From the NCBI RefSeq assembly GCF_008974185.1, contig NZ_BKZP01000009.1:1-64000 (forward strand): a DNA stretch of 64,000 bases, in the 5' to 3' direction. The translations under genes were made by a program, and so were the position numbers. This DNA comes from Weizmannia acidilactici. GTDB taxonomy: Bacteria; Bacillota; Bacilli; Bacillales; Bacillaceae_C. The notes beneath the pieces are model-generated. The model was not told the origin of the DNA and did not search any database. It worked only from the letters and a program-made list of their open reading frames with translations. Shown here in pieces: positions 1-64,000 of the stretch (within the stretch, counting starts at the first letter, position 1; each line of letters opens with the position of its first letter).

Positions 1-93
1 CATTTATCACAGTTTGATGTCAACTGTTTCGAATAAAAATAAAAATTTCTAATAAAATAAAAAAGACTCATCCTTAAAAAGGGGAAATCAAAA

Positions 94-1005
94 GTGATCG
101 CAAAAAAGCGGGAATGTCCCGTGGAAATCCAGGTTGGGCAGGCTTATTTGAGAAGGCTTCCCGAAAGGCATCCGATGTACCGGGATATTGAGCGGTATGT
201 CGAAAAAAGAAAGGCGAAATACAAAAGGGAAAAGAGGGCGGACGACTATTTAGCGTTTCTCCCGCGGGACGGCCTCCTCGTTTTCCAGGGTCTCCCCTTT
301 AAAAACGGCAGCAGCCGTACGCTCATCGATACACTCATCCTCACGCGTGCTTTTGTTCTGATCATCGAATACAACCACCTGTCCGACACGATTTATATGG
401 ATCCGGCTTTTGACCAGCTGATCCAGCACAAAGGGAAGGCCGAAAAAGGTTGGCCCGATCCGTTTTACCGCCTCCAAAAACAAAAACGCTTCCTGCAGGC
501 TTGGGCACGGGCGCGGCATCTGCCGGAACTGCCGGTGGAATATTTGGTTATCTTTTGCCATGAAACAGCTGAAGTGAAAGCTCCTCCAGCCAATACCGCC
601 GACGAGCAAAAAATCTGCCTGGCAAACCAGGCCGTTTACAAAATCAACAGGCTGCGAGATCTGTACGGCCAGCCTGTGTTGGACAGCAAACATTTCAAAA
701 AATGGGAAAAACATTTATTGACGCATCATCCGCCGGCTGAAATTTTTCCGTTCAAAATCGATTGGGATGCGATGTACATGGGCGTCCGATGCCCGGTATG
801 CCGGCGTTTTGAAATGGAATACAAAGATGAAGTGTGGCGTTGCCAATATTGCGGGCATGCGGATAAAATTTCCCACCGGCAGGCCATTGAAGATTTCTTT
901 CTGCTTGTCAGCAAAACAGCGGTTGAACAGGATCTATGCGATTTTCTTCGCCTTGGCGCCGAAAAAACTGCCAAACTGCTCCAAGAAATGGGCCTCTGTT
1001 GGTAG
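94..1005 (+). CDS. NERD-domain protein with C-terminal zinc ribbon (copy 1)
   Basis: 303 residues from a GTG start. The N-terminal two thirds resembles the NERD (nuclease-related) domain, a restriction-endonuclease-like fold suspected of DNA processing. Visible landmarks are the core 'SSRTLIDTLIL', then 'LIIEYNHLS' where NERD proteins usually carry an E-x-K type active-site strand. A zinc ribbon follows (CPVC near residue 231, CQYC near 249) and then a short helical tail that begins 'HRQAIEDFFLL'. The gene at 14293-15273 is a paralogue with the same layout and length. In the usual NERD motif the residue after the acidic one is Lys; here it is Tyr-Asn, so catalysis is doubtful. The paralogue ends with about 15 more residues, and a similar sequence (RKKFPSS) lies in another frame just after this stop, so the C terminus may be frameshifted. 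True role unknown. Confidence 0.75.
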   Translation: MIAKKRECPVEIQVGQAYLRRLPERHPMYRDIERYVEKRKAKYKREKRADDYLAFLPRDGLLVFQGLPFKNGSSRTLIDTLILTRAFVLIIEYNHLSDTIYMDPAFDQLIQHKGKAEKGWPDPFYRLQKQKRFLQAWARARHLPELPVEYLVIFCHETAEVKAPPANTADEQKICLANQAVYKINRLRDLYGQPVLDSKHFKKWEKHLLTHHPPAEIFPFKIDWDAMYMGVRCPVCRRFEMEYKDEVWRCQYCGHADKISHRQAIEDFFLLVSKTAVEQDLCDFLRLGAEKTAKLLQEMGLCW

Positions 1006-1094
1006 CTTTCCGAAAGAAGTTCCCTTCCTCAATGAATGTGGAGCAGGAAGGGTGTAAAATCTCAGGTGCAGCTTGGGGGGGCGGGGAACCGGCA

Positions 1095-2603
1095 TTAAAA
1101 CGCATAAAAATCGTATAAATTTTTGCCGGCCCTTTTTGCACGGTACATCGCCTCATCCGCTTTTTGGATGAGTTCTTCCGGATCCGTTCCGTTGTCCGGG
1201 TAAAGGGAAATGCCGATGCTGACCGTCACCGTGACATCCCGGCTTTCGACTTCAACAGGTCGGCTTATTTCACGGATCACAGCGTGGACTTTGCCGAGCA
1301 GTTCCGTCCGGTTTGCCCAGTTTGAAAGGAGCATGATAAACTCATCCCCGCCAAGGCGGCAAAATAAATCCCCTTCCTCCAGCTGCCGGAGCACGTTGCG
1401 TCCGACTTCCACAAGCAGCATATCTCCGCAAGCATGCCCGTATGTATCATTAATCTCTTTAAATCCGTCCAAATCAAGAAACAAAATCGCTGTATGCCCG
1501 TCTTGTTTTTTCGTGATTTCGTCCAGTTTCTGCATTAGCAAAAGCCGGTTCGGCAGATGGGTAAGCGGGTCGTAAAAGGCCTGCCTCGAAAGTTGCTGCT
1601 GGTAAGCTTGGAGGGAGGACAGCATGCCGTTGATTTCTTTAGCCAAACCCCCGATTTCATCTTTCCCCCTTGCAAGCACGCGCGCTGAAAGCCGGTCGCT
1701 TTGCCGGATATAGCGGATCGTTTCGATGAGTGTGACGATCCTGGAAACGACAAGATGATCGAGCGCAAAATAAAGTGCGAGCAAAAGAATCGCTCCGACA
1801 GCAAGCAAAGTGATTAAAAAAGCAAAAATGGCTTGCTGCCCTTTTTGATAGATGATTCTCTTGCTTTGGACGGACAGCGTGGCAGCCGGGTCTCCATTCA
1901 AATCATTCAATATTAGGATACCTTTGATCGCATGTTCATTGGAGGTTTTGACCCGAAAAGGAGATGCATTTTCGGACGGTTTCGGCTTTGAAGAGAGCGA
2001 TGCTGAGAACCCGGCAATTTTTGATAGTTTGCGAACTTGGGCGTCATCCAGTTTTTTTCCGAAAATCAGCGTCCCTCTGGAAGGCCCCTGCTCGGAACTT
2101 TTGAGGATCGGCTGCGCTGAAACCATATAAATTTCGTTGCCGGAGCGGATCAGCCCGGATTTTTTTTCACCCGGCCGCATGAGCCGTGCAAGATGGTACC
2201 GGCGGATCCAAGCGGTGCTTTGGATGTTTTCTAATTTACGGGTAATTGGATTGTATTGCTTGCCGTAGACGATCTGCTGCCCGGCATTCAAATAAACGAC
2301 AAAATCAACGTCGTATGTAGCGAAGGTGCCTGGGACGAGGTTGGAGGCTTCATACTTTTTCCCCGGATGAAGGATATACGCATATGTATCATCCCAAGCA
2401 GCATAATCATGGGTGAATTCGCCCAAATTTTGCAAACTGTTTTTGTACACGTCGTTTAACTGGTGCAGTTTTTGGTACATCTGATCCTGCTCAAGATGTG
2501 AATACGTATGTTCAAGAAAGGAACCGATGATAAAATAAACCGAAAACAGCAATAAGATTAGTAAAACGGCAGACCAGATGAATACTTTTTTGCGCAATCC
2601 CAC
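1095..2603 (-). CDS. Membrane diguanylate cyclase: CHASE4-HAMP-GGDEF
   Basis: 502 residues from a GTG start. There is one membrane segment near residues 8-28, then an extracellular CHASE4-like sensor (the 'AWDDTYAYI' motif near residue 70), a second membrane segment near 258-280, a HAMP linker, and a C-terminal GGDEF domain with intact RLGGDEF and the substrate-site stretch 'FLDLDGFKEINDTYGH'. GGDEF enzymes condense two GTP to cyclic di-GMP, so this is probably an active cyclase responding to an outside signal. The usual product-inhibition I-site RxxD, five residues before GGDEF, reads EEGD here, so feedback inhibition may be missing. No EAL or HD-GYP phosphodiesterase is nearby. It converges on the NERD gene. 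Confidence 0.9.
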   Translation of the reverse strand: MGLRKKVFIWSAVLLILLLFSVYFIIGSFLEHTYSHLEQDQMYQKLHQLNDVYKNSLQNLGEFTHDYAAWDDTYAYILHPGKKYEASNLVPGTFATYDVDFVVYLNAGQQIVYGKQYNPITRKLENIQSTAWIRRYHLARLMRPGEKKSGLIRSGNEIYMVSAQPILKSSEQGPSRGTLIFGKKLDDAQVRKLSKIAGFSASLSSKPKPSENASPFRVKTSNEHAIKGILILNDLNGDPAATLSVQSKRIIYQKGQQAIFAFLITLLAVGAILLLALYFALDHLVVSRIVTLIETIRYIRQSDRLSARVLARGKDEIGGLAKEINGMLSSLQAYQQQLSRQAFYDPLTHLPNRLLLMQKLDEITKKQDGHTAILFLDLDGFKEINDTYGHACGDMLLVEVGRNVLRQLEEGDLFCRLGGDEFIMLLSNWANRTELLGKVHAVIREISRPVEVESRDVTVTVSIGISLYPDNGTDPEELIQKADEAMYRAKRAGKNLYDFYAF

Positions 2604-2786
2604 TCGTTGTTTGTCCCTTCGCCCGCATGCCGCATCCCCGGCGTGCGGTTAAAATTTTTCTTATATATATTATGGGGCGTATTTCCCATCTCGTAAAGGC
2701 ATATCATCCGAACAGAGGATACAAAAGCGGCGAAAAACAATGAAAAAAGCAATTGACACAAAATTGTCAATCAAATAAAATATAAA

Positions 2787-2807
2787 TGAAAATGATAATC
2801 ATTTTCA
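2787..2807. promoter_or_regulatory. Fur box upstream of fhuC
   Basis: A 21-bp palindrome, perfect around a single central A, contains GAAAATGATAATCATTTTC (2788-2806). This closely matches the Fur consensus GATAATGATAATCATTATC. It sits 33 bp before the fhuC start, so iron-replete repression by Fur is expected. Confidence 0.9.
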
Positions 2808-2839
2808 AGAATAGTCACAAAATTACAGGAGGAACTGTT

Positions 2840-3655
2840 ATGCCGAAACTGCATGCCGATGGGATTCGTGTTGCCTATGGAGAAACAGAAATCATTAAAA
2901 ATATAAGTCTGGAAATACCGGACGGCAAAATTACAGCCATCATCGGGCCGAACGGATGCGGAAAATCGACGCTTTTGAAAACATTGGGGCGCATTCTTTT
3001 TCCAAACAGGGGTGCAGTCTATTTGGACGGAAAAGAAGTGGTAAAACAATCCACCAAAAAAGTTGCCCAAAAGCTGGCCATGTTGCCGCAGTCCCCTGAT
3101 GCACCGGAAGGTTTGTCCGTATCCGAGCTTGTGTCATTCGGCAGGTATCCGCACCAAAAAGGTTTGGGAAAATTAAAGGCGGAAGACCATCAAGCCGTGT
3201 CCTGGGCATTACAGGCAACCGGCATGCTTCCGCTGAAAGACCGCGAAGTAGATGCGCTCTCAGGCGGGCAAAGGCAGCGGGCATGGATTGCGATGGCGCT
3301 CGCGCAGGGCACTGATATCATCTTATTGGATGAGCCGACCACTTATTTGGATTTGTCCCATCAGCTTGAAGTGCTGAAACTTTTACAGCATTTAAACCGG
3401 GCCGAACACCGGACGATTGTCATGGTCATTCATGATTTGAACCAGGCGGCGCGTTTTTCCGATTACATGGTGGCGATGAAAGACGGGGAGATTTACCGTC
3501 ATGGAAGTCCGGAAACAGTGATGACGCGCGGGATGATGCGGGACGTTTTCCAAATTGACGCGGAAATTGCCCTCGACCGCAAAACAGGAAAACCGGTTTG
3601 TCTATCGTATGATTTGGCTAAGGAATACGGACAGGCAATTGAAAAAATGGCATAG
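2840..3655 (+). CDS. fhuC: Iron-hydroxamate siderophore ABC transporter, ATP-binding protein
   Basis: 271 residues. The start is the ATG behind a strong AGGAGG at 2828, not the upstream in-frame ATG that lies inside the Fur box. It has Walker A GPNGCGKST (residues 36-44), the signature LSGGQRQR, Walker B IILLDEP and the switch His in MVIHD. This is the FecE/FhuC family: it energises import of ferric siderophores through the FecCD permeases encoded downstream. It is the first gene of a four-gene import cluster, but a second Fur box separates it from the binding protein, so the two may also be transcribed independently. Confidence 0.93.
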   Translation: MPKLHADGIRVAYGETEIIKNISLEIPDGKITAIIGPNGCGKSTLLKTLGRILFPNRGAVYLDGKEVVKQSTKKVAQKLAMLPQSPDAPEGLSVSELVSFGRYPHQKGLGKLKAEDHQAVSWALQATGMLPLKDREVDALSGGQRQRAWIAMALAQGTDIILLDEPTTYLDLSHQLEVLKLLQHLNRAEHRTIVMVIHDLNQAARFSDYMVAMKDGEIYRHGSPETVMTRGMMRDVFQIDAEIALDRKTGKPVCLSYDLAKEYGQAIEKMA

Positions 3656-3676
3656 GAATTCTTTTTTATTTTAATT

Positions 3677-3695
3677 GATAATGATTATCATTATT
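3677..3695. promoter_or_regulatory. Second Fur box, upstream of fhuD
   Basis: GATAATGATTATCATTATT matches the Fur consensus almost perfectly. It lies between fhuC and fhuD, 19 bp before the fhuD start, so fhuD-fhuB-fhuG probably have their own iron-regulated promoter. Confidence 0.9.
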
Positions 3696-3714
3696 AATAG
3701 GATGGAGGATAAAC

Positions 3715-4644
3715 ATGCAAAAACACACGAAGGCTTTTATGATTTTTTCTTTCATTTTTCTGCTTATGCTTTCAGCGTGCGGGAATCAGACCGGAAGCGG
3801 AGAAAATAAGAAAACGGATGAGAAAAAAACTTACCAGGCTGACAATGGAAAAGTCAAAGTGCCGGTGCAGCCAAAACGCGTTGTCGACACCACTTTTACC
3901 TATACCGGCTATCTTTTGAAATTGGGCATCAAACCGGTTGGCGTAAGCCAGTATGCAAAAGATAATACGTATTACGGAAACAAATTGGACAAGGCAGAAG
4001 TCGTGACATCCGATTCCTTGGATAAAATCATGGCACTCAAGCCGGATTTGATCATCGCGTACAGCAATGACAAAAACATCAAGAAGCTGTCGAAAATTGC
4101 GCCGGTAGTTGCATATACATACGATAAACGGAATTATTTGGAACAATTTGTCGAGATCGGCAAACTCGTCGGCAAAGAAAAGCAGGCCAAAGCTTGGGTA
4201 AATGAATGGAATAAGAAATCAAAGGCGGCAAGCAAAAAAGTGAAGAAGGCAATCGGAGAAAATGCAACCGTTACGGTACTGGAGGATTATTCGAAGCAAT
4301 TGTATATTTACGGAGAAAACTGGGGGCGCGGTACGGAAGTCATCTATCAAGCGCTCGGCCTCAAGATGCCAGAATCCGTGAAAAAGGTTGTGCAGGGCCC
4401 GGGTTATAAAGCCATTTCAACGGAAACCATCCCGAAATATGCCGGCGATTATTTTGTTGTGGCCAGCTGGGGCGGACAAAGCGATAATGCTTTTATGAAA
4501 ACGGATGTGTGGAAAGATCTTCCGGCGGTGAAAAAAGGCCGTGTCATCAAAGTGGATTCGAAAAACTTTTATTTTAATGATCCCATTTCCGTGGAAAAAC
4601 AATTGGATCTCCTTGTAAAAGAATTCCAGTCAGCCGGAAAATGA
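3715..4644 (+). CDS. fhuD: Hydroxamate siderophore-binding lipoprotein
   Basis: 309 residues. It has a lipoprotein signal peptide with a LSAC lipobox (Cys20), followed by a charged linker and a periplasmic-binding-protein type III fold. It resembles staphylococcal FhuD2 and Bacillus YxeB in the conserved stretches 'KPDLIIAYS', 'YLEQ', 'YGENWGRGTEV' and 'YAGDYFV', so ferrichrome or ferrioxamine-type hydroxamates are the likely ligands. It would be anchored to the outer face of the membrane and deliver to the FhuB/FhuG pair. GGATGGAGGAT gives a good ribosome binding site. The ligand class is inferred from family resemblance. Confidence 0.88.
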   Translation: MQKHTKAFMIFSFIFLLMLSACGNQTGSGENKKTDEKKTYQADNGKVKVPVQPKRVVDTTFTYTGYLLKLGIKPVGVSQYAKDNTYYGNKLDKAEVVTSDSLDKIMALKPDLIIAYSNDKNIKKLSKIAPVVAYTYDKRNYLEQFVEIGKLVGKEKQAKAWVNEWNKKSKAASKKVKKAIGENATVTVLEDYSKQLYIYGENWGRGTEVIYQALGLKMPESVKKVVQGPGYKAISTETIPKYAGDYFVVASWGGQSDNAFMKTDVWKDLPAVKKGRVIKVDSKNFYFNDPISVEKQLDLLVKEFQSAGK

Positions 4645-4674
4645 TTCAAATACATGTAGATGGCGGTGAAACAG

Positions 4675-5703
4675 ATGGAAGTTAAAAAGGAAAATCGCGG
4701 CCATGCTTCACTGCGGCCGGCCGGAATGGCGGTTTTGGCGGCCGGGATGGTTTTGCTTGTGGCAAGCATTGCGGCGGCCATTTCAGCGGGTGCGGCGGAC
4801 ATTCAGTTTTCGGCCGTTTGGCGGGCGGTTTTTCATTATGAACCGGCAAGGGAAGCGGACCGCATCATCATGAGTTTGAGGCTCCCGCGTGAACTTGGCG
4901 CCGCTGTTGTCGGTGCCACCCTTGCAGTGAGCGGCGCCATCATGCAGGGCATGACGCGCAATCCGCTTGCCGATCCCGGCCTGCTCGGCTTGAATGCGGG
5001 GGCAAGCTTGGGGCTGGCCTGCCTGTTTGCCTTTTTTCCGCACGCTTCTTTTGGCGCCAAAATGCTCTTTTCATTTATCGGTGCGGCTGCAGGGGCGGGG
5101 ATTGTATTCGGCCTCGGATCGCTGAAAAAAGGGGGCTTAACGCCGCTCCGCCTTACATTGGCGGGAGCGGCTGTTTCCGCGCTCCTGACATCTTTGGGGG
5201 AAGGAATTGCCCTTTATTTCAAACTGTCACAGGACTTGGCTTTTTGGAGCGCGGGCGGGGTGTCGGGAACCACATGGCCCCAATTGGAACTGGTCCTTCC
5301 GGTTACAGCCGCCGGTTTGTTTTTGGCGGTTCTGATGGGAAAGGGCCTTACCGTATTAAGTTTCGGAGAGGAGACAGCAAAAGGGCTCGGCCAGCGTACA
5401 TTTGCGGTGAAAACCGTTTTGCTCCTGATCGTGTTGATATTGGCCGGTACTGCCGTCTCGCTTGCAGGCCAGGTCGCTTTTGCCGGGCTGATGGTTCCAC
5501 ATCTCGCAAGGTCCCTTGTCGGGGCGGATTACCGCTGGATCCTTCCCTGTTCCGCCGTTTTTGGCGCGGTCCTGCTTGTGTTGGCAGACACGGCCGCACG
5601 CACGATCAATGCACCGTATGAAACGCCGGTCGGAGCCGTCGTTTCACTGGTTGGCGTTCCCTTTTTCCTTTATCTTGCGAGGCGGGGAGGGAAACTGCGG
5701 TGA
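4675..5703 (+). CDS. fhuB: Siderophore ABC transporter permease 1 (FecCD family)
   Basis: About 342 residues if translation starts at the ATG behind GCGGTGA; an upstream ATG at 4660 would add five residues but lacks a ribosome site. It has multiple hydrophobic helices and FecCD landmarks: 'RLPRELGA', 'MQGMTRNPLADPGLLGLNAGA' split near residues 85-105, and 'GLMVPHLAR', the loop that contacts the ATPase. It forms the membrane channel with the next gene product. Its stop codon overlaps the GTG start of that gene, so the two are translationally coupled. Confidence 0.9.
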   Translation: MEVKKENRGHASLRPAGMAVLAAGMVLLVASIAAAISAGAADIQFSAVWRAVFHYEPAREADRIIMSLRLPRELGAAVVGATLAVSGAIMQGMTRNPLADPGLLGLNAGASLGLACLFAFFPHASFGAKMLFSFIGAAAGAGIVFGLGSLKKGGLTPLRLTLAGAAVSALLTSLGEGIALYFKLSQDLAFWSAGGVSGTTWPQLELVLPVTAAGLFLAVLMGKGLTVLSFGEETAKGLGQRTFAVKTVLLLIVLILAGTAVSLAGQVAFAGLMVPHLARSLVGADYRWILPCSAVFGAVLLVLADTAARTINAPYETPVGAVVSLVGVPFFLYLARRGGKLR

Positions 5704-6698
5704 AGAAACGGTGGGAATTTTATTTTGCCTTCTCTGGCGCCGCCCTCTTGCTGGCTGCTGTTTTTATTGCCGGCATGGCTTCGGGTTACATCTCGCTTTC
5801 CCCGGGCAGGCTGTTGGCCACTCTGGCCGGGCGCGGAACGGATGCGGAAAATCTGATTTTATATGAATTCAGGCTGCCGCGTATGCTTGTTGCCTTTTTT
5901 GCCGGTATCGGATTTGCAGTTTCCGGGGCGGTGCTGCAAAGTATGACACACAATCCACTTGCCGACCCCGGTATCCTCGGGATCAATTCCGGCGCCGGTT
6001 TAATGGTTGCGGTCTTTATCTCTTTTTTTACGTCTGAACCGTCGTCCTTCCTTTATATTCTGCCCGTTTTTGCACTACTCGGCGGCATAGCGGCTGCTGT
6101 TTTGATCTACGTCCTGTCATTCAAAAAAGGGGAGCGGATCCAGCCGGAGAGAATGGTATTGACCGGAGCGGGGCTTTCCTCGGCATTTTCCGGTGCGATG
6201 ATCGCGCTCGCTTCCCATTTCAACCGTGACCAGTATGATTTTATCGCACGCTGGCTGGCGGGGACGATCTGGGGGGATGACTGGGCATTTGTGCTTGCAC
6301 TGTTGCCGTGGATAGCCGTTCTCGTCCCGGTTGTGTTTTTCAGATCGAATACGCTTGATGTACTCAGCCTGCATGAACATGCTGCGGTCGGGTTGGGGGT
6401 GCACATTGGGCGCGAAAATCTTTTGCTTGGCTTTACAGCGGCCGCCCTTGCTTCGGTATCTGTGTCCGTGACGGGGGGAATCGGGTTTATCGGGTTGATG
6501 GCCCCGCATATTGCAAAACGACTCGTCGGGCCGCGGCACCGTTTTTTCCTGCCGGTTGCCGCTTTACTTGGGGCGGTTCTTCTTCTGGGAGCCGACACGA
6601 TCGGTAGGGTCATCCTTGATCCAAGCGGCATTCCGGCGGGGATTGTCGTGACTGTGATCGGCGCGCCTTATTTCCTGTATTTAATGGTGAAAAATTGA
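5700..6698 (+). CDS. fhuG: Siderophore ABC transporter permease 2 (FecCD family)
   Basis: 332 residues from a GTG start that overlaps the previous stop (GTGA); GGGAGG precedes it. The same FecCD landmarks as its partner are present: 'RLPRMLVA', 'MTHNPLADPGILGINSG' and 'GLMAPHIAKRLVG'. The two permeases are expected to form a heterodimer with FhuC dimers on the inner face. The paralogous start and NPLADPG segments point to an old tandem duplication, usual for this family. Confidence 0.9.
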   Translation: MKKRWEFYFAFSGAALLLAAVFIAGMASGYISLSPGRLLATLAGRGTDAENLILYEFRLPRMLVAFFAGIGFAVSGAVLQSMTHNPLADPGILGINSGAGLMVAVFISFFTSEPSSFLYILPVFALLGGIAAAVLIYVLSFKKGERIQPERMVLTGAGLSSAFSGAMIALASHFNRDQYDFIARWLAGTIWGDDWAFVLALLPWIAVLVPVVFFRSNTLDVLSLHEHAAVGLGVHIGRENLLLGFTAAALASVSVSVTGGIGFIGLMAPHIAKRLVGPRHRFFLPVAALLGAVLLLGADTIGRVILDPSGIPAGIVVTVIGAPYFLYLMVKN

Positions 6699-6767
6699 AC
6701 GGTTTGCCAGTCTGTTTATGATATTTGTGCGGGTGCTTTGATCTATCTGGAAAAAGGAGGAATCAAC

Positions 6768-7766
6768 ATGGCGGATGATTTATATGATGTAACCATTGTC
6801 GGCGGAGGGCCGGTCGGCTTGTTTACAGCCTTTTACAGCGGCATGCGGAACTTAAAAACGAAATTGCTGGAAAGCAGCGGAGAGCTGGGAGGGAAGATAA
6901 CGCAGTTTTACCCGGAAAAAACGATCCGCGATATCGGCGGTATACAGGCGGTCACCGGTGCCGGCCTTGTTCGTGCGCTTATCGGCCAGGCAAAAACATT
7001 TGCTCCCGCGATTCTCTGCAACCGGCATGTTTCCGGTTTGGAGCGGATGCCGGACGGTTCGTTTCTTTTAAAAACGGATAACGGGGAACCCCACCATACA
7101 AAAACAATCATTCTTACGGCTGGTGCCGGCATTTTTAAACCGGTCAAACTGGATGTAAAAGGGGCGGAACGATTTGAATCCGGCAATCTTTATTATACTA
7201 TAGAGCAGCTGGAAGTTTTCCGGAATAAACGCGTTGTCATTTCAGGCGGAGGAAACGCGGCTGTTGATTGGGCGAATGAACTGGCGCCGGTAGCGGAAAG
7301 AGTGTCGGTTATCCATCGCCGCGATCTATTCGGCGGATTTGAACGGCAGGTTTGTGAAATGAAAAAATTAGCGGAAGTTTTTACGCCGTATAAAATAAAA
7401 TCACTGTACGGGGAAGGGGAGTCGATCCGGCGTGTGGAAATAGAACATGCGGATACAGGAGAAATGCATTGGCTAGAGGCGGATGCCGTTATTGTCAACC
7501 ATGGGATCTACGGGGACTACGGTGGAATTTTAAACTGGGGACTCGCTATGCAGGAAGGGCGTTTTGTGGTAAACGGAGCAATGGAAACGAATATCGCCGG
7601 TATATTTGCCGCCGGGGATGCCGTGACCTATCCGCATAAGTTAAAACTGATTGCCGGCGGGTTTGCGGAGGGACCGGTTGCGGTAAACAGCGCGGCAAAA
7701 TATATTTCTCCGGATGCCGAACTGATGGCGATGTATTCGACCCATCATGAAAGATTCACAAAATAA
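6768..7766 (+). CDS. Ferredoxin/flavodoxin-NADP reductase, thioredoxin-reductase type (YcgT/YumC family)
   Basis: 332 residues, started at the ATG behind AAGGAGG. It has an FAD-binding N terminus (IVGGGPVGL), an NADPH-binding GGGNAAVDWA motif near residue 160, and 'FAAGDAVTYP' near the C terminus. It lacks the CxxC of true thioredoxin reductases, as this FNR subfamily does. It moves electrons between NADPH and ferredoxin or flavodoxin. Directly after the siderophore permeases, it may supply electrons for reductive iron release. B. subtilis YcgT is, from memory, also iron-regulated. No promoter of its own is obvious in the 70-bp gap, so it may be cotranscribed with fhuDBG. Confidence 0.87.
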   Translation: MADDLYDVTIVGGGPVGLFTAFYSGMRNLKTKLLESSGELGGKITQFYPEKTIRDIGGIQAVTGAGLVRALIGQAKTFAPAILCNRHVSGLERMPDGSFLLKTDNGEPHHTKTIILTAGAGIFKPVKLDVKGAERFESGNLYYTIEQLEVFRNKRVVISGGGNAAVDWANELAPVAERVSVIHRRDLFGGFERQVCEMKKLAEVFTPYKIKSLYGEGESIRRVEIEHADTGEMHWLEADAVIVNHGIYGDYGGILNWGLAMQEGRFVVNGAMETNIAGIFAAGDAVTYPHKLKLIAGGFAEGPVAVNSAAKYISPDAELMAMYSTHHERFTK

Positions 7767-7771
7767 ACATA

Positions 7772-7800
7772 AGCGCCCGCTTTGGAAACGGGCGCTGAAA
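7772..7800. terminator. Bidirectional terminator between the reductase and azoR
   Basis: AGCGCCCG (7772-7779) pairs with CGGGCGCT (7789-7796) around a 9-nt loop. The sequence after the stem has GAAATTTTTT on the plus strand. It separates two convergent genes. Confidence 0.75.
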
Positions 7801-7808
7801 TTTTTTGC

Positions 7809-8450
7809 TTAAGCCAATACGGTATGAACGTCAAAATGTTTTGCGGCTTCCCGCGCTTCTTCGGCCGCTTTTGCCAAAATGGCTTCCGCATTTTCCGGAT
7901 GTTCGTCGATGCCTTCGACAAAAATGGTTGGGAGGACATCTACGCCGAAGAATGTTAAAATCCCGCGCACATACGGATCGGCAAACTGCGGAATTTTGCC
8001 GTCGGAGTAAACGACGCCGCAGCCGTGGATATGGATGGCAACTTTATTTTTCAAAAGCCCTTTGGAGCCGTGTTCGGTGTAGGCGAATGTTTTGCCTGCG
8101 ACCGTAATGGCATCAAAATAGGCCTTTAATAATGGCGGGATGCCGAGATTCCAAAGCGGCGAAACGAAGATATATTTATCCGCCCCGATAAACTGGTCAG
8201 CCAGTGTATCAAGTGTTTTTATTTTTGCCGCTTCTTCAACAGTCAAGGTTTCCCCGCGGCGCTGTTTGTCACGTGCGGTTAAAACATCCAGATCAATCAG
8301 CGGCAAGTCCATATTGTACAAATCAAGTTCAGTGGCTGTGTCGTTAGGATGCAGCTTCAATGTTTCATCAAGAAAAATGCGGGCAATTTGCGTGCTTCTG
8401 GAAAGCGCGTCCGGGAGTGGGGAAGATTTTATCAATAAAATACGGGCCAT
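7809..8450 (-). CDS. azoR: FMN-dependent NADH azoreductase / quinone reductase
   Basis: 213 residues, flavodoxin-like fold. Family landmarks are 'SSPLPDALSRS' at the N terminus (phosphate loop), 'SPLWNLGIPPLLKAYFDA' near residue 95 and the late 'GVDVLPTIFVEGID'. It reduces quinones and azo bonds with NADH, protecting against electrophiles. GAGGTGA precedes the ATG. A perfect Rex-like operator lies 23 bp upstream, suggesting control by the NADH/NAD ratio. It is monocistronic. Confidence 0.9.
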   Translation of the reverse strand: MARILLIKSSPLPDALSRSTQIARIFLDETLKLHPNDTATELDLYNMDLPLIDLDVLTARDKQRRGETLTVEEAAKIKTLDTLADQFIGADKYIFVSPLWNLGIPPLLKAYFDAITVAGKTFAYTEHGSKGLLKNKVAIHIHGCGVVYSDGKIPQFADPYVRGILTFFGVDVLPTIFVEGIDEHPENAEAILAKAAEEAREAAKHFDVHTVLA

Positions 8451-8472
8451 TGTCGTTCACCTCGGTTGTGGA

Positions 8473-8490
8473 TTGTGATCTTATTCACAA
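8473..8490. promoter_or_regulatory. Rex-type operator upstream of azoR
   Basis: TTGTGA-N6-TCACAA is an exact match to the 18-bp Rex consensus arms. It is 23-40 bp before the azoR start, where a repressor would block transcription. A second interrupted inverted repeat, CTATGT-N10-ACATAG, follows at about 8505-8526 and may also be an operator. Confidence 0.7.
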
Positions 8491-8777
8491 AAAATCCTCT
8501 GTTTCTATGTGAAAATTGTAACATAGTGAAATGAAAGCGGCAATCATATAGAGTTTTTTAAATGTGACAAGATATTGTAATGTGAGGCCCGGGTGAGCAT
8601 TCCGCAAACGGATACTGTAACCGTGACGGCGTGGTGCCGTGTATCAAAGGTTGGCGTTCCCGGTTGAAACCATGGCAGACTTTTCCGCGGGGGAAACAGG
8701 AGAAATGCCCCGCAATCCCTTCAAAACAGGTTTGAGCCAGGAACTTTTGTCGGTCTCCCTGCTAGTATCATTGAGGA

Positions 8778-8870
8778 ATCAGCGAAAGTGGGGGAAAAAT
8801 CGGCGGACATGTGCGGGAAATCAGCGGAGATGCCAAAAAAATCGGCGGGCAAGTGCAATAAATCAGCGTA
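8778..8870 (+). repeat. Array A: five 21-bp repeats (ATCRGCG cores)
   Basis: Five ATCRGCG cores start at 8778, 8799, 8820, 8841 and 8862, all exactly 21 bp apart. The fourth base of the core alternates A,G,A,G,A. Sequence between cores is A/G-rich but not conserved. It lies in the 475-bp gap between azoR and the protease gene. The rest of that gap holds the Rex box and unremarkable sequence. See the arrays at 15402, 23022, 38590 and 59220. Confidence 0.9.
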
Positions 8871-8904
8871 GCAGGGGGAAAGAACTGTTACGCAAACTGC
8901 GCAA

Positions 8905-8928
8905 AAAAAGCGGCGTCACTGCCGCTTA
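8905..8928 (-). terminator. Terminator of the protease gene
   Basis: On the minus strand AGCGGC (8921-8926) and GCCGCT (8909-8914) flank a 6-nt loop and run into T7. The hairpin overlaps the stop codon of the protease gene. Confidence 0.75.
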
Positions 8929-10380
8929 TTCCACTTTTACCGTTTTGAACTGGGTGCGGGTGTAGTAACCGGACTTGCTCACGGTTGCGGAAATCGTGTA
9001 GGTTCCCCTGTACGATTGGGATGCCGTTGAAAATTTGTAGGTGGCGGTGCCTTTCGTATTGGTTTTCACGGTCACGGTTTTCACAACACCTTTTGCTGTT
9101 TTCAGCGTTAACTTGACGGTTGCTCCCGGAATGGCTTTTTTCGAAAACTGATTGAAAACTTTTTCGGTGATCTGGATGGAACTTCCCTTTTTATATGTTG
9201 AATGGTCGGTCGTCAAAGATGCCTGGAAAGAGGATTTCGCAGATGAAACACTTGCTGCAAGGCCGGGCGCCTGCACAAGACCGTAGCCGAAATAAACGTC
9301 CCTTCCTTTCGGGCCGAGATCGTGCACCGAGCTGTCAAGTTTTGAACGGATCCATGCCGCGCTTTTTCCCGGATATTTCTGGATCAAAAGGGCGAGTGCC
9401 CCCGAGGCAAACGGGGCAGCCATGGAAGTGCCGTCCATCCTGGCATAAGGGTGCGCTTTTGAAATATAAGTGCTGAGAATGTCAATGGCCGGCGCTGAAA
9501 CTTCCAATTCTTTCCCAATGGAAGAAAACGGCGCATGATCGTTATTTTCATCGGTTCCCCCTACGGCAATGACCGATGCATATTTGGCAGGATAATCGAT
9601 ATTGTCCGTTGTGGATTTTGTCTTGGATGTAGAGTTATTACCTGCTGCAGCCACGACAAGAATGCCGGCTTTGTATGCTTTATCCACTGCCTGTTTGAGG
9701 GCGGGCGAATAATCCTTGACCCCGAGGCTTAAATTAATAATATTCATTTTATGCGCGATCGACCAATCAATGCCTTTGATCACATCTTCCAGGTCCCCTT
9801 TTCCTTTTGAATCGAGGACTTTCACCGCATAAAGGCTGGCTCCTGGCGCAACGCCCACCACCCCGAGCGAGTTGTTTTTGGCACCGATAATGCCTGCAAC
9901 ATGGGTGCCGTGCCCGTTGTTGTCATTATAACTTGATGAGATCATGGAAACGCCGCCTGCGATGGACAAATCGGCATGTTTTGCGATGCCTGTATCTATA
10001 ATGGCGATTTTCACGCCTTTGCCGGTATCCCCGGATTTCCATGAAGTTGATGCTTTTACTTTCACGATGCCCCAGGAAACGGTTTGCCCGCTGATTTCGG
10101 CCTGCTGGTCCGGTTCAACGCTTTTGACTTCATCGTTATGCTCGAGCTCCGCCACTCTGGATGCCGGCACTTTACCGGACACAGCCGGAATATGTTCATA
10201 AGATTGTTCGATTTTTCCGTTGACTTCCGTGATCGCTTTTTTATGGACATCTTCTTTAAACGTCACAATTACATTTTCCATTTTTCCTTTTGCCCGAACC
10301 TGGTCTGCCGTAATCGGGAAAGCAAGGAGGAAAGATAAGGCAACGAGTACAGATTTTCTCCAATATTTTGAAACCGGCAT
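8926..10380 (-). CDS. Secreted subtilisin-like serine protease (S8)
   Basis: 484 residues. It has a signal peptide (about residues 1-30), an I9 propeptide inhibitor domain (about 35-95), and a subtilase domain with the Asp motif 'IAIIDTGIA', the His motif 'NGHGTHVAGI' and the Ser motif 'GTSMAAPFASG'. The oxyanion Asn lies in 'AAAGNNS'. After about residue 375 comes an Ig-like beta-rich domain with 'TVKLTLKTAKG', probably for substrate or wall binding. It degrades extracellular protein after self-processing. AGGAGGG precedes the ATG. It resembles the alkaline proteases of Bacillus; specificity is not predictable from sequence. Confidence 0.93.
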   Translation of the reverse strand: MPVSKYWRKSVLVALSFLLAFPITADQVRAKGKMENVIVTFKEDVHKKAITEVNGKIEQSYEHIPAVSGKVPASRVAELEHNDEVKSVEPDQQAEISGQTVSWGIVKVKASTSWKSGDTGKGVKIAIIDTGIAKHADLSIAGGVSMISSSYNDNNGHGTHVAGIIGAKNNSLGVVGVAPGASLYAVKVLDSKGKGDLEDVIKGIDWSIAHKMNIINLSLGVKDYSPALKQAVDKAYKAGILVVAAAGNNSTSKTKSTTDNIDYPAKYASVIAVGGTDENNDHAPFSSIGKELEVSAPAIDILSTYISKAHPYARMDGTSMAAPFASGALALLIQKYPGKSAAWIRSKLDSSVHDLGPKGRDVYFGYGLVQAPGLAASVSSAKSSFQASLTTDHSTYKKGSSIQITEKVFNQFSKKAIPGATVKLTLKTAKGVVKTVTVKTNTKGTATYKFSTASQSYRGTYTISATVSKSGYYTRTQFKTVKVE

Positions 10381-10570
10381 GAAAAATCCCTCCTATAATT
10401 GAACAATGCCGTTTCCACAATTATAGCAGATTGGAAGTTTGTGAGAGCCGGTTTTTATTGGAAAGGTTTCATGTGGATTCCGCGGCAATGTCCGGAAGCC
10501 CGGATGCATAGAAAAACGGCATGTACACAAGCTATTGAAGAAAACTCACTGCCGATTGCGAGGGCGAAAA

Positions 10571-11056
10571 ATGATTGGGTATTTTGCTGCCATCATCTTG
10601 TTTAATACGGTTGCTTTTTTTGCCAACAAGCGGCTGGCGCCGTGCCAAGTTGTGCAAATTTGGACATTTACAATCGCTTTTCAATTGATTTTTGATACTT
10701 TTGTCGATTATAAATACCACGGCTATTGGTATTTTTCAAAAGGCATTGATTGGGTGAATCTGCCTGGCATGATCTTTCTGATTCCGCCTGTCAATATCCT
10801 GTTTCTCAACTGGTTTCCGCTCCAAAAGTCGCTTATGAAAAAGGTCCTATATATTTTCGGGTGGGAAGTGTTGCTATTGATGTATGAAAGCTTTGCTCTG
10901 CTTCCCGCGCCATGGGGTTATTTTCATTACGGCTGGTGGAAACTGCATTATTCGGTGGTTATGAACCCGGTTTTGCTTTTGATCCTGCTCGCTTTTTTCA
11001 AATGGATTACCCACTTGGAAAATAAAAAAGCCGCACCTGTTTCAGGCGCCGGCTAA
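10571..11056 (+). CDS. CBO0543-family membrane protein
   Basis: 161 residues from the ATG behind GAGGGCG; in-frame codons further upstream lack a ribosome site. It has four or five hydrophobic helices, rich in aromatic residues (for example 'YHGYWYFSKGIDW'). It resembles the CBO0543 family of small Bacillus membrane proteins, which has no known function. Its 3' end overlaps the convergent CDF gene by 15 bp. No domain with a defined activity is visible. Confidence 0.7.
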   Translation: MIGYFAAIILFNTVAFFANKRLAPCQVVQIWTFTIAFQLIFDTFVDYKYHGYWYFSKGIDWVNLPGMIFLIPPVNILFLNWFPLQKSLMKKVLYIFGWEVLLLMYESFALLPAPWGYFHYGWWKLHYSVVMNPVLLLILLAFFKWITHLENKKAAPVSGAG

Positions 11057-11977
11057 ACGTTTTTTTTGACGGAGATAATCGGCATGGTCATGGATGGCAG
11101 GATCTTCCGTTTGGATGGTTGTATGGCGGATGCCGTATTTTATTTCCAGCATTTGATTCACAGCCAAAATGACATGCAGCGGTTCGCACCCGTTTTTAAC
11201 AAATACATGGGCGGTCAGCGAACAGTGGTCGGATGAGATATTCCACAGATGCATGTCATGGACATCTTCAATGCCTTCAATTGCGTACATATCGGCGCGG
11301 ATTTGTTCGAGGTCAAAACCGTCCGGCACGGTGTCCATCAAAATGAGATAAGATTCGCGGATAATTTTCGCGCCGCCGTAAAAAATCACACCACCGATGA
11401 TGATGCTGATCAGCGGGTCGAAAAAATTCATGCCCGTAAAGTAAATCAGCAGCGCGGAAATAATGACGCCGGCCGAATTCAACAAATCCCCGATAAAATG
11501 CCACAGAGCGCTTTTTACATTTAAGTTTTCCTCTTCTTTTGTGCTCCGGTGCAGGACAACCGTGAGGGCGATATTGACAACAAGCCCGATGGACGCAATG
11601 ATGAGCATCCACTTAAAATCAATCGTTTGCGGATGGATAAAACGTTTGATTCCTTCGATAAAAATTCCGATGGCAATGGCAGTGAGCGTGAGGCCGTTGA
11701 GGAGAGAAGCAATAATCTCAAAGCGCAAATAACCGAAAGTATACTTGCGGTTTGGCGGGCGTGTCGCCATGAACAAAGCCAGCATGCTGAAGAGGAGTGC
11801 GATGACGTCAGAAGCCATATGTGCAGAGTCGGAAAGCAAAGCAAGCGAATGCGAGATCAAACCGCCGGCAATTTCCACGAATGTAAAAAACAAGGTTAAG
11901 AGCAGCGTTGCCCAAAGCGCCGTTCTGGACTTGGACTGGACTTTCACATGGGGAAGGTGATGATAATCATAGTCCAT
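11042..11977 (-). CDS. czcD: Cation diffusion facilitator metal exporter
   Basis: 311 residues, started at the ATG behind AGAGGTG (a GTG nine bases upstream is possible). It has six transmembrane helices with the CDF metal-site residues 'LLSDSAHMASDVIAL' (helix 2) and 'ALWHFIGDLLNSAGV' (helix 5), where the H-x3-D pattern suggests Zn rather than Mn. A cytoplasmic ferredoxin-like C-terminal domain follows ('DVHDMHLWNISSDH'). N- and C-terminal His patches are present. It exports Zn, and perhaps Co or Cd, in exchange for H+ or K+. The metal is inferred. Confidence 0.88.
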   Translation of the reverse strand: MDYDYHHLPHVKVQSKSRTALWATLLLTLFFTFVEIAGGLISHSLALLSDSAHMASDVIALLFSMLALFMATRPPNRKYTFGYLRFEIIASLLNGLTLTAIAIGIFIEGIKRFIHPQTIDFKWMLIIASIGLVVNIALTVVLHRSTKEEENLNVKSALWHFIGDLLNSAGVIISALLIYFTGMNFFDPLISIIIGGVIFYGGAKIIRESYLILMDTVPDGFDLEQIRADMYAIEGIEDVHDMHLWNISSDHCSLTAHVFVKNGCEPLHVILAVNQMLEIKYGIRHTTIQTEDPAIHDHADYLRQKKRLAGA

Positions 11978-12049
11978 CAACCACACACCTCTTCCTTTTT
12001 ATTCTTTTCCCCGTATTGTAGCACAAAGGAGAGAAAATGAACAGGGGAT

Positions 12050-12089
12050 ATTCTCAATTAAAACGAATTTTTTATATATAATTGAGAAT
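12050..12089. promoter_or_regulatory. Inverted repeat upstream of the CDF gene
   Basis: ATTCTCAATT (12050-12059) and AATTGAGAAT (12080-12089) are exact inverted copies 20 bp apart, in AT-rich DNA upstream of a TACAAT -10 (minus strand, 12015-12020). This looks like a regulator site for the metal exporter. The same 11-mer AATTGAGAATG recurs at 17545 before the TctA-type genes. The rest of 11978-12304 holds only this and the glmS terminator. Confidence 0.45.
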
Positions 12090-12236
12090 GTGAATCAATA
12101 TTATTTTGCTAATTGTTATTGAAATAAAAGAATATGCCCTTTGTTTATAATTTATATTATATGATAATCTATGTTAAGGCGTGAAAGGCCGGCCGGTACG
12201 GGAAAACAAGAAGGGACGCGGGTGAGGAACCGGAGC

Positions 12237-12287
12237 CAATAAAAAAGCGGTGAGCACATGCTGCTGTACTCATCGCTTTTTTATTGG
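12237..12287. terminator. Terminator downstream of glmS paralogue
   Basis: A 19-bp stem, CCAATAAAAAAGCGGTGAG (12237-12255) with CTCATCGCTTTTTTATTGG (12269-12287), has one non-Watson-Crick pair and contains the T/A tracts of a bidirectional terminator. It ends transcription of the gene at 12305-14140. Confidence 0.85.
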
Positions 12288-12304
12288 TGCAGCCTGGCAT
12301 ATTT

Positions 12305-14140
12305 TTATTCTACGGTTAAGCTTTTGGCAAGATTGCGCGGCCGGTCGACGTTGTAGCCGCGCACTGTGCCCGCATAATAAGCGAGCAGCTGGAGCGGGAT
12401 GGCCGCCAAAATCGGCATGAGGAACGGATGGGCTTCCGGAATGTAAAGCACCTCATCAACGACCGCGCTCACTTCGTCATCCCCGGTCGTGGTGACGCCG
12501 ACAACATACGCATCGCGCGCCTTAACCTCCTTAATATTATTGATCGCTTTATCGCGCAAATGCGGCTGCGTAGCGAGCGCAATGACAGGCACGCCCGGTG
12601 TGATTAGCGCCATCGTACCGTGCTTCATTTCCCCGGCCGCGTAGGCATCGGCATGGAGATAGGCGACTTCCTGCAGTTTGAGCGCGCCTTCCAATGCCAG
12701 TACATAATCAAGCCCGCGCCCGATCAGAAAGAGATGCCCCTGGTCATTGGTGACTTGTGCGAATTGATCGATCGCATCCTGCGTCATGACGAGGCATTTT
12801 TCCACATCATCGGCGAGCGAATGAAGGGCATCAAGCAGGACAGGAATTTTATCCTCTCCAGGGCCGTTCAGTTTTTTCGTCAGCACAATCGTAAGCAAAA
12901 TGAGTGCGGTGATCTGGGTGGTGTATGCTTTTGTCGCGGCGACCGCGAGTTCCGGACCGGCATGTGTATAAATGAGACAGTCCGATTTCCTTCCCAATGT
13001 GCTTTTCCGATAATTGGTAATTGCAATCACCGGTGCCCCGAATTTTTTCGCATTTTTCAAGGCCGAAATTGTATCCGCCGTTTCCCCCGACTGGCTCATC
13101 ACAATGACAAGATGTTTTTCATTTAAATGGCCGTGTTCGCAGCTGAATTCAGACGAAATCGCCGCTTCGACCGGGATATCCAGCATCGTCTCCAAAATCT
13201 TTTTGCCGATCATGCCGGAGTGGTGCGAGGTGCCGCTGCCGACAATGGTAATTTTTTCAATATCGGTAAGCTGCCGTTCTTTGAAAAATTCCTCGACTTC
13301 CGGAATGATGACATCACCGGCCGCTAACCGGTTTTTTAACGTGCGTTTAATCGCTTCCGGCTGCTCCATAATTTCTTTTAACATGTAGTGGTCGTAATCC
13401 TGCAGGCTGAGCTCATCATGGCTCCAGTGCACAGCTGTTTTTTTCGGTAAAATCTTCTCCCCGGAAAGCGTCTTGACTTCCACATTCGTCTGCGTCAAAA
13501 TCGCCATTTCCCCGTTTTTGATCGGGTAAATTTCTTTTATATATGGAAGCAGTGCAGGGATATCCGAAGAAAGGTACGCTTCCCCGTGCCCGAAGCCGAT
13601 GATCAGCGGATTATCGTAAGAAATTGCAATGATTTGGTTCGGATGGTCTTTTGCCATGATTGCAAGCGCAAACGCCCCTTTTAGCTGCGGGATGACAATC
13701 CTTACCGTTTCTTCAAAATTCCCTGTATCATAATGCGCGAGCAGATGCGGGATGACTTCCGTGTCGGTGTCCGTTTGAAAATGGTGGCCTTCTGCGATGA
13801 GAAATTTTTTCAACTGCTGATAATTTTCAATAATGCCGTTATGTACGACGTAAAAGCGCTCTTCTTCATCGCATAATGGATGGGAGTTTTCCACGGTCGG
13901 CATGCCGTGCGAGGCCCATCTTGTATGGCCGATCCCGAGGCAGCCGGGCTGGATCGGTTCGAGCTGGAGGGATGCTTCCAAATCTTCAACGCGCCCTTTT
14001 TCTTTACGGAGTCCGATCGTTTTCATGTCAGATACGGCAATGCCTGCGGAATCATAGCCGCGGTAATCCAATTTTTTCAGACAGTCGAGCAGAATCGACT
14101 GCGCGGAATGCTTGCCGATATACCCTACGATTCCACTCAT
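12305..14140 (-). CDS. glmS: GlmS-like glucosamine-6-phosphate synthase with Cys1 replaced by Ser
   Basis: 611 residues. A class-II amidotransferase domain (about 1-240) precedes two SIS domains. GlmS normally converts fructose-6-P and glutamine to glucosamine-6-P, using the N-terminal Cys as nucleophile. Here the start reads MSGIVGYIG where the family has MCGIVGYIG, so the catalytic Cys is Ser; a GTG three codons upstream would give MNKMS and also lacks Cys. Other glutaminase residues (TRW, HNGIIENY, TDTDTE) survive, but 'ATHG' is 'ASHG'. In the isomerase half 'ACGTS' is 'GSGTS' and 'ELKHGP' is 'EMKHGT'. 'SQSGETADT', 'ATKAYTTQ' and the C-terminal 'PRNLAKSLTVE' are intact. It is perhaps ammonia-dependent or a paralogue with another amino donor. 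No glmS ribozyme is seen upstream. Confidence 0.85.
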   Translation of the reverse strand: MSGIVGYIGKHSAQSILLDCLKKLDYRGYDSAGIAVSDMKTIGLRKEKGRVEDLEASLQLEPIQPGCLGIGHTRWASHGMPTVENSHPLCDEEERFYVVHNGIIENYQQLKKFLIAEGHHFQTDTDTEVIPHLLAHYDTGNFEETVRIVIPQLKGAFALAIMAKDHPNQIIAISYDNPLIIGFGHGEAYLSSDIPALLPYIKEIYPIKNGEMAILTQTNVEVKTLSGEKILPKKTAVHWSHDELSLQDYDHYMLKEIMEQPEAIKRTLKNRLAAGDVIIPEVEEFFKERQLTDIEKITIVGSGTSHHSGMIGKKILETMLDIPVEAAISSEFSCEHGHLNEKHLVIVMSQSGETADTISALKNAKKFGAPVIAITNYRKSTLGRKSDCLIYTHAGPELAVAATKAYTTQITALILLTIVLTKKLNGPGEDKIPVLLDALHSLADDVEKCLVMTQDAIDQFAQVTNDQGHLFLIGRGLDYVLALEGALKLQEVAYLHADAYAAGEMKHGTMALITPGVPVIALATQPHLRDKAINNIKEVKARDAYVVGVTTTGDDEVSAVVDEVLYIPEAHPFLMPILAAIPLQLLAYYAGTVRGYNVDRPRNLAKSLTVE

Positions 14141-14174
14141 CTTGTTCACCTCAATGTATCGCTTCAGTTCCTTT

Positions 14175-14186
14175 AATACATGTATT
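14175..14186. promoter_or_regulatory. 12-bp palindrome in the glmS paralogue promoter
   Basis: AATACATGTATT is a perfect palindrome on a candidate minus-strand promoter (TTAGCA, 18 bp, TATTAA) about 35 bp before the start codon. It overlaps the -10 region, as a repressor operator would. The regulator is not identified. Confidence 0.45.
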
Positions 14187-14292
14187 CATACTTTAATGCT
14201 AACATGAATCGGGAGTGGAAATAAAGCAATTCCGCATGGGAAAAGTACGATGCCGGCGTAATGTGCGGCATGGCTGCAAGCAGCGCCCCCTG

Positions 14293-15273
14293 TTATTTAT
14301 TCGCAGTAAAAGTGGAGGAATAGAAATACTTTCTTCCCCGGTTATCGCCGTCTTGTGAAAGCTTAAGGCCTGCCAGCAGCCGCTTTGATAAGTCTGGGGA
14401 TTGTATATGAAGATACTCGCATAATTTTTGGTTGGTAAGGAAAGGGTGGAAAAGAAGGAAGTAATCGTTTACCGCCTGTTTGTGCGCATCCTTGCTGTAA
14501 GCACCGCAATGCGTGCAGTACCATTTTTTGTGTTGGCGCCTCATCCGGTACCGGCAACAGACGGGGCATTGGACACCCGTGAGCAGTTCTGCGGTTTGCA
14601 GATCGAAAGGGAGCGGATCTTGATGCACAAGCGGGGTATCGGATTGGAGTAGAACCCGGTTCCATTTCCGCATGTCCTTTTTACTTAGGAAATTTTTTTG
14701 GTAGATTTTTTGAAGGGATTTGATTTTTTGCAGAAGCCGGTGGCTGTGGCATACTTTTTTCTCATATATGCCCGGGGCGGAAGAAGTTTTTAAAACGGTG
14801 GCGGGATTGCTGAATACGATGAGGGTTTCAATCGGGGGCAGGAGAAGATGCTGCTTTACGGCCCAATCTTTTAATTGGATTTCCTGCATTTGGACTTGTG
14901 ATAAAGGATCGGAAAAACCTTCTTCTTTGCCGTCTTTTTCGCGGATCATCTGCCGGAAAACCGAATCGAAATAAATCGTTCCGCTGATATTTTTAACTTC
15001 GAGAATGAGAGCAAAATTCTGGCTTAAAATGAAAGTATCAATTTGAAAATAATAGTTGCCGTTTTGAATGCGCAGATCATGATAGATGGAAAACTCATCA
15101 TCCGGCAGAAAGCTGAAATAATAGTCGAGATTCTGTTCCCCTGAGAAACCCGCTTTTCTTTTTGCCAAATCTTTTTCAATTTCCGGGCGTTTCGGATGAT
15201 GGAGCGGCAACCTTCGCAATAATGCCTCATCCACCTGGATCCGGAACGGTATACTTCGTTTCTTTTCAATCAA
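14293..15273 (-). CDS. NERD-domain protein with C-terminal zinc ribbon (copy 2)
   Basis: 326 residues, paralogous to 94-1005. NERD landmarks are 'YYFQIDTFILSQNFALILEVKNISGTI' (about residues 90-118), which keeps the E-V-K motif expected of an active NERD nuclease fold, unlike copy 1 (E-Y-N). The zinc ribbon has CPVC near residue 233 and CTHC near 251, with a tail 'HKQAVNDYFLLF'. AGGAGG precedes the ATG. It sits between the glmS paralogue and a repeat array. The role is unknown; NERD proteins are thought to act on DNA. Confidence 0.78.
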   Translation of the reverse strand: MIEKKRSIPFRIQVDEALLRRLPLHHPKRPEIEKDLAKRKAGFSGEQNLDYYFSFLPDDEFSIYHDLRIQNGNYYFQIDTFILSQNFALILEVKNISGTIYFDSVFRQMIREKDGKEEGFSDPLSQVQMQEIQLKDWAVKQHLLLPPIETLIVFSNPATVLKTSSAPGIYEKKVCHSHRLLQKIKSLQKIYQKNFLSKKDMRKWNRVLLQSDTPLVHQDPLPFDLQTAELLTGVQCPVCCRYRMRRQHKKWYCTHCGAYSKDAHKQAVNDYFLLFHPFLTNQKLCEYLHIQSPDLSKRLLAGLKLSQDGDNRGRKYFYSSTFTANK

Positions 15274-15401
15274 CGGAAAATCCTCCTTTGTAATTTTTTT
15301 GGACTAGTATTCAACACGACTTGTAAAAATTCCTGCATCGATGAGAAAATTTTCTGCTTCTTTTAGGGGCGGGGCATTTTCTTTTGGAAGCCGTTTTGGA
15401 A

Positions 15402-15690
15402 ATCGGCGGAAAGACTTCGGAAATCGGCGGTGAGGTCCAAGAAATCAGCGGAAACATTGGAAAAATCGGCGGAGAGAATGTAAAAATCAGCGGTTCGTTT
15501 CAAACTGATACAAAAGTAGTCATTCAAGAGGGGGAGAGCACCATGAATAGAACCCGGATACTGGAGAAGTTAACATAACATCGACATTCCGAAAAAAATC
15601 AGTGAAAAAGGTTTGGAAATCGGCGGTGGGGTCCAAGAAATCAGCGGAAACATTGGAAAAATCGGCGGAAATCTCAAAAGAATCAGTGTG
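15402..15690 (+). repeat. Arrays B1 and B2: two five-core 21-bp arrays
   Basis: B1 cores (ATCRGCGG) start at 15402, 15423, 15444, 15465 and 15486; B2 cores at 15598, 15619, 15640, 15661 and 15682. Steps are all 21 bp. The last core of B1 and the first core of B2 are 112 bp apart, and the arrays repeat at 196 bp. The inner units of B1 and B2 are nearly identical (for example AATCAGCGGAAACATTGG in both). The linker shares 'GTCATTCAAGAGGG' and 'GTTAACATAACA' with the linker at 22910-23022. The rest of 15274-15931 shows only a weak hairpin near 15738-15765 that may end the glycosyltransferase gene. Confidence 0.92.
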
Positions 15691-15931
15691 TCCTCATAAA
15701 TATACACCCGGTGGTATCCGTGTATACTAGATAAAAAGCGCAACCTATCAGGATCGCGCCTTTTGCCTCACCTAAAAAATTTAAATGACGTCCAGATCCT
15801 AAATCGCAGGCGGACACGAACCCTCACCGAAAGTACCGGCTCGGGCAAATGCAATGCCAAATACGAAATTGTGTATTGGTCTTGTACTACTCCTATTCCC
15901 GGGATGCAGTGCCATCCTATGGTAACTATTC

Positions 15932-17464
15932 TCACGCCCGTTTTCTTAACTCAGCCGTGGCGGGAACAACTGAAACATTCCCGTATTTGGTCACTGACAG
16001 TTCACCGAGCCGGCCGTAGTTTCCGAGTTTTGCATGGGGATCGGCATGGAGCCGGAGCTTTTTCGATAAACAACCGGCTGTCACTTCAAGAAAAATGTCG
16101 ACTACCTGCTGCTGCGCAAGCCAGTCTTCCAAAAGCCGGGCATCAACCGCGGCAATAAACCCGATTTTTCTTTCCGGCGGCATCAACCGGACGACAGCCG
16201 GGAACTGCCTTTCTTCTTTCGTTGTGCGGTTTTGTAAAATCACCGCAATACCGGCATCTTTTTTCGACTTGGGCGGCAAGTAACCGATCTGGCCGAACCC
16301 TTTTAAAGACAGGGAGCGGGAGCAAAAGTCCGCCTTAAGCAGCTCCGCTTTTTCCGGCATTAAATGTTTCGGCACCGGCATCGTGGCGGGCAGCAGATGG
16401 TCAAACGCATGCTTCCCTTTCAAATGGCGGAAATCAAATACATGACTGCCGCGCTTATTCATCTTCACCGGAAGATAGCCGCGGGACGCAGAACCGGTTG
16501 CGGCAAACTCAAATGCCATATGATTGCGCAGGAAAAAATAACGCGCCCGCACGAGTTCGGGTTCCGGCACATAGGCGAAAGCCCGCTCATCAATATGCTG
16601 CAGATAGCTGTTTACAAGCGGGAAAAAGCGGCGGCGGGAATGTGGCAAATACCGGTAAAAGTTAGCCGCATACCGCGTAAAATCAAGAACCGCGCGGATA
16701 TCTTTAATATAGCGGTGCCCAAGCAGGCCGTGTTCCAGCAAAAACCGGTCAATTTCCTGGTGGATGAAAACGCGGTCTTTCACGGCCCTGAACATAAAAT
16801 TTTTCTGCGTAATTGACAAATTGCGCAAACGCTCGCGCTTCCGCCAATAATAATGCGTATCGCAATTGATAAACACTTTTTCCGCCAAATACAGGCAGCA
16901 GGTGATAAAATGGACGTCTTCAAAGCGGCGCCCTTCGAGAAACTGCAGCTTATTGCGCATTAAAAATTCCTTTTTAAAAATTTTATTGGCCGGCCCTAAA
17001 TTATGGATGAGATTTTTTGTTTCATATAAATTGGTCAGCCGGTTTTCCTGAAAAAGGCTGAGCAGTTTGAACGTATACACCGGCCATTTCTGTTTCGAAT
17101 TAAATTTTAAAATATTGGTCACGACCATATCGGGATCATGCCGGCGGATATATTGAAGCGAGCTTTCGTAAAAATTCGGGTCAATCGTATCATCCGGATC
17201 CAAAAAATGGATGTAGTCGCCCCCGGCAAGCGCCAATCCCTTATTCCGGGGGCCGCCCGGTGCGCCGCTGTGCTTCTGGCGGATGATCCGCAGCTGCGGG
17301 AGGCGCTCCGCCCACTTTTCCAGCACTCTCCAGCTTCCGTCCCTTGAGCCGTCATCGACTGCAATGATCTCGTATGCCGGGTATGTCTGGCGGGCAAGGC
17401 TGTCCATGCATGCGTCCAAATAGGCTTTGACATTATAAACAGGCAGTATGGTGCTGATTTTCAC
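15932..17464 (-). CDS. Family 2 glycosyltransferase
   Basis: 510 residues from a GTG behind GGAGGATG. The GT-A domain occupies about residues 1-230: 'STILPVYNVKAYLDACMDS', 'DDGSRDGS' and the metal-binding 'FLDPDDTID' (DxD region). The C-terminal half has no clear family but resembles the long tails of wall-teichoic-acid and capsule transferases. No membrane segment is evident, so it probably acts at the cytoplasmic face on a surface-polymer precursor. It is isolated from other polysaccharide genes. Confidence 0.85.
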   Translation of the reverse strand: MKISTILPVYNVKAYLDACMDSLARQTYPAYEIIAVDDGSRDGSWRVLEKWAERLPQLRIIRQKHSGAPGGPRNKGLALAGGDYIHFLDPDDTIDPNFYESSLQYIRRHDPDMVVTNILKFNSKQKWPVYTFKLLSLFQENRLTNLYETKNLIHNLGPANKIFKKEFLMRNKLQFLEGRRFEDVHFITCCLYLAEKVFINCDTHYYWRKRERLRNLSITQKNFMFRAVKDRVFIHQEIDRFLLEHGLLGHRYIKDIRAVLDFTRYAANFYRYLPHSRRRFFPLVNSYLQHIDERAFAYVPEPELVRARYFFLRNHMAFEFAATGSASRGYLPVKMNKRGSHVFDFRHLKGKHAFDHLLPATMPVPKHLMPEKAELLKADFCSRSLSLKGFGQIGYLPPKSKKDAGIAVILQNRTTKEERQFPAVVRLMPPERKIGFIAAVDARLLEDWLAQQQVVDIFLEVTAGCLSKKLRLHADPHAKLGNYGRLGELSVTKYGNVSVVPATAELRKRA

Positions 17465-17539
17465 AAAACATCCTCCATAAACTTGATATCGTTTCTAGTA
17501 TGTTCAATCCTCTTGAAAATGAAACCGGCCGTGCTTTTG

Positions 17540-17568
17540 TTGCAATTGAGAATGATTTTCGATAGAAT
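17540..17568 (+). promoter_or_regulatory. Promoter with Fur-like site before the TctA-type pair
   Basis: TTGCAA (17540-17545), a 17-bp spacer and TAGAAT (17563-17568) form a plausible sigma-A promoter. The spacer contains TGAGAATGATTTTCG, which matches the 7-1-7 Fur/PerR-type palindrome at 11 of 14 arm positions. Iron or peroxide control is possible but not certain. Confidence 0.4.
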
Positions 17569-17596
17569 ATACGGGAAATCACCATGGCAGGAGTAG

Positions 17597-17842
17597 ATGA
17601 AGATGTTTCGTTTACATAGAAAAGATCTGATTGAAGTCTGGGAAGATATTGTTTCCATTAAAGAGTTGGTTATCGCTCTGATTGTGAATAGTTTCACAAC
17701 TATGGGCGGTTATTTTTTGGCGCCAAACGACCCGCCGAAACCGCTGTTATTCGGCCTGATCGGCGCAATGATCGGATTTTCCCTTTGTACCATCCTCATC
17801 AGGCCAAAACGGATTTTTGAAGAGGAAGAAAGAGGGGAATAA
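17597..17842 (+). CDS. Small two-helix membrane protein paired with TctA permease
   Basis: 81 residues. There are two hydrophobic helices, about residues 24-43 and 52-69, with a charged C terminus (KRIFEEEERGE). It ends 2 bp before the next gene and must be cotranscribed with it. By position it could stand in for the small TctB subunit of tripartite tricarboxylate transporters, which is normally about 140-160 residues with four helices; this one is only half that. No similarity was recognised beyond that. Confidence 0.7.
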   Translation: MKMFRLHRKDLIEVWEDIVSIKELVIALIVNSFTTMGGYFLAPNDPPKPLLFGLIGAMIGFSLCTILIRPKRIFEEEERGE

Positions 17843-17844
17843 AT

Positions 17845-19197
17845 ATGGATATCGCATTAATCGCACAAATGGCTGCGGCCGCCGTGCTTGCAGCTGTCAT
17901 CTATACCGTCATCGGCATTGTACCGGGAACGGACGAAACCGCGGTGCTTGTGCCGATTACATTGGTCCTCGTGCTGACAGGCGTCCAGCCGGTTGTTGTA
18001 CTTGCTTTCTTTATTTCGGCGGTTGTCGCCAATAATTTGATGGACTCGATTCCGGCCGCGGTCGCAGGCATTCCGGGTGGCGTCATGACAAGCCCGCTTG
18101 TCGACCATGCGCTCGCTTTGAAAAAACACGGGCTCGCCAATCTCAGCATCCGCAAAATGGCCGCCGGGTCTTTCTTGGGTGTTCTTGTCAGCGTCCCGGT
18201 CAGCCTGCTGCTTGCAAAAAGCCTGATCCCGTTTGCCAGTGCCATAAAAGAATACGCCAACCCGTTATTCCTGGCAGGCGCTGTGCTCCTTTCGCTCATG
18301 AGCAAAAACAGATGGCTTGCGCTTGCTTCGATTTTACCGTTTTCGCTGCTGATCGAAGGCCTTCGCTATTTGTACTGGGGAACCGGCGCCGTGCCAAAAG
18401 ACACGACGGTATCAATTTCTTTCTTTTTAGGCATTACGATCGGTCCGGTTATCCTCACCCTTTTTGAACTGTTGAACCGGGATAAAAGGGAAAGCCTGAA
18501 ACGTTTTGAAGCGAAAAAAATTGTGCTGAAGAATAACAGTTACGAAAGAAAACAGTTAAATCCGTTTCATGTGATGGACAAACGGGAATGGGCCACGGGA
18601 ATGCTCGCTTCTGTCATCGGTTGCTTTACGTTCATTTTAAGCCCTGTCGGCGTGACGACGTTTTTAGGGGAACTGTTTGCAAGCCGGATAAAAGATCCGG
18701 TAAAAAAAGCTTCGGTTGCCATTGTCGGCATGAACGGGCTCGCGAACGCCACTTATATTTCAGGCGCGCTCATTCCGCTGATCGCCCTTGGCATTCCGCT
18801 TTCGCCTGTCGCCATCGGGCCGGCCAACGCGCTGTTTAACGCGCCGCCTGTTTTTACGCTGAAACACAATATGCACCACATTTTATCGGGCGGAGATTTT
18901 GTCTGGGCTACGATCATTGGCGCGGGTATCGGCATTGTCATCACGTATTTTATTGCGATAAAATATGCCCAGCCGATCTGTGCGTTTGTGTTTAAAAAAG
19001 TGCCGCACGAAGCGATTCTTGGGCTGTTTTTCGGCCTTGTCCTTCTGCTTGCGTACATGGACGCGGGCTGGATGAACGTTTTTGGTGTATTATTGATAGG
19101 GATTATAAGTGGCACCCTTCACCGCTGGGGCGTCAATTACGGTATTATGTTTATGACGTTGTATTCGGCGCCATGGCTCGTAACGCTGTTCCATTGA
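17845..19197 (+). CDS. TctA-family tripartite tricarboxylate transporter permease
   Basis: 450 residues, about 11 hydrophobic helices. The TctA repeat motif is seen twice: 'GIVPGTDETAVLVPITL' near residue 25 and 'AGIPGGVMTSPLVDHALA' near residue 75, with a related 'GALIPLIALGIPLSP' in the second half. TctA proteins carry citrate or other carboxylates by secondary transport with TctB and a soluble TctC binding protein. No TctC gene is present here, so the system may work without one or use one elsewhere. The substrate is unknown; the Fur-like promoter site would fit ferric citrate, which is only a guess. Confidence 0.85.
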   Translation: MDIALIAQMAAAAVLAAVIYTVIGIVPGTDETAVLVPITLVLVLTGVQPVVVLAFFISAVVANNLMDSIPAAVAGIPGGVMTSPLVDHALALKKHGLANLSIRKMAAGSFLGVLVSVPVSLLLAKSLIPFASAIKEYANPLFLAGAVLLSLMSKNRWLALASILPFSLLIEGLRYLYWGTGAVPKDTTVSISFFLGITIGPVILTLFELLNRDKRESLKRFEAKKIVLKNNSYERKQLNPFHVMDKREWATGMLASVIGCFTFILSPVGVTTFLGELFASRIKDPVKKASVAIVGMNGLANATYISGALIPLIALGIPLSPVAIGPANALFNAPPVFTLKHNMHHILSGGDFVWATIIGAGIGIVITYFIAIKYAQPICAFVFKKVPHEAILGLFFGLVLLLAYMDAGWMNVFGVLLIGIISGTLHRWGVNYGIMFMTLYSAPWLVTLFH

Positions 19198-19554
19198 TGA
19201 ATTGGGCAAAGAAATTTTTTTATGAGGATAGCTGTTCAATGAATTTCATGGCGCGCACGTTACGCTGACAGAGCGTGCAAAGCAATGGCTCTTTTTATGG
19301 ACGTAAAAGAAATGATCGCTGCAAGACGCAGGTCTATGGATCGGTAAAAAATTTTACATGTCTTTCGCGAATTGATGACAGACAAGCTCAAGCGATCCGC
19401 GGTTTCTTAAAGAGAAAATTTTTCCGCGAACGGCGCAATTACAGGTGTTCACAATCCAAGAGAAGACTTTTTGAAATGACGAAAATACCATTTTCAGGCG
19501 CCCGCAGTTGTATGGCAAAAATTTTTCAAGCAAGAGGGAAAGCGAGGGGTTACA
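19198..19554. other. Intergenic region, no clear content
   Basis: This 357-bp gap lies between the TctA gene and mevalonate kinase. It contains a weak hairpin (ACGCT-GACAG-AGCGT near 19265) without a T run. No promoter, riboswitch or reading frame with a good ribosome site could be supported. Confidence 0.5.
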
Positions 19555-20502
19555 ATGATAAAAATTCCCGGCAAAACAGCAACCGGGACAGCACACGGAA
19601 AATTGATTTTGGCCGGGGAGCATTCCGTCGTTTATGGAAAACCGGCGATCGCGCTTCCGTTCCATCTCGTGCAGGTGGAAGCGAACGTCATCCGGAAATC
19701 GGGCCCGCTCTCCATTGACTGCTTGTATTACACGGGGGCAATGGACGAAGCGCCGCCGAAAATGATGGGCATTACCGCCTGTGCAAAAGAAACATTAAAA
19801 ACGTTAAACGAGCCGGCTGAAAATCTTGTGATCAAACTGGAATCCACCGTTCCGATCGGGCGCGGCCTCGGTTCCAGCGCAGCGGTTGCGGTTGCGGTCG
19901 TGCGCGGGTTGTACGCATTTTTTGGCAGGAAACTGTCTGAAGCCGAATTGGAGCGGCTCGTGCAAATTGCCGAAAACTTCGCTCACGGCAATCCGAGCGG
20001 CATTGACATGATGACAGTCATCAACGACCACCCGATCTGGTTTGAAAAAGGGAAACCGGTCCGCCCGATGCCGGTCTCCCTGCGGTTTTATTTGGTCGTT
20101 GCCGATTCCGGGCGGATCCACGATACATCTTTGGCCGTAAAAAGCATCAGGGAAAAACGGCAATATGAACCTGAAATGGTCAACAAGGCAATTGGGCGGC
20201 TCGGGAAAATTGTATACGAAGTAAAAGAAGCGTTGGATGCAAAAGACGGGTTCAGGCTCGGGCAGCTGTTGAATGAAGCACAGGCGCAGCTTTCCGCTTT
20301 GGGGGTAAGCGATGCGGGGCTTGACGATTTGACCGGTGCGGCTCGGGCGGCCGGCGCGCTTGGAGCAAAACTGACCGGCGCGGGCCGGGGCGGCTGCATA
20401 ATTGCACTCGCCGAAACCCGGGAAAAGGCGGAAACGGTTGCTGCAGCCCTGCAAAGAGCCGGCGCTATAAAGACGTGGTATTTTTCACTGGAAGGACGAT
20501 GA
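19555..20502 (+). CDS. mvk: Mevalonate kinase
   Basis: 315 residues, GHMP kinase family. It has an N-terminal 'GKLILAGEHSVVYGKPAIA' (residues about 12-30), the phosphate-binding loop PIGRGLGSSAAVAVA (about 100-115) and the C-terminal 'KLTGAGRGGCIIAL'. It phosphorylates mevalonate to mevalonate-5-phosphate, the first of three ATP-dependent steps to isopentenyl diphosphate. GAGGGG precedes the ATG. The next gene starts 3 bp after the stop, so the two form an operon. Confidence 0.95.
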   Translation: MIKIPGKTATGTAHGKLILAGEHSVVYGKPAIALPFHLVQVEANVIRKSGPLSIDCLYYTGAMDEAPPKMMGITACAKETLKTLNEPAENLVIKLESTVPIGRGLGSSAAVAVAVVRGLYAFFGRKLSEAELERLVQIAENFAHGNPSGIDMMTVINDHPIWFEKGKPVRPMPVSLRFYLVVADSGRIHDTSLAVKSIREKRQYEPEMVNKAIGRLGKIVYEVKEALDAKDGFRLGQLLNEAQAQLSALGVSDAGLDDLTGAARAAGALGAKLTGAGRGGCIIALAETREKAETVAAALQRAGAIKTWYFSLEGR

Positions 20503-20505
20503 GGG

Positions 20506-21486
20506 ATGGAAGCAACGGCAAGGGCCCATACGAATATTGCCCTGATTAAATACTGGGGAAAACGGGACGAGAAACTTTTCCTCCCGATGAACAGCAGCCT
20601 TTCCATTACATTGGACAAGTTTTACACGACGACAAAAGTGGTGTTTGACCCGGCCCTTAAAGCAGACCGATTTTTTCTGAACGGAAAGCCGGCCGGAGCA
20701 GCGGAAACGGCAAAAATTTCCCGGTTTATGGATAAAATCAGGGATTTTGCGGGCGCAAAATGGTACGCGGTGATCGAGTCGGAAAACGAAGTTCCGACCG
20801 CGGCCGGTCTTGCTTCTTCCGCATCCGGCATGGCGGCACTCGCGGCTGCTGCGGTAAAAGCATTGGGCCTTCAGGTCGACGGCCGCACACTGTCGAAGCT
20901 TGCGCGCCAAGGTTCCGGTTCCGCCTGCCGCAGCATTTACGGAGGTTTTGTCGAGTGGCAAAAAGGCGAAAAAGCGGACGGCTCCGATTCGTACGCCGTC
21001 CCGCTCCTCGGCAGAGACGACTGGGAACTCAGCATTTTGTCCTGTCTCCTCGAGTCCAAACAGAAAAAAATTTCGAGCAGGGAAGGGATGAAACGGACGG
21101 TGGAAACTTCCCCGTTTTATGCAGGCTGGCTCGAAACGGTGGAAAAAGACTTGGCCGCCGCAAAATCCGCGATTGCCCGGCGCGATTTTGCATTGCTCGG
21201 GCGTATCCTCGAAGCCAACGCCCTGAAAATGCATGCGACAACGCTCGGGGCCGACCCGCCGTTTTTATACTGGCAAAGTGCCACCCTTGATGTCATGCGG
21301 GAAGTGGAACTTTTGCGCGAACGTGGGATCGAAGCGTATTTTACGATTGATGCCGGCCCGAATGTAAAAGTCTTGTGCGGGCGGAAAGATGAAGAAGCGG
21401 TGCGCGAAACCCTCGCGGCAATCCCGGGTGTCCAGCGTGTTTTCATCTGCCACCCGGGCCCGGGGGTCAGTTACGGGCCGTATTGA
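20506..21486 (+). CDS. mvaD: Diphosphomevalonate decarboxylase
   Basis: 326 residues. Family landmarks are 'HTNIALIKYWGKRDE' (residues 7-21), 'MNSSLSITLD', the ATP loop 'PTAAGLASSASGMAALA' (about 95-111), 'ARQGSGSACRSIYGGFVEW' (about 135-153) and a late 'FTIDAGPNVKVL' with the catalytic Asp. It decarboxylates diphosphomevalonate to isopentenyl diphosphate with ATP. The gene order mvk-mvaD-pmk matches the mevalonate operons of lactic cocci and staphylococci. Confidence 0.95.
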   Translation: MEATARAHTNIALIKYWGKRDEKLFLPMNSSLSITLDKFYTTTKVVFDPALKADRFFLNGKPAGAAETAKISRFMDKIRDFAGAKWYAVIESENEVPTAAGLASSASGMAALAAAAVKALGLQVDGRTLSKLARQGSGSACRSIYGGFVEWQKGEKADGSDSYAVPLLGRDDWELSILSCLLESKQKKISSREGMKRTVETSPFYAGWLETVEKDLAAAKSAIARRDFALLGRILEANALKMHATTLGADPPFLYWQSATLDVMREVELLRERGIEAYFTIDAGPNVKVLCGRKDEEAVRETLAAIPGVQRVFICHPGPGVSYGPY

Positions 21487-21722
21487 TGTTAGATTTACAG
21501 AGGCACCGGCGTTTTTTATTCCGCAACAAAGTTTAGGCCTGGAGCAGTGACGGCCGTTTTGATATTAAGTTTGCGGATGTCCGGCAAAGTTAAGGCCGGG
21601 AGTTGGTGCGGGCGGGTCCGTTTCGGCTATTGCCCCTTTTTTGAATGGGCCATCCCGGGATCAATTGTGCACAGCAAAAAGTAATGGTAGTTATTTTATT
21701 CCAACAGATAGAGATGATAGGT

Positions 21723-22811
21723 ATGCATTTTCAAGTCAAGGCGCCGGGCAAGCTGATGATCGCCGGCGAATACGCGGTCATCGAGCCCGGCTGTCCTGCG
21801 ATCGTTTCGGCGGTTGACCGTTACATCACAATAGATGTAAAAGAAAGCACAGAGAATCTTTTCTCTTTGCCTCAGCTTGGCATCACGCACGCTGCCTGGC
21901 GTTGGGAAGGCGGAGCGGTGCGGTTTGACTGTGAAGATCCAAAGCTTCGTTTTATTCAAAATGCCCTCGCCGTCTTTCACCGGCTGCTTGAAGAAAAATC
22001 GATTGCCCTCCGCTCCCTCCATTTGACGGTGACGAGCGAACTGGATGACGCTGCGACCGGGCAAAAATACGGGCTTGGCTCCAGCGCGGCGGTTCTGGCT
22101 GCCGTTTTTTCTGCGCTGCTGCATATATATGAGAGACTTCCGGAAACGAAAGAAACGATTTTTAAACTGGCCAGCATCGCCCACTTAAAAACGCAGGGAA
22201 ACGGGTCGGGCGCTGACATTGCAGCTTCCGTGTACGGCGGGTGGATCAAATACACGGCATTCCGCCCGGATTGGATTTTTTCCGAATTGGAAAAAGGCCG
22301 GATCAGCAGACTTTTGGACGAACCTTGGCCGTATTTGTCGATTGAAAGGCTCGATCTTCCGCAGGGTTTGCAGTTTTGCGCCGGGTGGGCCGGAAAATCG
22401 GCAGCAACCGGCCTGATGGTGGAAAGGATCGGCCGTTTGAAGAAAACTTCACTGGAAAAATACAAAGCATTTTTGGAAGAAAGCACGACAGTGGTCGAAA
22501 AACTTGCGGAAAGCTTTGCGCGGCAGGATCCGGCGGGGGCACTGGCCAGCATTGCACGAAACCGCCGTGCGCTGCAAAAACTCGGTGCATACGCCGATAC
22601 GGACATTGAAACGGAGAAGCTGAAGCAGCTCGCTGATATCGCAGACCGCTTTGGCGCCGGCAAATCATCGGGTGCAGGCGGCGGGGACTGCGGCATTGCG
22701 TTTGTGGACGGAGAAGAGAAAACCGCTGCCTTACATGCAGCTTGGGAGAAGGCAGGAATTGTGCCGCTTCCATTGCAGGTTTCCACCCAGGGCGTGTCCG
22801 TCATTGAATGA
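21723..22811 (+). CDS. mvaK2: Phosphomevalonate kinase
   Basis: About 362 residues from the ATG giving MHFQVKAPGKLMIAGEYAV, the usual family N terminus; upstream in-frame starts at 21645 and 21714 are possible but poorly placed. A GHMP loop 'KYGLGSSAAVLAAVFSALL' near residue 120 and the C-terminal 'GAGKSSGAGGGDCGIAFV' are present. It converts phosphomevalonate to diphosphomevalonate. The 236-bp gap after mvaD contains GC-rich imperfect repeats but no firm promoter. A strong terminator follows. Confidence 0.92.
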   Translation: MHFQVKAPGKLMIAGEYAVIEPGCPAIVSAVDRYITIDVKESTENLFSLPQLGITHAAWRWEGGAVRFDCEDPKLRFIQNALAVFHRLLEEKSIALRSLHLTVTSELDDAATGQKYGLGSSAAVLAAVFSALLHIYERLPETKETIFKLASIAHLKTQGNGSGADIAASVYGGWIKYTAFRPDWIFSELEKGRISRLLDEPWPYLSIERLDLPQGLQFCAGWAGKSAATGLMVERIGRLKKTSLEKYKAFLEESTTVVEKLAESFARQDPAGALASIARNRRALQKLGAYADTDIETEKLKQLADIADRFGAGKSSGAGGGDCGIAFVDGEEKTAALHAAWEKAGIVPLPLQVSTQGVSVIE

Positions 22812-22843
22812 AAAAATCCGCGAAATGGCCGCGGATTTTTTCG
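22812..22843 (+). terminator. Terminator of the mevalonate gene cluster
   Basis: AAAAATCCGCG (22812-22822) pairs with CGCGGATTTTT (22830-22840) around a 7-nt loop and ends in a T run. It immediately follows the stop codon. Confidence 0.9.
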
Positions 22844-22909
22844 CTTTTGGGGGAATCCCGTAGAAAAAGATTTTGAGCACGCGAACGATTTTACAAAGTG
22901 AAAAGAAAA

Positions 22910-23114
22910 ATCAGCTGTGCGTTTTTAATCGGTACAAAAAGAGTCATTCAAGAGGGTGGAACCTCGAAAAAGGCATTCGTTGGCCAATAGAGTTAACATA
23001 ACACAGCCTTCTTGGAGCATAATCGGCGAAAAAGCTTCCATAATCAGCGGGTGGGATTAAAAAATCAGCGGAAACATCGGAAAAATCGGCGGAAAGGATG
23101 AAAAAATCAGCTGT
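22910..23114 (+). repeat. Array C: five-core 21-bp array plus remnant of a preceding array
   Basis: Cores (ATCRGC) start at 23022, 23043, 23064, 23085 and 23106. A solitary core, ATCAGCTGTGCG, at 22910 has the same flank as the last core at 23106 and lies exactly 112 bp before the first core, the same distance as between B1 and B2. So an upstream array has decayed except for its last unit. The linker resembles that of B. It occupies most of the 480-bp gap between mvaK2 and yhfK. Confidence 0.9.
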
Positions 23115-23290
23115 GCGTTTTAAATGCGAGTCTCCTTTTTCCAAGGAGAAAGGAAAGGTCAATGGAACCTGCTCGGAAACCAGCGAAACTCGATAAAAAT
23201 CCCTGACTGCTTCGCGAAGCATGCCCAATCATTTGCTTCTTCGTTTTTCATTTGAAATAATGGAAAAAAACGAAAGGAGATGGGTAGCCG

Positions 23291-23935
23291 ATGAAAGTAC
23301 TTGTCGTCGGTGCAAACGGGCAGATCGGGAAAATCCTTGTTGATCTGCTGCAAAAGAGCGGAAAGCATACGCCGCGCGCCATGGTGCGGAAAGAAGAACA
23401 GGTTGAGTTTTTCCAACAAAAAGGTGTGGAAACCATTTTGGCGGATCTTGAAGGGACAGTGGATGAAATTGCAGAAGCGGCTACCGGCTGCGATGCGGTC
23501 GTGTTCACTGCCGGATCGGGCGGGCATACCGGAGCGGACAAAACGCTGCTTGTCGATTTGGACGGCGCCGTCAAAACGATGGAAGCAGCGGAACAGACAG
23601 GAATTGACCGCTTCATCATCGTGAGTGCACTGCAGGCGCATCACCGCGAAAACTGGAATGAAGCAATCAAGCCGTATTATGTGGCGAAACATTATGCGGA
23701 CCGCGTGCTGCAGGCGAGCAAGTTGGATTACACGATCATCCGGCCGGGTGGTTTGCTGAATGAACCGGGCACCGGAAAAGTCGAGGCATCAGAAAATTTA
23801 AAACGCGGTACGATCCCGCGCGAAGACGTGGCGCGAACGATTTTGGCAAGCCTCGATGAACCGAACACATACCGGAAAGCATTCGACCTTGTTTCCGGGG
23901 ACACACCGATTGAAGCAGAGTTAAAAAGCATATAA
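23291..23935 (+). CDS. yhfK: NAD(P)-binding SDR-like protein (YhfK family)
   Basis: 214 residues. It has an N-terminal Rossmann motif VVGANGQIGKIL and a conserved core 'FTAGSGGHTGADKTLLVDLDGA' (about residues 77-98), then 'VSALQAHHRENWNEA', 'PYYVAKHYAD' with the catalytic-type Y-x3-K, and 'YTIIRPGGL'. It is very close to B. subtilis YhfK, an atypical short-chain dehydrogenase/NmrA-like protein of unknown substrate. AAAGGAG precedes the ATG. It is monocistronic. Confidence 0.88.
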   Translation: MKVLVVGANGQIGKILVDLLQKSGKHTPRAMVRKEEQVEFFQQKGVETILADLEGTVDEIAEAATGCDAVVFTAGSGGHTGADKTLLVDLDGAVKTMEAAEQTGIDRFIIVSALQAHHRENWNEAIKPYYVAKHYADRVLQASKLDYTIIRPGGLLNEPGTGKVEASENLKRGTIPREDVARTILASLDEPNTYRKAFDLVSGDTPIEAELKSI

Positions 23936-24028
23936 AAAGAGCCGGGCATTCCGACTGCGGCAAAAGGTGCTTTTCCAAAGGCCCTTTTGCTTGAAAAAGG
24001 TATTCAGCACCCCCTTCTAGGCCCATTA

Positions 24029-24220
24029 GAGGAAAATATTCGTCTCGAAACGGTTGTTAGAATCTCTCTCAGGATCGTTAGAGGGAAATTTCTCCGTGAA
24101 AATGATCCTTAGAAGTTTTGTTACGACCGTTAGAGCAAAAATTCCCCGATGAAACGGTTCTGAGAAGCTTTGTCAGGACCGTTTCATCAAAATTTCCCCC
24201 TGAAAGTGGTTCTGATGCGG
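24029..24220. repeat. Tandem 52-bp repeat, 3.7 copies
   Basis: Units occupy 24029-24080, 24081-24132, 24133-24184 and a partial 24185-24220. Each begins GAG(G/C)-AAA and ends with a version of GACCGTTA. The period is exactly 52 bp and units are about 65-75 per cent alike by eye. It is noncoding and fills the 433-bp gap after yhfK. A different sequence with the same 52-bp period occurs at 47382. Confidence 0.85.
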
Positions 24221-24319
24221 ACTTTAAGCCCGTTTTCAATCATTTTTGCTCTAATTAGTCTAGTGTTGCTTTAAAGAAAATTTTGCCGGAATTTCAGCCA
24301 TAAAGAGGTCTTTAAATCC

Positions 24320-24366
24320 GGGCATTCCAAAAGCCTGTGAACTGGATTTTGGAATGCCCCTTTTTT
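24320..24366 (+). terminator. Strong terminator between yhfK and the C-S lyase
   Basis: GGGCATTCCAAAA (24320-24332) pairs perfectly with TTTTGGAATGCCC (24347-24359), followed by CTTTTTT. Orientation fits plus-strand transcripts through the 52-bp repeat; it may also stop the convergent gene. Confidence 0.85.
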
Positions 24367-24368
24367 CC

Positions 24369-25538
24369 TCATGCAAAAGCTTTTTCCAGCCTGGACAATC
24401 CTTCCATCAGCGTTTCACGCGGGCAGGCGATATTGATTCGCACAAACCCTTCTCCGCCGGGGCCGAATTTTCTGCCAATCTCAACGCCGAGTTTGGCTTT
24501 TTTCCAGAGGCGATCCTTCAATTCATCCTCGCTCAGCCCGAATGCGCGGCAGTCCAGCCACATCAAATAAGTCCCTTCCGTTTCCATCACTTTGATCTGC
24601 GGCAGGCGTTCCGCGATAAACCGCGCTGCTGTATCGATGTTTTCCTTTAAATAAACGAGCAGGGCATCGAGCCATTCGCCACCGTATCGATAAGCCGCTT
24701 CCATGCCGACAATCCCGAACGTATTTAGGGCCGATGTGCCGTTCACCGCCTGGACATCTTTGAATTTTTTACGCAGCTCCGGATTCGGAATGATCACAGC
24801 GGAAGCTTTTAGCCCGGCCAGGTTGAATGTTTTTGTCGGCGCCACGCAAGTGATCGTCATGTCCCGGTATGTTTCTCCCAGCGCAGCGACCGGCGTATGT
24901 ACATGCGGCGGGTACACAAGATCGGAGTGGATTTCATCGGATAAAAACAGGCAGTTATACTGTGCGCAAAGATCGGCCATTTTGGCGAGCTCTTCTTTCG
25001 TCCAGACGCGCCCGCCCGGATTGTGCGGGTTGCAGCTCAAAAACAGTTTTGCCCCCTCTTTCAGGCGCGTTTCAAACTGCTCCCAATCAATTTCGAAGCA
25101 GTTATCAACGAGCTTGAGCTGCGCGTTAGCGACCACGCGCCCGTTTTTTTCAACCATACGGAAAAACGGATGGTACACAGGGGATTGCAGCAGCACTTTG
25201 TCGCCCGGTTCGGTAAACGCCTGGATCGCCGTGCTGATCGCAGGAACAATGCCGGTACAGTACGCAATCCATGCCGGATGGATTTCCCAGTTGTGCCGTT
25301 TTTTCAGCCATGCCTGAATGGCTTCCCCGGTGGAATCCGGGATGAACGTATAACCGAGGATTTCGTGCTCAATCCTTTTTTTAATTGCTTCTGCCACCTC
25401 ATGCGGCGGATTGAAATCCATATCGGCCACCCACATCGGCAGCACATCTTCCTGACCGAAAACCTGTTTCACCTGCTCCCACTTGACGGAAGCAGTATTT
25501 TCTCTATTGATGACAGTATCAAAGTCAAACACAGCCAT
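24369..25538 (-). CDS. patB: MalY/PatB-type C-S lyase (class I/II aminotransferase fold)
   Basis: 389 residues. PLP-dependent landmarks are 'LPMWVADMDFNPP' (residues 34-46, typical of MalY/PatB), 'SCNPHNPGGRVW' (about 168-179), 'SDEIHSDLVYP' and the lysine motif 'APTKTFNLAGLKAS' (about 232-245). Enzymes of this branch cleave cystathionine or cysteine to give homocysteine or H2S, rather than transaminate. It would be cytosolic. It is monocistronic and convergent with yhfK. Confidence 0.9.
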   Translation of the reverse strand: MAVFDFDTVINRENTASVKWEQVKQVFGQEDVLPMWVADMDFNPPHEVAEAIKKRIEHEILGYTFIPDSTGEAIQAWLKKRHNWEIHPAWIAYCTGIVPAISTAIQAFTEPGDKVLLQSPVYHPFFRMVEKNGRVVANAQLKLVDNCFEIDWEQFETRLKEGAKLFLSCNPHNPGGRVWTKEELAKMADLCAQYNCLFLSDEIHSDLVYPPHVHTPVAALGETYRDMTITCVAPTKTFNLAGLKASAVIIPNPELRKKFKDVQAVNGTSALNTFGIVGMEAAYRYGGEWLDALLVYLKENIDTAARFIAERLPQIKVMETEGTYLMWLDCRAFGLSEDELKDRLWKKAKLGVEIGRKFGPGGEGFVRINIACPRETLMEGLSRLEKAFA

Positions 25539-25651
25539 TTGATCACCATCCTGAAATTTGATTTCTTTTCATTTTACCATACGGAGGAGGATGAATACTC
25601 ATTTTTGAATGGCAGGGATATAATGAAAGACAAGTATCCCAATATGCTTGT

Positions 25652-26261
25652 ATGGAAAAGCAGCTCTACCATCTGTCAAAATGAAAAGATCTCGCGCAGA
25701 AACAGGCGGAAGAGTTCGGCCGGTTCAATGCCGTGGTGTTCAAAGACGGAGCCGTTTCAAGCAGGGAAAAAGAAATCCTCGCAGTGGCCGTGGCCCATGC
25801 GACAGAGTGCCCGTACTGCACGATATCCATACGAAAAAAGTGAAAGCGGCAGGCGTGGGCTTGGAAGAATTGGCGGAAGCGGCTTTTGATGCTGCGGCAC
25901 TTGAAGTGGGGGCGCGGTTGCCCACAGTGTCCATATGCAGCTTGCCCTCATTGAAGATGTCGATGATATGATCTATAAAAAATCGAATACAAAGAAACTC
26001 GCAAACATGAACCGCTTTGCAAAAGACGGATTCGAAGCGTACCATTCCGTCAACAGCACAACCATGAAAGCCGACAAACTGCCCGCTCGTAAAAGTACGG
26101 ATTGCCGTTGCTCAGAGTGCCTTTACTGCATTGACGCTCACGCCAAAGCGGCGCAAAAATCGGGCGCAACAGAAGAATAGCTGGCAGAGACAATCCTCAT
26201 TGCTGGCGCGCTGGCAGCTGGCGGAGCCTGCATGCATATCGCCAATATGATTGATGTATAA
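25652..26261 (+). pseudogene. Decayed AhpD/carboxymuconolactone-decarboxylase family protein
   Basis: Conceptual translation across frames gives an N-terminal half 'EKEILAVAVAHATECPYC' and a C-terminal half with 'NMNRFAKDGFEAYHSV' and 'CIDAHAKAAQKSGATEE', a duplicated AhpD domain. Peroxidase-type CxxC motifs are visible in the first (CPYC) and second (CLYC) halves. The frame is broken at least five times: a TGA after residue 10, a one-base loss after CPYC (about 25820), a shift near 25917, another near 26093, and a TAG after 'GATEE' before 'LAETILIAGALAAGGACMH'. It cannot make a full protein. Confidence 0.85.
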
Positions 26262-26303
26262 AAAGCGGTGAGCGGCTGCCAATGGCATAAGTCCACCGCT
26301 TTT
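26261..26303 (+). terminator. Terminator after the AhpD pseudogene
   Basis: AAAAGCGGTG (26261-26270) pairs with CACCGCTTTT (26294-26303) and continues into TTT. It survives at the end of the dead gene. Confidence 0.8.
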
Positions 26304-26432
26304 TTGCGGGCATTTGAAATTCGCCTGAGAAAAATAAAAATCCGGTTAAATTCCAAAAATCTACATAGACAAGACAGCGAAAATTTGTGATATTGATAGT
26401 ATGAATTTTTTTACAAAACAGGAGTGGACAAA

Positions 26433-26702
26433 ATGAGAGCAATTTTGACGGTAATCGGCAAAGACAACATCGGCATCATTGCCGGTGTGAGCACGCAGCT
26501 GGCGGAGATGAAAATCAATATTCTCGATGTCAGCCAAACAATCATGAGCGGCTATTTTACGATGATGATGATGCTGGATTTGTCGAATGCGCAAGCAAGT
26601 TTTGACGAAATTAAAAAAGCCCTTGCGAAAAAAGGAGAAGCATTGCAGGTACAGATCAAAATCCAGCGCGAAGAAATTTTCCAATCGATGCACAGCCTGT
26701 AA
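26433..26702 (+). CDS. ACT-domain regulatory protein (UPF0237)
   Basis: 89 residues, a single ACT domain: 'AILTVIGKDNIGIIAGVSTQLAE' then 'NILDVSQTIM'. The ATG behind AGGAG is preferred over a GTG three codons upstream. ACT domains bind amino acids or other small ligands. It is 22 bp upstream of a UPF0210 gene; this pairing is widely conserved in Firmicutes (for example SP_0238/SP_0239 of pneumococcus), so it probably senses a ligand for that partner. The function of the pair is unknown. Confidence 0.88.
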   Translation: MRAILTVIGKDNIGIIAGVSTQLAEMKINILDVSQTIMSGYFTMMMMLDLSNAQASFDEIKKALAKKGEALQVQIKIQREEIFQSMHSL

Positions 26703-26724
26703 AAAGTGAGGGATGACACAAACA

Positions 26725-28080
26725 ATGGAAACAAAGCAAATACTTGAAACGATCCGCATGATTGAAGAAGAAAAACTCGATATCCGCACGATTACGATGG
26801 GCATTTCGCTCCTCGACTGCATCGACGCGGACGGGGAAAAAGCGCGCCGGAACATTTACGATAAAATTACGACATTGGCTGAAAATCTTGTCCAGGTTGG
26901 GGAAGATATAGAGTCGGAATACGGGATCCCGATTATCAATAAACGCATTTCGGTCACGCCGATTTCGCTGATTGCCGGTGCAACGGATGAAAAAGATTAT
27001 GTCGCTTTTGCCAAAACGCTCGATGCGGCGGCGAAAAAAGTCGGCGTCAATTTTATCGGCGGATTCTCGGCACTGGTGCAAAAAGGTTACCATAAAGGCG
27101 ATAAAATTTTGATCGATTCGATCCCCGAGGCTCTGGCCGAAACGGAACGCGTCTGCGCATCGGTCAATGTCGGCTCGACACGTTCGGGCATTAATATGGA
27201 CGCGGTCCGCGACATGGGCAAGATCATTAAAAGAACGGCTGAACTGACCGCGGATTCGCAGGGGCTCGGCTGCGCGAAACTAGTGGTGTTTGCGAATGCG
27301 GTGGAAGACAATCCGTTCATGGCCGGCGCTTTCCACGGGGTCGGCGAGGCAGATGTTGCGATCAACGTCGGCGTGAGTGGCCCGGGTGTCGTGAAGCGCG
27401 CCCTCGAAAAAGTAAAAGGGAAGCCGTTTGATGTCGTGGCGGAAACGGTGAAGAAAACAGCGTTTAAAATTACGCGCATGGGCCAGCTCGTCGGCATGGA
27501 AGCGTCGAAACGGCTCGGCGTCCCGTTCGGCATTGTGGACTTGTCGCTTGCCCCGACCCCGGCTGTCGGCGATTCCGTTGCGCATATTTTGGAAGAAATG
27601 GGCCTTGAATCGGTCGGTACGCACGGGACTACGGCGGCGCTCGCGTTATTGAACGATGCCGTGAAAAAAGGCGGCGTCATGGCGTGCGGCCATGTCGGCG
27701 GGCTTAGCGGTGCGTTCATCCCGGTTTCCGAAGACGCCGGCATGATCGATGCGGTTAACCGCGGCGCTTTGAATCTCGAGAAACTTGAAGCGATGACTGC
27801 GATCTGCTCGGTTGGGCTCGATATGATCGCAATCCCGGGCGACGTTCCGGCCGAAACGATTTCGGCGATGATCGCAGACGAAGCTGCAATTGGTGTCATC
27901 AACAATAAAACGACAGCGGTCCGGATCATTCCAGCACCGGGCACAAACGTCGGTGACCGCGTCGAATTCGGCGGCCTGCTCGGCCATGCGCCGGTAATGG
28001 GCGTCCATTCCTTGTCATCAGCGGACTTCATTGCCCGCGGCGGCAGAATCCCGGCCCCGATTCACTCATTTAAAAACTGA
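26725..28080 (+). CDS. UPF0210 (DUF711) family protein
   Basis: About 451 residues from the second in-frame ATG, matching the family N terminus '[24 protein letters not shown]'; an ATG at 26713 would add four residues. Conserved Gly/Ser-rich stretches are '[11 protein letters not shown]' and '[19 protein letters not shown]', with '[18 protein letters not shown]' near the C terminus. The fold resembles the glycyl-radical PFL/RNR class in structure databases, but I see no radical motif and no activity can be assigned. It is cotranscribed with the ACT protein. Confidence 0.87.
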
Positions 28081-28110
28081 GCGCTTGAAAAAGCACCACC
28101 AAAATAGAAA

Positions 28111-28152
28111 AGGCGTTGAGACACTCCGCTATTTGTGTTTCAACGCTTTTTT
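28111..28152 (+). terminator. Terminator of the ACT/UPF0210 operon
   Basis: AGGCGTTGAGACAC (28111-28124) pairs with GTGTTTCAACGCTTT (28135-28149) with two G-U type positions, followed by TTTT. The sequence from 28160 to 28450 shows nothing recognisable. Confidence 0.85.
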
Positions 28153-28454
28153 TGCAAGCTATATGTTGTATGCACGGAAAATACAAAATTACTTTTTCAG
28201 TGGCCCCTTTCTTTTTCATATACGGCGGCCTAAAACCGGGATGAAATGGCGATCACTAGATCGAGTGGAAACAAAATTGTGCAATGGACAAGAAGAACTA
28301 AGTACACAACAGGTTATATGGAATGTTATGTTGTTAATAACCGCCATATAGATTCATTTGCCCAAACATGACTCAAGCCTTCCAAAAAAAACAGACCGGA
28401 ATGCCAATGGAATTTTTACAAACAGGATAGAAATAACAGGAGGCTATTTTTTAT

Positions 28455-28505
28455 TTGACAGCTCTCCATACTCTGTTATAATGAAATCAAATGGTACCGG
28501 TTTCA
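28455..28505 (+). promoter_or_regulatory. Promoter and operator 1 of the LacI-family regulator gene
   Basis: TTGACA (28455-28460), 16 bp, TATAAT (28477-28482), then TGGTACCGGTTTCA (28492-28505). The operator fits the general LacI-family pattern TGNNANCGNTNNCA and covers the likely transcription start, so the regulator probably represses itself. Confidence 0.85.
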
Positions 28506-28517
28506 TTTTAAAGATGG

Positions 28518-29564
28518 ATGGTAAATAACATGAGGGGAAAAGAAGCGAAAGTTACGATTTACGATGTAGCAAAGAAGGCCGGCGTGTCGAAATCGACCGT
28601 TTCAAGATATTTAGGCGGCCGGTTTCATGAATTGTCACCGAAAACCCGGCAAAAAATCAAGCAGGTGATCGATGAACTCCAATACCGCCCGAATAATTTG
28701 GCGAGAGGGCTGAAAAATAGCCGCAGCTACTTGATTGGCGCGCTGGTTGCCGATATTACCAACCCGTATACAACGGCGATTTTAAGGGGGGCTGAGGATG
28801 TCTGCAAGCAGCATGGCTACAGTTTGCTGATTTGCAACTCTGATAACCGGCCGGCAAAAGAACGCGAGTATATCTCCATGCTGCAGTCCCATAAGATTGA
28901 CGGGCTGCTGATTCAAACAACGGGAGGAAACAGCGATTTTTTGGAAAGCTTGTCGGAAAACGGCAAAACCCCGATTGTCCTGGTTGACCGTAAAATTCCT
29001 GAGCTGCCGTTTGATACCGTTGAAATTGATAACCGTGGGGCCGTGATGCAGGCTGTGTCCTATCTGATAAAGAAAAATTACAAAAGAATCGGCTATTTTA
29101 CAGAGCCGGTTGCACATGTCAGCCCGCGGCGCGAACGGTATACAGGATTTCAGGAGGCTTTGCGGCTGGCTGGCCCTGATCATCCGAGCCTGGAAGACTT
29201 GTTTGAAGTGGACCTCAAGGACGAAAGCCAATTGGAGAAAAAGCTCAATGGTTTTTTGTCCCGCACCAGCCAGGAACCAAGGGCCATCATTGCCGGAAAC
29301 AGTGTCATCGCGTTAAAAATCATTATCAAACTGAAAGAGCAGGGCTATAAGATTCCTGGCGATACCGGTTTTCTGAGCTTTGACAATCCGGAGTGGGCAG
29401 CTGCCGTATTTTCAGGTATTACTACCATTGAACAGCCGACTTATCAAATTGGCAAAACAGTAATGGAGCTTATTTTAAAACGGCTGGCGGACGACGAATC
29501 GCCGGCCCAGACGATCTCTTACCAGACGCGTTTGATTGAAAGGGGATCTGCCCCGGGGAGATAA
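28518..29564 (+). CDS. LacI/GalR-family transcriptional regulator (KdgR-like)
   Basis: 348 residues; the ATG at 28530 is an alternative. The N-terminal helix-turn-helix is 'IYDVAKKAGVSKSTVSRYLGG', closely like B. subtilis KdgR. The periplasmic-binding-like effector domain follows ('YLIGALVADITNPYTTAILRG', 'LLIQTTGGNSDF', 'GFLSFDNPEWAA'). Four copies of one operator pattern lie in its own promoter and in the 345-bp gap to the next operon, so its target is that sugar operon. The effector is unknown. Confidence 0.9.
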   Translation: MVNNMRGKEAKVTIYDVAKKAGVSKSTVSRYLGGRFHELSPKTRQKIKQVIDELQYRPNNLARGLKNSRSYLIGALVADITNPYTTAILRGAEDVCKQHGYSLLICNSDNRPAKEREYISMLQSHKIDGLLIQTTGGNSDFLESLSENGKTPIVLVDRKIPELPFDTVEIDNRGAVMQAVSYLIKKNYKRIGYFTEPVAHVSPRRERYTGFQEALRLAGPDHPSLEDLFEVDLKDESQLEKKLNGFLSRTSQEPRAIIAGNSVIALKIIIKLKEQGYKIPGDTGFLSFDNPEWAAAVFSGITTIEQPTYQIGKTVMELILKRLADDESPAQTISYQTRLIERGSAPGR

Positions 29565-29582
29565 CTTCCCCCTAAGGAAAAG

Positions 29583-29596
29583 TGAGACCGGTTTCA
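29583..29596. promoter_or_regulatory. LacI-type operator 2
   Basis: TGAGACCGGTTTCA is a near-perfect palindrome with the TGNNANCGNTNNCA pattern, 19 bp after the regulator stop codon. Confidence 0.75.
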
Positions 29597-29697
29597 CCTA
29601 AAAAGAAGCGACGATACAGGCTGAAACCCTGCGGGATAGCTTGAAAAGATGCCAACATGGGATTGGTCAGAAAAGAAGTGGCAGCTTTCCCCTGTAA

Positions 29698-29711
29698 TGG
29701 TATCGGTCCCA
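29698..29711. promoter_or_regulatory. LacI-type operator 3
   Basis: TGGTATCGGTCCCA keeps all fixed positions of the pattern. It is 115 bp from operator 2 and 149 bp from operator 4, about 11 and 14 helical turns, so DNA looping is possible. Confidence 0.7.
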
Positions 29712-29797
29712 TTAAAAGAAAAAGAGAGCTCCCGGAAAGAAGCATCCAAAACGACAAAAACGATAGATACAGTAAAAGAAAAAATCCAAAAAACATC

Positions 29798-29860
29798 TTA
29801 ACATCGCACGCTCTAAAGCTATAAAATACAGGTCCGGCACAAAAAATGGTACCGGTCCCA
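29798..29860 (+). promoter_or_regulatory. Sugar operon promoter with LacI-type operator 4
   Basis: TTAACA (29798-29803), 16 bp, TATAAA (29820-29825). The operator TGGTACCGGTCCCA (29847-29860) lies just downstream, in the initially transcribed region. It probably drives the genes from 29910 to 34105. Confidence 0.75.
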
Positions 29861-29909
29861 ATCCATAAACGAAATCTGGTTCCAACAAATAAGAAAAGAG
29901 GAAACACCA

Positions 29910-30665
29910 ATGGCCCATTTATTTGTCACCATGAATGCATTTCAGGATACTGCCATTTTTTCTTACCCGGTGTTATTCGCCGCCATCCGCGAGGCCGGAT
30001 GTGACGGGGTAGAAATCCGGAGGGAGCTGCTTGAAGATCCGGCTTCTCTTTTACCCGCAGTGAAAGGCATGCTCGATGAGGCGGGGCTGATCCCATACTA
30101 TTCTTGCCCGGTTTCTTTATTTGGAGAGGATCATCAAGTTATCGACGTAACGCCTTATGGGCAGGAGGCTGTGGAGCTCGGGGCAAAGCTCATCAAATTT
30201 TCATTGGGCAACTACCGGAAGGGCCTGTCCGATATGGATGCGCTTGCCGAGGCTGCCGCCCGTTTTTCGGGTGCCGGCATCCTGCTGGCCATTGAGAATG
30301 ATCAAACCGCCCTCGGGGGAAAAGCAGAGCGGCTCGCGCCATTTTTTGCGGCATGCCGCAGCAAGGCCATTCCGGTACGTTTTACCTGTGATATCGGAAA
30401 CTGGGCTTATACAGGGGAAGATGCTGAAGAGGCCGCCGCTGCTTTAAAAAACGAAGTGGTATACATTCACGTGAAAGAAGTGGTGGAAACGCCATCCGGT
30501 TACGAAACGATCCCAATTGGCCGAAACGGCAGGCAAAAATGGAAACGGTTGCTGCGCCTCCTGCCGAAAGATGTTGCGATTGCGCTGGAATTTCCGATTA
30601 CAAACGATTTGAAAGATTATATTGAACTGCTGAAAGAAGAGGTGTTTGCAAATGAAAGTGTGTGA
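29910..30665 (+). CDS. TIM-barrel sugar isomerase/epimerase (AP_endonuc_2 family)
   Basis: 251 residues. It is a xylose-isomerase-like TIM barrel with 'CDGVEIRRELLEDP' near residue 31, 'IKFSLGNYRKG' near residue 95, 'LLAIENDQTALGG' (metal Glu) near residue 128, 'FTCDIGNWAY' and 'YIHVKEV'. The family includes L-xylulose-5-P 3-epimerase (UlaE) and several ketose epimerases; the acidic/His residues that bind the metal are in place. It is the first gene of a LacI-controlled operon and overlaps the next by 14 bp. The substrate cannot be read from the sequence. Confidence 0.85.
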   Translation: MAHLFVTMNAFQDTAIFSYPVLFAAIREAGCDGVEIRRELLEDPASLLPAVKGMLDEAGLIPYYSCPVSLFGEDHQVIDVTPYGQEAVELGAKLIKFSLGNYRKGLSDMDALAEAAARFSGAGILLAIENDQTALGGKAERLAPFFAACRSKAIPVRFTCDIGNWAYTGEDAEEAAAALKNEVVYIHVKEVVETPSGYETIPIGRNGRQKWKRLLRLLPKDVAIALEFPITNDLKDYIELLKEEVFANESV

Positions 30666-31611
30666 TGTGCTGACATTCGGAGAAGCGATGGGCATGTTTA
30701 TTGCGGAAGAACCCGGCCACCCCGCATCGGTCCGGCACTTTACAAAAGAACTGGCAGGGGCGGAAACAAATGTGGCAATCGGGCTTTCGCGCCTCGGGTA
30801 CCGGGTGCTGTGGCTGAGCAAAGTCGGAACAGACCCGCTTGGCGATTATATCATCCAGGAACTGCAGCGTGAAAAAGTGGATACTTCCTTGATTAAAAGA
30901 GACGAAGAAAACTTGACGGGATTTCAATTGAAAGAAAAAGTATCGGAAGGCGATCCGGGTGTTTATTACTACCGTAAAAACTCAGCCGCAAGCCGGATGG
31001 GGATCAAAGATTTTCCCGAACTCGAAGAAATGCATGCCAAACATTATCACTTAACGGGCATCCCGCTCGCCCTCTCCCCGTCCGTCCGGGAACTGAGCGA
31101 AGCACTCATACAAAAAGCAAAAAAAGAAGGCAGCACCGTTTCGTTTGATCCGAATTTGCGCCCTTCCATGTGGAAAGACGAAAAAACAATGTCGGAAACG
31201 ATTCAAAGATATGCCTGCCAGGCCGACATTATTTTTCCAGGCATCAAAGAAGGAAAAATTTTGACCGGCTATCAAGCGCCTGAAGATATCGCGAAATATT
31301 ATCTCGAATGCGGTGCCAAAATGGTGTTTGTCAAACTCGGGGCAAAAGGCGCCTATGTGGCAACGAAAAAGAAAGCGCATACCGTACCGGGCGTCCCGGT
31401 TTCCAAAGTTGTTGATACGGTCGGTGCCGGAGACGGATTTGCCGCCGGTGTGTTAAGTGGCCTGTTCGACGGTTTAACAGCATTTGAAGCAGCGGAAAGA
31501 GGGAATGCAATTGGCGCTTTGCAAACCATGTCTTCCGGGGATAAAAACGGGCTTCCGGCCCGGGAAGAACTGTTGGCATTTATGAACGGGCATTCGGTGA
31601 AAAACGGTTAA
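30652..31611 (+). CDS. kdgK: PfkB-family sugar kinase (2-keto-3-deoxygluconate kinase-like)
   Basis: 319 residues from the ATG; a TTG two codons earlier is less likely. PfkB landmarks are 'LAGAETNVAIGLSRLG' (residues 34-49), 'FDPNLRPSMW' and the catalytic 'DTVGAGDGFAAGVLSGL' near residue 258, where Asp is the base. It resembles KdgK, which phosphorylates 2-keto-3-deoxygluconate, but no KDPG aldolase lies in this operon. The hexulose-phosphate synthase downstream suggests that the product is a 6-phospho-ketose or keto acid. The specificity is therefore open. Confidence 0.85.
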   Translation: MKVCDVLTFGEAMGMFIAEEPGHPASVRHFTKELAGAETNVAIGLSRLGYRVLWLSKVGTDPLGDYIIQELQREKVDTSLIKRDEENLTGFQLKEKVSEGDPGVYYYRKNSAASRMGIKDFPELEEMHAKHYHLTGIPLALSPSVRELSEALIQKAKKEGSTVSFDPNLRPSMWKDEKTMSETIQRYACQADIIFPGIKEGKILTGYQAPEDIAKYYLECGAKMVFVKLGAKGAYVATKKKAHTVPGVPVSKVVDTVGAGDGFAAGVLSGLFDGLTAFEAAERGNAIGALQTMSSGDKNGLPAREELLAFMNGHSVKNG

Positions 31612-31635
31612 ATCCACAAAGAGGAGTGTTTTGGA

Positions 31636-32940
31636 ATGGAAAAGTCGTTGAAAAATGTCGCAAGCAAGAAGAGATTTTTGCATCTGGTTCCAATCGCTTT
31701 CATTACCTACAGCCTTGCCTATTTTGACCGGGCAAATTACAGCTTTGGCGCAGCGGGCGGAATGGCACAGGATTTAAATATCACAACAGGTGTTGCCTCC
31801 TTTTTATCAGCATTATTTTTTCTCGGTTACTTCTTCTTCCAAGTTCCGGGCGCGGCGTATGCAGAAAAAAGAAGTGCCAAGAAGCTCGTATTTGTCAGCC
31901 TGATTCTCTGGGGCCTGCTTGCATCTGCAACCGGTCTGGTCCATAACGTTGCATGGCTGTACCCGATCCGGTTCTTCCTTGGTGTTGTAGAATCTGCCGT
32001 TATGCCGGCAATGCTCGTCTTTTTGAGCAACTGGTTTTTAAAGGAAGAGCGTTCCCGTGCCAACACCTTCTTAATTTTGGGCAATCCTGTCACCGTTTTA
32101 TGGATGTCCATAGTTTCCGGTTATTTGATAAAGGCGCTTGACTGGAGGGGAATGTTTATTGTGGAAGGGATTCCGGCCGTCATTTGGGCATTTTTCTGGT
32201 GGAAGCTGGTTGAAAATAAGCCGGAAGAAGCAAAGTGGCTGACAGATGAGGAAAAGAAAAACATTGCATTTGAGATGAAAGAAGAACAAAAAGGGATGAT
32301 TGCGATAGCGGGATATAAAGAAATGTTCCGCAACAAGACGGTGCTTATTCTCGCGATCCAGTATTTTGCATGGAGCATTGGGGTTTACGGATTTGTCATG
32401 TGGCTGCCGTCGATGATAAAAGCGGCCTCCCATATGGATATTGTAGCAACGGGCTGGTTGTCTGCCGCTCCTTACTTATTGGCGACAATCGGCATGATCG
32501 CTGTTTCCTATTTTTCCGATAAAACGTTAAACCGCAAAACATTTGTCTGGGTATCGCTTTTGATTGGCACCATTGCTTTCTACGGTTCTTATTTGATCGG
32601 TTCATCCAATTTCTGGTTCTCTTACGCGCTGCTTGTCATTGCGGGAGGCGCCATGTATGCGCCATACGGGCCGTTTTTCGCAATTATGCCGGAAATTTTG
32701 CCGAAAAATGTATCCGGAAGTGCCAATGCCTTTATCAATAGCATGGGTGCTTTAGGCTCTTTTGTTGGCGCATACATTGTCGGGTTTTTAAACGGGGCAA
32801 CGGGCAGCACGCAGGCATCTTTTATCTTTATGGCGGTTTCGCTCCTTGTCTCGGTTCTGTTAACCTTGACGGTCCGCACAAAAAAGCAGGCGTCTCCTCT
32901 GGCGCCGGAAAATCTTGAAGCAAAGGCGGTTTTAAAATGA
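31636..32940 (+). CDS. MFS transporter, anion:cation symporter (ACS) family
   Basis: 434 residues, 12 helices. ACS-family features are 'ITYSLAYFDRANYSFGAA' in helix 1 (usual D-R-x-N), 'GYFFFQVPGAAYAEKRSAK', 'GVVESAVMPAMLVFLSNWF' and 'EERSRANTF'. The family brings in sugar acids such as glucarate, galactonate and hexuronates with protons. The operon context (kinase, epimerase, decarboxylase-fold enzyme) fits uptake of an acidic sugar. GAGGAG precedes the ATG, and the stop overlaps the next start (ATGA). Confidence 0.9.
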   Translation: MEKSLKNVASKKRFLHLVPIAFITYSLAYFDRANYSFGAAGGMAQDLNITTGVASFLSALFFLGYFFFQVPGAAYAEKRSAKKLVFVSLILWGLLASATGLVHNVAWLYPIRFFLGVVESAVMPAMLVFLSNWFLKEERSRANTFLILGNPVTVLWMSIVSGYLIKALDWRGMFIVEGIPAVIWAFFWWKLVENKPEEAKWLTDEEKKNIAFEMKEEQKGMIAIAGYKEMFRNKTVLILAIQYFAWSIGVYGFVMWLPSMIKAASHMDIVATGWLSAAPYLLATIGMIAVSYFSDKTLNRKTFVWVSLLIGTIAFYGSYLIGSSNFWFSYALLVIAGGAMYAPYGPFFAIMPEILPKNVSGSANAFINSMGALGSFVGAYIVGFLNGATGSTQASFIFMAVSLLVSVLLTLTVRTKKQASPLAPENLEAKAVLK

Positions 32941-33557
32941 AGATTCAACTGGCATTAGACCGTTTCACGATCCAGGAAGCGATCGAAATTGCAGCAAAAG
33001 CGGAAAAAGCGATAGAATGGATTGAAGTCGGCACATCGTTAATTAAAGAATTCGGCGTCAAAAGCATTTATGACATAAAAAACCGGTTTCCGGACAAAAC
33101 GGTGGTCGCCGATATCAAGACGTTCGACAATGCAAAGTACGAATTTGAACTTTGTTTTCGGGCGGGAGCCGACATTGCGACTGTGATGGGGGCGGCTCCC
33201 CCTGTCACGCTCCGTACATGTATGGATACGGCCGGGCAGTTTGGCAGGCAAGTGATGGTTGACCTTTTGAATACGCAGGCGCATCAACAGGCGGAGATTG
33301 CCCGTTTGGAAAACATCATCGTCTGCCAGCATATCAGCAAGGACCAGCAGGAAGAAGGCGGAGGCGGAACCTGGGGGCGCCGTGCAGCATCGCGCAGCCA
33401 GCAGCTTGCGGTGGCCGGGGGCATTTCACTGGAAAATTTGGCTGCTGTCCGCGCCCTTCAGCCGGATGTGCTCATTGTTGGTTCGGCAATCAGCAAGGCA
33501 AGTGACCCTTTGCTTGCGGCAAGAAAGATAAAAGAAACTTGGGAGGCATTGAAATGA
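32937..33557 (+). CDS. hxlA: 3-hexulose-6-phosphate synthase-like enzyme (OMP-decarboxylase superfamily)
   Basis: 206 residues. The N terminus 'IQLALDRFTIQEAI', the catalytic-type 'VVADIKTFDNAKYE' (D-x-K-x-x-D, near residues 57-70) and 'VAGGISLENL' with 'PDVLIVGSAI' are those of the HPS/3-keto-L-gulonate-6-P decarboxylase group. HPS joins formaldehyde and ribulose-5-P; its relative UlaD decarboxylates 3-keto-gulonate-6-P. The middle segment 'VCQHISKDQQEEGGGGTWGRR' departs from B. subtilis HxlA ('VHTGYD'), so the reaction may differ. It overlaps both neighbours by ATGA. Confidence 0.82.
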   Translation: MKIQLALDRFTIQEAIEIAAKAEKAIEWIEVGTSLIKEFGVKSIYDIKNRFPDKTVVADIKTFDNAKYEFELCFRAGADIATVMGAAPPVTLRTCMDTAGQFGRQVMVDLLNTQAHQQAEIARLENIIVCQHISKDQQEEGGGGTWGRRAASRSQQLAVAGGISLENLAAVRALQPDVLIVGSAISKASDPLLAARKIKETWEALK

Positions 33558-34105
33558 ATCGGGAAATAGAAGTCATTTTAAATGAAATTCAAACGGTATT
33601 TTCAAAAATAGACGGGGAACAAGTGGAAAAGCTTGCGGATATGCTTGCCTCTCCGAAAAGCATTTTCGTATTGGGCGAGGGGCGTTCAGGGCTGATGGCC
33701 AAGTCTTTTGCGATGCGGCTCATGCATCTTGGTTTCCATGTGTTTGTCGTCGGCGAGACGATCACCCCTTCCATTCAGCCGGGAGATTTATTGATTGCCG
33801 TCTCTGGTTCCGGCACGACTTCCAATGTTGTGCAAGCGGCGGAAAAAGCGAAAAAGAATGGGGTATCTGTTGTGGGCGTGACTTCTGATCCGTCTTCGAG
33901 GCTTGCGGAAACTTCGGATAGCGTGGTCCATATTCCGTCTGCCACGAAATACCGGAGGCCGGGAGAAATTGAAAGCAGGCAGCCGCTCAGCTCATTGTTC
34001 GACCAGTCCGTCCATCTGTTTTTTGACGCGGTTTGCCTGAAAATTGCCGGACAGCAGAAATCGGGGGATGAAGCGGCGTTGAGCCGGCACAGCAATCTGG
34101 AATAA
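33554..34105 (+). CDS. hxlB: 6-phospho-3-hexuloisomerase (SIS domain)
   Basis: 183 residues from the ATG behind GGGAGG. It is a SIS fold with 'VLGEGRSGLMAKSFAMRLMHLG' (about residues 38-59, closely like HxlB), 'FVVGETITP', 'AVSGSGTTSNVV' and 'GVTSDPSSRLAE'. It interconverts 3-hexulose-6-P and fructose-6-P and normally works with HxlA in formaldehyde fixation or, in reverse, pentose formation. Here the pair sits at the end of a sugar-uptake operon and not next to an hxlR-type regulator. Confidence 0.9.
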   Translation: MNREIEVILNEIQTVFSKIDGEQVEKLADMLASPKSIFVLGEGRSGLMAKSFAMRLMHLGFHVFVVGETITPSIQPGDLLIAVSGSGTTSNVVQAAEKAKKNGVSVVGVTSDPSSRLAETSDSVVHIPSATKYRRPGEIESRQPLSSLFDQSVHLFFDAVCLKIAGQQKSGDEAALSRHSNLE

Positions 34106-34299
34106 GAGATGGAAGAGCGCAAATGCGAACGGGCCCGAGCAAGCAACGGGATTTGGCTATCCGGTTTCTGAATAAGGCAAAATGGTAATGAAACACAGGA
34201 AAAAACAGCAGATATGGCTTTTCCTTATCCCGCTGGATACGGGGCCGGAGCCGGACCATTCCGTTTGCGGATCGGCTTGCAGTATCGTTGAAAGGATAT

Positions 34300-34340
34300 A
34301 CCGCGGACGAACAATCGATCCGCGGTTTTCCATTTTTTAT
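34300..34340 (+). terminator. Terminator of the sugar operon
   Basis: ACCGCGGA (34300-34307) pairs with TCCGCGGT (34319-34326), followed by TTTCCATTTTTT. The 34106-34299 stretch before it shows no recognisable gene. Confidence 0.8.
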
Positions 34341-34467
34341 CCTGCACATTTACGCCGGCTGATATCATCCTTTTTCCCGGCGTTATTTATTTTGCCGTAA
34401 TAGGTGCCGGTTGATCTTTATTCCTTCGCTGGCGCCGCATTCAATGCAGCACGGGCGCCGGTATCAC

Positions 34468-34962
34468 TCACTCTTCTTCCCGCATTTGCAGCGCCCGGTT
34501 GGCGTTCCGGACATCGTTGTTCAGCAACTGGCTTAAGTTGTAGGCCTGGTACATGCCATGTTCATGCATATAGTTGAATACGCGCGCATGCCAGTCGATC
34601 GCGCTGTTTAAATGGCGGATGAGCACATTTCGCAAAGCCGGCGTTGCGGTTTCCGTAATCGCAATCGCATAATTTCTAACCGCAGATTTCGAAGCGCTCA
34701 GCAGCTCGCCGGCCTGGAACCCCGTGCCGGTCTGCCGCTCTTCATCTTCCAACATTTCCTCTTCGCGCGGCGCCTGCGGATAAAATTGCAGCAAATCCCG
34801 GATATTTTTCTCCAGCGCCTGCACAGAAAAAGTATACAGTTCGCGGAGCCTATCATCCGTCACATTGTTCAAAGAAGATTTGCACTGGATCAGGCAAATC
34901 GTTTGCGATGCAACCAGCTCGTGAATTTCCAATGTTTCATGCCAGGCCAATGTTTTCGGCAT
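34468..34962 (-). CDS. CotF-like spore coat protein
   Basis: 164 residues from the ATG behind AGGAGGG. All-helical, with the CotF/ferritin-like pattern: 'HETLEIHELVASQTICLIQCKSS' near the N terminus, a linker rich in E ('REEEMLEDEERQTG'), then 'ALRNVLIRHLNSAIDWHARVFNYMHEHGMYQAY' and 'LLNNDVRNANRALQM'. Proteins of this type are found in Bacillus spore coats. No sporulation promoter could be assigned with certainty. Confidence 0.78.
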   Translation of the reverse strand: MPKTLAWHETLEIHELVASQTICLIQCKSSLNNVTDDRLRELYTFSVQALEKNIRDLLQFYPQAPREEEMLEDEERQTGTGFQAGELLSASKSAVRNYAIAITETATPALRNVLIRHLNSAIDWHARVFNYMHEHGMYQAYNLSQLLNNDVRNANRALQMREEE

Positions 34963-35113
34963 TGGCGGATCCCTCCTTTTACTCCTCACACTAACCCATT
35001 TGTATTCGCAAAGCCACAGCATGTGCCTGTATTACCAGAAGCCGAAATATTTTTACATTTCCCCGTGATTTGCTATGATATGGATGAAAATGACATGAAA
35101 GGCGGAGTGAAAA

Positions 35114-36046
35114 ATGGAAAAACAAACAAGGCTCGGCAAAACAGACTTGTACGTCAATCCGATCGGGCTTGGCACAAACGCGGTCGGCGGCCATAACATC
35201 CATCCAAATCTGAACGATGAAACCGGGAAAGAAGTGGTGCGCACCGCGATCGACCACGGCATCAACTTCCTTGACACCGCATTTATTTACGGTCCGGAGC
35301 GGTCGGAAGAATTGATCGGTGAAGTGCTTAAGGAAAAAGGCTGCCGCGATCAAGTTGTGCTCGCCACTAAAGGCGCGCATAAATTCGTGCACGGAAAAGT
35401 CGTGTTCGATAACTCACCGGCATTTTTAAAAGCCGCGGTGGAAAGCAGCCTGAAACGCCTGCAAACTGATTACATTGATTTGTTTTATATCCATTTTCCG
35501 GACGAAAATACGCCGAAAGATGAAGCGGTCGGCGCCTTGAAAGAACTGAAAGACCAAGGGAAAATCCGTGCAATCGGCGTGTCCAACTTTACGATCGGGC
35601 AATTGAAAGAAGCGAACAAAGATGGCTATGTCGATGTGCTGCAATCCGAGTACAATTTATTGAAACGCCAGGCGGAAAAAGATTTGCTCCCGTATACCGC
35701 TGAAAACGGCATCTCGTTTATCCCGTATTTCCCGCTTGCTTCGGGCATTCTGGCCGGCAAATACACGAAAGATACAAAATTTGAAGGCAGCCGTGCGAAA
35801 AATCCGTTGTACCAGGGCGAAACGTTTATCCGCAATTTGGAAAAAGTCGACAAGCTCCGCGCGATTGCCGAAGAAAAAGGTGCGGACGTTGCCCATGTCG
35901 TGCTTGCCTGGTATCTCGCGCAAGATTCCATTGACGCGGTCATTCCGGGTGCAAAAAGGCCGGAGCAGGTGGTAGACAATCTGAAAACATTGGAAGTTGA
36001 TCTCACGGCGGAAGATGTCCAAAACATCAGCGAGATTTTCAAATGA
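35114..36046 (+). CDS. Aldo/keto reductase (YccK/IolS type)
   Basis: 310 residues. Landmarks are '[13 protein letters not shown]' (residues 16-28), '[19 protein letters not shown]' with the catalytic Asp and Tyr, '[10 protein letters not shown]' with the catalytic Lys, '[12 protein letters not shown]' with His, and '[10 protein letters not shown]' for NADPH. It is close to B. subtilis YccK. It reduces aldehydes or ketones with NADPH; the substrate is unknown. GGCGGAG precedes the ATG. It is monocistronic. Confidence 0.9.
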
Positions 36047-36133
36047 TTTCACGGTGAAAAAGTAGTTTACCGTTGATGGCTTCATTTTCCTGGCATATAC
36101 TTAAAATTAGAAACGTTAAAGGAGTTGGGAACA

Positions 36134-36700
36134 ATGGGCGTTATGGATCTGATCAAATCACGCCGTTCCATCGGGGTTACGGCTGAAAAAGATGTGCCCG
36201 ATGAAGTGGTTAAAACATTGCTCGAAGCGGCCACGTGGGCGCCGAACCATAAAAAAACGGAACCGTGGAAATTCCGCGTGTTTAAAGGCGAAGGCCGCGT
36301 TAAACTCGGTGAAGAAATGGCGCGCATCACAGCGTCGAAAACGGAAGGCTTAAGCGAAGAAGAAGTGGCGAAAAAGATAGAAAAAGCGCGGAAAGGGCCG
36401 CTGCGGGCGCCGGTTGTCATTGCGGTTGCCGTCAGCCCGTCCGGAAAAGTGCCGGAAATTGAAGAAATTGTCGCAACCGGCTGCGCGATCCAAAACCTGC
36501 TGCTCACAGCAACCGAACTGGGTTTGGCGACCATCGTCAGAACCGGCGAGATCGCTCACGAACCGGAATTGAAAGAATATCTTGCCCTTGAACCGGCAGA
36601 TAAAGTTGCCGGGCTCGTATATGTCGGCTATCCGAAAAAAGAAATGGATATCAAAGCGCAACGTACACCTGCAGAAGAAAAAACAAAGTGGTTTGACTAA
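36134..36700 (+). CDS. Nitroreductase-family flavoprotein (YdjA-like)
   Basis: 188 residues from the ATG behind AAAGGAG. It has an N-terminal 'MDLIKSRRSIG' FMN-binding motif, 'LLEAATWAPNHKKTEPWKF' (residues 30-48) and the C-terminal 'LVYVGYPKKEMDIKAQRTPAEE'. It is a compact homodimeric FMN enzyme of the YdjA group that reduces nitro compounds or quinones with NAD(P)H. A terminator follows: CCGGC (36710-36714) with GCCGG (36726-36730) and T6. Confidence 0.87.
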   Translation: MGVMDLIKSRRSIGVTAEKDVPDEVVKTLLEAATWAPNHKKTEPWKFRVFKGEGRVKLGEEMARITASKTEGLSEEEVAKKIEKARKGPLRAPVVIAVAVSPSGKVPEIEEIVATGCAIQNLLLTATELGLATIVRTGEIAHEPELKEYLALEPADKVAGLVYVGYPKKEMDIKAQRTPAEEKTKWFD

Positions 36701-36709
36701 ACCTCTATG

Positions 36710-36737
36710 CCGGCTCCCGCCCAAGGCCGGTTTTTTG
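36710..36737 (+). terminator. Terminator of the nitroreductase gene
   Basis: A short stem, CCGGC/GCCGG with an 11-nt loop, is followed by TTTTTTG. The rest of the gap to 37133 (about 400 bp) contains GC-rich text with two imperfect copies of GGTTCAAACA 54 bp apart, but no supported gene or switch. Confidence 0.7.
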
Positions 36738-37133
36738 TTTATTTGCCGCATTAAAAACTTCGGGTTCAAACACGGGGGCAAGCGGCCGCTGGATGTTGCC
36801 GGACAAAACTGGAGCAGGTTCAAACAGGGCGGCCGGCACACGAATAAAAGACGGCCCGGGGGTAGACGGGCAGTTGGTTGCCTGAAGCGAGGGCGGACAC
36901 TCGGCAAATTTTTGCTGTCTGCCGCGAAAGAAAAAACAAAAGTTTTGTTTGCCAAATTTTTTGTGTATTCTAAAAAGAAGGCTGGAAAATCGCTGAATTT
37001 TTGCATCCTTTCAGAAAGCGCATTCGCCGCAATGGCGGGCAAAGGGGATTGCCGTTCGTTATGTTATAATCATGAAGTCGGCATTTTTTTTCAGATGGGA
37101 CACAATGGTGTACATATAAAGGAGTTGATCGGT

Positions 37134-38489
37134 ATGGGAGAAACCTCAAATGAACAAGCATTGGAACGCGGGCTGAAAAACCGCCACATTCAATTAATTG
37201 CGATCGGGGGCGCCATCGGGACAGGACTGTTTCTCGGTTCGGGGAACTCGATCCATTTTGCCGGGCCGTCTATTATGCTTGTTTATCTCATTATTGGCGT
37301 GGCCCTTTTCTTTATGATGCGGGCGCTCGGTGAATTATTGATGTACAAGCCGACTACAGGCTCATTCACGCACTTTGCCGAAACGTTTATCGGCCCGTGG
37401 GCAGGTTTTATTACTGGCTGGACATATTGGTTTTGCTGGATTGTGACCGGCATTGCCGAAATTACAGCGGTCGGTGTGTATGTAAAATTTTGGGCGCCCC
37501 ATGTGCCGCAGTGGGTCTCGGCCCTAGTTTGCGTCGCTGTGCTCTTTCTCATCAATATCGCAACCGTAAAAGCGTTCGGCGAGATTGAATTTTGGTTTGC
37601 CATCATTAAAGTCGTTACAATTATTGCGTTGATTATAATCGGGATTGTGCTTGTGCTCGCCGGATTTAAAAGCAACGGAACACATGCTTCATTTGCCAAC
37701 TTGTGGCAGCACGGCGGCTTTTTCCCGAACGGATCGAGGGGCTTCCTGCTCGCATTTGAAATGGCTATATTTTCTTTCGTCGGGATTGAACTGGTCGGCG
37801 TGACGGCCGGGGAAGCGGAAGATCCGTCGAAAACGCTGCCGCGGGCCATTAACCAAATTCCACTGCGGATTTTGCTGTTTTATGTCGGGGCACTTTTCGT
37901 AATTATGTCGATTTATCCCTGGGATCGCGTCAATCCGAATGCGAGCCCGTTCGTCAAAGTGTTTGCTGATATCGGCGTACCGGCTGCAGCAGGCATTATC
38001 AATTTTGTCGTTTTGACTTCGGCTGCCTCTTCATGCAACAGCGGCATATTCAGCACAAGCCGCATGCTGTACACCTTGGCGGATGAGGGGAAGGCACCGA
38101 AAATGTTTAAGCGGCTGAACAACCGCAACGTGCCTGCGCCCGCCCTGCTCGGTTCGACAGCTGTCCTGCTCGTCGGGGTTCTGCTCAACTATTTATTGCC
38201 TGACAAAGTATTTACGCTTGTGACGAGTATCGCGACAATCTGTTTTATATGGGTATGGGGCGTCATTTTGATTGCCCATCTGCGTTTCCGGAAATATATG
38301 CCGGAAGAAGCGGCAAAAATCACGTTTAAAATGCCGCTCGCGCCATTGATCAACTGGATTGTGCTTGCCTTTTTTGTTTTTGTCCTAGTCGTTCTCGGTT
38401 TTGCGGAAGATACGCGCGTCGCTTTGTTTGTCACGCCAGTATGGTTCATTCTTCTCGCCATCGCCTATGGGCTGATGCGGAAAAAGTAA
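37134..38489 (+). CDS. Amino-acid permease, AAT family (CycA/AlaP-like)
   Basis: 451 residues from the ATG behind AAAGGAG; the frame is open far upstream but without homology. It has 12 helices and the AAT signature 'RHIQLIAIGGAIGTGLFLGSG' (residues about 17-37), 'GEADVSIE'-like 'AGEAEDPSKTLPRAINQIP' near residue 222, and 'SSCNSGIFSTSRMLYTLA'. It resembles D-serine/D-alanine/glycine and alanine carriers; the exact amino acid is uncertain. A strong terminator follows at 38500. Confidence 0.85.
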   Translation: MGETSNEQALERGLKNRHIQLIAIGGAIGTGLFLGSGNSIHFAGPSIMLVYLIIGVALFFMMRALGELLMYKPTTGSFTHFAETFIGPWAGFITGWTYWFCWIVTGIAEITAVGVYVKFWAPHVPQWVSALVCVAVLFLINIATVKAFGEIEFWFAIIKVVTIIALIIIGIVLVLAGFKSNGTHASFANLWQHGGFFPNGSRGFLLAFEMAIFSFVGIELVGVTAGEAEDPSKTLPRAINQIPLRILLFYVGALFVIMSIYPWDRVNPNASPFVKVFADIGVPAAAGIINFVVLTSAASSCNSGIFSTSRMLYTLADEGKAPKMFKRLNNRNVPAPALLGSTAVLLVGVLLNYLLPDKVFTLVTSIATICFIWVWGVILIAHLRFRKYMPEEAAKITFKMPLAPLINWIVLAFFVFVLVVLGFAEDTRVALFVTPVWFILLAIAYGLMRKK

Positions 38490-38499
38490 AAGCTTTTAA

Positions 38500-38537
38500 A
38501 AAACCCGTTGGAAAATGGTTTTTCCAAACGGGTTTTT
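38500..38537 (+). terminator. Terminator of the amino-acid permease gene
   Basis: AAACCCGTTGGAAAA (38500-38515 region) pairs with TTTTCCAAACGGGTTT (38519-38534), ending in a T run. Confidence 0.9.
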
Positions 38538-38589
38538 TTGGTATCAAAATGAGATGCCATTTTTAAAAGAGGCAGCGTTTCTACCCTGC

Positions 38590-38878
38590 GCCGATATCTT
38601 GATTTTCCCGCCGATATTTTTGATCTTACCGCTGATTTATTGGTTAAGTCCGCTGATTTCTCCGGAGTTTCCGCCGATTCTTCCTTCGGTTGGAATGGGA
38701 CGGGCAGAGTTTTAGATTTGACCGCCGTTTTTTAAGTTTTTTCAAATATGGGTACGTCCTACTTCCCTTAGTTTTCTTCCTTTCGTCGATTTTTTGCATC
38801 TTTTCGCCGATATTTTTGACCTCTCCGCCGATTTCAAGAACAAGGCCGCCGATATTCCAGCGGTTTCCGCCGATTCCG
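38590..38878 (-). repeat. Arrays D1 and D2: two five-core 21-bp arrays, reverse orientation
   Basis: GCYGAT cores start at 38590, 38610, 38631, 38652, 38673 (D1) and 38785, 38806, 38827, 38848, 38869 (D2; the first reads GTCGAT). Steps are 21 bp except one of 20. The D1-last to D2-first distance is 112 bp. The linker resembles the one at 59304-59417 (ACCGCCG then T-rich). It lies between convergent genes. Confidence 0.92.
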
Positions 38879-38953
38879 GAAAAACGAAGAGGAGATTGGC
38901 CGCCTGTTTTCCAATCTTAATTTAAAAAGGTGCCCCCGGGCCGGCCAAAACAG

Positions 38954-38988
38954 AAAAAAGGCCGGGGCATAACCACCTCGGCCTTTTT
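38954..38988 (-). terminator. Terminator of dtpT
   Basis: On the minus strand AAAAAGGCCGAGG pairs with CCCCGGCCTTTTTT. It immediately follows the dtpT stop codon. Confidence 0.9.
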
Positions 38989-39000
38989 CAATGATGATTT

Positions 39001-40497
39001 TTATTTTACGCCTCTCATCAGCCGTTTGATGACCGGTGTATAGAGCAGAAGGAAAACGCCCAATACAGCCGATATGAGGCCGACAACGCCGAAGTACATG
39101 ACTTCGTGGTTGGCGTCATACATTTTGACAAGCTGCGCGTTCAGCGTTTGCGCCGCTGCATCCGACAAGTTCCAGAGGCTGAGCATTTGCGCCGAGAATG
39201 CGGCAGGGGCGAGTTTCGTCGATACGCTCAAACCGACCGGCGACAGGCAAAGTTCCCCGATGACAACGAGGAAGTAGCTCAGCACAAGCCATAACGGATT
39301 CACAAGGGTGTGGGATCCGTTAAAGTAAGCCGGCGCCATCATCACAATAAAGGAAAGCCCTGCAAAAATCAATCCGAATGAAAACTTAACCGGCGTCGAC
39401 GGCTGCCTGTCGCCCAGTTTCATCCACAATGAAGCAAGAACCGGCGCAAACACAACAATAAACAGCGGGTTCAAGGTTTGGAACCAGGACGGCAGGATAT
39501 GGAAGCCGCCGAAATCGAGCTGTGTCCGCTTGTCCGCATAAACGGCAAGCAGACTCGCACCTTGTTCTTCAATCGCCCAGAACACAATGGACGCGATAAA
39601 CAGTGGAATATAAGCCAACAGGCGCGAACGTTCATCCCGTGTTGATTTTTTGCTGAAATACATCATGACGAAATACCATGCCGGGATCAAGAAACCTAAA
39701 ATGCTGACCAATGTGATAAAGCGGTCCAGGTTTAATATCCCGGTAGGAATCGTGGCAGCCAAAATAATGATCAAACCTATGGTGCCCAATCCGATTTTCA
39801 TAAAGGTGGATTTTTTCTCATCCGGCGTCAGCGGATTGTGTACAACAGAACCCGCCAGGCCGAGATATTTTTTCCGCGTTGTCGAAAAAGCGACGAGGCC
39901 TAAAAACATACCGACAGCTGCGATGCTGAAACCGAGATGGTAATTGTATTTTTGGCCGACAGTTCCGACAATTAACGGCGCAAGGAACGCACCTAAATTG
40001 ACAGCCATATAGTAAATGCTGAATCCCGAGTCGCGGCGCAAGTCTTTCTCATCGTATAATTCCCCGACGGTTGAAGCGGCGTTCGGCTTCAATAACCCGG
40101 TGCCGAGCACGATCAGCACCATCGAAACGATGAGTGCCGGGAACCCCGCCGGAATGGCCAGTGCGATGTGCCCGAGCATAATGAGCACCCCGCCGTAAAA
40201 AACAGTTTTCACGGAACCGAGCAGGCGGTCAGAGACCCAGCCGCCGATAATCCCCGACATGTAGACGAGCGCACCGTAAATGGATGCGATGGATGCGGCG
40301 GTCGTAGGGTCCAGGCCCAATCCGCCGTTTTTCAGGCGGTCGTACATGTAATAAATGAGGATCCCTTTCATACCGTAGTATGAAAATCTTTCCCAAAACT
40401 CTGTAAAGAAGAGTGTCGACAATCCCTTCGGATGACCGAAAAATCCTGTCTGGGGCACAGTCTCCAGGATTTTTTTTCTATCTATGATTGCTGACAT
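39001..40497 (-). CDS. dtpT: Proton-dependent di/tripeptide transporter (POT family)
   Basis: 498 residues, 14 helices. POT landmarks are 'FFTEFWERFSYYGMKGILI' (ExxERFxYYG, residues 30-48), 'GGWVSDRLLGSVKTVFYGG' and 'YMAVNLGAFLAPLIVG', with the late 'LSPVGLSVSTKLAP'. It imports di- and tripeptides with protons. AAGGAGG precedes the ATG. A CodY-like box lies 35-49 bp upstream, consistent with nutrient control. Confidence 0.93.
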   Translation of the reverse strand: MSAIIDRKKILETVPQTGFFGHPKGLSTLFFTEFWERFSYYGMKGILIYYMYDRLKNGGLGLDPTTAASIASIYGALVYMSGIIGGWVSDRLLGSVKTVFYGGVLIMLGHIALAIPAGFPALIVSMVLIVLGTGLLKPNAASTVGELYDEKDLRRDSGFSIYYMAVNLGAFLAPLIVGTVGQKYNYHLGFSIAAVGMFLGLVAFSTTRKKYLGLAGSVVHNPLTPDEKKSTFMKIGLGTIGLIIILAATIPTGILNLDRFITLVSILGFLIPAWYFVMMYFSKKSTRDERSRLLAYIPLFIASIVFWAIEEQGASLLAVYADKRTQLDFGGFHILPSWFQTLNPLFIVVFAPVLASLWMKLGDRQPSTPVKFSFGLIFAGLSFIVMMAPAYFNGSHTLVNPLWLVLSYFLVVIGELCLSPVGLSVSTKLAPAAFSAQMLSLWNLSDAAAQTLNAQLVKMYDANHEVMYFGVVGLISAVLGVFLLLYTPVIKRLMRGVK

Positions 40498-40531
40498 TCA
40501 ATTGCCTCCTTATTGAAATATAAATTGTTGG

Positions 40532-40546
40532 AATTGACTGAAAAAT
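40532..40546 (-). promoter_or_regulatory. CodY-like box upstream of dtpT
   Basis: On the minus strand ATTTTTCAGTCAATT matches the CodY consensus AATTTTCWGAAAATT at 12 of 15 positions. CodY represses peptide and amino-acid uptake when branched-chain amino acids and GTP are plentiful. Confidence 0.55.
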
Positions 40547-40656
40547 AAGTGCTGGAATATGAACGGAATGAACACGATAGAATAAATATTAGCGTAAAAC
40601 TAAAAAAAAATAAAGATAAATTTATTTCCAAAATTATATTTTAAAATAATAAATTC

Positions 40657-40692
40657 AGAGGAAAAACCGCATGAGACAACGGTTTTTCCTCT
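40657..40692. other. Long hairpin in AT-rich gap between lysP and dtpT
   Basis: AGAGGAAAAACCG (40657-40669) pairs perfectly with CGGTTTTTCCTCT (40680-40692). It lies in a 316-bp AT-rich gap. It could be a second terminator for the upstream minus-strand gene dtpT's promoter side or a protein site; purpose unknown. Confidence 0.5.
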
Positions 40693-40773
40693 AATTTTAA
40701 AAAATAATTTTCTATTATTATATAAAATGATAACCTTCTGATTTTTATAATATGTAGGTCCGGGTTGCTCCGC

Positions 40774-40806
40774 AAAAAAACCCGCGGTACCTTCCCGCGG
40801 GTTTTT
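40774..40806 (-). terminator. Terminator of lysP
   Basis: On the minus strand AAAAACCCGCGG and CCGCGGG flank GAAGGTA and run into T7. It begins within 8 bp of the stop codon. Confidence 0.9.
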
Positions 40807-40813
40807 ACCAACA

Positions 40814-42310
40814 TTATTGTTCTCTTCTCAAATCGCATTCCTGCAACGAAACCATTTTTGTTTTCTTCGCAAATTTATAGCCGAGCCACACAGCGATAAA
40901 GATCGGAAGTCCGATGTAAGAGACAAGCACGCTCTTCCAGTCAATGTGGCTACCTAAAAATGCGGAATAATTTTGGCCGAGAATGACAAGCGCACAAACG
41001 GTAAACGCGAAAATCGGGCCGAACGGGAACCATTTCGAACGGTAAGGAAGATCATTTAAATCCTTTCCTTGCGCGACATAAGCGCGGCGGAAACGGTAAT
41101 GGCTGATGGCAATGCCGAGCCATGCGATAAAACCGGACATGCCGGATGCGTTCAGCAGCCAGTTGTACACTGCCCCGTCGCCGAAAAAGGAAGCGAGAAA
41201 TGCCAGCGTGCCGACAAGGGAAGTGACAATCAAAGCATTTACCGGGACGCCGCGTTTATTCAGCTTCGCGAGGAATTTCGGCGCTTTTCCGTCACGTGCC
41301 AAATCCCAAAGCATCCGCGTTGAAGCATACATGCCGGAGTTTCCGGCGGATAGCACGGCGGTTAAAATAATCGCATTCATGACCGACGCCGCAAACGCAA
41401 CCCCGGCGCGCTGGAACACAATCGTAAACGGACTCATCGTAATGTCGTCGGCCGTTAATTTCGAATCCGTAAACGGGATCAACAGGCCGATGACAAAAAT
41501 CGCCAAAATATAGAAGAGCAAGATTCTCCAAAACACGGATTTCACCGCATGCGGAATCGTTTTCTTCGGTTCCACGCTCTCGCCGGCCGCAACTCCGAGC
41601 AGCTCCGTTCCCTGGAAAGAGAAGCCGGCTGCCATAAAGATGCCGAGCACGGCCAAAAATCCTCCGTGGATCGGGCCGTCTGCGACAGTGAAGTTGTGGA
41701 AGCCGATCGCTTTGCCGCCCATAATGCCGAAAATCATCAAAGCACCGACCACGATAAAAGCGATCACGGTCACGACTTTAATGATGGAAAACCAGTATTC
41801 CGCTTCCCCAAATCCTTTTACAGACAAGTAATTTAATAAAAACATAATGACAAGGCATGCCGCGCTCCATACAATGGAAGGCGTGTGCGGGAACCAAAAC
41901 TTCATAATAATCGTGGCCGCCGACAATTCGGCCGCAATCGTAATTGCCCAGTTGTACCAGTAATTCCAGCCGAGCGCGAATCCCAATGCAGGGTCCACAA
42001 ATTTTGTCGCATACGTGCTGAATGTCCCGGCAACCGGCATATACGCCGCCATTTCCGCGAGGCTTGTCATTAAAAAGAACACCATGACGCCGATTAACGA
42101 ATAGGCCAAAAGCGCTCCGCCCGGCCCTGCGCTGTGGATCGCGCCGCCGCTTGCCAAAAACAGCCCCGTCCCGATCGATCCGCCGAGCGAAATCATCGTC
42201 AGGTGGCGGGATTTTAACTTCCGTTTCAGCTCCGTAACTTCTCCTGTTTTCGGAATGGCAACCGGTCCTGTTCCGGCTGCAGTGCTTTGCCCTTTATAGA
42301 TGTCATCCAT
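40814..42310 (-). CDS. lysP: Lysine-type amino-acid permease (LysP-like, AAT family)
   Basis: 498 residues, 12 helices. It carries the AAT signature 'SRHLTMISLGGSIGTGLFLASG' (about residues 34-55), 'GFALGWNYWYNWAITIAAELSAA', 'FSFQGTELLGVAAGESVEP' and 'SAGNSGMYASTRMLWDLA', all typical of the LysP branch. The assignment to lysine is strongly supported by a lysine (L-box) riboswitch in the 5' leader. It imports lysine with protons. AGGAGTG precedes the ATG. Confidence 0.92.
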   Translation of the reverse strand: MDDIYKGQSTAAGTGPVAIPKTGEVTELKRKLKSRHLTMISLGGSIGTGLFLASGGAIHSAGPGGALLAYSLIGVMVFFLMTSLAEMAAYMPVAGTFSTYATKFVDPALGFALGWNYWYNWAITIAAELSAATIIMKFWFPHTPSIVWSAACLVIMFLLNYLSVKGFGEAEYWFSIIKVVTVIAFIVVGALMIFGIMGGKAIGFHNFTVADGPIHGGFLAVLGIFMAAGFSFQGTELLGVAAGESVEPKKTIPHAVKSVFWRILLFYILAIFVIGLLIPFTDSKLTADDITMSPFTIVFQRAGVAFAASVMNAIILTAVLSAGNSGMYASTRMLWDLARDGKAPKFLAKLNKRGVPVNALIVTSLVGTLAFLASFFGDGAVYNWLLNASGMSGFIAWLGIAISHYRFRRAYVAQGKDLNDLPYRSKWFPFGPIFAFTVCALVILGQNYSAFLGSHIDWKSVLVSYIGLPIFIAVWLGYKFAKKTKMVSLQECDLRREQ

Positions 42311-42358
42311 GTTGATACACTCCTTTTTGTGATGGGAAGGAGCAGGGAATAAACAAAA

Positions 42359-42386
42359 ATGCCGCGGTCGTGGAGACCAGCGGCAT
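42359..42386 (-). terminator. Riboswitch-controlled attenuator terminator of lysP
   Basis: On the minus strand ATGCCGC-TGGTC and GACC-GCGGCAT form a stem followed by TTTTTGTTT. It lies between the lysine aptamer and the start codon, so it is the premature terminator of the switch. Confidence 0.88.
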
Positions 42387-42426
42387 GTCGCATATACCCT
42401 CCATCATACCTTCCGTAGATAGCTCA

Positions 42427-42612
42427 ACACATATGCGAGAGGATTAGCGCATATGTGACAGTTCTGTTCCTGTTCGGAAACAGCCCCAACATGGCGGTCC
42501 GGGATCCTCCGCCACATTTCGGCAGCTTTTCCTTTCAATCGGGGTCCTTAACTTTACCCGTGTCTCACCCAACTTACTCATAAAAGCTGCGACCTCTACC
42601 TCACCGGATTTG
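42427..42612 (-). promoter_or_regulatory. Lysine riboswitch (L-box) controlling lysP
   Basis: On the minus strand the conserved L-box blocks appear in order: GGTAGAGGTCGCAG, ATGAGTAAGTTGGG, GAAAGGAAAAGCTGCCGAAATG, GGATCCCGGACC, TTGGGGCTGTTTCC and GAACTGTCAC. The 3' P1 strand continues into a 10-bp hairpin (CACATATGCG/CGCATATGTG, 42428-42457). With lysine bound, the downstream terminator at 42359-42386 should form and switch lysP off. Confidence 0.93.
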
Positions 42613-42779
42613 ATGAGGATTTTTATTCAATTGAAGTACTATTTTTATTATATTCGTTTTTGACGGAAAATCAATAGGGAAGGATTGCCAGGCTGTTTTT
42701 GCCGGAGAGAAGGCTCTGTTAAAAGATTGTCGTTGTCCGTGAGGGATCCGCTTATCAAATAGCCCCACATAAAAATTGC

Positions 42780-42835
42780 TGGACATTTAAGTGCTTTTTT
42801 GTATAATACAGTTGATAGTAAACTTTTAGTTTACT
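42780..42835 (+). promoter_or_regulatory. potR promoter and candidate operator
   Basis: TGGACA (42780-42785), 16 bp, TATAAT (42802-42807). AGTAAAC (42817-42823) and GTTTACT (42829-42835) form a perfect 7-5-7 inverted repeat at the expected start point. The sequence GTTTA...TTAAAC near 42852-42876 may be a second site. Autoregulation by the XRE-cupin protein is likely. Confidence 0.65.
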
Positions 42836-42894
42836 TTTGTAAAACTTTATTGTTTAGAAGTTTACAAATGTTAAACAGTATGGAAGGTTTTATG

Positions 42895-43437
42895 ATGGAA
42901 ATAGGCAAAAAGATTAAAAATTTACGGTTGAAAAAAGGCCTGACCCAGGAAGAACTGGGGGAACGTACCGACTTAAGCAAAGGTTATATTTCACAGCTGG
43001 AAAGAGATTTGAGTTCACCGTCAATCGACACATTTTTCAATATTTTGGAAGTGCTTGGCTGCACTCCGAAAGAATTTTTCGATGAGGAAGAGCGCGAGCA
43101 GAAAGTTGTATACGGGGAAGACGACCAGACCGATTATGCGGATGAAGAGCGCGGCTACAAAATCCAGTGGCTTGTGCCGGAATCCAATGAAAAGGAAATG
43201 GAACCGATTTTGTTGACGCTCGAGGAAAAAGGGGAATTTAAAACATTTGAGCCTTCTTTATCGGAGACATTTGCTTATGTGTTGGAAGGCCGGATTATGG
43301 TGAGGCTTGGCAAACGCATATACCGTGCAAAAGCGGGTGAGGCCATTTACTACCATGCGTCGGATGAGCACCAGATCGTGAATGGTGCAAACGGGCGGTC
43401 AAGGCTCCTGCTTGTTGCCACGGAATCTTACCTGTAA
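42895..43437 (+). CDS. potR: XRE-cupin transcriptional regulator of polyamine uptake
   Basis: 180 residues. It has an N-terminal helix-turn-helix ('IKNLRLKKGLTQEELGERTD' and 'LSKGYISQLERDLSSPS'), an acidic linker, and a C-terminal cupin ('SETFAYVLEGRIMVRLGKRIY', 'GEAIYYHASDEHQIVN'). It is chosen as starting at the second ATG of ATGATG because GGAAGG then has a spacing of 7. Immediately upstream of potABCD, it matches the PotR/PuuR-type regulators that sense polyamines. Confidence 0.9.
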   Translation: MEIGKKIKNLRLKKGLTQEELGERTDLSKGYISQLERDLSSPSIDTFFNILEVLGCTPKEFFDEEEREQKVVYGEDDQTDYADEERGYKIQWLVPESNEKEMEPILLTLEEKGEFKTFEPSLSETFAYVLEGRIMVRLGKRIYRAKAGEAIYYHASDEHQIVNGANGRSRLLLVATESYL

Positions 43438-43499
43438 GCATTTTGCCTGGTGATGCCCGTATCCGTTAATCATCTGTAAAAACAAAGAGGAGGACAGCG

Positions 43500-44606
43500 A
43501 TGGACAGCAATATCATCATTCGTTTTGAACATGTCACCAAGCAATACGATGACGATCCCGCCGTTTTGGACGATGTCAGTTTTGAAATTGAACGCGGAAA
43601 ATTTTACACCTTGCTCGGCCCGTCCGGATGCGGGAAAACGACGATCCTGCGCCTGATTGCCGGATTTACAGGGCCGACAAATGGCAATATTTACTTTAAC
43701 GGAAAAATTGTCAACGATGTGCCGGCCGACCGGCGCCAGGTGAACACCGTTTTCCAGGATTATGCCTTATTTCCGCATTTAAATGTGTATGAAAACGTCG
43801 CATTCGGGCTGCGCATTAAAAAAATGAAGCAGGCCGCCATTGACCAAAAAGTAAAAGAAGCGCTGAAGTTTGTGAATCTCGAAGGCTATGAAAACAGGGA
43901 AATCAGCGAAATGTCGGGCGGGCAGCGGCAGCGCGTGGCCATTGCGCGCGCGATCGTCAATGAACCGGAAGTGATTTTGCTGGACGAACCGCTTTCCGCC
44001 CTCGATTTGAAACTGCGGACGGAGATGCAGTACGAACTGCGAGAACTGCAGCGCCGACTCGGCATTACCTTTATTTTTGTCACGCACGACCAGGAAGAGG
44101 CGCTGGCGATGAGTGATGAGATTTTTGTCATAAATAATGGAAAAATCCAGCAGAGTGGCACGCCGACCGATATTTACGATGAACCGATCAACCGCTTTGT
44201 CGCGGATTTCATCGGCGAATCGAATATCCTCCCGGGCAAGATGATCCGCGACTGTCTTGTCGAATTCAACGGGCGGCAGTTTGAGTGCGTCGACCGCGGC
44301 TTTGACAAAAACGAGCCGGTTGAAATTGTCATCCGCCCGGAAGATTTGGAAATGACAAGCCCGGAAAAAGGGAAATTGAAAGTGCGAGTCGATACGCAGC
44401 TGTTTCGCGGCGTACATTATGAAATTTGCTGCTACGACGAAGAGGGGAATGAGTGGCTTGTCCACTCCACGAAAAAAGCAAAAGTTGGGGAATGGGTAGG
44501 GCTCCATTTCGACCCGGAAGCGATCCACGTCATGAGATTCGGCGAAACGGAAGAGGAATTTGACAAACGCCTGGAAACGTACGAAGAGGTGGGTCATGAA
44601 AATTAA
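43500..44606 (+). CDS. potA: Spermidine/putrescine ABC transporter ATP-binding protein
   Basis: 368 residues. Walker [12 protein letters not shown] (residues 39-49), '[13 protein letters not shown]' Q-loop, signature '[15 protein letters not shown]', Walker B '[12 protein letters not shown]', then a C-terminal TOBE domain ('[11 protein letters not shown]'). It powers polyamine import with PotB, PotC and PotD. GAGGAGG precedes the ATG. Its end overlaps potB by 11 bp. Confidence 0.95.
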
Positions 44607-45387
44607 CGCGCGGAATTTATACCTCGTCCCGTACGTGCTGTGGATTGTCCTCTTCGTTGTGGCGCCGATTCTGCTCATTCTCTATTATTCTTTTTTTGAT
44701 ATTGAAGGCCATTTGTCACTTGTGAACTATGAAAAATTTTTCACGCCCGTTTATTTGAAAATGGCGCTGAATTCTTTTTGGTACGCATTTTTAATTACGG
44801 CTTTTACGCTGCTCATTTCGTATCCGACCGCGTATCTTTTGACAAAATCCCGGCATAAGCAGCTGTGGCTGTTGCTTATCATTTTGCCGACATGGATCAA
44901 CCTGCTGTTAAAAGCATATGCGTTCCTCGGCATTTTCGGCACGTTCGGCCCGGCCAATTCATTTTTGGAGTTTATCGGCATCGGGCAAAAGCAGATTTTA
45001 TTTACCGATTTCAGCTTTTTATTTGTTTCAACCTATATTTTTATTCCGTTTATGATTTTGCCGATTTATAACGCCCTGGAAGAATTGGATCCGGTATTTA
45101 TTGATGCGGCGCGCGACCTCGGGGCATCGAGATGGACCACTTTCCGCCGCGTCGTATTTCCGCTCACGTTGGACGGCGTCAAATCGGGATGCCAGGCCGT
45201 TTTTATCCCGTCCCTGTCGCTCTTTATGATTACGCGCCTGATTGCCGGAAACCGCGTCATTACGCTCGGCACTGCGATTGAAGAGCATTTCCTCGTCACG
45301 CAGGACTGGGGTATGGGTTCTGCGATTGCCGTCTTTTTGATCATTGCGATGGTCATCATCATGATCCTGACAGGAAATCGGAAGTGA
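44596..45387 (+). CDS. potB: Spermidine/putrescine ABC permease PotB
   Basis: 263 residues from the ATG behind GAAGAGGTG, inside the end of potA. It has six hydrophobic helices and the permease loop '[29 protein letters not shown]' (EAA motif, near residues 165-193) that contacts PotA. It forms the channel with PotC. Confidence 0.93.
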
Positions 45388-45396
45388 GGGGTGAAC

Positions 45397-46200
45397 ATGA
45401 AAAGAAAATGGAAACTGTCAAACCTTTATCTGATCTTCGTCTTTATTGTCCTTTACGCGCCGATTTTCTACTTAATGTACTATTCATTTAATAAGGCCGG
45501 CAATATGCATGATTTTACCGGCTTCACCTGGGAATGGTATAAAGAAGTGTTCCACGATACAAGGCTGATGATTATTGTCATCAATACGCTTGTCATTGCG
45601 CTTCTTGCTTCCGCGATTTCGACCGTCATCGGCGTGATGGGGGCCCTCGCCATCCGCTTTGTGAAAAGAAGAAGGACGAAAAACACGCTGCTGTCTTTCA
45701 ATAATGTGCTCATTGTCAGCCCGGATGTCATTATCGGCGCATCTTTCCTGATTTTGTTTACGATTGCGGGGATCAAGCTTGGGTTTACATCCGTTTTGAT
45801 TTCGCACATCGCTTTTTGCATCCCGATTGTGGTGCTGATGGTGCTGCCGAAATTGCAGGAAATGAGCCCGACTTTGATCGATGCGGCGCGCGACCTCGGG
45901 GCAAGCCAGTGGGACGTGTTGTCAAAAGTCATTCTCCCGTATATTACACCGGGGATTTTTGCCGGCTTTTTCATGGCCCTGACGTATTCGCTCGATGATT
46001 TTGCCGTCACTTTTTTCGTCACGGGCAACGGCTACTCCACGCTTTCCGTTGAAATTTATTCGCGGGCGCGCCAGGGGATTTCGCTGACAATCAATGCATT
46101 GTCGACGCTGCTCTTTTTCTTCTCCATAATCCTTGTGATCGGGTACTACCTGATTAATCAGCGTCAGGCCCGCACAAACGGAATGGGGGTAAGAAAATGA
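45397..46200 (+). CDS. potC: Spermidine/putrescine ABC permease PotC
   Basis: 267 residues from the ATG behind AGGGGTG; a GTG two codons earlier is possible. Six helices and the EAA loop '[27 protein letters not shown]' are present, and 'YSLDDFAVTFFVTGNG' is typical of PotC. Its stop overlaps the potD start (ATGA). Confidence 0.93.
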   Translation: MKRKWKLSNLYLIFVFIVLYAPIFYLMYYSFNKAGNMHDFTGFTWEWYKEVFHDTRLMIIVINTLVIALLASAISTVIGVMGALAIRFVKRRRTKNTLLSFNNVLIVSPDVIIGASFLILFTIAGIKLGFTSVLISHIAFCIPIVVLMVLPKLQEMSPTLIDAARDLGASQWDVLSKVILPYITPGIFAGFFMALTYSLDDFAVTFFVTGNGYSTLSVEIYSRARQGISLTINALSTLLFFFSIILVIGYYLINQRQARTNGMGVRK

Positions 46201-47270
46201 AACAATTGGTGCGCGCTTTCGCCGCGGTTCTCGTTGTCGCGCTTGCCTTGCAGTTTCTCACGGTCCGCTTGAATAAAACGGAAGGCTACGCCGGCGGCAA
46301 CACTTTGACGATTTATAACTGGGGGGACTATATCGACCCGGCTTTGATCAAAAAATTTGAAAAGCAGACCGGCATCAAAGTCATCTACCAAACTTTCGAT
46401 TCCAACGAAGCGATGATGACAAAAATTTCTCAGGGCGGCACGACGTTTGATGTTGCGGTCCCGTCTGAATATATGATAGAGAAAATGAAAAAAGAGCACC
46501 TTTTAATCCCGCTCGACCATTCTAAATTGCCAAACTTAAAGTATATTGACCCGCGGTTTCTCAATTTATCGTTTGACCCGGGAAATAAGTATTCCGTTCC
46601 TTACTTCTGGGGCACGGTCGGGATTGTGTACAATTCGAGCATGCTGGGCGGCAAAAAAATCACAAGCTGGAATGATTTGTGGGACAAAGATTTGAAAAAT
46701 GAGATCCTGCTTGTGGACGGCGCCCGCGAAGTGATAGGCATGGGCCTCAACAGCCTGCACTACTCGCTGAACGATACAAATGAAAAACATTTGGAGCAGG
46801 CAAAAGCGAAACTTGATCGTCTGATGCCGAATGTGAAGGCGATCGTCGGCGATGAAATCAAGATGCTTTTGGCAAACGAGGAAGCTTCGATCGGCGTCGT
46901 ATGGTCCGGCGATGCGGCAGAGATCATGTCGGAAAACAAAAAACTGAACTATGTCGTGCCAAGCGAAGGCTCGAATCTTTGGTTTGACAATATGGTCATT
47001 CCGAAAACAGCGAAAAATGTGGACGGTGCCCTCAGGTTCATCAATTTTATGCTTGACCCGGAAAATGCCGCGCAAAATGCTGAGTATGTCGGCTACTCGA
47101 CGCCGAACAAAGCGGCGCTCAAGCTCCTGCCGAAATCGATCGCAGGCGATAAGCGCTTCTACCCGGACGTGGCGATGACGAAAAAGCTGGAAGTATACAA
47201 AAACCTCGGCAAAAAAAATCTCGCCCGGTACAACGAGCTCTTTTTGGAGTTTAAAATGCATACAAAATAA
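46197..47270 (+). CDS. potD: Spermidine/putrescine-binding protein PotD
   Basis: 357 residues. The N-terminal hydrophobic segment (about residues 4-22) lacks a lipobox Cys, so it is a membrane anchor or cleaved signal, as in other Firmicute PotD proteins. The mature part starts 'GGNTLTIYNWGDYIDP', with polyamine-pocket residues around 'YNWGDY', 'VPSEYMIEKM', 'VPYFWGTVGIVYN' and 'WSGDAAE'. It is the extracytoplasmic receptor of the system. Confidence 0.93.
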   Translation: MKQLVRAFAAVLVVALALQFLTVRLNKTEGYAGGNTLTIYNWGDYIDPALIKKFEKQTGIKVIYQTFDSNEAMMTKISQGGTTFDVAVPSEYMIEKMKKEHLLIPLDHSKLPNLKYIDPRFLNLSFDPGNKYSVPYFWGTVGIVYNSSMLGGKKITSWNDLWDKDLKNEILLVDGAREVIGMGLNSLHYSLNDTNEKHLEQAKAKLDRLMPNVKAIVGDEIKMLLANEEASIGVVWSGDAAEIMSENKKLNYVVPSEGSNLWFDNMVIPKTAKNVDGALRFINFMLDPENAAQNAEYVGYSTPNKAALKLLPKSIAGDKRFYPDVAMTKKLEVYKNLGKKNLARYNELFLEFKMHTK

Positions 47271-47275
47271 AGAAG

Positions 47276-47305
47276 CTGTCCCGCAAAGAGCGGGGCAGTT
47301 TTTTT
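47276..47305 (+). terminator. Terminator of potRABCD
   Basis: CTGTCCCGC (47276-47284) pairs with GCGGGGCAG (47290-47298), followed by T7. Confidence 0.9.
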
Positions 47306-47353
47306 AGAGGGGTACCGGGAGCGGCTGGGGCTGGAGGACGGTTACAGGAAAAA

Positions 47354-47520
47354 GACAATAGCCGGGAAATCCGCGGCCGGAATGTCTCAAAGAAGAGCCC
47401 AATTAGACAAATGACAGGAGGACCGCGGTAGAAATGTCTAATAGAGGGTCCAAATTAGACAAAAGTCGGAGGAGCCGGAACCGAAATGTCTCATAGAGGG
47501 TCCTAATTAGACATTTCAAG
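47354..47520. repeat. Tandem 52-bp repeat with hairpin units
   Basis: Full units 47382-47433 and 47434-47485, a partial third at 47486-47520 and a degenerate partial before 47382. Each starts ATGTCT and contains ATTAGACA. In unit 2 TGTCTAAT and ATTAGACA form a perfect 8-bp stem around 11 nt; in unit 3 AATGTCT pairs with AGACATT. It fills the gap between potD and the next gene. Confidence 0.85.
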
Positions 47521-47593
47521 CCAGCCAATGTAGCAACCTTCCAAATTAAATCCGGCCCCCAACCATCCTGTCTTGAGTCGGCACCGCCCCTCA

Positions 47594-48985
47594 TTACGCC
47601 CTTCTTTTTTCCATATCAATATACAAATTCCGGTAAGCTTTCGATTCGGAGTGCATGCCGAGCTCATGGTAGATTTTTGACAGCCATTTGACCGGATTCG
47701 GATCGTTCCCCTTTAATTCCATTTCCCAGCTGAAACATTCAATCGCTTTTTCATACTGCCCAAACTCAAAGTATAGTTCCCCGAGTGCCGATTGACGGTC
47801 GGGGTCGTCGGCCATTCCGTGCATTTGTTCCACTTTCCGGATTACCGGCAAAGCTCCAAGCGCCTGTTTAAACGGAAGAAGCCATTCTTTTATATAAGAA
47901 GTATCCCGGTTCCGGAACAGATGGGTTATACATTTTTCCAGGAATGTTTCCGCCTGTGCAGGGTGCCCGGCAAAGAACGGGGCAAGCCGGTTCAGCGGTT
48001 CAATGTCAACATCACCTTCATCCAAATTCCATGATGCGAGCATTTTCCAGATTTTTTCGGCTTGTTCCCCGCCAAGCTGCACTTGTGGATCGAGGACCAT
48101 TGGGATCAATTTCTCCGGCTGTTTCATTTTTAGATAATATTCCAGCAAATCTTCCTGCAGCGGTTGGTAATGGGGTGCGCGGGAATAGAGGTTTTCCAGC
48201 ACGGCCATTTTATCCTGTACTGCCAAATGCCCGTCCAGCAGATCCAGCAGGGCGGAGTAACCGGAATCCGATGGCGCCTGTTCCATTTTCCGGATCCACA
48301 ATACGGTTTCATCCAGCCAGCGGTTTTGTGAACGGAGCAGATTAACCAGCTTTTGAAAAGACGCTTCGTCATTCATTTCCTTATACAATATTTTTTCGGC
48401 ATAGAGGCTGTCTTTTTGGATCAGTTCTGGTGAGACCGTTCGGTACAGTTTTTCATATTTAATCAAGTTCAAATCGCGGGAAATTTGTTTGACCCAGCTT
48501 TGCTTCGGCGCAAAGTCCGTTAAAATGCGGAGAATGCGGGCGCATTGCAGCAATTGCCCGTTGCGGCGGTATTCATAAAAAATGGACTGGATATATTCAA
48601 ACAGCTTCCGTTTTGGGACAAATGATTCAAAAAATGTGGCAATCAAAGCAGTTTCATGGGGTGTAAACAATTTCTCAATTTTTCCTGTGAGGTGGTCAAA
48701 ACTGATTTTCTTAAAGTTGCGGTTTGCCTGGAAAAGAATGCGGATCAGCGGATCAGGTGCTTTAAACACGATGCCGTCCCGGAAAGCGTGGGCCAAAATA
48801 GAGCCTCTTTTGATTTTCGTTGTCGGCATGGCGTTTAAATACTGGTTCCGGTAAAAAAAGAGGTACCACAACCGGCCGTCATCCCCTGAAACCTCGACGA
48901 TTTTTCCCTGTAAAAAAACGGCCATCCTTTCGATCTCCGCCTGAACGGTGTGCTTATGGTCCATAATGGTCAATTGGGCTGCCAT
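47594..48985 (-). CDS. Uncharacterised helical-repeat (TPR-like) protein
   Basis: 463 residues, cytosolic, behind GAGGAGGGG. The N-terminal 110 residues are mixed alpha/beta ('QGKIVEVSGDDGRLWYLFF'). The rest is helical repeats, with TPR-like units in the C terminus ('ALGELYFEFGQYEKAIECFSWEMEL', 'WLSKIYHELGMHSESKAYRNLYI'). It is reminiscent of Bacillus YvcD, a TPR-type protein of unknown role. No catalytic motif is visible. Confidence 0.75.
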   Translation of the reverse strand: MAAQLTIMDHKHTVQAEIERMAVFLQGKIVEVSGDDGRLWYLFFYRNQYLNAMPTTKIKRGSILAHAFRDGIVFKAPDPLIRILFQANRNFKKISFDHLTGKIEKLFTPHETALIATFFESFVPKRKLFEYIQSIFYEYRRNGQLLQCARILRILTDFAPKQSWVKQISRDLNLIKYEKLYRTVSPELIQKDSLYAEKILYKEMNDEASFQKLVNLLRSQNRWLDETVLWIRKMEQAPSDSGYSALLDLLDGHLAVQDKMAVLENLYSRAPHYQPLQEDLLEYYLKMKQPEKLIPMVLDPQVQLGGEQAEKIWKMLASWNLDEGDVDIEPLNRLAPFFAGHPAQAETFLEKCITHLFRNRDTSYIKEWLLPFKQALGALPVIRKVEQMHGMADDPDRQSALGELYFEFGQYEKAIECFSWEMELKGNDPNPVKWLSKIYHELGMHSESKAYRNLYIDMEKRRA

Positions 48986-49181
48986 AAAATCCCCTCCTCG
49001 ATAGTTTGATTATAACATATAAAAAGGGAAAACATGTGGCAGGGTTTTAAGGCGTATGTGTCAAGTTTTTCTCGACATCGTTTAAAAATCAGTGATTTCC
49101 AGACACTCTCGTATAATAAGTTTCGATCCTACTAAATGAGTCAATATCCAGTTGAATGATTGTTCTTTGACAAGTGAATCT

Positions 49182-49215
49182 TTGATGTTTTCGGGGCGAG
49201 CCCCGAAAACATCAA
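49182..49215. other. 34-bp perfect palindrome
   Basis: TTGATGTTTTCGGGGC (49182-49197), GA, then GCCCCGAAAACATCAA (49200-49215) give 16 perfect pairs. It is in the 1-kb gap between the TPR gene and the BcaP-type permease gene, with no T run on either side to mark a simple terminator. The surrounding 49000-49400 looks like decayed DNA, possibly old insertion-sequence remains. Confidence 0.8.
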
Positions 49216-49411
49216 TTTGGGACTTGGGCGTTTCGTGATGTTCCTAGATAATGGTCTTAGGATCATTTGGGTTAACGCTGAGAACACTCTGTAGCTTTGA
49301 CTACTTAAAAAGTCTGCGTCCCCAGGTTTTTGCCCGACCTTCTAACCCGTAGGCTGTTCCTCCGGTGAACACTTTTTGTACACTTTTGGCTACCGCGCTT
49401 TGCTTGCTTCT

Positions 49412-49634
49412 CTGGATAAGGGCAATCCAAAAAGCCTTTAAACCGGGAATATGGGCACCTCTTTTTGATGATCGCGAAATTTACTCGCTTTCCGCAAGCG
49501 TCGCGAGCCTCCTCGCTTGTCCTTCAAACACACTGGGTCTCTTCTTGCTCGCTTTTCCCGCAGGAGTCTCAGGAATTAGCGATCATCATGTATTCTCAGC
49601 CTTTTAAAGGATTTTGGGATTGCCCCTTATCCAG
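49412..49634. repeat. Palindromic intergenic element, copy 1, with nested inverted repeats
   Basis: Outer arms of about 31 bp (49412-49442 and 49603-49634; CTGGATAAG/CTTATCCAG at the ends) enclose an inner element of about 124 bp with its own arms (GATGATCGC/GCGATCATC, 49467 and 49579). The inner core has the Bacillaceae intergenic repeat landmarks CTCGCTTTCCGC, GAGCCTCCTCGCTTG and CCCGCAGGAGTCTC. A second inner element is at 56676. No reading frame. Confidence 0.85.
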
Positions 49635-49959
49635 GTGAAGATATGAAAACCTAAAAATCTTGCTCAAATTCCCTATTGCCTATGAAGTGCTTGTATACAG
49701 GCTGATCGATCCCTATTTTTCCCTCGAGAAATATTTTACACATACTTTGAAGACACACTGAAGATCAGGGCGTATGGCTGCAAAAAAGTTTACAAAATAA
49801 AGATGAATAATAACACCAATTTGCAAGAAACCTTTACGATTAGGCCAAAAGGGTCCAAGGGAAATCCGCCTTCCAGTGTGTGAATGGGCAGGAATAAAAT
49901 GCAGGTTGTAACAATATCTTACAATGCTAAATTTTTAATAATTTAATTATATTTTTATA
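49635..49959. other. Gap before the BcaP-type permease promoter
   Basis: Apart from AT-rich sequence near the 3' end, I see no gene, repeat or regulatory structure in this stretch. Confidence 0.5.
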
Positions 49960-49987
49960 TTGATTAATTTTCAGTTAAAAGTATAAT
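49960..49987 (+). promoter_or_regulatory. Promoter with CodY-like box in the spacer
   Basis: TTGATT (49960-49965), 16 bp, TATAAT (49982-49987). The spacer AATTTTCAGTTAAAA (49966-49980) matches the CodY consensus AATTTTCWGAAAATT at 11 of 15 positions. A regulator bound there would block RNA polymerase. Confidence 0.6.
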
Positions 49988-50026
49988 AGAAAATGTAATC
50001 ATACTAATTTACTAGGAGGATACTAC

Positions 50027-51436
50027 ATGAGCATCTTTAAGACTAAAGCAATCACTCGTCTTGTAGAAGAAACGCAGGGCAAACAAGGGCTGAAAAAAGC
50101 GCTTAGCTCATTGGACCTTACATTGCTGGGAATCGGCGCCATTATCGGGACGGGTATTTTCGTCTTGACCGGTGTGGCTGCGGCGAACTATTCAGGGCCG
50201 GCACTCGTCATTTCCTTTATTTTATCCGGCCTCGCCTGCGCATTTGCCGCTCTTTGTTATGCGGAATTTGCGGCAATGGTGCCGGTAGCGGGAAGTGCTT
50301 ATACTTACGGGTATGCGGCGCTCGGCGAGTTTTGGGCATGGGTGATCGGCTGGGATTTGATCCTGGAATACGGCGTTGCGGTTGCGGCCGTTGCGATCGG
50401 CTGGTCCGGTTACGCGGTAAACCTGCTGAATAACATCGGCATCCACCTGCCAAAAGCACTGACGCTTGCACCGATGGACGGCGGCATCGTAAATCTGCCG
50501 GCAATCCTGATCATCGGCTTGATTGCATTGCTCCTGATTTCGGGCGTTAAAGAGACATCGCGTTTAAACGGCCTGATCGTCGGCATTAAAGTCGCAGTTG
50601 TATTATTGTTCATTGTACTGGCAGTCGGACATGTCAAACCGGTGAACTGGCATCCGTTCATGCCGTTCGGTTTCAAAGGCGTGATTTCCGGTGCCGCAGT
50701 GATTTTCTTTGCCTACATCGGATTTGACGCGGTATCGACAGCCGCGGAAGAAACGCGCAATCCGCAAAAGGATATGCCGCGCGGAATTTTGTATTCGCTA
50801 TTGATCTGTACGGTTCTGTATATCGTTGTTTCTGCCATTTTAACCGGGGTTGTAAAATACAGTATTTTCAGCAAACCGGAAGCTGCTTCTGCCCCTGTTG
50901 CTTATGCGCTGCAGCAAATCGGCATCCACTGGGGAGCGGCACTTGTTTCCGTCGGGGCGATCTGCGGGATCACTTCCGTACTGCTTGTGATGATGTACGG
51001 GCAGACACGCGTATTATTTGCAATGTCACGCGACGGGCTTTTACCTAAAGTTTTCGGAAAAGTCAGTGAAAAACATAAAACGCCGGCAACTTCCACTATT
51101 CTTGTTGCGATTGTAACGGCTGTGACTGCAGGTTTTCTGCCAATCAATATCGTTGCAGAACTGACCAATATCGGTACTTTGGTTGCGTTCGTCATCGTAT
51201 GCGCGGCTGTGATCGTTCTCCGCTACAAGCGCCCGGATCTTGAACGCCCGTTTAAAACGCCGTTCGTTCCGGTTGTTCCGGTCCTGGGGATTCTGGCCTG
51301 CGGCACATTGATTGCGGGGCTCCAGCCGGCAACGCTGATCCGCTTCGTTGTCTGGTTTGCAATCGGCATGGTCGTTTACTTCGCATATGGCTACAGGCAC
51401 AGCGCACTGCAGCTTGAAACAAAAAAATCAGCTTGA
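50027..51436 (+). CDS. Amino-acid permease, BcaP/YfnA-like (APC superfamily)
   Basis: 469 residues, 12 helices, CAT-type. Landmarks are 'LGIGAIIGTGIFVLTGVAAA' (residues 35-54), 'GYAALGEFWAWVIGWDLILEYGVA', 'FFAYIGFDAVSTAAEETRNPQKDMPRGI' (about 225-252), 'YGQTRVLFAMSRDGLLP' and 'RPDLERPFKTPFVP'. The B. subtilis homologues carry branched-chain and other amino acids. AGGAGG precedes the ATG. The CodY-like promoter site fits branched-chain amino-acid uptake. Confidence 0.87.
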   Translation: MSIFKTKAITRLVEETQGKQGLKKALSSLDLTLLGIGAIIGTGIFVLTGVAAANYSGPALVISFILSGLACAFAALCYAEFAAMVPVAGSAYTYGYAALGEFWAWVIGWDLILEYGVAVAAVAIGWSGYAVNLLNNIGIHLPKALTLAPMDGGIVNLPAILIIGLIALLLISGVKETSRLNGLIVGIKVAVVLLFIVLAVGHVKPVNWHPFMPFGFKGVISGAAVIFFAYIGFDAVSTAAEETRNPQKDMPRGILYSLLICTVLYIVVSAILTGVVKYSIFSKPEAASAPVAYALQQIGIHWGAALVSVGAICGITSVLLVMMYGQTRVLFAMSRDGLLPKVFGKVSEKHKTPATSTILVAIVTAVTAGFLPINIVAELTNIGTLVAFVIVCAAVIVLRYKRPDLERPFKTPFVPVVPVLGILACGTLIAGLQPATLIRFVVWFAIGMVVYFAYGYRHSALQLETKKSA

Positions 51437-51459
51437 ATAGAAAATCAATAATAAAAAAT

Positions 51460-51490
51460 GGACAGCCTGTGTGGGCTGTCCGTTTTACTG
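51460..51490 (+). terminator. Terminator of the BcaP-type gene, target of intron 1
   Basis: GGACAGCC (51460-51467) pairs with GGCTGTCC (51474-51481), then GTTTTACTG. The group II intron begins 9 nt after the stem. Confidence 0.85.
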
Positions 51491-52095
51491 GTGCGCCTGG
51501 CATGGCTGCACGCTATAGGGTGAAAGTCCCGAATCGTGAAGGCAGTAGTAGCGATAGCTAACGCAAGGGTGTCCGTAGTTATGCGGAATCTGAAGGAAGC
51601 GGGCGGCAAACCTCCGATTCTTGAGGAACACGAACCTCATATAAGGCTAGGTATTACTGGATGAGCTTACCAGACAAAGCAAAGTCCATACTGCCAAAGG
51701 TGATATAGAGTAAATGAGGCAGATAGGTGGAGGGAAATAGTCTTACCCGGTGATTGAAACGCCGACTCAGTTGGTAACCAGTCTAGTGATAGATTGATGA
51801 ACAATCAGAAGTCAGCAGAGGTCATCGTACAAATAAGGTAGCTCCTCATTTGGAAGGACTGAACTGAACCATGTTCAATGAAGCAGATAATCCAAAGATG
51901 GACTTACTCAGTGGACAGAAACGGTGAATTTCGTGGGAGACATTGAGAGGGCTGAGAACTAAAGTGGTTTAAGGAGAGACAGAAAAGCATAACGGACAGT
52001 GAGACTACCCGACTGACTTCATGGAACTGCCGTATACGGAACCGTACGTGCGGTGGTGTGAGAGGACGGAGGTTAGTTATCTCCTCCTACTCGAT
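51491..52095 (+). mobile_element. ORF-less group IIC intron, copy 1
   Basis: About 605 bp from GTGCGCC to CTACTCGAT. The sequence follows the Oceanobacillus iheyensis IIC intron closely (from memory): 'TATAGGGTGAAAGTCCCGAA', 'GGCAGTAGTAGCGATAGC', 'GGAATCTGAAGGAAGCGG', 'GAAGTCAGCAGAGGTCAT' and domain V 'GCCGTATACGGAACCG' with 'CGTGCGGTGGTGTGAG', then domain VI GGACGGAGGTTAG. Domain IV holds about 200 bp with no reverse transcriptase gene. In domain V the catalytic triad is TGC where copy 2 has CGC. It is inserted after a terminator, the usual IIC target. Confidence 0.88.
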
Positions 52096-52152
52096 TTTTT
52101 TTTGCAGTTTTTTTCCATTTGGTATGAAGTATGGTGAATATAATACAGATTA

Positions 52153-52200
52153 AACACCCCCCGATTGCGCAAATGCGTTCACTGCAATCGGGGGGGGTGT
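52153..52200 (-). terminator. Terminator of lutABC
   Basis: AACACCCCCCGATTGC (52153-52168) pairs with GCAATCGGGGGGGTGT (52184-52200). It follows the lutC stop codon directly, though the T run on the minus strand is weak. Confidence 0.75.
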
Positions 52201-52920
52201 TCACCTATCATTCACCACAAGATAAGCCGCTTTTACCGGGCCGTGGACGCCGACAATGAGGTTCATTTCGATATCGGCGGAGTTGCTTGGCCCCGTAATA
52301 AAATTAATGCAAGACGGAACCGTTTCGCCGTTTTTGATTTTCTCACGGATTTGGATGGCGGCCTGCGTCATGCGCGGCACAATCGTACTTTTCGGCACAA
52401 TTGCGATGTACGTTTTCGGCAGAAGGCTCACCGACCGGCCGCGTTCCTTGCTGCTGAACAGGACGACCGTGCCCGATTCGGCGAGTGTAATATCACTGAA
52501 CGTAATGCCGACATTCGCCTTCTCGCAAAGTTTGATATTTTTTTCGCCGATGGCCGGGTCCCACACATGCACATCCATCCCCATCTTTGGCCAGCCTTCT
52601 TGAATCAGCGGGGTTAAGCCGAATGTTTCGAACCGCTGATCATCCCAAAGCGAAACCGGCCCGCCGCCGTACAGTTCAACTACTTCATTCAGTTTTCCCG
52701 GCAAAGCCTTTACATCTGTTTCAAAAAAATCGACGTGGACGTTGAGCGACTGCTGCCTTAAAACTTCAAGCAGTTCTTCTTTGCTGGCCTGCGGCAACAC
52801 TTCATATTGCGGCTTGTGCTTGTAATCCGGGCGTTTTACACCTGAAGCCATTGGTTTTCTGCCGAGCTTGCCTGCAATGTTCGCTAAAAATGCGTCCCGA
52901 TTTTGGATGGTTCCGTTCAT
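52201..52920 (-). CDS. lutC: Lactate utilisation protein C
   Basis: 239 residues, LUD domain. Landmarks are 'GVTFSDITLAESGTVVLFSSKERGRSVSLLPKTYIAIVP' (about residues 133-171) and 'FITGPSNSADIEMNLIVGVHGP'. With LutA and LutB it forms the L-lactate oxidation complex that replaces Lld-type dehydrogenases. Last gene of lutABC; 21 bp after lutB. Confidence 0.93.
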   Translation of the reverse strand: MNGTIQNRDAFLANIAGKLGRKPMASGVKRPDYKHKPQYEVLPQASKEELLEVLRQQSLNVHVDFFETDVKALPGKLNEVVELYGGGPVSLWDDQRFETFGLTPLIQEGWPKMGMDVHVWDPAIGEKNIKLCEKANVGITFSDITLAESGTVVLFSSKERGRSVSLLPKTYIAIVPKSTIVPRMTQAAIQIREKIKNGETVPSCINFITGPSNSADIEMNLIVGVHGPVKAAYLVVNDR

Positions 52921-52941
52921 TTTGCTTGCCTCCTTACCCCC

Positions 52942-54363
52942 TTATTGATTTTCTTTTTTGCGTTTTTCAAACCAGTCGCGAAACGTTTCTTTGTTCGGCG
53001 CAGGGAAATCGCGCACATCGGTCCAAGGTTTCATCGGCCCCGGTCCTTTATGGATCGTATCATCCTTCAAAAGCGGGCGGACGACTTTAGAAGCAACTTT
53101 TGCCCCCATGCCGTAAAGCCCCGGTTTCGAAGCGCCGATTCCAAACGCCTTCATGAGCAGCCTTTCTGCAACCGGCGAACGTTTTTCTTTTTCCGCGATC
53201 ACTTGGCGGTGTTTAATCAGCAGCTCGTGCAGCGGGATTTTGACCGGGCAGACTTCCGTGCAGGCGCCGCAAAGCGATGAAGCGTACGGGAGTTCTTTGT
53301 AGTTGTCGTAGCCGCCGAGCAGCGGGCTTAATACCGCGCCGATCGGGCCCGGATAAATCGAACCGTACGAATGGCCGCCGATATTCCGGTAGACCGGACA
53401 GACGTTGATGCAGGCCGCACAACGGATGCACTGCAGCACCGGCTGGAATTCGGTGCCGAGAATATCGGAACGCCCGTTGTCCACAATGACGAGATGGAAT
53501 TCTTCCGGACCGTCGACATCGCCTTCTTCTTTCGGACCGGTAATTGTCGTAATATAGCTCGTCAGCCGCTGCCCGACCGCGCTTCTTGTCAGCAGGCTTA
53601 CCAAAACCTCAAATTCTTCAAAAGTCGGGACAAGCCGTTCCATTCCCATGACGGCGATTTGCGTTTTCGGGAGCGTCGTGACCATGTCGGCATTCCCTTC
53701 ATTCGTGACAAGGCCGACAGAACCGCTTTCGGCAATCGCAAAATTGCATCCCGTAATGCCGACTTCAGCGGATAAAAATTCTTTGCGCAGCACCTCACGC
53801 GCAAATTGGGCAAGTTCTTCCGGCTTTTCCGTCCCCGTGTAGCCCAACCGGTCCCTGAACACGTCCCGGATCTGTTCTTTGTTTTTATGTAAGGCAGGCG
53901 CGACGATGTGGGAAGGGTGGTCCTGCCCGACCTGTAAAATGTATTCGCCGAGGTCGGATTCCACCACAGTGCAACCCGCTTCCTGGAGGTATTCATTCAA
54001 GCCGATTTCTTCTGTCACCATCGACTTCGATTTAATCACTTTTTTCGCGTTCTTTTTTTGCACGACTTCTTTGATATATTGGCTTGCCTCATCAGCGGTC
54101 TGCGCAAAAAACACATGGCCTCCGCGTTTCGAAACATTTTCGCTTAATTGATAGAGATAATAGTCCAGATGGTTTAAGACGTGCTGGCGGATTTCTTCGC
54201 CGAGCGAGCGCCATTCTTCCCAGTTCCCCAGTTCATTGGCAGCCGCCAGCCGGTTTGTCTGGAGCCGCTCCTGGGCACTTCGGACGGCGCCCCGCATAAA
54301 ATCGTCCCGGATGCCTTCTTCCACTCTACTTTTAAACTTTTGGTCACTGATCGATAAACCCAT
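52942..54363 (-). CDS. lutB: Lactate utilisation protein B (iron-sulfur)
   Basis: 473 residues from the ATG behind AAGGGGTG. It has an N-terminal LUD domain ('[37 protein letters not shown]') and two 4Fe-4S motifs, [12 protein letters not shown] and CGACTEVCP, in the C-terminal third, followed by a DUF3390-type tail. It transfers electrons from lactate towards the respiratory chain. It begins 26 bp after lutA. Confidence 0.93.
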
Positions 54364-54389
54364 TTGTTTCACCCCTTTACCGTGTTTTT

Positions 54390-55109
54390 TCAATCCCTGC
54401 TGTTCAAGACTTCGGCAATATGCATGATTTTAATCGGTTTCCCTTTTCGCTGCATCCGGCCGCCGACGTTCATTAAACAGCCGCAGTCGCCGCCGATTAA
54501 ATAGTCCGCGCCCGTTTCCTCAACATGTTCCACTTTTTCATCGACCATTTGCTCGGAGATTTCGCTCATTTTTACGGAGAATGTGCCGCCGAATCCGCAG
54601 CATGTCAACGCGTTTGGCAGTGGGACAAATTCAAGGCCGCGTACATGTTTTAATAGTCTCATAGGCGCATCTTTCACGCCGAGCAGGCGCGTCATATGGC
54701 ATGAAGGATGGTACGTGGCTTTGCCGTGCAGGCTTGCCCCGACATCTTCGACTTTTAAAACATCCACAAGGAACTGCGTAAATTCATACGTTTTTTCCGC
54801 CAATGCTTTCGCTTTCGGCTCCCATTCCGGGTCTCCCGCGAAAATTTTCGGATATTCTTTGAACATATACGCGCACGAGCCCGACGGTGAAACAACATAA
54901 TCGGCGTCTTCAAACGTTCTCATCATTTGTTTCATCGCAGGCTTTGTGTCTTCCAAATAGCCGCTATTGTAGGACGGCTGCCCGCAGCAGATCTGGCCTT
55001 TTGGAAAATCGACTTCACAGCCCTGCCTTTCCAGCACTTCCACCATTGCTTTCCCGACATCCGCTTTAAACATATCGACAAGACAAGTGATGAACAAACT
55101 CACTTTCAC
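54390..55109 (-). CDS. lutA: Lactate utilisation protein A (CCG domain)
   Basis: 239 residues. The start is taken as the GTG giving '[14 protein letters not shown]', the normal family N terminus, behind AAGAAGGTG. It has two CCG (heterodisulfide-reductase type) domains: '[12 protein letters not shown]' (about 47-58) and '[19 protein letters not shown]' (about 190-208), with '[12 protein letters not shown]' between. First gene of lutABC. Confidence 0.93.
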
Positions 55110-55138
55110 AGTTTTCACCTTCTTAAAAATTAGATAAA

Positions 55139-55190
55139 TCATCAGATGATCGGATTTATATTATTATACTCCTTATAGTGAAAACTTGGC
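55139..55190 (-). promoter_or_regulatory. lutA promoter and LutR-type operator
   Basis: TCATC-A-GATGA (55139-55149) is the exact inverted repeat reported for LutR sites in B. subtilis. On the minus strand a promoter TTGCCA, 18 bp, TATAAT (-10 at about 55164-55169) lies immediately upstream, so the operator covers the transcription start. No lutR gene is in the window. Confidence 0.75.
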
Positions 55191-55306
55191 AATGAAAGAG
55201 TTTGCAAGAAATGAAACCCTTTTCTTTTTATTTTACCGTTTGAGAAAGTCTTGACCACTGAAAAACATTATACAACATAAATGCTTTTTACGGAGGGGGT
55301 GGAACT

Positions 55307-55890
55307 ATGGTGACGTTGGAAAAACTTGTTGAACTGCCCGCCTTCAGCCGGATTGCGCTTGTTTCCGGGAAAGCGGGGATCAGCCGGGCGGTGGCGGGGG
55401 TCAATGTGACGGAGAGTGTGGACTGGGCGCAATTTTTCAAGCCGAACGAGCTGCTTGTCACGACTGGGATCAGCATGGCAAATGATCCGGAAAAATTAAC
55501 GGAGATGGTCAAATTTGCTTTCCAGCGGCATGCGGCTGGGATCGTCATCAATACGGGCCCTTATATTCCGGAAATTCCGCTTAAGGTCTTTCAGTTCGCC
55601 GATGTGCATCATTTCCCTGTTTTTCAAATGCCTTGGGAACTCAGGGTTGCCGATTTGATCAAAATCACGGTGCAGTTTTTGATGATGGAACAACACAGGC
55701 AGACCCTCGCACAGCAAACCCTCGTGGAACTGCTTTTCAATCCGGGGTTGGATAAGGAGCATATCCAGAACTAACTTTCCAAATTCGGTTTCGGGAAAAA
55801 TGCGGATTACGGCATCATTGTATGCACCCAAAGAGATATGGAGCAGCCGGATATGCTGCCGTTTGCGCAAACGATTGAACGCTTTAAAAG
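55307..55890 (+). pseudogene. Remnant of a PucR-family regulator
   Basis: The N-terminal 155 residues are a PucR_N domain ('LVELPAFSRIALVSGKAGISRAVAGVNVTES' and 'LLVTTGISMANDP', 'FQMPWELRVADLIKITVQFLM'). A TAA then interrupts at about 55772, but the same frame stays recognisable ('LSKFGFGKNADYGIIV') to about 55890, where it joins the hydantoinase remnant. The middle domain and the C-terminal helix-turn-helix, needed for DNA binding, are gone. GGAGGGGGTGG precedes the ATG. Confidence 0.8.
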
Positions 55891-56390
55891 CAGGAATTCT
55901 GCAAACGCTCGGGTCAGACCAGTGCTCTTTTAACTTTAACGGAAAAAAACAGCTCGGGCGCAATTATTTTTCGAAAATTTCGAACGTCGGACCGTTTATT
56001 GAAGACCGGATCAGCATTCTCTTTTCTGAAGGTGTGAAAAAAGGCATCCTGACGTTAAACCGGTTTGTCGATATTGTTTCCACCCAGCCGGCGAAACTGT
56101 TCGGCTTGTTCCCGGAGAAAGGAACGATTGCAGTAGGGGCAGATGCGGACCTGGTGATTTTTGATCCGGAAGTGAAGCGTGTGATTTCCGCGAGAACCCA
56201 TCATATGAACGTAGACTACAGCGCATTTGAAGGGATGGAAATTATCGGGGAGCCGGTCTCCGTTTTATGCCGCGGAAATTTCGTTATCAAAGACAAACAG
56301 TTTGTCGGTGAACCGGGGAGCGGAAAATATCTCAAATGGAAAAAATTCAATGAAGGCATTTTACAGTTCCCGGCTGCAGCCACTGTATAA
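55890..56390 (+). pseudogene. C-terminal fragment of a D-hydantoinase/dihydropyrimidinase
   Basis: About 165 residues from the junction near 55890 show the C terminus of the amidohydrolase: 'LQTLGSDQCSFNF', 'ISNVGPFIEDRISILFSEGVKKG', 'VDIVSTQPAKLFGLFPEKGTI', 'GADADLVIFDPEVKRVIS' and 'GEPVSVLCRGNFVI'. The metal-binding N-terminal two thirds is absent. With the pucR remnant this marks a deletion that fused the two genes of an old purine/pyrimidine or hydantoin degradation locus. Confidence 0.83.
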
Positions 56391-56402
56391 AGGAGGAGGT
56401 TC

Positions 56403-56600
56403 ATGCGCGAATCAGAATTATTTAAACAAGAAAAATCCGAGATTGACATCTGCTCGAAAATGGATTTAAAATTTCGAAAGCGGTGGAAGATGTGTATGGG
56501 TCCGCTGTCACCTTTACAAAAAATAAAGGTTTTTCAATACTGCCGTACGCCGGAAGGAAGAAAATATTTTCCGCTAAAAATGTGATTGCAGGAATTAGAG
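56403..56600 (+). pseudogene. Unidentified truncated gene after the hydantoinase remnant
   Basis: AGGAGGAGG precedes an ATG at 56403, but the frame ends after 60 residues. A second frame from about 56465 gives 'ISKAVEDVYGSAVTFTKNKGFSILPYAGRKK', plausible as its continuation after a frameshift. It stops at the start of repeat DNA near 56600. I do not recognise the family. Confidence 0.5.
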
Positions 56601-56675
56601 GGAGCTGTCCCAAAAGTCAGTAGATTGACCAGTGGGCACCCCTTTTTTTATGTAAGGTAATGTTATCTGAGAATG

Positions 56676-56800
56676 TTGATGATCGCGAAATTCAATCGCT
56701 TTCCGCACGTGCCGAGAGCCTCCTCGCTCGTCCCTCAGCACGAGGGGTCTCTTCTTGCTCGCTTTTCCCGCAGGAGTCTCGTGAATTTTGCGATCATCAA
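56676..56800. repeat. Palindromic intergenic element, copy 2
   Basis: 125 bp with terminal inverted repeats TTGATGATCGCGAAATT (56676-56692) and its near-perfect complement at the right end (56784-56800). The core matches copy 1: CGCTTTCCGCACG, GAGCCTCCTCGCTCG and CCCGCAGGAGTCTCG. This core is common in Bacillaceae intergenic regions. It lacks the outer arms of copy 1. Confidence 0.85.
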
Positions 56801-56861
56801 CGAGTCATATACAGAGAAAATGTAAAAAAACCGCCTTTCCATTATGATGCAAACATTGAAT

Positions 56862-56895
56862 GCCCGACAGCCTGGTGCTGCCGGGCTTTTCTACG
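56862..56895 (+). terminator. Terminator hairpin that is the target of intron 2
   Basis: GCCCGACAGC (56862-56871) pairs with GCTGCCGGGC (56877-56886) with one mismatch, then TTTTCTACG. The intron begins 9 nt after the stem. The gene it served is not evident. Confidence 0.75.
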
Positions 56896-57551
56896 GTGCG
56901 CCTAGCATGGCTGCACGCTATAGGGTGAAAGTCCCGAAACGCGAAGGCAGTAGTAGCGATAGCCTAACGCAAGGGTGTTCGTAGTGATGCGGAATCTGAA
57001 GGAAGCGGGCGGCAAACCTCCGATTCTTGAGGAACATGAACCTCATACAAGGCTAGGTATCATTGGATGAGCTTGCGTAACAAAGCAAAGTCCGTACTGC
57101 CAAAGGTGATACAGCGTAAATGAGGCAGATAGGTGGAGGGAAAGAGTGCAGTCTTACCCAGGGAGGTCTGACTGATATGCCGACTCAGTTGGTAACTAAC
57201 CTAGTGATAGGTTATTGAACAGTCAGAAGTCAGCAGAGGTCATAGTACAAATAAGGTAGTTCCTCATTTGGAAGGACTGAACCATGAAGGAGTGTGGAAT
57301 AAACTCGAATTTCACTTTGTTCAATGAAGCAGACAATCCAAAGATGGACTTACTCAATGGATAGAAACGGTGAATTCTGTGGGAGACATTGAGAGGGCTG
57401 AGAACTAAAGTGGTTTAAGGAGAGACAGAAAAGCATAACGGATAGTGAGATACCAAATCACTATCCGACTGACTTCATGGAACCGCCGTATACGGAACCG
57501 TACGTACGGTGGTGTGAGAGGACGGAGGTTAGTCACCTCCTCCTACTTGAT
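56896..57551 (+). mobile_element. ORF-less group IIC intron, copy 2
   Basis: About 656 bp from GTGCGCC to CTACTTGAT, about 90 per cent like copy 1 by eye. Differences include an insertion near 57148-57175, and in domain IV a longer region with a perfect hairpin, CGGATAGTGA and TCACTATCCG (near 57438-57466), that copy 1 lacks. Domain V 'CCGCCGTATACGGAACC' keeps the CGC triad and the 3' arm 'GTACGTACGGTGGTG'. No reverse transcriptase is encoded. Both splice boundaries look intact. Confidence 0.88.
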
Positions 57552-57679
57552 TGCCATATAACGGAAAAATCCCCATATATTATTTATCCAATTAGCAATT
57601 TACCATTTTATCAAACTAAAGATATGCGTTAAAATAATATCATGAATTGAAATGAGAACAATCTAGAAGGTGGACATAA

Positions 57680-59083
57680 ATGGATAAAAAATGGGGTTTA
57701 TGGACGTTAACAATGTTTGTCGTAGGAAATATGGTGGGCGGTGGGATCTTTATGCTGCCGGCGAACCTGGCGCAAGTTTCGGGCGTACTCGGTTCGACGT
57801 TGGCATGGCTGCTGACCGGGTTCGGCGTCTTGACGATCGCGCTTGTGTTCGGAAATCTGGCAATCCGCAAACCGGAATTAAAAGCAGGGCCGCAAAGCTA
57901 TGCCCAATCATTGTTTAAATCGAAAAAAGCGGGCAGAATCGCCGGCTACAGCATGGCATGGGGCTACTGGGCGGCCAACTGGGCTGCCACTGCTTCCGTC
58001 ATCATTTCGTTTGCCGGCTATTTGACGACCTTTTTCCCGATCATGCAGAGCACGAAAATCATGGTTTCGATCGGATCTTTCCAATTGGAAACTGGGAAAT
58101 TCCTGACATTCGTTGTATGTACGGCGATGCTGTGGGGCATCCAGTGGATTCTCGCCCAAAATTTTAACAGCGGCGGGAAAATGAACCTCGTTGCAACGGT
58201 GACAAAAGTGCTCGGCTTTATGATGTTCATTGTCATCACGGTCTTTGCCTTTGATGACGCCAACTTCGGCAATGCGAAAGCTTTCGTGGATGCAAAGGGT
58301 AACGCCGTTCCGCTCGGCGGCCAGATCAATGGCGCGGCGATCTCGACATTATGGGCATTTGTCGGCATTGAGTCGGCCGTCATGCTTTCCAACCGCGCGA
58401 AATCGCAAAAAGATGTAAAAAAAGCAACACTGCTCGGCCTGCTCATTTCGATGCTCATTTATGTCGGCATTACGCTGCTTACGATGGGAGCCTTGTCTCA
58501 AGCTGAACTGCGCGCATCGCAAAAACCGCTTGTCGATGCGCTCGGGCAGGTACTCGGTGCAAACGGCCAGTATATTTTGGCGGCATTGGCGCTGATCTCG
58601 CTGTTCGGTTCAACGGTCGGCTGGATTATTGTCAGCTCCGAAGTGCCGTACCAGGCGGCGAAAGCCGGGCTGTTCCCGGAACTTTTCGGAAAAAGCAATG
58701 GCAAAGGCTCGCCGGTCCGTTCACTAACCGTAACGAATATCATGACGCAAATCTTCTTATTCTCCACCGTTTCCGGTACGATTTCGGAGGCATATGATTT
58801 TGCGATTGTTGTGGCGACATTGGCATACTTGATCCCGTACCTCGTTTCGGTCATATACCAGTTCAAACTGGTTCTGACCGGGGAAACGTATACGACTTTG
58901 CGCACCCGCATAACAGATGGTATCATGACCGCGATGGCGCTTGTTTATTCAGTGTGGGTGATTATCACCGGCACTGCCGATTTAAATACGTTCTTCCTCG
59001 GCATCGGGCTGTTTATCGTAGGATTGGTTTTGTACCCGGTTCTGATGAGGGAAAACATGGCATTGAAAGAAGTGTTGAATTAA
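57680..59083 (+). CDS. Basic amino-acid/polyamine antiporter (APA family, ArcD/YvsH-like)
   Basis: 467 residues, 12 helices. APA landmarks are 'LTMFVVGNMVGGGIFMLPANLA' (residues 10-31), 'GYWAANWAATASVIISFAGYL' and 'LWAFVGIESAVMLSNRAKSQKDVKKAT' (about 225-251). It is of the arginine/ornithine or lysine antiporter type. AAGGTGG precedes the ATG. No arc operon lies nearby, so the substrate is uncertain. Confidence 0.87.
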   Translation: MDKKWGLWTLTMFVVGNMVGGGIFMLPANLAQVSGVLGSTLAWLLTGFGVLTIALVFGNLAIRKPELKAGPQSYAQSLFKSKKAGRIAGYSMAWGYWAANWAATASVIISFAGYLTTFFPIMQSTKIMVSIGSFQLETGKFLTFVVCTAMLWGIQWILAQNFNSGGKMNLVATVTKVLGFMMFIVITVFAFDDANFGNAKAFVDAKGNAVPLGGQINGAAISTLWAFVGIESAVMLSNRAKSQKDVKKATLLGLLISMLIYVGITLLTMGALSQAELRASQKPLVDALGQVLGANGQYILAALALISLFGSTVGWIIVSSEVPYQAAKAGLFPELFGKSNGKGSPVRSLTVTNIMTQIFLFSTVSGTISEAYDFAIVVATLAYLIPYLVSVIYQFKLVLTGETYTTLRTRITDGIMTAMALVYSVWVIITGTADLNTFFLGIGLFIVGLVLYPVLMRENMALKEVLN

Positions 59084-59091
59084 CAAAAAGT

Positions 59092-59136
59092 AAGGAAACC
59101 CGTCGGGAAGACAATACTTCTCGACGGATTTCCTTC
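59092..59136 (+). terminator. Terminator of the antiporter gene
   Basis: AAGGAAACCCGTCGGGAAG (59092-59110) pairs imperfectly with CTTCTCGACGGATTTCCTT (59118-59136). Confidence 0.75.
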
Positions 59137-59219
59137 GATTCGGACATAGGATTGAAAATTCAATAAATTTCTGCGGATCCTTCGATTTTAGTAAAGGGGC
59201 GGAGGATCTTTTTCTTTTC

Positions 59220-60079
59220 GCTGATTTCTCGTACGGTTCAGCTGATTTTATTGGTCTTCCCGCTGATTTCTTGGGGAAATTCGCCGATTTTTTCAATGTT
59301 TTCGCTGATTCCTCTAAAATGAGTACGCTGACCGGCTGCTGTTTTAAGTTTCACCGCCGGTTTTTCAACTATTTTCTAATAGAGATGCGGCTATCATTTC
59401 TTTTTTTCTACTTTTCGCCGATTTCTTGTACCTTTACGCTGATTTTTTCGAACCTTCCGCTGATTTCCAAGGAATGTCCGCCGATATTTCCGGAGTTTCC
59501 GCTGATTCCGGAAAAAGAGAGGAGGAGAACGGCCGGAGTTTCAGACTATAACGCCGTTTCTAGGGGAAATCTTGCAAAAGCTCAGTGCCGGTTCCTCCTT
59601 TTTTTGTCCAGCGCCGATTATTTGTGCGTTTTCGCTGATTTATTGGCCTTTTCGCTGATTTTTTGAGGAGATTCGCCGATTTCCCTCTAGTTTTCGCTGA
59701 TTCCTCTAAAATGAGTAGGCTGACTGGCTGCTGTTTCAAGTTTCACCGCCGGTTTTTCAACTATTTTCTAATAGAGATGCGGCTATCATTTCTTTTTTTC
59801 TACTTTTCGCCGATTTCTTGTACCTTTCCGCTGATTTCCAAGGAATGTCCGCCGATATTTCCGGAGTTTCCGCTGATTCCGGAAAAAGAGAGGAGGAGAA
59901 CGGTCGGAGTTTCAGACTATAACGCCGTTTCTAGGGGAAATCTTACAAAAGTTCAGTGCCGCTTCCTCCTTTTTTTTTGCCCAGCGCCGATTATTTGTGC
60001 GGCACCTCCGATTTAATAGGTCTTCCCGCTGATTACTTGAGGAAGTCCGCCAATTTCCCTCTAGTTTCCGCTTATTCCG
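59220..60079 (-). repeat. Arrays E1-E5: long locus of five-core 21-bp arrays in 196-bp modules
   Basis: GCYGAT cores: E1 59220, 59241, 59262, 59283, 59304; E2 59417, 59438, 59459, 59480, 59501; E3 59613, 59634, 59654, 59675, 59696; E4 59809, 59830, 59851, 59872 (only four); E5 59986, 60007, 60028, 60049, 60070 (some cores altered). Linkers are 112-114 bp from last core to next first core. Two linker types alternate (E1-E2 and E3-E4; E2-E3 and E4-E5), and E3-E4 repeats E1-E2 almost exactly 392 bp away. The two ORFs that appear here (near 59271 and 59663) are by-products of the repetition. Confidence 0.93.
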
Positions 60080-60141
60080 CAAAGCCGAAAAGAAAAAATC
60101 ATCGCAGTTTCAGACGCCGCCATCATTCAAACCGCATTTAA

Positions 60142-60174
60142 AAAAGGATGCCGCCCAAAAGGGGACATCCTTCC
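60142..60174 (-). terminator. Terminator of the Fe-alcohol dehydrogenase gene
   Basis: On the minus strand AAGGATGTCCCC pairs with GGGCGGCATCC around TTTT, then T6. It immediately follows the stop codon. Confidence 0.8.
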
Positions 60175-60177
60175 GCA

Positions 60178-61335
60178 TTACAAACACATTTTTAAAATCT
60201 CGTAAACATCTTCTTTAGTAAGTTTTGTGAAGTTGCCGATCGGGCCGAATGGCAGGGCTTTTTCCGCCATGACATCAAGTTTGTCATCCCCGATATTGTA
60301 ATCGGCAAGGCGGCTTGGTGCGCCAATTTCGTTAAAGAAAGCGCGGACCGCATCGATGCCGGCCAAAGCAACTTCTTCATCCGTTTTCCCTTCCGGATCC
60401 ACGCCCCACACTTCCACAGCAAACCGTTTGAAACGCGGGACATTTTCTTTATAAACGTACTTCATCCAGTTCGGGAAGATGATCGCAAGGCCGCCGCCGT
60501 GCGGAATATCGTAAACGGCGCTGACCGCATGCTCGATCGAGTGCGTCGCCCAGTCCGTTTCAACGCCGGTGGCCAGCAGACCGTTCAGCGCAAATGTCGA
60601 ACTCAGCATCAAGTTGGCGCGCGCATCATAATCTTCAAGGTTTTGGAGCACTTTGCGCGCATTTTCAATGACCGTTTTCATGATTGTTTCTGCAAAACCG
60701 GTTTGCAACGGGATTTCTTTCGTATGGGAGAAATATTGTTCAAACACATGCGAAAGCGTATCTGAAATGCCGTAAACGGTTTGGTTTTTCGGTACGGTGA
60801 ACGTATTTTCCGGATCAAGGATCGAGAAGGTCGGGAACGTCATGCCTGCCCCGTGTTTCTGCTTCGTTTCCCAATTGGTGACGACGGAGCCCCGGTTCAT
60901 TTCCGACCCGGTTGCCGCCAACGTGAGCACCGTACCGAGCGGGAGGGCCTTTTCGGCTTTCGCTTTTCTTTCATAAAAATCCCACACATCGCCGTCATAC
61001 AGGGCGCCCACCGCAATCGCTTTGGAGCAGTCGATGACGCTGCCGCCGCCGACAGCCAAAATCCAATCGAGTTCGTTTTCGCGGATGATGGAAATCCCCT
61101 TTTTGACCGTCGACAGGCGCGGGTTCGGCTCAACGCCGGCCAGTTCCAGCACATTGCAGCCTTTCTTTTGGAAGATAGCCTGCAGTTTGTCATAAAGCCC
61201 TGAACGTTTGATGCTGCCACCGCCGTACACAAGCAAAATCCGCTTGCCGAGCTGGTCGATTTTCTCTTCCAGCTTATTCAGCTGCCCTTTTCCGAAAATC
61301 AATTCAGTCGGATTGTAAAATGTAAATGGGTTCAT
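60178..61335 (-). CDS. yugJ: Iron-containing alcohol dehydrogenase (butanol-dehydrogenase type)
   Basis: 385 residues from the ATG giving '[18 protein letters not shown]'. It has a nucleotide site '[19 protein letters not shown]' (about residues 90-108), '[18 protein letters not shown]', and the metal ligands '[12 protein letters not shown]' and '[26 protein letters not shown]'. It is a NAD(P)H-dependent reductase of aldehydes, like Bacillus YugJ/YugK. AAGG precedes the ATG. It is monocistronic. No Rex box was found at its promoter. Confidence 0.9.
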
Positions 61336-61465
61336 GCAACAACCTTCTTTCCTTTGCGTTTTACAGACAGATTGTACCACATTTTAGGATGCATCAATTA
61401 ATTTAAAGGCTTGCATGGTGAAGACAGAATCCCGTGGTAAAATAGAAAAAAACGGAAGTGATACG

Positions 61466-62089
61466 ATGGAAAGTGAACGGTTGAAAATTTTTGATGAAAA
61501 TGGTGCGGAAATCGGGACGGCAACTCGCGCGGAAGTCCACAAGAAAGGGCTGTGGCACGAAACCTTCCACCTGTGGCTGATCGGTCAGGAAAAAGGGGCT
61601 GCACACATTTATTTCCAAATCCGCAGCCCGCAGAAAAAAGATTTCCCGAATAAGCTCGACATTACGGCAGCAGGGCATTTGCTTGCGCATGAAAGCGTGG
61701 AAGACGGCATACGGGAAGTGAAAGAAGAACTGGGGCTGGATCTCTCCATGGATTCGCTGGTCCCGGTTGGAACCATTCCGAACGTGACGGAAAGGGAAGG
61801 CTTTATTGACCGTGAAATATGTCATATTTTCTTACATAAATGGTCAGGGGAAGTGGAAGATTTCCGGCTGCAAAAGGAAGAAGTAGCAGGAATCGTAAAA
61901 GCCAGCCTTGAAGAATTTGCCGCTTACTGCGAAAGAAAAATCCGCTCCCTGCATGTCGAAGGGTTTATGATCGATGAAACCGGGCGGCGGCATCCGGTGC
62001 AAAAATTCGTACAGCCGGGAGATTTTGCCCCGCACGAATCCGCATATTATGCGAAATTGATAGAGGCAATTGGGAAAAATTTTTGCTAA
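61466..62089 (+). CDS. Nudix hydrolase
   Basis: 207 residues from the ATG behind GGAAGTGATACG; the frame is open further upstream without homology. The N-terminal half 'KIFDENGAEIGTATRAEVHKKGLWHETFHLWLI' resembles IPP-isomerase-like Nudix proteins. The Nudix region 'GHLLAHESVEDGI' then 'REVKEELGL' has one residue fewer than the standard spacing between E and R, as is common in this subfamily. The C terminus has an extra about 45-residue helical part. It hydrolyses a nucleoside-diphosphate-linked substrate not identifiable here. Confidence 0.82.
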   Translation: MESERLKIFDENGAEIGTATRAEVHKKGLWHETFHLWLIGQEKGAAHIYFQIRSPQKKDFPNKLDITAAGHLLAHESVEDGIREVKEELGLDLSMDSLVPVGTIPNVTEREGFIDREICHIFLHKWSGEVEDFRLQKEEVAGIVKASLEEFAAYCERKIRSLHVEGFMIDETGRRHPVQKFVQPGDFAPHESAYYAKLIEAIGKNFC

Positions 62090-62251
62090 CATTAGCGTTT
62101 TTTCCAGATTCATTCATCATATTTTAATCATGATGGTCTAACATAAGATCGTCTGAAGGCTGTGCGGTTCCGCGGACTCTGGCTGCCGTTTCGGCAAGGG
62201 TCGGGCCGGTGGTTATGACCGCGGATCCGGGCGGCGCCGATCATTTAAGAT

Positions 62252-62286
62252 AAAGGGCACTCGAACAGTGGTGCCCTTTTTTGCGT
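62252..62286 (+). terminator. Terminator of the Nudix gene
   Basis: AAAGGGCAC (62252-62260) pairs with GTGCCCTTT (62271-62279), then T6. The stretch 62090-62250 holds nothing else recognisable. Confidence 0.85.
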
Positions 62287-62309
62287 TTAAAATCGGTTAC
62301 ACAAAAGTT

Positions 62310-62326
62310 TGTAAGAAAACCTTACA
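62310..62326 (+). promoter_or_regulatory. GlnR/TnrA box upstream of amtB
   Basis: TGTAAGAAAACCTTACA is an exact match to the 17-bp consensus TGTNA-N7-TNACA. It should link amtB to nitrogen limitation, as TnrA does for nrgAB in B. subtilis. Confidence 0.85.
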
Positions 62327-62365
62327 ATAAAAACAAAAATTTTTAAAAAAATTAGAGAAAAAGTA

Positions 62366-62394
62366 TTGAAAAATTGTCTGACATCACATATGAT
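62366..62394 (+). promoter_or_regulatory. amtB promoter
   Basis: TTGAAA (62366-62371), a 17-bp spacer and TATGAT (62389-62394). The TnrA box is centred about 80 bp before the likely start, somewhat further than usual for activation. Confidence 0.65.
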
Positions 62395-62448
62395 AATTCA
62401 TATAACAAACACAAGTTAAAAAAACTAACATAAGAAAGGGAGAGGTAA

Positions 62449-63702
62449 ATGGTTCCTGCAGATTCAGTATTTATGTTTGTGTCGACAGCGCTGGTATGGA
62501 TCATGACGCCTGCAATTGCGCTTTTTTACGGGGGCATGGTAAAAAGCAAAAACGTTTTGAGCACGGCCATGTACAGCTTCGGTTCGCTCGGAATTGTTTC
62601 GGTATTATGGATTCTTGTCGGTTATTCCCTTGCATTTTCCACAGGCGGCAACGCGATCCTGGGCGATTTAAGCTGGGCAGGGCTGCACAATGTCACATTT
62701 AAGCCGAATGCGGATTACAGCGCAACCATTCCGCATAATTTATTCATGATGTTCCAAATGACTTTCGCTGTTTTGACAATTGCCATTATTTCCGGTGGAT
62801 TTGTCGGGCGGTTACGTTTCTCGGCTTACTTGATTTTCATCTCTTTATGGTGCGTGCTTGTTTATGCGCCGGTTGCTCACTGGGTATGGGGTGTTGGCGG
62901 ATGGCTCCGCAACCTTGGCACACTGGATTTTGCAGGCGGGAACGTTGTCCACATTTCTTCCGGTGTTGCAGCACTTGTGCTTGCGCTTGTTCTTGGTAAA
63001 CGGAAAGAAGAAGAGACCGGGCGCCATAATTTAATGCTTGTTTTGCTCGGCGGCAGTCTCCTGTGGCTCGGATGGTTCGGATTTAACGTAGGAAGCGCGT
63101 TAACTTTAAATGATGTTGCGATGTACGCATTTATCAATACGAATACTGCAGCGGCTTGCGGTTTAATTGGATGGGCCGGAATCGAATGGATCGTCAACAA
63201 AAAACCAACTTTGTCCGGTGCCATTTCCGGTGGCATTGCAGGGCTGGTTGCGATCACGCCGGCGGCAGGATTTGTCACGCCAATGGCATCCATTTTGATC
63301 GGTTTGGTCGGTGGCATCGTCTGCTTCTGGGGTGTCACGTATTTGAAATCGAAACTCGGCTACGATGATACGCTCGATGCATTCGGCATTCATGGCATCG
63401 GCGGCACATGGGGCGGCATTGCAACAGGCTTGTTCGCAACAAAAGCGGTCAATTCAGCCGGCGCGAACGGCTTGTTCTACGGCGACCCGACGCTCGTTTT
63501 AAAACAGCTTGTCGCCATTGTCTCCACGTACATTTTCGTCGCAGTTGTCTCATTTGTCATCATTAAAGCCATCCAATTGTTCATGCCGATCCGCGTCGAT
63601 GAAGAAGCTGAAATCAAAGGCCTAGACATCACGATGCACGGCGAACATGCTTATGGCGAGCCGTATGAAGAAGTCGCATATGAACATGCTGCAGCAAAAT
63701 AA
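62449..63702 (+). CDS. amtB: Ammonium transporter
   Basis: 417 residues, 11 helices. Amt landmarks are 'ALVWIMTPAIALFYGGMVKSKNV' (residues 12-34), 'VYAPVAHWVWGVGGWL', 'GGNVVHISSGVAALVLALVLGKR', 'WFGFNVGSALTLND', 'AFGIHGIGGTWGGIATGLFATK' with the twin-His pore residues, and a C-terminal cytoplasmic tail. It conducts ammonia, usually under control by a PII protein. GGGAGAGG precedes the ATG. GlnK often follows amtB in Bacillus, but no GlnK start is visible in the remaining 298 bp. Confidence 0.95.
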   Translation: MVPADSVFMFVSTALVWIMTPAIALFYGGMVKSKNVLSTAMYSFGSLGIVSVLWILVGYSLAFSTGGNAILGDLSWAGLHNVTFKPNADYSATIPHNLFMMFQMTFAVLTIAIISGGFVGRLRFSAYLIFISLWCVLVYAPVAHWVWGVGGWLRNLGTLDFAGGNVVHISSGVAALVLALVLGKRKEEETGRHNLMLVLLGGSLLWLGWFGFNVGSALTLNDVAMYAFINTNTAAACGLIGWAGIEWIVNKKPTLSGAISGGIAGLVAITPAAGFVTPMASILIGLVGGIVCFWGVTYLKSKLGYDDTLDAFGIHGIGGTWGGIATGLFATKAVNSAGANGLFYGDPTLVLKQLVAIVSTYIFVAVVSFVIIKAIQLFMPIRVDEEAEIKGLDITMHGEHAYGEPYEEVAYEHAAAK

Positions 63703-64000
63703 TGTGAGAAAAGAGCCGGAGACACCGGTTCTGTTTCCGGGCTGCTGGGAATTTCCTGGCAGTCTTATTTTTGGTGTAATAAAGCCGGACAGTTGTCATC
63801 CACTGGGAAAAATCAGGCAGCCTTGTTGTTTACGCGTACAAAAGTCGGACGCAATATGAATAGAGATTGGAAATAATTTCTTTTGTGAAAAAAGCAGTGA
63901 GATACCATAACGCGTACAGGATTACCGCTTTTTGTAGCTATGTAACCGCCCCTTTTTTGCACAGTATTATAAAATTTTTGCAAAATCATGTAAAATAAGT
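63703..64000. other. Window end after amtB
   Basis: Contains GAGCCGG-agaca-CCGGTTC (63712-63730), a hairpin without a strong T run, and an imperfect AAAGC...GCTTT hairpin at about 63888-63936 that could terminate amtB. No coding region is supported. Confidence 0.5.

Follow-up and report, generated by a model that had tools for sequence, protein, structure and literature searches.

Intergenic DNA of the window, the 64-kb stretch analysed here, carries arrays in which a short core, CGCYGAT, recurs every 20 or 21 bp, and arrays built on the same frame with other core words occur in other Bacillales. We propose that these arrays are cooperative binding sites for a putative DNA-binding protein that marks the origin region of the chromosome, a reading to which we give a probability of about 0.4.

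Phased multi-core arrays in the window and its genome

A strict scan for GCYGAT or its reverse ATCRGC on the same strand gave ten chains at 20–21-bp steps: seven of five cores, two of four and one of three. When CGCYGAT was matched with at most one mismatch, 11 arrays were found at five loci (8778; 15402 and 15598; 23022; 38589 and 38784; 59219–60075). Ten of them have five cores and one (59808) has four; 41 of their 43 steps are 21 bp long and the other two 20 bp. The initial annotation's tally of arrays, loci, core numbers and 20-bp steps was thus reproduced exactly. Its claim of a fixed phase also held: of the 67 distances of at most 120 bp between same-strand neighbours in the window, 36 were 20 or 21 bp, and 300 dinucleotide shuffles of the window nearly never gave such spacing (mean 0.08, maximum 2). 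All window arrays are intergenic, which together with the phase supports the earlier view of intergenic elements in which several sites are read together.

The four arrays on the minus strand lie at 8778–8868 (steps of 21, 21, 21 and 21 bp), 15402–15492, 15598–15688 (one mismatch in the first and in the last core) and 23022–23112, each with five cores. On the plus strand, the five-core array at 38589–38678 starts with a 20-bp step, and that at 38784–38874 has one mismatch in its first core. The block of 59219–60075, also on the plus strand, opens with a five-core array at 59219–59309 (one mismatch in the second core), followed by an inter-array linker that measured 106 bp (59310–59415). The core scan then placed five-core arrays at 59416–59506 and 59612–59701, the latter with a second step of 20 bp, a four-core array at 59808–59877 that has one 21-bp unit fewer than its near-copy at 59416, and a degenerate five-core array at 59985–60075 with one mismatch in three of its five cores.

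Several familiar identities were tried and rejected. Two spurious ORFs over the block (59271–59666 and 59663–60016) have no Pfam match, and the 20-bp steps break the reading frame, so the repeats are not coding sequence. CRISPR arrays consist of near-identical 21–48-bp repeats with unique spacers of similar length; here the constant part is only the 7–10-bp core, and the 13–14-bp spacers are homologous between arrays of the window's genome. The core resembles the -10 motif GCCGATAA of SigD/FliA promoters, but the -35 geometry does not fit: such promoters have TAAA about 15 bp upstream of GCCGATAW, and a TAAA preceding the core, where present, lies 11–12 bp upstream as read from arrays with a 20–21-bp period. 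No Rfam family was found at any array of the window, and seven gathering-level Rfam matches lie elsewhere in the window. The window also contains two sets of group II intron RNA matches, at 51572–52095 and 56978–57551 (RF02001, RF01998 and RF00029), and a lysine riboswitch at 42412–42606, upstream of an amino acid permease gene (40814–42310).

Across the window's own genome (3.19 Mb, 123 contigs), triple-core matches numbered 108 and matches to the reversed pattern 0. The stretches around the matches listed held 47 arrays, 36 with five cores, nine with four, two with three and none with more than five; their steps comprised 161 of 21 bp, 13 of 20 bp and one of 19 bp (mean 20.9 bp). Where arrays stand in series they follow a period of about 197 bp, with 18 of 21 gaps measuring 104–107 bp, and most four-core members are one 21-bp unit shorter. 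The spacers are homologous unit by unit between arrays, which indicates that a single five-core unit was copied to make them and hence that the number five partly reflects common descent. An ATACC...GGTAT-type dyad precedes the first core by about 20 bp in the arrays of L180, L184, L189, L193 and window 15598; no common theme was found among the genes beside these five arrays (MFS/DUF2524, Fe-S/M20 peptidase, Clp-type ATPase/permease, NERD/glycosyltransferase and DsrE/sulfurtransferase genes).

Lineage-specific core words in Bacillales

We searched a breadth sample of 397 genomes from 135 genera of one order (Bacillales, judged from named relatives). CGCYGAT triples at array steps were found in 41 of the 397 genomes and 25 of the 135 genera, and the reversed control in one genome (G126); a few of the 41 (for example G203, G246, G333 and G135) hold regular tandem repeats or single matches and may be unrelated. 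Three copies of GCNRATAWA at 19–21-bp steps were found in 97 genomes and 39 genera, with the reversed control in five; some of these places are near-identical tandem repeats (G009, G315, G364 and parts of G166, G179 and G295). For CGCYGAT triples, the matches listed from named genomes include Alkalihalobacillus, Rossellomorea, Neobacillus, Lysinibacillus, Alkalibacillus, Salipaludibacillus, Sporolactobacillus, Sporosarcina, Domibacillus and others, and most of those from outside Bacillales look like chance or simple tandem repeats. Outside the order, the GCNRATAWA pattern was present in almost none of a 299-genome phylum sample, where besides the window's own genome only G648 matched, which also matches the reversed control. 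The shorter GCYGAT pattern matched seven of 60 relatives and its reversed control also seven (G016, G017, G022, G025, G027, G028 and G041), and some of the forward matches (G014, G022 and G030) are simple tandem repeats. The reversed pattern TAGYCG, taken three times at 20–22 bp, gave up to 32 matches in a genome (G027). Most of the matching genomes belong to a single large genus of the family that includes the window's organism, and the matches may be simple tandem repeats or arrays that use a further core word.

De novo repeat finding recovered other words in the same 20–21-bp frame, namely GGCAGATAAA, CGGATCATAAA, CGCGGATAWA and (A/G)GCTAATAAA, and a further word, GACGCATAAA, was found in an array after a 5S gene. 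Among genomes with places listed, most have one dominant word, and several words are mixed in G108, G166 and G179. As GC..AT is built into the GCNRATAWA pattern, the words actually in use are probably more varied than those it recovers. These data show that the core word differs between lineages and that the frame is common to them. Two further repeat types were noted: in Alkalibacillus and like genomes (L208–L211 and L138), a CGCTGATAAA array is followed by a second series of similar period with the core (A/G)CGCCA(A/G)A, and Lysinibacillus xylanilyticus (L159, 6186–6900) has 19–22-bp phased repeats with the core CCGTCG (reverse CGACGG).

Core number also varies. Six cores are present in 14 of the 15 arrays of Alkalihalobacillus sp. 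CinArs1 (G183) and in 11 of the 15 of A. algicola AmN0-13 (G053), with a mean step of 20.3–20.4 bp; Rossellomorea and Neobacillus arrays mostly have five or six cores, and Lysinibacillus arrays have 4 to 16. Five is a trait of the window's genome or species and is not universal. The earlier statement of exactly five cores therefore applies to the window's genome, where 36 of 47 arrays have five and none more, and fails for Alkalihalobacillus and Lysinibacillus.

Cores and spacing are conserved while spacers diverge

Arrays of G053 and G183 were paired by flank similarity, giving six orthologous pairs of six cores each, and spacers of equal length were compared. Within pairs, 1 of 216 fixed positions of the core differed, as did 7 of 36 at the Y position and 102 of 309 in the spacers, and the order of steps was identical in three of the six. 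Between paralogous arrays of the window's own genome, core divergence stayed at 3–4% while spacer divergence ran from 8% to 54% over four bins. Core conservation is somewhat inflated in the orthologous comparison, since all its arrays had been found through their cores, but both members of an orthologous pair keep the full number of cores and a near-identical phase, unlike drifting relics. Core words and spacing seem to be kept by selection.

A preference for the 3' ends of genes

Gene context was counted on a hand-made list of 73 named and 19 fetched loci, with 98 Bacillales clusters from outside the window's genome; 75 were placed, and three clusters inside ORFs and 20 at edges were left out. 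Of the 75, 26 were convergent, 6 divergent, 25 tandem on the same strand and 18 tandem on the opposite strand, and the corresponding background of 229 array-free gaps was 35, 57, 79 and 58. Arrays are thus enriched between convergent genes (P = 7e-4) and depleted in divergent gaps (P = 0.0016), and in tandem gaps they show no strand preference (25 against 18, P = 0.36). In the window's own genome, 11 of 24 clusters were convergent (P = 0.04). In the two Alkalihalobacillus genomes, 22 of the 23 placeable arrays lie 3' of at least one ORF-called gene, the exception being the rrn-downstream array L238.

Arrays were also found downstream of 5S rRNA genes on the same strand (L206, L207, L238 and L251), and at L206, L207 and L238 two successive arrays stand behind one rRNA operon, with the core words CGCGGAT and CGCTGAT. 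Of 30 5S loci returned by a 5S rRNA search, five had a downstream array of four or more cores (L263, L264, L266, L277 and L273, the last being the same place as L238). The other 25, including the only 5S detected in the window's genome, had no such array in the sequence examined; among them, L260 has only 191 bp downstream and L265 has a chain of three.

Origin-proximal clustering, strongest in G390

The clearest positional signal came from G390, which has a 3.83-Mb contig with dnaA at 100.5–101.8 kb; sampled GC skew there is above zero between 99 kb and 2.2 Mb and below zero between 2.4 and 3.8 Mb. Its arrays were merged from the 100 triple matches listed, out of 116, and from 67 quadruple matches, which by estimate leaves about two triples unlisted. 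Among the matches listed there are 25 arrays, at 118–1295 kb. Twenty-four of these 25 lie at most 820 kb from oriC, where 43% would be expected (P = 2e-8), and the arm that starts mnmE-gidA-gidB-noc-parB carries every one of them (P = 4e-6); both P values assume independence and are optimistic, because about two triples are unlisted and some neighbours may be local copies, with shared spacer sequence in the arrays at 511.8/513.2 kb and 447/451 kb. Long ORFs are plentiful in the large array-free parts of G390. Besides the arrays, G390 has noc and parB-family genes and, at separate places, parS-like sequences (109.7, 112.3 and 115.5 kb, in L299).

In G183, skew samples were negative on contig C1 and positive on C2, as for single arms. 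With three arrays at contig ends left out, C2, whose first bases lie within an rRNA operon, has ten arrays in the first 893 of its 1370 kb, and C1 has two, at 909 and 1062 of 1672 kb, in the origin-side half (its high end faces the origin). Four arrays are listed for G103, whose word is GCTAATAAA. Three are at 0.96–1.12 Mb, within about 0.5 Mb of the origin placed by a skew flip between 1.25 and 1.45 Mb; the fourth, at 4.16 Mb near the terminus, counts against the origin reading. G133 is neutral, with two arrays among the matches listed at about 730 and 980 kb from dnaA.

Loci of the window's own genome were placed by synteny on the complete sister genome G002, whose origin, inferred from skew and rRNA strands, is at about 1.38 Mb. 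The window contig maps 270–410 kb from this origin, L186 150–160 kb and L187 about 75 kb, and two more loci map at 660 and 830 kb. In total, 11 of 26 examined clusters lie at most 410 kb from the origin, one maps to 2.97 Mb of G002 (L184) and most others are unplaced. The arm differs, being left-equivalent in G390 and mainly the other one in G183 and in the window's genome. Overall, G390 has a very strong origin bias, two genomes support such a bias, and the window's own genome has a moderate one. Orientation of whole arrays relative to the origin was rejected as a signal: 19 of 25 point towards oriC in G390, but the split on G183 C2 is five to five.

Gain, loss and mobility

Three of the four same-genus genomes (G001, G003 and G004) have no array with any pattern used, so the system is dispensable or recently gained. 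De novo searches found no arrays in the sister stretches L228–L231, in eight same-genus 5S stretches or in the window genome's own 5S stretch, and no five-chain in 1.09 Mb of G002. The array at 23022 lies within about 320 bp of extra DNA that is missing from the sisters G002 and G003, with no exact ends seen, and the block with the arrays at 15402 and 15598 and the gene at 14293–15273 has no counterpart by blastn in the sister stretches of G003 and G002. In A. algicola, the near-copy pairs L196/L199 and L200/L201 have array sequence in common and unrelated flanks, which indicates that units spread within the genome; in G183, no clean empty site corresponds to L199. Neither target duplications nor consistent terminal repeats were demonstrated at the arrays. 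An origin from phages, plasmids or defence systems was rejected, since a scan of a viral collection with the CGCTGATA pattern matched one viral contig only. With the low-complexity filter on, blastn gave no plasmid match for one Lysinibacillus array or for the window block and no phage match for the same Lysinibacillus array. Separately, an 8-kb region of sulfur-metabolism genes with one array (L184 and L195) is 99.9% identical between the window's genome and G002 at 2.97 Mb, and the window region is only about 73–86% identical to G002; the 8-kb region would be explained by recent transfer or contamination.

A putative reader protein and rival explanations

A chromosome-organising protein that binds cooperatively was already suggested in the initial annotation. 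Cores and phase are conserved while spacers drift, and the arrays are origin-proximal in G390; both points favour that idea, while the reader protein itself stays putative. In the mechanism that we envisage, each core 5'-CGCYGAT-3' together with the AT-rich DNA after it would form one asymmetric contact site. Cores spaced 20–21 bp apart, about two helical turns, would let five or six protein units line up on the same side of the helix, where they may bind cooperatively and assemble along the array. Asymmetric 7-bp contacts once per two turns, with a species-set total of five or six, would fit such an assembly. Bound arrays would then mark the origin-proximal chromosome for polar anchoring, origin segregation or positioning of the nucleoid-occlusion type, with RacA/ram, RefZ/RBM and the Noc sites of B. 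subtilis as functional parallels. Reader and sites would co-evolve, and arrays would spread by copying of whole multi-core units, as the lineage-specific core words suggest. The broader proposal, that the arrays form an undescribed class of chromosome landmark in Bacillales, with a species-set number of sites, a lineage word and a fast-evolving putative reader that marks or anchors the origin-proximal part, we hold a little more tentatively.

The patchy distribution could also be that of a dispersed selfish element, REP- or MITE-like, whose multi-core unit is the recognition site of a trans-acting transposase or recombinase. Copies would pile up in harmless places (3' ends, convergent gaps and the DNA after rRNA operons), and each lineage would have its own core through the specificity of its mobilising enzyme. 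The three array-free genomes of the same genus and the 1.09 Mb of G002 without a five-chain fit this explanation, as do the extra DNA at 23022, the tandem copies of a ~197-bp unit and the A. algicola near-copies in unrelated flanks; the 3'-end preference resembles that reported for REPs (PMC3733652). It accounts for patchiness and spread at least as well as a protein reader does, and less well for the constraint at orthologous sites, where arrays in two species keep their cores intact while spacers have diverged, unlike a passive relic. The cores are moreover non-palindromic with no consistent hairpin, and the G390 arrays cluster on one arm near the origin. The lack of demonstrated target duplications and consistent terminal repeats, the single viral contig in one viral scan and the absence of plasmid and phage blastn matches for the arrays tried also count against it. 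We regard a selfish element as a serious rival, somewhat less probable than the protein reading. A hybrid is possible, in which an element spreads and is then retained for chromosome organisation.

The convergent enrichment (26 of 75 against 35 of 229), the divergent depletion (6 of 75 against 57 of 229) and the same-strand arrays behind 5S genes, at the four loci named above and at five of the 30 5S loci searched (L238 and L273 being the same place), would suit an element of transcription ends or topology. Such a roadblock, insulator or topoisomerase/gyrase site after strong transcription units would stop read-through or remove supercoils. Yet 25 of the 30 5S loci have no array with at least four cores, a gyrase site would not be expected to change its core word, and the array-free parts of G390 are rich in long ORFs. 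Since rRNA operons lie mostly near the origin, the association of arrays with rRNA may be secondary, and we consider this explanation unlikely. The repeats might instead act in the transcript, as protein-binding or structured RNA, an alternative raised earlier for which the folding data give little support. Fold z-scores were obtained with the cores kept fixed and the spacers shuffled. Group means on the core strand ranged from about 0 to -1: -0.47 in the window's genome (44 arrays), -1.00 in Alkalihalobacillus (14), 0.05 in Rossellomorea (11), 0.02 in Neobacillus (9), -0.94 in the Alkalibacillus group (9) and -0.48 in Lysinibacillus (15). Single arrays reach -3.6, and the 75 nt after arrays of the window's genome average -0.40 (n = 47). 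RNA folding is a weak, uneven tendency and not a conserved structure. The lower group means, the single arrays that beat their shuffles and the rrn-downstream arrays on the rRNA strand favour an RNA role. Against it stand the means near zero in Rossellomorea and Neobacillus, similarly low scores for the two strands in the window's genome and in Alkalihalobacillus, tandem gaps without strand preference, the lack of an Rfam family at the window arrays and a 20–21-bp helical period for which single-stranded RNA offers no obvious reason; an RNA element thus appears highly improbable.

No description of the repeat was found in Rfam or among the open-access papers listed, judged from titles and the beginnings of abstracts, and to that extent the earlier judgement that it is undescribed stands. 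Only 7–10 bp per 20–21 bp are conserved and the word changes by lineage, so similarity searches miss the arrays. If the protein reading is right, up to a quarter of the sampled Bacillales genomes carry an overlooked chromosome-marking system. The arrays would then serve as a defined bait with which to isolate a new chromosome-organising protein, and the matched specificities of readers and sites would form a natural series in which to study the evolution of DNA recognition. They would also allow one to ask whether the RacA-type origin marking of B. subtilis is one solution among several.

Comparison with known systems

Iterons and plasmid partition arrays are helically phased direct repeats that bind several copies of a protein. 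The arrays described here differ in being chromosomal and numerous in each genome, with only a 7–10-bp core conserved, and no replication or partition gene was recognised adjacent to them. The DNA uptake sequence dialects of Neisseriaceae are species-specific word variants of one genomic signal. Uptake sequences, however, do not stand in phased arrays, and no evidence of uptake was found for the arrays here. REP and BIME elements form dispersed, lineage-specific families downstream of genes and between convergent genes, according to PMC3733652. The arrays share this 3'-end and convergent location, but REPs are 20–40-bp palindromes with GTAG or CGTC tags, whereas the arrays are non-palindromic phased direct repeats.

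Among protein-read landmarks, the sites of Noc and ParB (parS) are biased to or around the origin, and are palindromes of 14 bp or 16 bp. The array cores are unlike such palindromic single sites, and in G390 the parS-like sites are separate. RacA/ram is similar in having many dispersed chromosomal binding sites near the origin. Those sites lie mainly left of oriC, and the G390 arrays stand on the mnmE-gidA-gidB-noc-parB side of dnaA, which corresponds to the left in B. subtilis; the arrays of G183 and of the window's genome, by contrast, are mainly on the other arm. The ram sequence is a GC-rich inverted repeat, whereas the array cores are direct repeats with AT-rich flanks. The RBMs read by RefZ are origin-region landmarks whose position is conserved across Bacillus, as stated in PMC6657595, and we propose that the arrays too are positional landmarks of the origin region. 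RBMs are five nearly palindromic single sites, whereas each closely examined genome here has at least 15 arrays, written in lineage-specific words.
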